A stretch of 10,654 nt of DNA from Nitrospirae bacterium CG2_30_53_67 (GCA_001873285.1 MNYV01000048.1:1-10654), one strand, 5' to 3'; counted from the first letter of the stretch, positions 1 through 10,654 are shown. The notes: generated by a model not told the origin, from the sequence alone. A program made the numbers and translations.

Positions 1-210
1 CTTCTTTATCAAATCACCTCTTGTCTGGCCGATCAGGGGGTTTATATCCACTCCTCAAAGATCACCACCGAGGCCGACAAGGCCATTGATGCCTTTTACG
101 TCACGGACGTCTTCGGACAAAAGATCCTGGACCCAAAGAAACTTCAGCAGATTCAGGAGACTCTGTTGAAGACCATGAGTCCGGATCCGTCGAGAAGGGA
201 ATCCGCGTGA
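1..210 (+). CDS. glnD: GlnD (PII uridylyltransferase/uridylyl-removing enzyme), C-terminal ACT domain, 5' truncated by window
   Basis: The frame is open from base 1 and ends at TGA 208-210, giving 69 residues. The segment reads LLYQITSCLADQGVYIHSSK, then TEADKAIDAFYVTDVFGQKI, then a helical tail. This is the beta-alpha-beta pattern of the last ACT domain of GlnD, where the phrase 'DAFYVTD..G.KI' is typical. GlnD uridylylates and deuridylylates the PII protein in response to glutamine, which binds the ACT domains, so it is a cytosolic nitrogen sensor. The nucleotidyltransferase and HD domains lie outside the window. Another ACT-containing enzyme is possible, but the wording and the C-terminal position favour GlnD. 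The last codons carry a 15-bp sequence repeated just before glgC. Confidence 0.8.
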   Translation, partial: LLYQITSCLADQGVYIHSSKITTEADKAIDAFYVTDVFGQKILDPKKLQQIQETLLKTMSPDPSRRESA

Positions 211-279
211 ATTGATCTTGACCATTCGATCTGTTTTATGTAAAGTTCAAAATTGAGGATTTTTGAGAAGGGAATCCGC
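192..279 (+). repeat. 15-bp direct repeat flanking the glnD-glgC gap
   Basis: GAGAAGGGAATCCGC occurs at 192-206, inside the last codons of glnD, and again exactly at 265-279, in the glgC leader. The repeat period is 73 bp. It could be the scar of a short tandem duplication or of an excised element. No function is evident. Confidence 0.6.
218..246 (+). promoter_or_regulatory. Possible sigma70 promoter for glgC
   Basis: TTGACC (218-223), a 17-bp spacer and TAAAGT (241-246) lie in the glnD-glgC gap about 80 bases before the glgC start. The -35 matches consensus at five of six positions and the -10 at four of six. It is a plausible but unproven promoter; read-through from glnD is the alternative. 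Confidence 0.35.
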
Positions 280-325
280 TCTGCTCTGTTTAAAGGCAGG
301 GGGAAAAGAAAAAAAGGGGAGGGAA

Positions 326-1555
326 ATGCACTGGAGCATCAGAGAAGTTCTCGCAGTCGTCATGGCCGGGGGGAAGGGGAGCCGCCTCTATCCATTGACG
401 GAAGATCGGGCGAAACCCGCTGTTCCTTTCGGCGGCAAGTACCGCATCGTTGATTTTACCCTCAGCAACTGCATCAATTCCGGGATCAAGAAGGTTTTCG
501 TCCTGACCCAGTACAAGTCCTATTCCCTGGAAAGACATATCCGGCTTGGATGGGGATTCCTGAGTCATGAGCTGCACGAGTTTGTCGTTCCCCTGCCTCC
601 TCAGCAGAGGATCGACGAGAGCTGGTACCGGGGAACGGCCGATGCCATTTATCAGAACCTCTATTCCATCCTGAGGGAAGATCCGAGGTTTCTTCTTGTG
701 CTCTCCGGCGATCATATATACAAGATGGATTACGGAGAACTCATTCGTTTCCACAAAGCGAAAAAAGCGGATGTCACGGTCGCAGCCCTGGAGGTTGAAA
801 AATATGAGGCCGGTCATTTCGGCGTGATCCAGGTAGACAAAAAGGGGAGGATCATGGGTTTCCAGGAGAAACCCAAGAAGCCTCAAACCATCCCTGATGA
901 ACCCGACAAATGTCTGATCTCGCTTGGGGTTTATGTGTTTAATATCCCGTCCCTGGTCGAACAGTTGAAGAAAGATGCGGATGACGAACGCTCGGAACAT
1001 GATTTTGGAAAAAACGTCATCCCCAAGATGGCTAAGGACCTGGCGGTTTATGCTTACAATTTCAAGGAGAAGAAAACCCGGAGGGCGGCATACTGGAGGG
1101 ATGTGGGGACCCTGGACGCCTACTGGGAGGCCAACATGGACCTGGTATCGGTAAGCCCGGTCTGCAACCTCTATGACCCCGATTGGCCGATTCGCACTTT
1201 TCAGGGGTTGGAACCCCCTGCGAAATTCGTTTTTGCGCAGGAGTTTGCCGGCGGGAGAATGGGCGTGGCCCTCGACTCCGTTGTCTGCGGCGGGTGCATC
1301 ATCAGCGGCGGACGGGTACAGAACTCCGTGTTGTCGCCCAATGTGAGGGTGAACAGCTTCTGCAACATCTACCAGTCGGTGATCATGGAAAATGCCGAGA
1401 TCGGCAGGAATTCGCAAATCAAGAAGACCATCATCGAAAAGGGGATCAAGATCCCGCCCAACTCCATCATCGGGTATCACGCCGATGAAGATGCAAAACA
1501 CTTTCATGTCACCGAGTCCGGAATCACGGTGGTGACGAAAAATGCCGTGCTTTAA
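326..1555 (+). CDS. glgC: Glucose-1-phosphate adenylyltransferase (ADP-glucose pyrophosphorylase)
   Basis: This cytosolic enzyme makes ADP-glucose and pyrophosphate from glucose-1-phosphate and ATP, the committed and allosterically controlled step of bacterial glycogen synthesis. The 409-residue product has the nucleotide-binding loop AGGKGSRL (14-21) and, shortly after it, KPAVPFGGKYRIVDF. It also has WYRGTADAIYQN (100-111), the metal-site motif SGDHIYKMDY (127-136), FQEKPK (179-184) and YWRDVGT (256-262). From about residue 300 it has the repetitive left-handed beta-helix of the family. ATG 326 was chosen because AGGGGAGGG lies just upstream and the family's N-terminus fits. An in-frame TTG at 263 would add 21 unlikely residues. 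Length is normal (E. coli 431). No other glg gene is visible in the window, so the local partner genes are unknown. Confidence 0.97.
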   Translation: MHWSIREVLAVVMAGGKGSRLYPLTEDRAKPAVPFGGKYRIVDFTLSNCINSGIKKVFVLTQYKSYSLERHIRLGWGFLSHELHEFVVPLPPQQRIDESWYRGTADAIYQNLYSILREDPRFLLVLSGDHIYKMDYGELIRFHKAKKADVTVAALEVEKYEAGHFGVIQVDKKGRIMGFQEKPKKPQTIPDEPDKCLISLGVYVFNIPSLVEQLKKDADDERSEHDFGKNVIPKMAKDLAVYAYNFKEKKTRRAAYWRDVGTLDAYWEANMDLVSVSPVCNLYDPDWPIRTFQGLEPPAKFVFAQEFAGGRMGVALDSVVCGGCIISGGRVQNSVLSPNVRVNSFCNIYQSVIMENAEIGRNSQIKKTIIEKGIKIPPNSIIGYHADEDAKHFHVTESGITVVTKNAVL

Positions 1556-1600
1556 GACAACGGGTGGTGGTATGATGAGCTCTGAAATCTTAAGACGGCA

Positions 1601-1629
1601 TTGACAACTTAGGGTATTTTATTTATGAT
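1601..1629 (+). promoter_or_regulatory. Near-consensus sigma70 promoter for the DUF2062 gene and genes behind it
   Basis: TTGACA at 1601-1606 is followed by a 17-bp spacer and TATGAT at 1624-1629. The -35 is perfect and the -10 has one deviation. Transcription would start near 1636, giving a leader of about 65 bases before the GTG at 1701. It lies in the glgC-DUF2062 gap and probably drives the co-directional block up to holA. Confidence 0.7.
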
Positions 1630-1700
1630 GGCGCAAGACCTATCTTCTGGATCCTATTGGATCAGTCCCTGCCGGGCCTGTCATCGAGCGTGAGATTCCT

Positions 1701-2150
1701 GTGACCCTGCAACGGACGGTTCGTTATCTGTATCTTCGCCTCATCCGGATTCGGAGCAGCCCCCAGGAGATTGCACGGGGGCTTGCGATCGGGGTGTTCG
1801 TGGGGATCACCCCATTCATTGGGATCCATATGATTTTGGCCGTCGCGCTGGCCGTGCTGTTGAAAGGGAACAAATTCATGGCTCTATTAGGGACATGGGT
1901 CGGGAATCCTTTAACCTTTTCGTTTATCTTTTTTTTGGATTACAAGGTCGGGCGTTGGATCCTGGGAGGAGGTCCGGGGACCCTGAAGCTTTCCTCCACC
2001 CATCCCCTTGATATTCTGCATCTGAGCTGGAAGCTCCTTTTCCCCATGAGTGTCGGAGGCCTGGTGATCGGGCTGACCTCGGCCATCCTGGCCTATTTTT
2101 TGTCCAATCCGATTATTGCCTGGATCAAGGATCGGATACAACAAAGGTAA
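1701..2150 (+). CDS. DUF2062 family membrane protein
   Basis: The 149-residue product matches my knowledge of the DUF2062 family. It has the phrase SPQEIARGLAIGVFVGITPF (20-39) at the start of the first hydrophobic segment and GTWVGNPLTF (64-73) before the second. Hydrophobic stretches at roughly 28-54, 60-80 and 112-135 predict an inner-membrane protein with a basic N-terminus (RLIRIR) and basic C-terminus, both likely cytoplasmic. The molecular function of this family is not established. GTG 1701 is the start used: the frame is open upstream only to 1629 and contains no ATG there, and a weak purine stretch (GTGAG) lies about six bases before it. It sits downstream of a strong promoter. Confidence 0.85.
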   Translation: MTLQRTVRYLYLRLIRIRSSPQEIARGLAIGVFVGITPFIGIHMILAVALAVLLKGNKFMALLGTWVGNPLTFSFIFFLDYKVGRWILGGGPGTLKLSSTHPLDILHLSWKLLFPMSVGGLVIGLTSAILAYFLSNPIIAWIKDRIQQR

Positions 2151-2243
2151 ATTCCATGGTATGGTCATAAATCTTAAGAGAGAACTGATTCCGAGAAAAA
2201 GGCCGCCGGGATAAGAAATGTCGCCGCCATGTTGGAGTGGTAT

Positions 2244-2987
2244 ATGAAGGGTGTAAAACCTCCCTGGACATTGGGGGGGTACTGCATGATGATTTTTTAT
2301 CTGGTCTCATCCAAGAGGATGGTCTCTTTTGTGCCTTCTCCCCTGGAGGTCGCCGATGTCCTGCCCGGACTGACTCTGTCAGGTCTTTACGCAGCGTCCT
2401 ACAACACCGGGTCATTCGGGGTTTTGAGTGAATTCAGCGCCTTTCCCGCTCTGGTCCGGTACAAGAAAAAAAAAGGATTTTATGTCCCCTGTTCCAAGGT
2501 GGAGTCCCATGAAGAGGCTTACCGGCATCAGGGGGCATGGGGTTTGCAAAAGGAGCAGGCGGTCTTTGAATGGAAAAAAGACAGGAACCGGCACATCCTG
2601 ACCGTACAATGTGAGGGTAAAAAAATCATTGAGATCCGTTTCAGCGCAAAAAAGATCTCCATTCCCGTTCGTGTATCCTTTCCCTTCTTTCATGTACGCG
2701 GGAACGGGGTCGTTTCGTATCATGCGGATTATGCAGCCCGGGTCCATCTTTCCACCTCCGCAGTGGATATTCCTGAGAGCAGTCCACTGGCCATCTACGG
2801 ATTCAGGAGGAAACTCCTCACCACGTTCTGGGAATCCTCCAAGATTGTTCTGCACCCCCCGGAGTTTGAAAACATGGTCATACCCGAGGGGGTCTCGGAA
2901 GGGATCTTTCGGGTCGGACAGGACCAGAGGGAAACCTGCGGTGTAAAAAAAACCGCAGACGATTGCAGGACCTGTCATACAGTGTAA
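2244..2987 (+). CDS. Acetoacetate decarboxylase-fold protein (function unassigned)
   Basis: Using ATG 2244 the product has 247 residues. That start has GGAG six bases upstream; ATG 2229 is in frame but lacks a ribosome site. PPWTL near the N-terminus, LPGLTLSGLYAASY, an acidic SEF at 62-64, VRYKKKKGFYVP (71-82) and GAWGLQKEQAVFEW (97-110) follow the order of conserved blocks in the acetoacetate decarboxylase superfamily. The lysine that forms the Schiff base in the clostridial enzyme falls at K103. The neighbouring lysine that lowers its pKa is glutamate here (QKE instead of PKK), so classical decarboxylation is uncertain. The C-terminus ends CRTCHTV, a CxxCH pattern without an export signal. 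An eight-A run at 2945-2952 lies near the end. The family call rests on remembered motifs only. Confidence 0.55.
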   Translation: MKGVKPPWTLGGYCMMIFYLVSSKRMVSFVPSPLEVADVLPGLTLSGLYAASYNTGSFGVLSEFSAFPALVRYKKKKGFYVPCSKVESHEEAYRHQGAWGLQKEQAVFEWKKDRNRHILTVQCEGKKIIEIRFSAKKISIPVRVSFPFFHVRGNGVVSYHADYAARVHLSTSAVDIPESSPLAIYGFRRKLLTTFWESSKIVLHPPEFENMVIPEGVSEGIFRVGQDQRETCGVKKTADDCRTCHTV

Positions 2988-3006
2988 AACCTTTTTTTAA
3001 TTCTCT

Positions 3007-4020
3007 ATGAAAGCCGAGATATTTAAAAAAGAGATACAGCAAGGGAGGATTCCTCCTGTCTGTCTGCTGTACGGTGAAGAGACGCTCCTGATTCGGGAGA
3101 TGATCGACCTGATCCGCAATAAGCTCTCCAGGGGCGGCGATCCGTCCATGGGGCATGAGGTCTTCTACGGCGCCGAGTCCGATGCATCCGCCATCATGCA
3201 ATCAGCCGGGACCGTTCCGCTTTTCGGAGGGACGAAACTGGTGATTGTCAAAGAGATGGACCGGATGCCCGATTCCGAGAAGGAGCGTTTTCTAAAATAC
3301 ATCAAGGATCCGGTACGCGAAACCTGCCTGGTCATGACGTGCGCCAAGCCGGATATGCGTAAGAGATTTTTTGCTCAGATCCAGAAGCAATGGCCCTCGA
3401 TCCGGTTTTATCATCCCTACGATGAAGAACAAACCGGGAAATGGATCCGTTCGTTTCTCAGACAGCAAGGATACAGGATCGAAGACGAAGCGGTTCATTT
3501 TCTAATGGATGCCCACGGACGAGAACTTCAGGTCCTGAAGAACGAACTTCAAAAGCTGATGCTCTATAAGGGGACGCCGGGTGAGATCGCGCTCTCTGAC
3601 GTGACCGAGGTTTCAGGACATTCACGTGAATTCAATTCCTTTGAACTTGCGGATGCCGCCTGTGACAAGGATCTCGAAAAGGCCCTTAAGATCTTATCGC
3701 GGCTGGTTGAAGATGGGACGCCTCCGCTCCTGATCCTTTCGGCCTTGGCATCAAAGTTTCGGAAGATCTGGATGGGAAAAGAGCTTGAAAAGCAAGGCCT
3801 CACGGAACACGAAATCCTGCGGCGCCTGAATATCCGATTTCAAGAAAAAAGGTTTTTAAGGCAATTGCATGGTTTTCAGGAGGAAGAAATCGCCCGCCAC
3901 TATCTGCAAATCGCTTCCCTCGATGAATCGATTAAATCCGGAAGCGGCCGGCATCAGATCTGGATCGAGACGATGATCCATCACATCTGCAGGCGGCCGG
4001 CTGATGTATCCTGTTCGTAA
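3007..4020 (+). CDS. holA: DNA polymerase III delta subunit
   Basis: HolA is the clamp-loader subunit that opens the beta sliding clamp; it acts with the tau/gamma and delta-prime subunits at the replication fork. The 337-residue product has the typical N-terminus with PPVCLLYGEETLLIREMID (16-34). It also has RFYHPYDEEQTGKWI, GRELQVLKNELQKLMLY and an internal helical repeat ending SGSGRHQIWIETMI. There is no P-loop of its own, as expected for delta. No Shine-Dalgarno sequence precedes ATG 3007; the upstream bases are T-rich, so initiation may depend on coupling to the gene ending 19 bases before. The stop codon TAA (4018-4020) lies inside the left end of a palindromic repeat element, which therefore supplies the last few residues. 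In many bacteria holA neighbours rpsT, as here, where the two genes converge. Confidence 0.95.
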   Translation: MKAEIFKKEIQQGRIPPVCLLYGEETLLIREMIDLIRNKLSRGGDPSMGHEVFYGAESDASAIMQSAGTVPLFGGTKLVIVKEMDRMPDSEKERFLKYIKDPVRETCLVMTCAKPDMRKRFFAQIQKQWPSIRFYHPYDEEQTGKWIRSFLRQQGYRIEDEAVHFLMDAHGRELQVLKNELQKLMLYKGTPGEIALSDVTEVSGHSREFNSFELADAACDKDLEKALKILSRLVEDGTPPLLILSALASKFRKIWMGKELEKQGLTEHEILRRLNIRFQEKRFLRQLHGFQEEEIARHYLQIASLDESIKSGSGRHQIWIETMIHHICRRPADVSCS

Positions 4021-4067
4021 ATAGGGTGAAACACCAGCCGCGCCGTCAGTCAGATCGGGCCGCTAAG
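4009..4067. repeat. Shortened copy A of the stop-codon-associated palindromic element
   Basis: The left end, 4009-4030, matches the left end of copy C (10232-10253) at 20 of 22 positions and that of copy B at 17 of 19 over 4009-4027. It encloses the holA stop codon. The right end, 4054-4067, is identical to the right end of copy B (ATCGGGCCGCTAAG). Only about 25 bases of unrelated sequence separate the two ends, so this is a collapsed copy or the remains of one into which copy B inserted. Confidence 0.6.
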
Positions 4068-4231
4068 TGGTCCTATTCGTAAATATGGTAACGTACCGAG
4101 AGGGGCGTAGGGCGGTCTTGTCAAGGCGCGCGACTGAGGCGTACCCTCTGGTACGCCGCAAGGAGCGGAACGCAGATGAGGCCGCCCTACGGCACTCGAA
4201 TGCGACCGTATTTACGAATCGGGCCGCTAAG
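4063..4231. repeat. Palindromic element copy B with 27-bp terminal inverted repeats (MITE/REP-like)
   Basis: The left terminus (4063-4089) and the reverse complement of the right terminus (4205-4231) agree at 22 of 27 positions. The inner 15 bases pair completely if one G-U is allowed. Inside are a 10-bp stem CGTAGGGCGG/CCGCCCTACG (4106-4115 with 4182-4191) and an apical hairpin GGCGTACC-CTCT-GGTACGCC (4138-4157). The whole 169 bases can fold into one long interrupted hairpin. The left terminus recurs at 10224-10250 with two differences. The right terminus contains the rpsT stop codon. Lying between convergent holA and rpsT, it could terminate transcription in both directions. It encodes no transposase. 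Confidence 0.8.
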
Positions 4232-4499
4232 ACTGGGAGGCGAGCTGGTTCACCTTTTTCGTGAGAGCGGACTTTTTTCTGGCGGCGTTATTCTTGTGGA
4301 TAATACCCTTGGTTACGGACTTATCCAAAATACGGAGCGCCCCGGGAAGGGAGGTCTTGGCCCCTTCGATATCCTTTTCAGTGATTAAAGACTCAACCTT
4401 CTTGACCTGTGTTTTCATTCTGGAACGGTGCTGTTTATTTAGAAGGGCCCGTTTACTGCTTTGTCTCATCCGTTTGATTGCTGATGCATGATTCGCCAA
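4227..4499 (-). CDS. rpsT: Ribosomal protein S20
   Basis: The 90-residue product begins (M)ANHASAIKRMRQSSKRALLN and continues with the alanine- and lysine-rich helices and the conserved HKNNAARKKSAL block near the end, typical of bS20 (87 residues in E. coli). S20 binds 16S rRNA early in 30S assembly. The start is TTG at 4499: GGAGG (4512-4508) lies eight bases upstream and the product then begins exactly like other S20 proteins. The in-frame ATG at 4514 overlaps that Shine-Dalgarno sequence and cannot be the true start. E. coli rpsT also uses UUG, where it is tied to autogenous translational control, so similar regulation is plausible. The TAG stop lies inside the terminus of repeat copy B. 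Confidence 0.95.
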   Translation of the reverse strand: MANHASAIKRMRQSSKRALLNKQHRSRMKTQVKKVESLITEKDIEGAKTSLPGALRILDKSVTKGIIHKNNAARKKSALTKKVNQLASQS

Positions 4500-4507
4500 T
4501 GTTTTTT

Positions 4508-4512
4508 CCTCC
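4508..4512 (-). promoter_or_regulatory. Ribosome binding site GGAGG deciding the TTG start of rpsT
   Basis: Read on the minus strand, GGAGG is followed by eight bases and then TTG (4499-4497). The upstream ATG shares its G with this site, which excludes it as the initiator. Confidence 0.8.
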
Positions 4513-4531
4513 ATTGTTTTTTATACCAAAT

Positions 4532-4560
4532 TTTTAACATTAAAAAATAAATGTTGTCAA
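4532..4560 (-). promoter_or_regulatory. Possible rpsT promoter
   Basis: On the minus strand TTGACA (4560-4555) is followed by a 17-bp AT-rich spacer and TTAAAA (4537-4532). The -35 is perfect but the -10 is poor, at about three of six. The surroundings are strongly AT-rich, unlike the flanking genes. Confidence 0.4.
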
Positions 4561-4588
4561 GATATTATTGCAGCACCGGTAAAAGTGC

Positions 4589-4617
4589 TTGACATGTTAC
4601 TTTAAAGGTTATATTAT
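4589..4617 (+). promoter_or_regulatory. Sigma70 promoter for the zapB-like/zapA genes
   Basis: TTGACA (4589-4594), a 17-bp spacer and TATTAT (4612-4617) lie 40 bases before the zapB-like start. It is back to back with the presumed rpsT promoter, only 28 bases from its -35 box. Confidence 0.7.
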
Positions 4618-4657
4618 AAAAGATAATTGTAACATACCGTAAAATAGGGGATTTTAG

Positions 4658-4963
4658 ATGAGTATGATTAATCTGGATACAATGGATCGAAAGATTCAAG
4701 AGGCCCTTGATCTCATTTTAAATCTTCAGGAAGAAAATGATGTTCTGAAAAAAGAACTTGAAGCATGCCGCAAGGGCCTTCAAGAGAAGGGAAAAGAGAT
4801 TGCCGATAAAAATCTGATCAAAGACCGGGATGAAGCCATATTGGAAGACATTCAGACTTTACGCCAGGAGCGGGTACAGATCAGGCAGAGGATCAAGAAC
4901 ATCCTGAAAAAAATTGAAGGGATCGATATGGAAGAAGAAAAGGTCCAGAAAGAGTTGTTTTAA
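4658..4963 (+). CDS. ZapB-like coiled-coil protein encoded upstream of zapA
   Basis: The 101-residue product is almost entirely charged helix with leucines and isoleucines at heptad spacing: LDLILNLQEENDVLKKELEA, a central helix rich in Lys and Glu, and RQRIKNILKKIEGI near the end. It has no signal peptide and no cysteine cluster. Position directly before zapA and the coiled-coil composition suggest a ZapB-type partner that would link ZapA-decorated FtsZ filaments at midcell. Coiled coils score poorly by sequence, so the name is an inference from context. AGGGG lies seven bases before ATG 4658. Length resembles that of ZapB-like proteins (about 80-110 residues). Confidence 0.6.
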   Translation: MSMINLDTMDRKIQEALDLILNLQEENDVLKKELEACRKGLQEKGKEIADKNLIKDRDEAILEDIQTLRQERVQIRQRIKNILKKIEGIDMEEEKVQKELF

Positions 4964-5026
4964 TCAAATCAAATAGGCTATACCGGCGCAAAGGCCGCAG
5001 CAGTGAAGGAATCCGGAGGGAAATCC

Positions 5027-5311
5027 ATGGCAAACCAGGTGAATGTTAAGATTTTCGGCCAGGAATTTACCATAAAGGGGGAAGACACGCCTGAATATGT
5101 GGAGGAACTCGCAGGGTTTGTCGATAAAAAGATGAGAGAGGTCGCATCTGCATCTTCTGTGATCACCTCCCACAAGGTAGCCATTCTGACGGCCATTAAT
5201 ATTGCCGATGAGCTCTTCCGCCTGCAAAAGGTCATGAATGAACAGGAGGAAAAAATAAGGAAAAAAGTCGACGAATGGGCCGGCATTTTGGGCAAGGCGC
5301 AGAAAAAATAA
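5027..5311 (+). CDS. zapA: Cell division protein ZapA
   Basis: ZapA binds FtsZ and bundles its filaments in the cytosolic Z-ring. The 94-residue product begins MANQVNVKIFGQEFTIKG, the beta-hairpin of the ZapA N-terminal domain. VEELAGFVDKKMREVA and SHKVAILTAINIADEL (the conserved 'ILAALNIADEL'-type block) follow, and a C-terminal coiled coil (KVMNEQEEKIRKKVDEWAGIL) mediates dimerisation. ATG 5027 has GGAGGG at 5015-5020; a GTG at 5003 would add eight non-homologous residues. It follows the zapB-like gene by 63 bases and presumably shares its promoter. 6S RNA lies directly downstream, a neighbourhood conserved in many proteobacteria. Confidence 0.92.
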   Translation: MANQVNVKIFGQEFTIKGEDTPEYVEELAGFVDKKMREVASASSVITSHKVAILTAINIADELFRLQKVMNEQEEKIRKKVDEWAGILGKAQKK

Positions 5312-5342
5312 AAGATTCGTTCTCTTCAAATTTTTTTCACTA

Positions 5343-5371
5343 TTGACTTTTATTTTCCCCCTCGATATAGT
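5343..5371 (+). promoter_or_regulatory. Sigma70 promoter of the 6S RNA gene
   Basis: TTGACT (5343-5348), a 17-bp spacer and TATAGT (5366-5371) each deviate from consensus at one position. Transcription should begin around 5378, just before the 6S RNA secondary structure. Confidence 0.75.
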
Positions 5372-5377
5372 AGCAAA

Positions 5378-5575
5378 TACTTGAACGGAACATTTGATCT
5401 CCCTGCCTTGCAAGTGATGGCCGGCAGTGTTTTGAGCCAACACTTATTTGAATGGGAACCGGCCCTGAAGACGGTGTGCATGCCCTCTTGAGAGGGAAGC
5501 CTGAAGTCTTTATCACGGTACCCACCTGGGTTATCAGGTTCAAATAGTTGCGGCCACACGGCAAGGCGGGGGGGT
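5378..5575 (+). ncRNA. ssrS: 6S RNA
   Basis: 6S RNA mimics an open promoter and sequesters sigma70 RNA polymerase in stationary phase. The sequence can form a closing stem of GCCTTGC (5405-5411) with GCAAGGC (5561-5567), continued by C/T-rich against G-rich bases on the outside. A second stem pairs GGCCGG (5419-5424) with CCGGCC (5459-5464). The apical arm has AAGAC/GTCTT and the hairpin CCCTC-TTGA-GAGGG (5483-5496). GAGCC, GTGCATGC and GAAGCCT occur in the same order as GAGCC, GAGCATGC and GAAGCCT of E. coli 6S RNA. The hairpin ACCTG...CAGGT (5524-5539) parallels the 3' arm. The gene lies directly after zapA, the classical location. Ends are estimates: the 5' end from the promoter, the 3' end from the closing stem. 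Confidence 0.85.
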
Positions 5576-5668
5576 TATATATATAGATCATATTGAGATG
5601 ATATAAACCGAGTTGCTTATCCATAAGACATCCCAACGACTGATTCAGGGAGGAAAAAGGAATTTTAA

Positions 5669-5710
5669 ATGCAGCGCAGGAGAATAAAGGGAGCAGGAAA
5701 ACCTCAATGA
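5669..5710 (+). CDS. Possible 13-residue leader-type ORF
   Basis: ATG 5669 encodes MQRRRIKGAGKPQ and stops at TGA 5708-5710. That stop overlaps the ATG of the next ORF (ATGA). AAGG lies eight bases before the start, and a stronger GGGAGG lies further upstream. The peptide is strongly basic. It could be a leader peptide coupling translation to the following ORF, but it is short enough to arise by chance. Confidence 0.25.
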   Translation: MQRRRIKGAGKPQ

Positions 5711-5865
5711 AAGCGTTTAGTCTCGTACATGATGAGTTTCACCGGCTTGTAAAATTAAATAAAGCGGTCCATCCATATGGTTCTTTAAAAGTGGGGGGAA
5801 AACTCCTGGTTGAACTTCATCAGGTTTCGCAGTTCCCGTTGAAGAAACCTGCAGGCGATCGGTGA
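5707..5865 (+). CDS. Small hypothetical ORF, 52 residues
   Basis: The product starts MKAFSLVHDEFHRLVKLNKA and ends QFPLKKPAGDR. It is soluble in composition, contains four histidines and no cysteine, and has no signal peptide or membrane segment. I do not recognise the family. Its ATG overlaps the stop of the 13-residue ORF, and an AGG lies nine bases upstream. Three TGA codons stand in a row at its end (5863-5871). Beyond them the same frame stays open to 5994. It may be a genuine small protein or the decayed remnant of a longer gene. Confidence 0.35.
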   Translation: MKAFSLVHDEFHRLVKLNKAVHPYGSLKVGGKLLVELHQVSQFPLKKPAGDR

Positions 5866-5904
5866 TGATGACGCTCATGTTACAAGGCTGAACCGGTGAA
5901 GGTC

Positions 5905-5994
5905 ATGAAGAAATGTTCACTTTGTCCCTATTTTTTGGTTGGGACGGCTTTTTATCTCGAAAAAACAACGAAGCCCCGGAATAAAAGGACTTAG
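5905..5994 (+). CDS. Possible 29-residue ORF with a CxxC pair
   Basis: ATG 5905, preceded by GGTGAAGG, encodes MKKCSLCPYFLVGTAFYLEK and a basic tail, stopping at TAG 5992-5994. It is in the same frame as the 52-residue ORF, separated by three consecutive TGA codons and eleven sense codons. Its stop lies in the loop of the possible terminator. The CSLC pair and the hydrophobic centre are the only notable traits. Chance occurrence cannot be excluded. Confidence 0.2.
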   Translation: MKKCSLCPYFLVGTAFYLEKTTKPRNKRT

Positions 5995-6006
5995 GTCCTC
6001 CTTTTT
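5983..6006 (+). terminator. Possible intrinsic terminator upstream of rarA
   Basis: AGGAC (5986-5990), loop TTAG and GTCCT (5995-5999) form a short stem that can be extended by AAAA against TTTT across two bulged C residues. Five T residues follow at 6002-6006. It could end transcription from the 6S RNA and small-ORF region. The stem is short, so confidence is modest. Confidence 0.45.
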
Positions 6007-6188
6007 ACTGACCGGTCTGATCGTTGTCCGATCTTCTTCCTTTGTTTCCCATCCTGTGTGCAAACCATCATCGCAGACGAATTGAGGTTTGAGAACCCCT
6101 TGGGGGCCGGATCGGCTTTAGTTTATTCCGTAAGAGGATCAAAGTCCCTTTTGGAGTCAGGATTTTTCCCCAGGTTTGAGGTGACGTC

Positions 6189-7526
6189 TTGGAACTTTTC
6201 CAACAGGAAGAAAGGCCGGAGACCGAGCAGGATGCCCCCCTGGCATGGCGGATGCGTCCCAAAAGCCTGGACGAGTTTGAGGGGCAGCGTCATCTGCTGG
6301 CCCACGGCAAACCGCTTCGCAGGGCCATTGAGGAGGACCGCATGGCTTCATTTATCTTCTATGGACCCCCTGGGACCGGCAAGACTGCATTGGCGGGCCT
6401 CATGGCTGAAAGAACCGGCGCGGCCTTTGTTGCTTTGAACGCCGTCACAGCCGGAGTCGTGGATATTCGTAAAGCGGCCAGAGACGCGGAAGAGGTGAAA
6501 AAACTCCGGCAGAGAAAGACCATTCTCTTTGTCGACGAGATCCATCGATTCAATAAGATCCAGCAGGATGCCATGCTTCCTGATCTGGAAAAGGGGAAGA
6601 TGATTCTGATCGGCGCTTCTACGGAGAATCCTTTTTTCGCCTTGATCCCGGCCCTCCGTTCCCGTTCCCGGATCCTCGAATTCAAACCGCTTCTTGAAGA
6701 AGAACTGATGCGCATTTTAAGACGCGCCATGGAGGATCCGGTTCGGGGTTTCGGCCGGATCAAAATCCGGATGTCCGAAGAAGCCCTGAAACATATCGTG
6801 ACCCTGGCGGAAGGAGATGCCCGTAAGGCTTTAAACAGCCTGGAAATCGGTGTCCTGTCCACTCTCCCTGTGGACGGGGTTATCGACTTCACTCTCTCCG
6901 TGGCGGAAGAGGCGGTCCAAAAAAAAGCGCTGCTGTACGACAGGGATGGAGACGCCCATTACGATACAGCCTCGGCTTTTATAAAGAGCATGCGGGGTTC
7001 AGACCCGGACGCTGCCATTTACTATTTGGCCAGGATGATTGAAGCGGGTGAAGACCCCCGCTTCATGGCCAGAAGGATCGTGATCTGCGCATCCGAAGAC
7101 GTGGGGAACGCCGACCCGAGAGCGCTTTTGATCGCCGAGGCTGCCCAGCGGGCCGTGGAGAGGGTCGGTATGCCGGAAGCAAGAATCATTCTGGCCCAGG
7201 CGGTCACGTACATCGCCACGGCGCCGAAGAGCAATGCCTCTTATATGGCCGTGGAACAGGCCCTCTCGGACGTCCGTTCCGGGGAGACACTTCCCATCCC
7301 TGATTTCCTCAGGGATTCCCATTATGAGGGCGCCGGATCCTTAGGAAGGGGCAAGGGATACCGGTATCCCCATGATGAACCGGGTCACTTTGTTCCTCAA
7401 AATTACCTCTCCGTGGAGAAACATTATTATCACCCCACAGGCGAGGGGTACGAGCAGGCGATTCGAGAGAGGATGAACGGCTGGAAGAAGAAAAAGGAAG
7501 CCGTCAAAAATGACACGAACCATTAA
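6189..7526 (+). CDS. rarA: Replication-associated recombination protein A (RarA/MgsA AAA+ ATPase)
   Basis: RarA is a cytosolic AAA+ ATPase related to clamp loaders and to RuvB. It acts at stalled forks with SSB and is the bacterial counterpart of yeast Mgs1 and human WRNIP1. The 445-residue product has [20 protein letters not shown], the family's N-terminal box, and Walker A GPPGTGKT (59-66). Walker B ILFVDEIH (112-119), sensor 1 GASTENP (142-148) and an arginine-finger region RSRSR follow. The C-terminal tetramerisation domain contains [20 protein letters not shown], and the sequence ends with the characteristic [15 protein letters not shown] 6189 is the start because GAGGTGA precedes it by four bases and the product then has normal length. 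Only 26 bases separate it from the chosen rny start, so the two probably share a transcript. Confidence 0.95.
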
Positions 7527-7552
7527 CCACTAAGGGGGTGAAGACCATTCAT

Positions 7553-9112
7553 ATGGATTTAATGACCGTACTGTGGATCGTTCTTTCGGGGATCATCGGG
7601 GTCTCTTTAGGATGGATCTTCAGTCAACAGATGTACAAGAGGAAGGCCGGGAAGTCCCGCAAGGAATCCGAAGGGATCATCGTTTCGGCAAAAAAACAGG
7701 CCGATCAGACGGTGAAGGAGGCTCGTCTTGAAGCCAAGGAGATGATCTACCAGGCCCGCTCCGAGTTTGAAAAGGAGACCAAGGACGTCCGTTCCGAACT
7801 CCAGAGCAGGGAGAAGCGTCTCGCTCAGAAAGAAGAAAACATTGAGAAGCGTTTTACCCTGATCGAGAAGAAGGAGTCGGATGTCAAGGGCAGGGAAAAG
7901 GGGCTGATGACCATGGAGAAACGGGTTCAGGAGAAAGAGGCCAAGTACAACCAGGCCTTGGCCGAACAGATCCAGAAGCTGGAACGGATCTCAGGCATGT
8001 CTTCTGAAGAGGCCAAGCGGACCCTGATGCAGAACATGGAGGATGAGGCCCGTTTCGAATCCGCTAAGAATGTGAAGCGGATTCTGGATGAAACCCGGGA
8101 GAACGCGGAGAAAGAGGCAAAAAACATCATCGCCCTGGCCATGCAGAGATGCGCCGCGGACTTTACATCGGAGATCACCGTCTCCGTGGTGAATCTGCCC
8201 AGTGATGAGATGAAGGGGCGGATCATCGGGCGTGAGGGACGGAACATCCGTTCCTTGGAGGCCGCGACCGGCATCGATCTGATTATCGATGACACCCCGG
8301 AAGCCGTGATTCTCTCGGGGTATGATCCGATCCGGAGAGAGGTGGCCCGTATCTCGCTTGAGCGGTTGATCAGCGACGGCAGGATCCACCCGGCGCGAAT
8401 CGAAGAGGTGGTGAACAAGGTCCGTAAGGAAGTTGATCAATCGATTAAGGAAGAAGGAGAGAAGGCCACGTTTGACGTGGGTGTCCATGCGGTGCATCCG
8501 GAGATCATCAAGCTGATCGGCCGTTTGAAATACCGGACCAGTTATGGGCAGAACGTCCTGAATCACTCCGAAGAGGTGGCCTATCTCTGCGGGATCATGG
8601 CCTCGGAACTGAAGCTGGATGTGACCCTGGCCAAACGGGCCGGCCTGCTGCATGACATCGGCAAAGCCGTGGACCATGAAGTCGAGGGGACCCATTCTGC
8701 TATTGGGGCGGACCTGGCGCGGAAATACGGCGAAGATCCCAAAGTGATCAATGCCATTGCCTCGCATCACGATGATGTGGAGGCGATCTGTCCTGAATCC
8801 GTCCTGGTCGCGGCTGCGGATGCGCTCTCAGCGGCAAGGCCCGGCGCGAGAAAAGAGAGCCTGGATGCCTATGTCAAGAGGCTTGAAAAACTCGAAGAGA
8901 TCGCCAACACCTTCGAAGGTGTGGAAAAGTCTTATGCCATACAGGCCGGCCGCGAGGTTCGGATCATCGTCGAGAATGGACAGGTATCCGATGAAAAGGC
9001 GGCGATCATGGTGAGAGATATCTGCAAAAAGATCGAACAGGAATTGACCTATCCAGGCAAGATCAAGGTCACCGTGATCAGGGAGAGCCGTTTTGTGGAA
9101 TACGCAAAATAA
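7553..9112 (+). CDS. rny: Ribonuclease Y
   Basis: RNase Y is a membrane-anchored endoribonuclease that initiates mRNA decay. The 519-residue product has one N-terminal transmembrane helix (about residues 5-25). A long charged coiled coil (about 30-190) follows, then a KH domain with GREGRN (226-231) and [20 protein letters not shown]. The HD phosphohydrolase domain has HSEEVA and LLHDIGKA, the HD pair being H367/D368. The ending RFVEYAK is typical of the family. ATG 7553 gives the usual length (B. subtilis 520 residues). GTG 7538 is in frame, but the ribosome-site-like AAGGGGGTG overlaps it, so it is less likely; ATG 7562 is a third option. The TAA stop merges into an AT-rich palindrome. Gene order rny-ymdB is conserved in many bacteria. 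Confidence 0.95.
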
Positions 9113-9145
9113 ATTTGTTAAACGGTTTAACCGTTAAACAAATTT
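9111..9145. terminator. Long AT-rich palindrome overlapping the rny stop codon
   Basis: 9111-9126 pairs with 9130-9145 over 16 bp with a single A-A mismatch and a three-base loop (TTA). The core is AACGGT/ACCGTT with flanking AAATTTGTT. It begins inside the TAA of rny. No T-tract follows on either strand, so it is not a textbook intrinsic terminator. It would form a stable mRNA 3' end or could be an operator-like palindrome. Confidence 0.5.
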
Positions 9146-9177
9146 AGGATCATCTCCAAAAAAGTGGATGAAAACAT

Positions 9178-9401
9178 CAGGGGTCAAGGGGTCAAGGATT
9201 CCAGGGGTCAAGAGAAGTGCTAAAAACATAAAGGGTCGAGGATTATAGGGTTCAAGGGTTCCAGTGTTTTTCTCTGAAGATTTTGCTTGCGTTCTTGTAC
9301 TCGGTTTACCGGTATCAGTATTTCACTTGAACCCTTGACCCCTCGGCCCCTGGAACCCTATGGATCTTCAACCCTCGAACCCTTTTTACCCACTGGAACC
9401 C
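9178..9401. repeat. G-rich GGGGTCAAGG-type repeat array with inverted arms
   Basis: The left arm (9178-9266) contains AGGGGTCAAG at 9179-9188 and 9203-9212, with degenerate forms GGGTTCAAGGGTTCCAG and GGGTCGAGG. The right arm (9324-9401) carries the same words in reverse complement: CTTGACCCCT (9334-9343), GAACCCTAT (9353-9361) and CACTGGAACCC (9391-9401). GGGTTCCAGTG (9256-9266) is the perfect complement of the last. About 57 bases of unrelated, less G-rich sequence (9267-9323) separate the arms. The array fills most of the rny-ymdB gap, encodes nothing, and could form cruciforms or alternative hairpins. Confidence 0.8.
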
Positions 9402-9447
9402 AAATTTATTCCCCATAATGGGGGAGGGATTATCAGGAAGTTTCCCA

Positions 9448-10227
9448 ATGAAGATCCTTTTTCTCGGCGATATTATCGGTAAGCCCGGCAGGCAGGCGGC
9501 GGCGCGTTCACTTCCGAAACTGATCACCCGGTTCGGAGTCGATCTCTGCGCGGCGAATGGCGAGAACGCCGCCGCAGGCTTCGGGCTGACACCGAAGGTT
9601 TTCGAGGAGCTCAAGGCCATGGAGATCCAGGTCCTGACCTCAGGGAACCATATCTGGAACAAAAAGGAGGTCTACCCGCTTTTGGATGAACAGAAGAATA
9701 TTCTCAGGCCGGCCAATTATCCTCCCGGTGTTCCAGGCCGGGGGAGCTGCGTGGTTTCCACGGCTTCGGGCGAGAAGGTCGCGTTCCTGAACCTGATGGG
9801 AAGGGTTTTCATGAACCCGCTTGACTGCCCCTTCCGGTGCGCGGAGGCCGAGGTGGAGAGGCTCCGGCATGAGACGCCGGTCATCATCGTTGACTTCCAT
9901 GCCGAGGCCACATCCGAAAAGATCGCCATGGGATGGTTCTTAAACGGCAAGGTCAGCGCCGTCCTGGGGACCCATACCCATGTGCAGACCGCGGATGAGA
10001 CGATCCTTCCCGGCGGGACCGCCTATATCACCGACGTGGGGATGACCGGTCCGAGAGACTCGGTCATCGGCGTCAAAAAAGAGATTATCATTGAAAAGTA
10101 CCTCTACCAGATTCCTCAGCGGTTCGACACCGCGAACGGACCCACGCTCCTCTGCGGGGTCCTCCTGGACCTGGATGCCGGCACAGGGAAGGCAAACCAT
10201 ATCCTGCGTCTTAGACTGGAAGACTAA
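9448..10227 (+). CDS. ymdB: YmdB-family metallophosphoesterase (2',3'-cyclic-nucleotide phosphodiesterase)
   Basis: YmdB proteins are dinuclear-metal phosphodiesterases that hydrolyse cyclic nucleotides. In B. subtilis YmdB affects biofilm and motility gene expression and is encoded next to RNase Y. The 259-residue product begins MKILFLGDIIGKPGR (metal ligand D8) and contains ANGENAAAGFG (E39, N40) and TSGNHIWN (N67, H68). DFHAEATSEK (H151) and GTHTHVQTAD (H176, H178) complete the metallophosphoesterase ligand set. ATG 9448 follows AGGAAG by seven bases and matches the family N-terminus; ATG 9418 in frame would add ten residues overlapping that site. The TAA stop (10225-10227) is part of the terminus of repeat copy C. 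Confidence 0.93.
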   Translation: MKILFLGDIIGKPGRQAAARSLPKLITRFGVDLCAANGENAAAGFGLTPKVFEELKAMEIQVLTSGNHIWNKKEVYPLLDEQKNILRPANYPPGVPGRGSCVVSTASGEKVAFLNLMGRVFMNPLDCPFRCAEAEVERLRHETPVIIVDFHAEATSEKIAMGWFLNGKVSAVLGTHTHVQTADETILPGGTAYITDVGMTGPRDSVIGVKKEIIIEKYLYQIPQRFDTANGPTLLCGVLLDLDAGTGKANHILRLRLED

Positions 10228-10441
10228 GTGGTCCTGTTCATAAATATGGTGAAGTATTGGCGGCCTTTTAGCCCTCTTTATTTTATGTCATTCCCGAGGG
10301 TTTAATCGGGAATATGGTTGTTTTGTATGAATAGGTGCTTTCAATTTACGGGTTTTAACGCAAACCAGATCCCCGATAGAGACATTCGGGGATGACGAAT
10401 AATAATATTACGTCATCGTATTTATGAATTTGTGTACTAAG
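10224..10441. repeat. Palindromic element copy C, same family as copy B, filling the ymdB-xseA gap
   Basis: The left terminus 10224-10250 differs from that of copy B at only two of 27 positions; the shared core is TCCTRTTCRTAAATATGGT. The right terminus (10415-10441) pairs with the left over 15 consecutive positions, allowing G-U pairs, and ends in the same CTAAG. The G-U at the T of AAATAT occurs at the same place in copy B. The internal sequence is unrelated to that of B and contains a second palindromic repeat. The left terminus includes the ymdB stop codon. The right terminus places TAAGGA 12 bases before the xseA start. Confidence 0.75.
10287..10396. repeat. Nested palindromic repeat inside copy C (dRS3-like hairpins)
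   Basis: Two hairpins are visible: ATTCCCGA/TCGGGAAT (10290-10297 with 10306-10313) and ATCCCCGA/TCGGGGAT (10369-10376 with 10386-10393). In addition, GTCATTCCCGA at 10287 pairs with TCGGGGATGAC ending at 10396, apart from one G-U, so the pair forms a 110-bp unit with inverted ends. ATTCCC-n8-GGGAAT resembles the arrangement of the dRS3 repeats of Neisseria; homology is not claimed. Confidence 0.65.
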
Positions 10442-10455
10442 GATGAACGCAAATC

Positions 10456-10654
10456 ATGGAAGACCTGCAAAGCCTCCCCTATGATATCCTGACGGTTCAT
10501 GAGCTGACGGCAAGGATCCGCGGCCGGCTGGAAGAGACGTTTCCCTCCGTCTGGGTCACGGGCGAAATATCCAATCTCAAGACTCCCTATTCCGGGCATA
10601 CCTATTTTACACTGAAGGATGAAGAAGCCCAGATCCAGGCTGTGTTCTTCAAAT
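10456..10654 (+). CDS. xseA: Exodeoxyribonuclease VII large subunit, 3' truncated by window
   Basis: XseA with XseB forms a cytosolic exonuclease that degrades single-stranded DNA to oligonucleotides. The 66 complete codons seen encode the N-terminal OB-fold: [20 protein letters not shown] followed by [20 protein letters not shown] and [15 protein letters not shown]. These are the hallmark blocks of XseA, in which 'V.GEISN...SGH.YFTLKD' is highly conserved. ATG 10456 gives the usual short lead into that fold. The only ribosome-site candidate, AAGGA at 10439-10443, is 12 bases away and overlaps the end of repeat copy C. The ymdB-xseA gap is otherwise entirely repeat, so expression may come from read-through or from within the repeat. 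Confidence 0.93.

Follow-up and report, generated by a model that had tools for sequence, protein, structure and literature searches.

The repeats in the window, a 10,654-nucleotide stretch from Nitrospirae bacterium CG2_30_53_67, are members of a new, well-delimited family of non-autonomous palindromic MITEs, a known kind of bacterial mini-transposon. A MITE that is mobilised in trans and inserts into the word C-TWA-G with duplication of TWA very probably explains both the repeats and the stop codons at the intact copies. The elements have terminal inverted repeats and a target duplication of fixed length, are short and lack a transposase gene, and occur in many copies with corresponding empty sites. 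The stop codons are the genes' own pre-existing target words, kept or duplicated by the insertion, which is an elegant but ordinary explanation.

Three copies lie in the window (Table 1), as proposed by the initial annotation. Direct reading confirmed the quoted termini, with left ends agreeing at 25 of 27 positions between copies B and C and at 20 of 22 between A and C, and the positions of the three host stops (holA, rpsT and ymdB). The boundaries of B and C had to be redrawn. The interiors of these two copies are indeed unrelated, but only C is atypical, whereas B is a typical family member with 27-bp arms that are 81 % complementary. The right end of copy C, GTACACAAATTCATAAATACGATGACG, is unlike the family right end and represents a further type, beyond the two related MITE families described below. 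The inner palindrome of copy C, GTCATTCCCG...CGGGGATGAC, is also different. A palindrome GTCATTCCCGAGG...CGGGGATGAC is nested in the copy at window positions ~10285-10400, and a GTCATTCCCCG repeat similar to the inner palindrome is found beside a copy at L060.

Table 1. Element copies and their flanking duplications in the window.
Feature	Position	Strand	Remarks
Relic copy A	4009..4063	+	From the recognisable terminus start to the shared CTAAG word; degenerate, without a clean duplication
Copy B left duplication, TAA	4064..4066	+	Within CTAAG 4063-4067
Copy B	4067..4227	+	161-bp palindromic MITE, 93.8 % identity to the family consensus
Copy B right duplication, TAA	4228..4230	+	
Copy C left duplication, TAA	10225..10227	+	Is the ymdB stop codon
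Copy C	10228..10437	+	210 bp, atypical; left end of the family type, right end divergent
Copy C right duplication, TAA	10438..10440	+	xseA-like gene starts soon downstream, ATGGAAGAC near 10456

In the 2.36-Mb genome of 183 contigs, the terminus core was found 173 times with at most three mismatches (89 forward and 84 reverse), compared to a single match for the reversed pattern used as a control. The core is repeated far above chance, and the matches correspond to approximately 85 elements, so the absence of further copies, a case allowed for by the initial annotation, did not occur. The contigs C6, C17, C72, C76, C125, C138, C141 and C164 of this genome (G000) terminate inside or right beside elements. 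The draft assembly probably breaks at the elements, and since contigs end in or beside them, the copy number of approximately 85 is a lower bound.

About 690 kb around the core matches was taken for the analysis of individual copies, and 71 copies with both ends were present there. Most of them (49 of 71) measure 161-163 bp within a full range of 60-225 bp, and the 161-165-bp class has a mean pairwise identity of 90 % and a mean identity of 93 % to the consensus. The family left end, GTGGTCCTGTTCGTAAATATGGTGACGTACC, and the inverted right end, GTGGCCCTATTCGTAAATACGGTGGCATTCGAG, pair across 23 columns of the alignment and are flanked by TWA (short form GTGGYCCTRTTCGTAAATA). The whole unit of ~162 bp is a near-perfect palindrome. 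The predicted RNA fold reaches -111 kcal/mol (z -14) for a typical copy and -102 kcal/mol (z -10) for window copy B. The five differences between the consensus arms (alignment A1 columns 5/163, 9/159, 20/148, 28/142 and 39/132) are all G-U wobbles on one strand and A-C mismatches on the other. Only short chance ORFs and no transposase gene were found inside the elements.

The words CTAAG and CTTAG, which the initial annotation had counted as part of the inverted terminus, are the target word C-TWA-G and lie outside the terminus, with TWA being duplicated on insertion. Both flanks carry the same word on one strand and therefore form a direct repeat rather than an inverted one. The flanking 3 bp are identical in 52 of the 71 copies (TAA/TAA in 26 and TTA/TTA in 26), compared to about one expected by chance. 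Outside this flank, 62 of the 71 copies have C and 60 have G. Copies were also found in the non-standard words T-TAA-A, C-TAA-A, C-TTA-C and G-TAA-G (TTAAA, CTAAA, CTTAC and GTAAG). Because of these copies, the duplication can be set at 3 bp rather than 5 bp, with the element starting with G and ending with C. The duplication is imperfect in 19 of the 71 copies, which, as expected, fits older copies. When the copies are read in element orientation, TAA is more frequent than TTA (34 vs 17), which indicates a mild orientation preference. In the nearest relative, G001, a member of the same genus, the duplication is TWA in 12 of 18 copies and TCA in one.

Orthologous loci in the relatives contain empty sites, so that the ordinary conserved 3' UTR considered by the initial annotation did not appear, and its view of a multi-copy, mobile, gene-less family with conserved ends is borne out by these sites together with the 173 core matches. 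Copy C is absent in G001, where ...CTGGAAGATGAAGGATGAGCGCAAACCATGG stands against ...CTGGAAGAC-TAA-(copy C)-TAA-GGATGAACGCAAATCATGG in this genome, and the empty ymdB-xseA site GAAGAC-TAA-GGATGA of L277 matches GAAGATGAAGGATGA of copy C. Copy B is absent in G001 as well (L214), which has a single CTAAG between holA and rpsT. Further unoccupied orthologous sites give similar results, with the sites in the relative having drifted to 80-90 % identity and some empty-site junctions not being base-perfect. Reciprocally, two sites are filled in G001 and empty in this genome, and one insertion looks common to both but is broken in this genome (L038:3143 vs L105). In L281 (G005, another genus), an element of this type, degenerate and independently inserted, follows ymdB at the ymdB-xseA junction. 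All six genomes of the taxonomic family carry these elements, whereas both genomes of the sister family lack them. Very short versions were also observed, namely 26 bp in a Desulfosarcina MAG (L160, ~1438-1463; TAA-GTGGCCCTATTTACGAACAGGACCAC-TAA), and similarly short ones at L148 (~6325-6355) and L149 (~4408-4457).

For the mechanism, it is proposed that a transposase acting in trans would bind the ~23-bp ends GTGGYCCTRTTCGTAAATAYGGT and make a 3-bp staggered cut at TWA inside C-TWA-G, and that the element would be pasted in with TWA duplicated. Movement in trans, as suggested by the initial annotation, is probable. The target word can itself be a stop, either as C-TAA-G or as CT-TAG, in which the element contributes an identical G. 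A copy that lands precisely at the end of a gene therefore leaves the protein unchanged and survives selection, which explains the stops at the intact copies; relic A is the exception. The movement would be cut-and-paste by a DDE transposase, for which an IS5/IS1031-like chemistry is probable since the IS1031 group of the IS5 family also makes 3-bp TNA target duplications (PMC12016507).

An autonomous element or transposase gene flanked by the same termini, as anticipated by the initial annotation, was not found in the fragmented drafts G000-G005 with the Pfam profiles PF01609, PF13340, PF13359, PF07592 and PF13358 (DDE_Tnp_1, DUF4096, DDE_Tnp_4, ISAzo13-type and DDE_3); the ISAzo13-type result is uninformative, as its control also matched nowhere. 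DUF4096 is absent from the six genomes, DDE_Tnp_1 genes are present in the genomes searched with none bounded by these ends, and the viral contigs scanned contain none of the element ends. The partner transposase may have been lost or belong to another family. The family was therefore not assigned to the IS1031 derivatives: the TNA duplication fits, but no related transposase with these ends was found in the six genomes.

Another, related MITE of ~125 bp with the ends GTGCTTCGATTCGCAAATACGGTGAC and 3-bp TNA duplications was observed in L269, L272 and L274 (G002) and in L062 (~3245-3368). Its duplications are TCA/TCA and TTA/TTA, and the copies in G002 have TCA/TCA and no transposase. At least two related MITE families thus have the inner box ATTCRTAAATAYGRTGAC in common. 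No cognate transposase is recognisable in the six genomes. It is conceivable, but rather unlikely, that several such palindromic families of this bacterial family, linked by ATTCRTAAATAYGRTGAC and the TNA duplication, are served by an unrecognised transposase, with the 26-bp copies hinting that hairpin-joined bare ends might still be movable.

Gene ends were assessed with a simple hexamer-based caller, which reproduces most genes of the window. None of 72 copies (the 71 plus window copy C) lies in coding DNA, 16 are exactly on a stop codon (7 TAA, 9 TAG), and the other 56 are intergenic, whereas the CTWAG words left empty in these stretches comprise 111 coding, 15 on stops and 79 intergenic. 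The very large difference between coding and non-coding positions (p = 4e-20) is what selection against the disruption of genes should produce.

An alternative, close to the initial annotation, is that of an adapted 3'-end module, which would be directed to the 3' ends of genes and would bring along a stop codon and an mRNA hairpin. The 16 of 72 copies located exactly on a stop codon are in line with this, as are element ends in which each reading frame meets a stop within 0-38 codons, the strong predicted hairpins, and relic A, which supplies the holA stop. Nevertheless, this alternative is very unlikely. Of the 94 empty non-coding CTWAG words, 15 lie on stops, which is about as frequent (odds ratio 1.5, p = 0.32), in a comparison for which the control comes from stretches selected for holding copies, the gene calls are approximate, and an odds ratio of up to ~3 is compatible. 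Copies lie within 60 nt of a 3' end more often than empty words do (odds ratio 2.5), but the same applies to 5' ends (2.1), and copies are not significantly nearer to 3' than to 5' ends when compared with empty words (p = 0.15). These numbers therefore show no preference for stop codons beyond the availability of the word in non-coding DNA, and none for 3' over 5' gene ends. Element orientation shows no bias with regard to the direction of the neighbouring gene (22 vs 17). The hairpin itself is a strong computed fold, but no intrinsic-terminator structure, i.e. a GC-rich stem followed by a T run, was found at 3950-4300.

The claim that the terminus carries the stop and that insertion restores termination also conflicts with the element-free relatives, which already stop at these positions. 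In the relative without copy B, rpsT stops at the same CTTAG (TAG), and the stop codon at L069:9449 is likewise a stop there, as TAA instead of TAG. A gene ending with GAA AAT TAA in G001 corresponds to GAA CCT TAG followed by the element here. Since there is no stop preference beyond word availability, the association with stops follows from the target word and selection.

With insertion into C-TWA-G, a stop can be kept by two routes. In C-TAA-G, it is the duplicated trinucleotide itself, and in CT-TAG, the duplicated TTA and the first G of the element rebuild TAG. The rpsT TAG stop (minus strand, 4229-4227) consists of the T-A of the right duplication and the last C of copy B. In other frames, reading continues for 5 to 38 codons before the element ends bring a stop. 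The sole clear case of an element-supplied stop is holA, whose last four codons and TAA stop (V-S-C-S-stop) come from the terminal inverted repeat of relic A, while its orthologue in the relative of the same genus terminates with ...CKGPLSL-stop (K-G-P-L-S-L-stop).

Palindromes of the REP/BIME type, mobilised by a REP-associated tyrosine transposase (RAYT), would share the high copy number, the intergenic location and the palindromic structure, and at one contig end (L036) an element end adjoins what looks like another kind of RAYT-like repeat. RAYT/IS200-type transposition leaves no target duplication, in contrast to the 52 of 71 copies here, which makes this origin hardly credible. Moreover, REP units, as described in PMC3733652, are 20-40 bp long with a GTAG or CGTC tag, whereas the unit here is ~162 bp and begins with GTGG. 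Derivation from an IS630-family (Tc1/mariner-like) element was suggested by the terminus GTGCTTGGATTCGTAAATATGGTGAC, which lies 160 bp from a 69-codon IS630-type fragment in L062. This has a negligible probability, as IS630 elements duplicate 2 bp (TA) rather than the 3 bp seen here, that terminus in L062 belongs to a complete ~125-bp MITE with the IS630 piece outside, the same MITE occurs in L269, L272 and L274 without a transposase gene, and the intact IS630 element of G001 has unrelated ends. An IS630 parent, sought through plasmids, viral contigs and the phylum, was ruled out by this separate MITE.

Regarding the repeats as trans-mobilised MITEs, the apparently transposon-borne host stops are explained by a stop-containing target word, a preserving duplication and the initial G of the element, with which TAG is completed. 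Proposals of 3'-end targeting can thereby be held against a clear null model, and an uncultured lineage gains a delimited MITE family with occupied and empty sites. Care is also advised in predicting genes and in assembling such genomes, since several contigs end in these elements.

Two other features were observed in the window. A 6S RNA (RF00013, 120.9 bits) is located at 5397-5576 on the + strand, between a gene ending at 5311 and a gene starting at 6189. A separate inverted-repeat array, GGGTCAAGG / CCTTGACCC, lies at 9178-9359, flanked by genes at 7538-9112 and 9448-10227, and similar repeats are present at L123:468-746 and in this genome's own stretches L048, L049 and L077.

The end sequence was found in none of the papers searched, and the few phrasings tried returned no transposon study on stop-codon insertion. 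PIF/Harbinger elements and Tourist MITEs of eukaryotes duplicate TWA in a CTWAG-like word and share the MITE form; the likeness of this family to these eukaryotic elements is a descriptive one. The 3-bp TNA duplication is common to the IS1031 group of IS5, but the likeness to ISLrh (PMC12016507) is restricted to the duplication, since its ends are GAACCTGTCTAGTATCT compared to GTGGTCCTGTTCG here, where the target is CTWAG. Bacterial MITEs such as MITEAba12 (PMC6382973) and QMITE1/2 of Coxiella (PMC5896051) are, like this family, short and gene-less with terminal inverted repeats and many copies. This family differs from them in its ends, in being palindromic over the whole element, and in that no co-resident parent insertion sequence was found. 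MITEAba12 also generates target duplications, but of 9 bp instead of the 3-bp TWA in CTWAG (PMC6382973), and QMITE2 forms a stable stem (PMC5896051), as is predicted for the elements here. Cases in which the element provides the C-terminus or stop of a neighbouring gene have been reported for QMITE2 in enhC (PMC5896051) and for MITEAba12 (PMC6382973).
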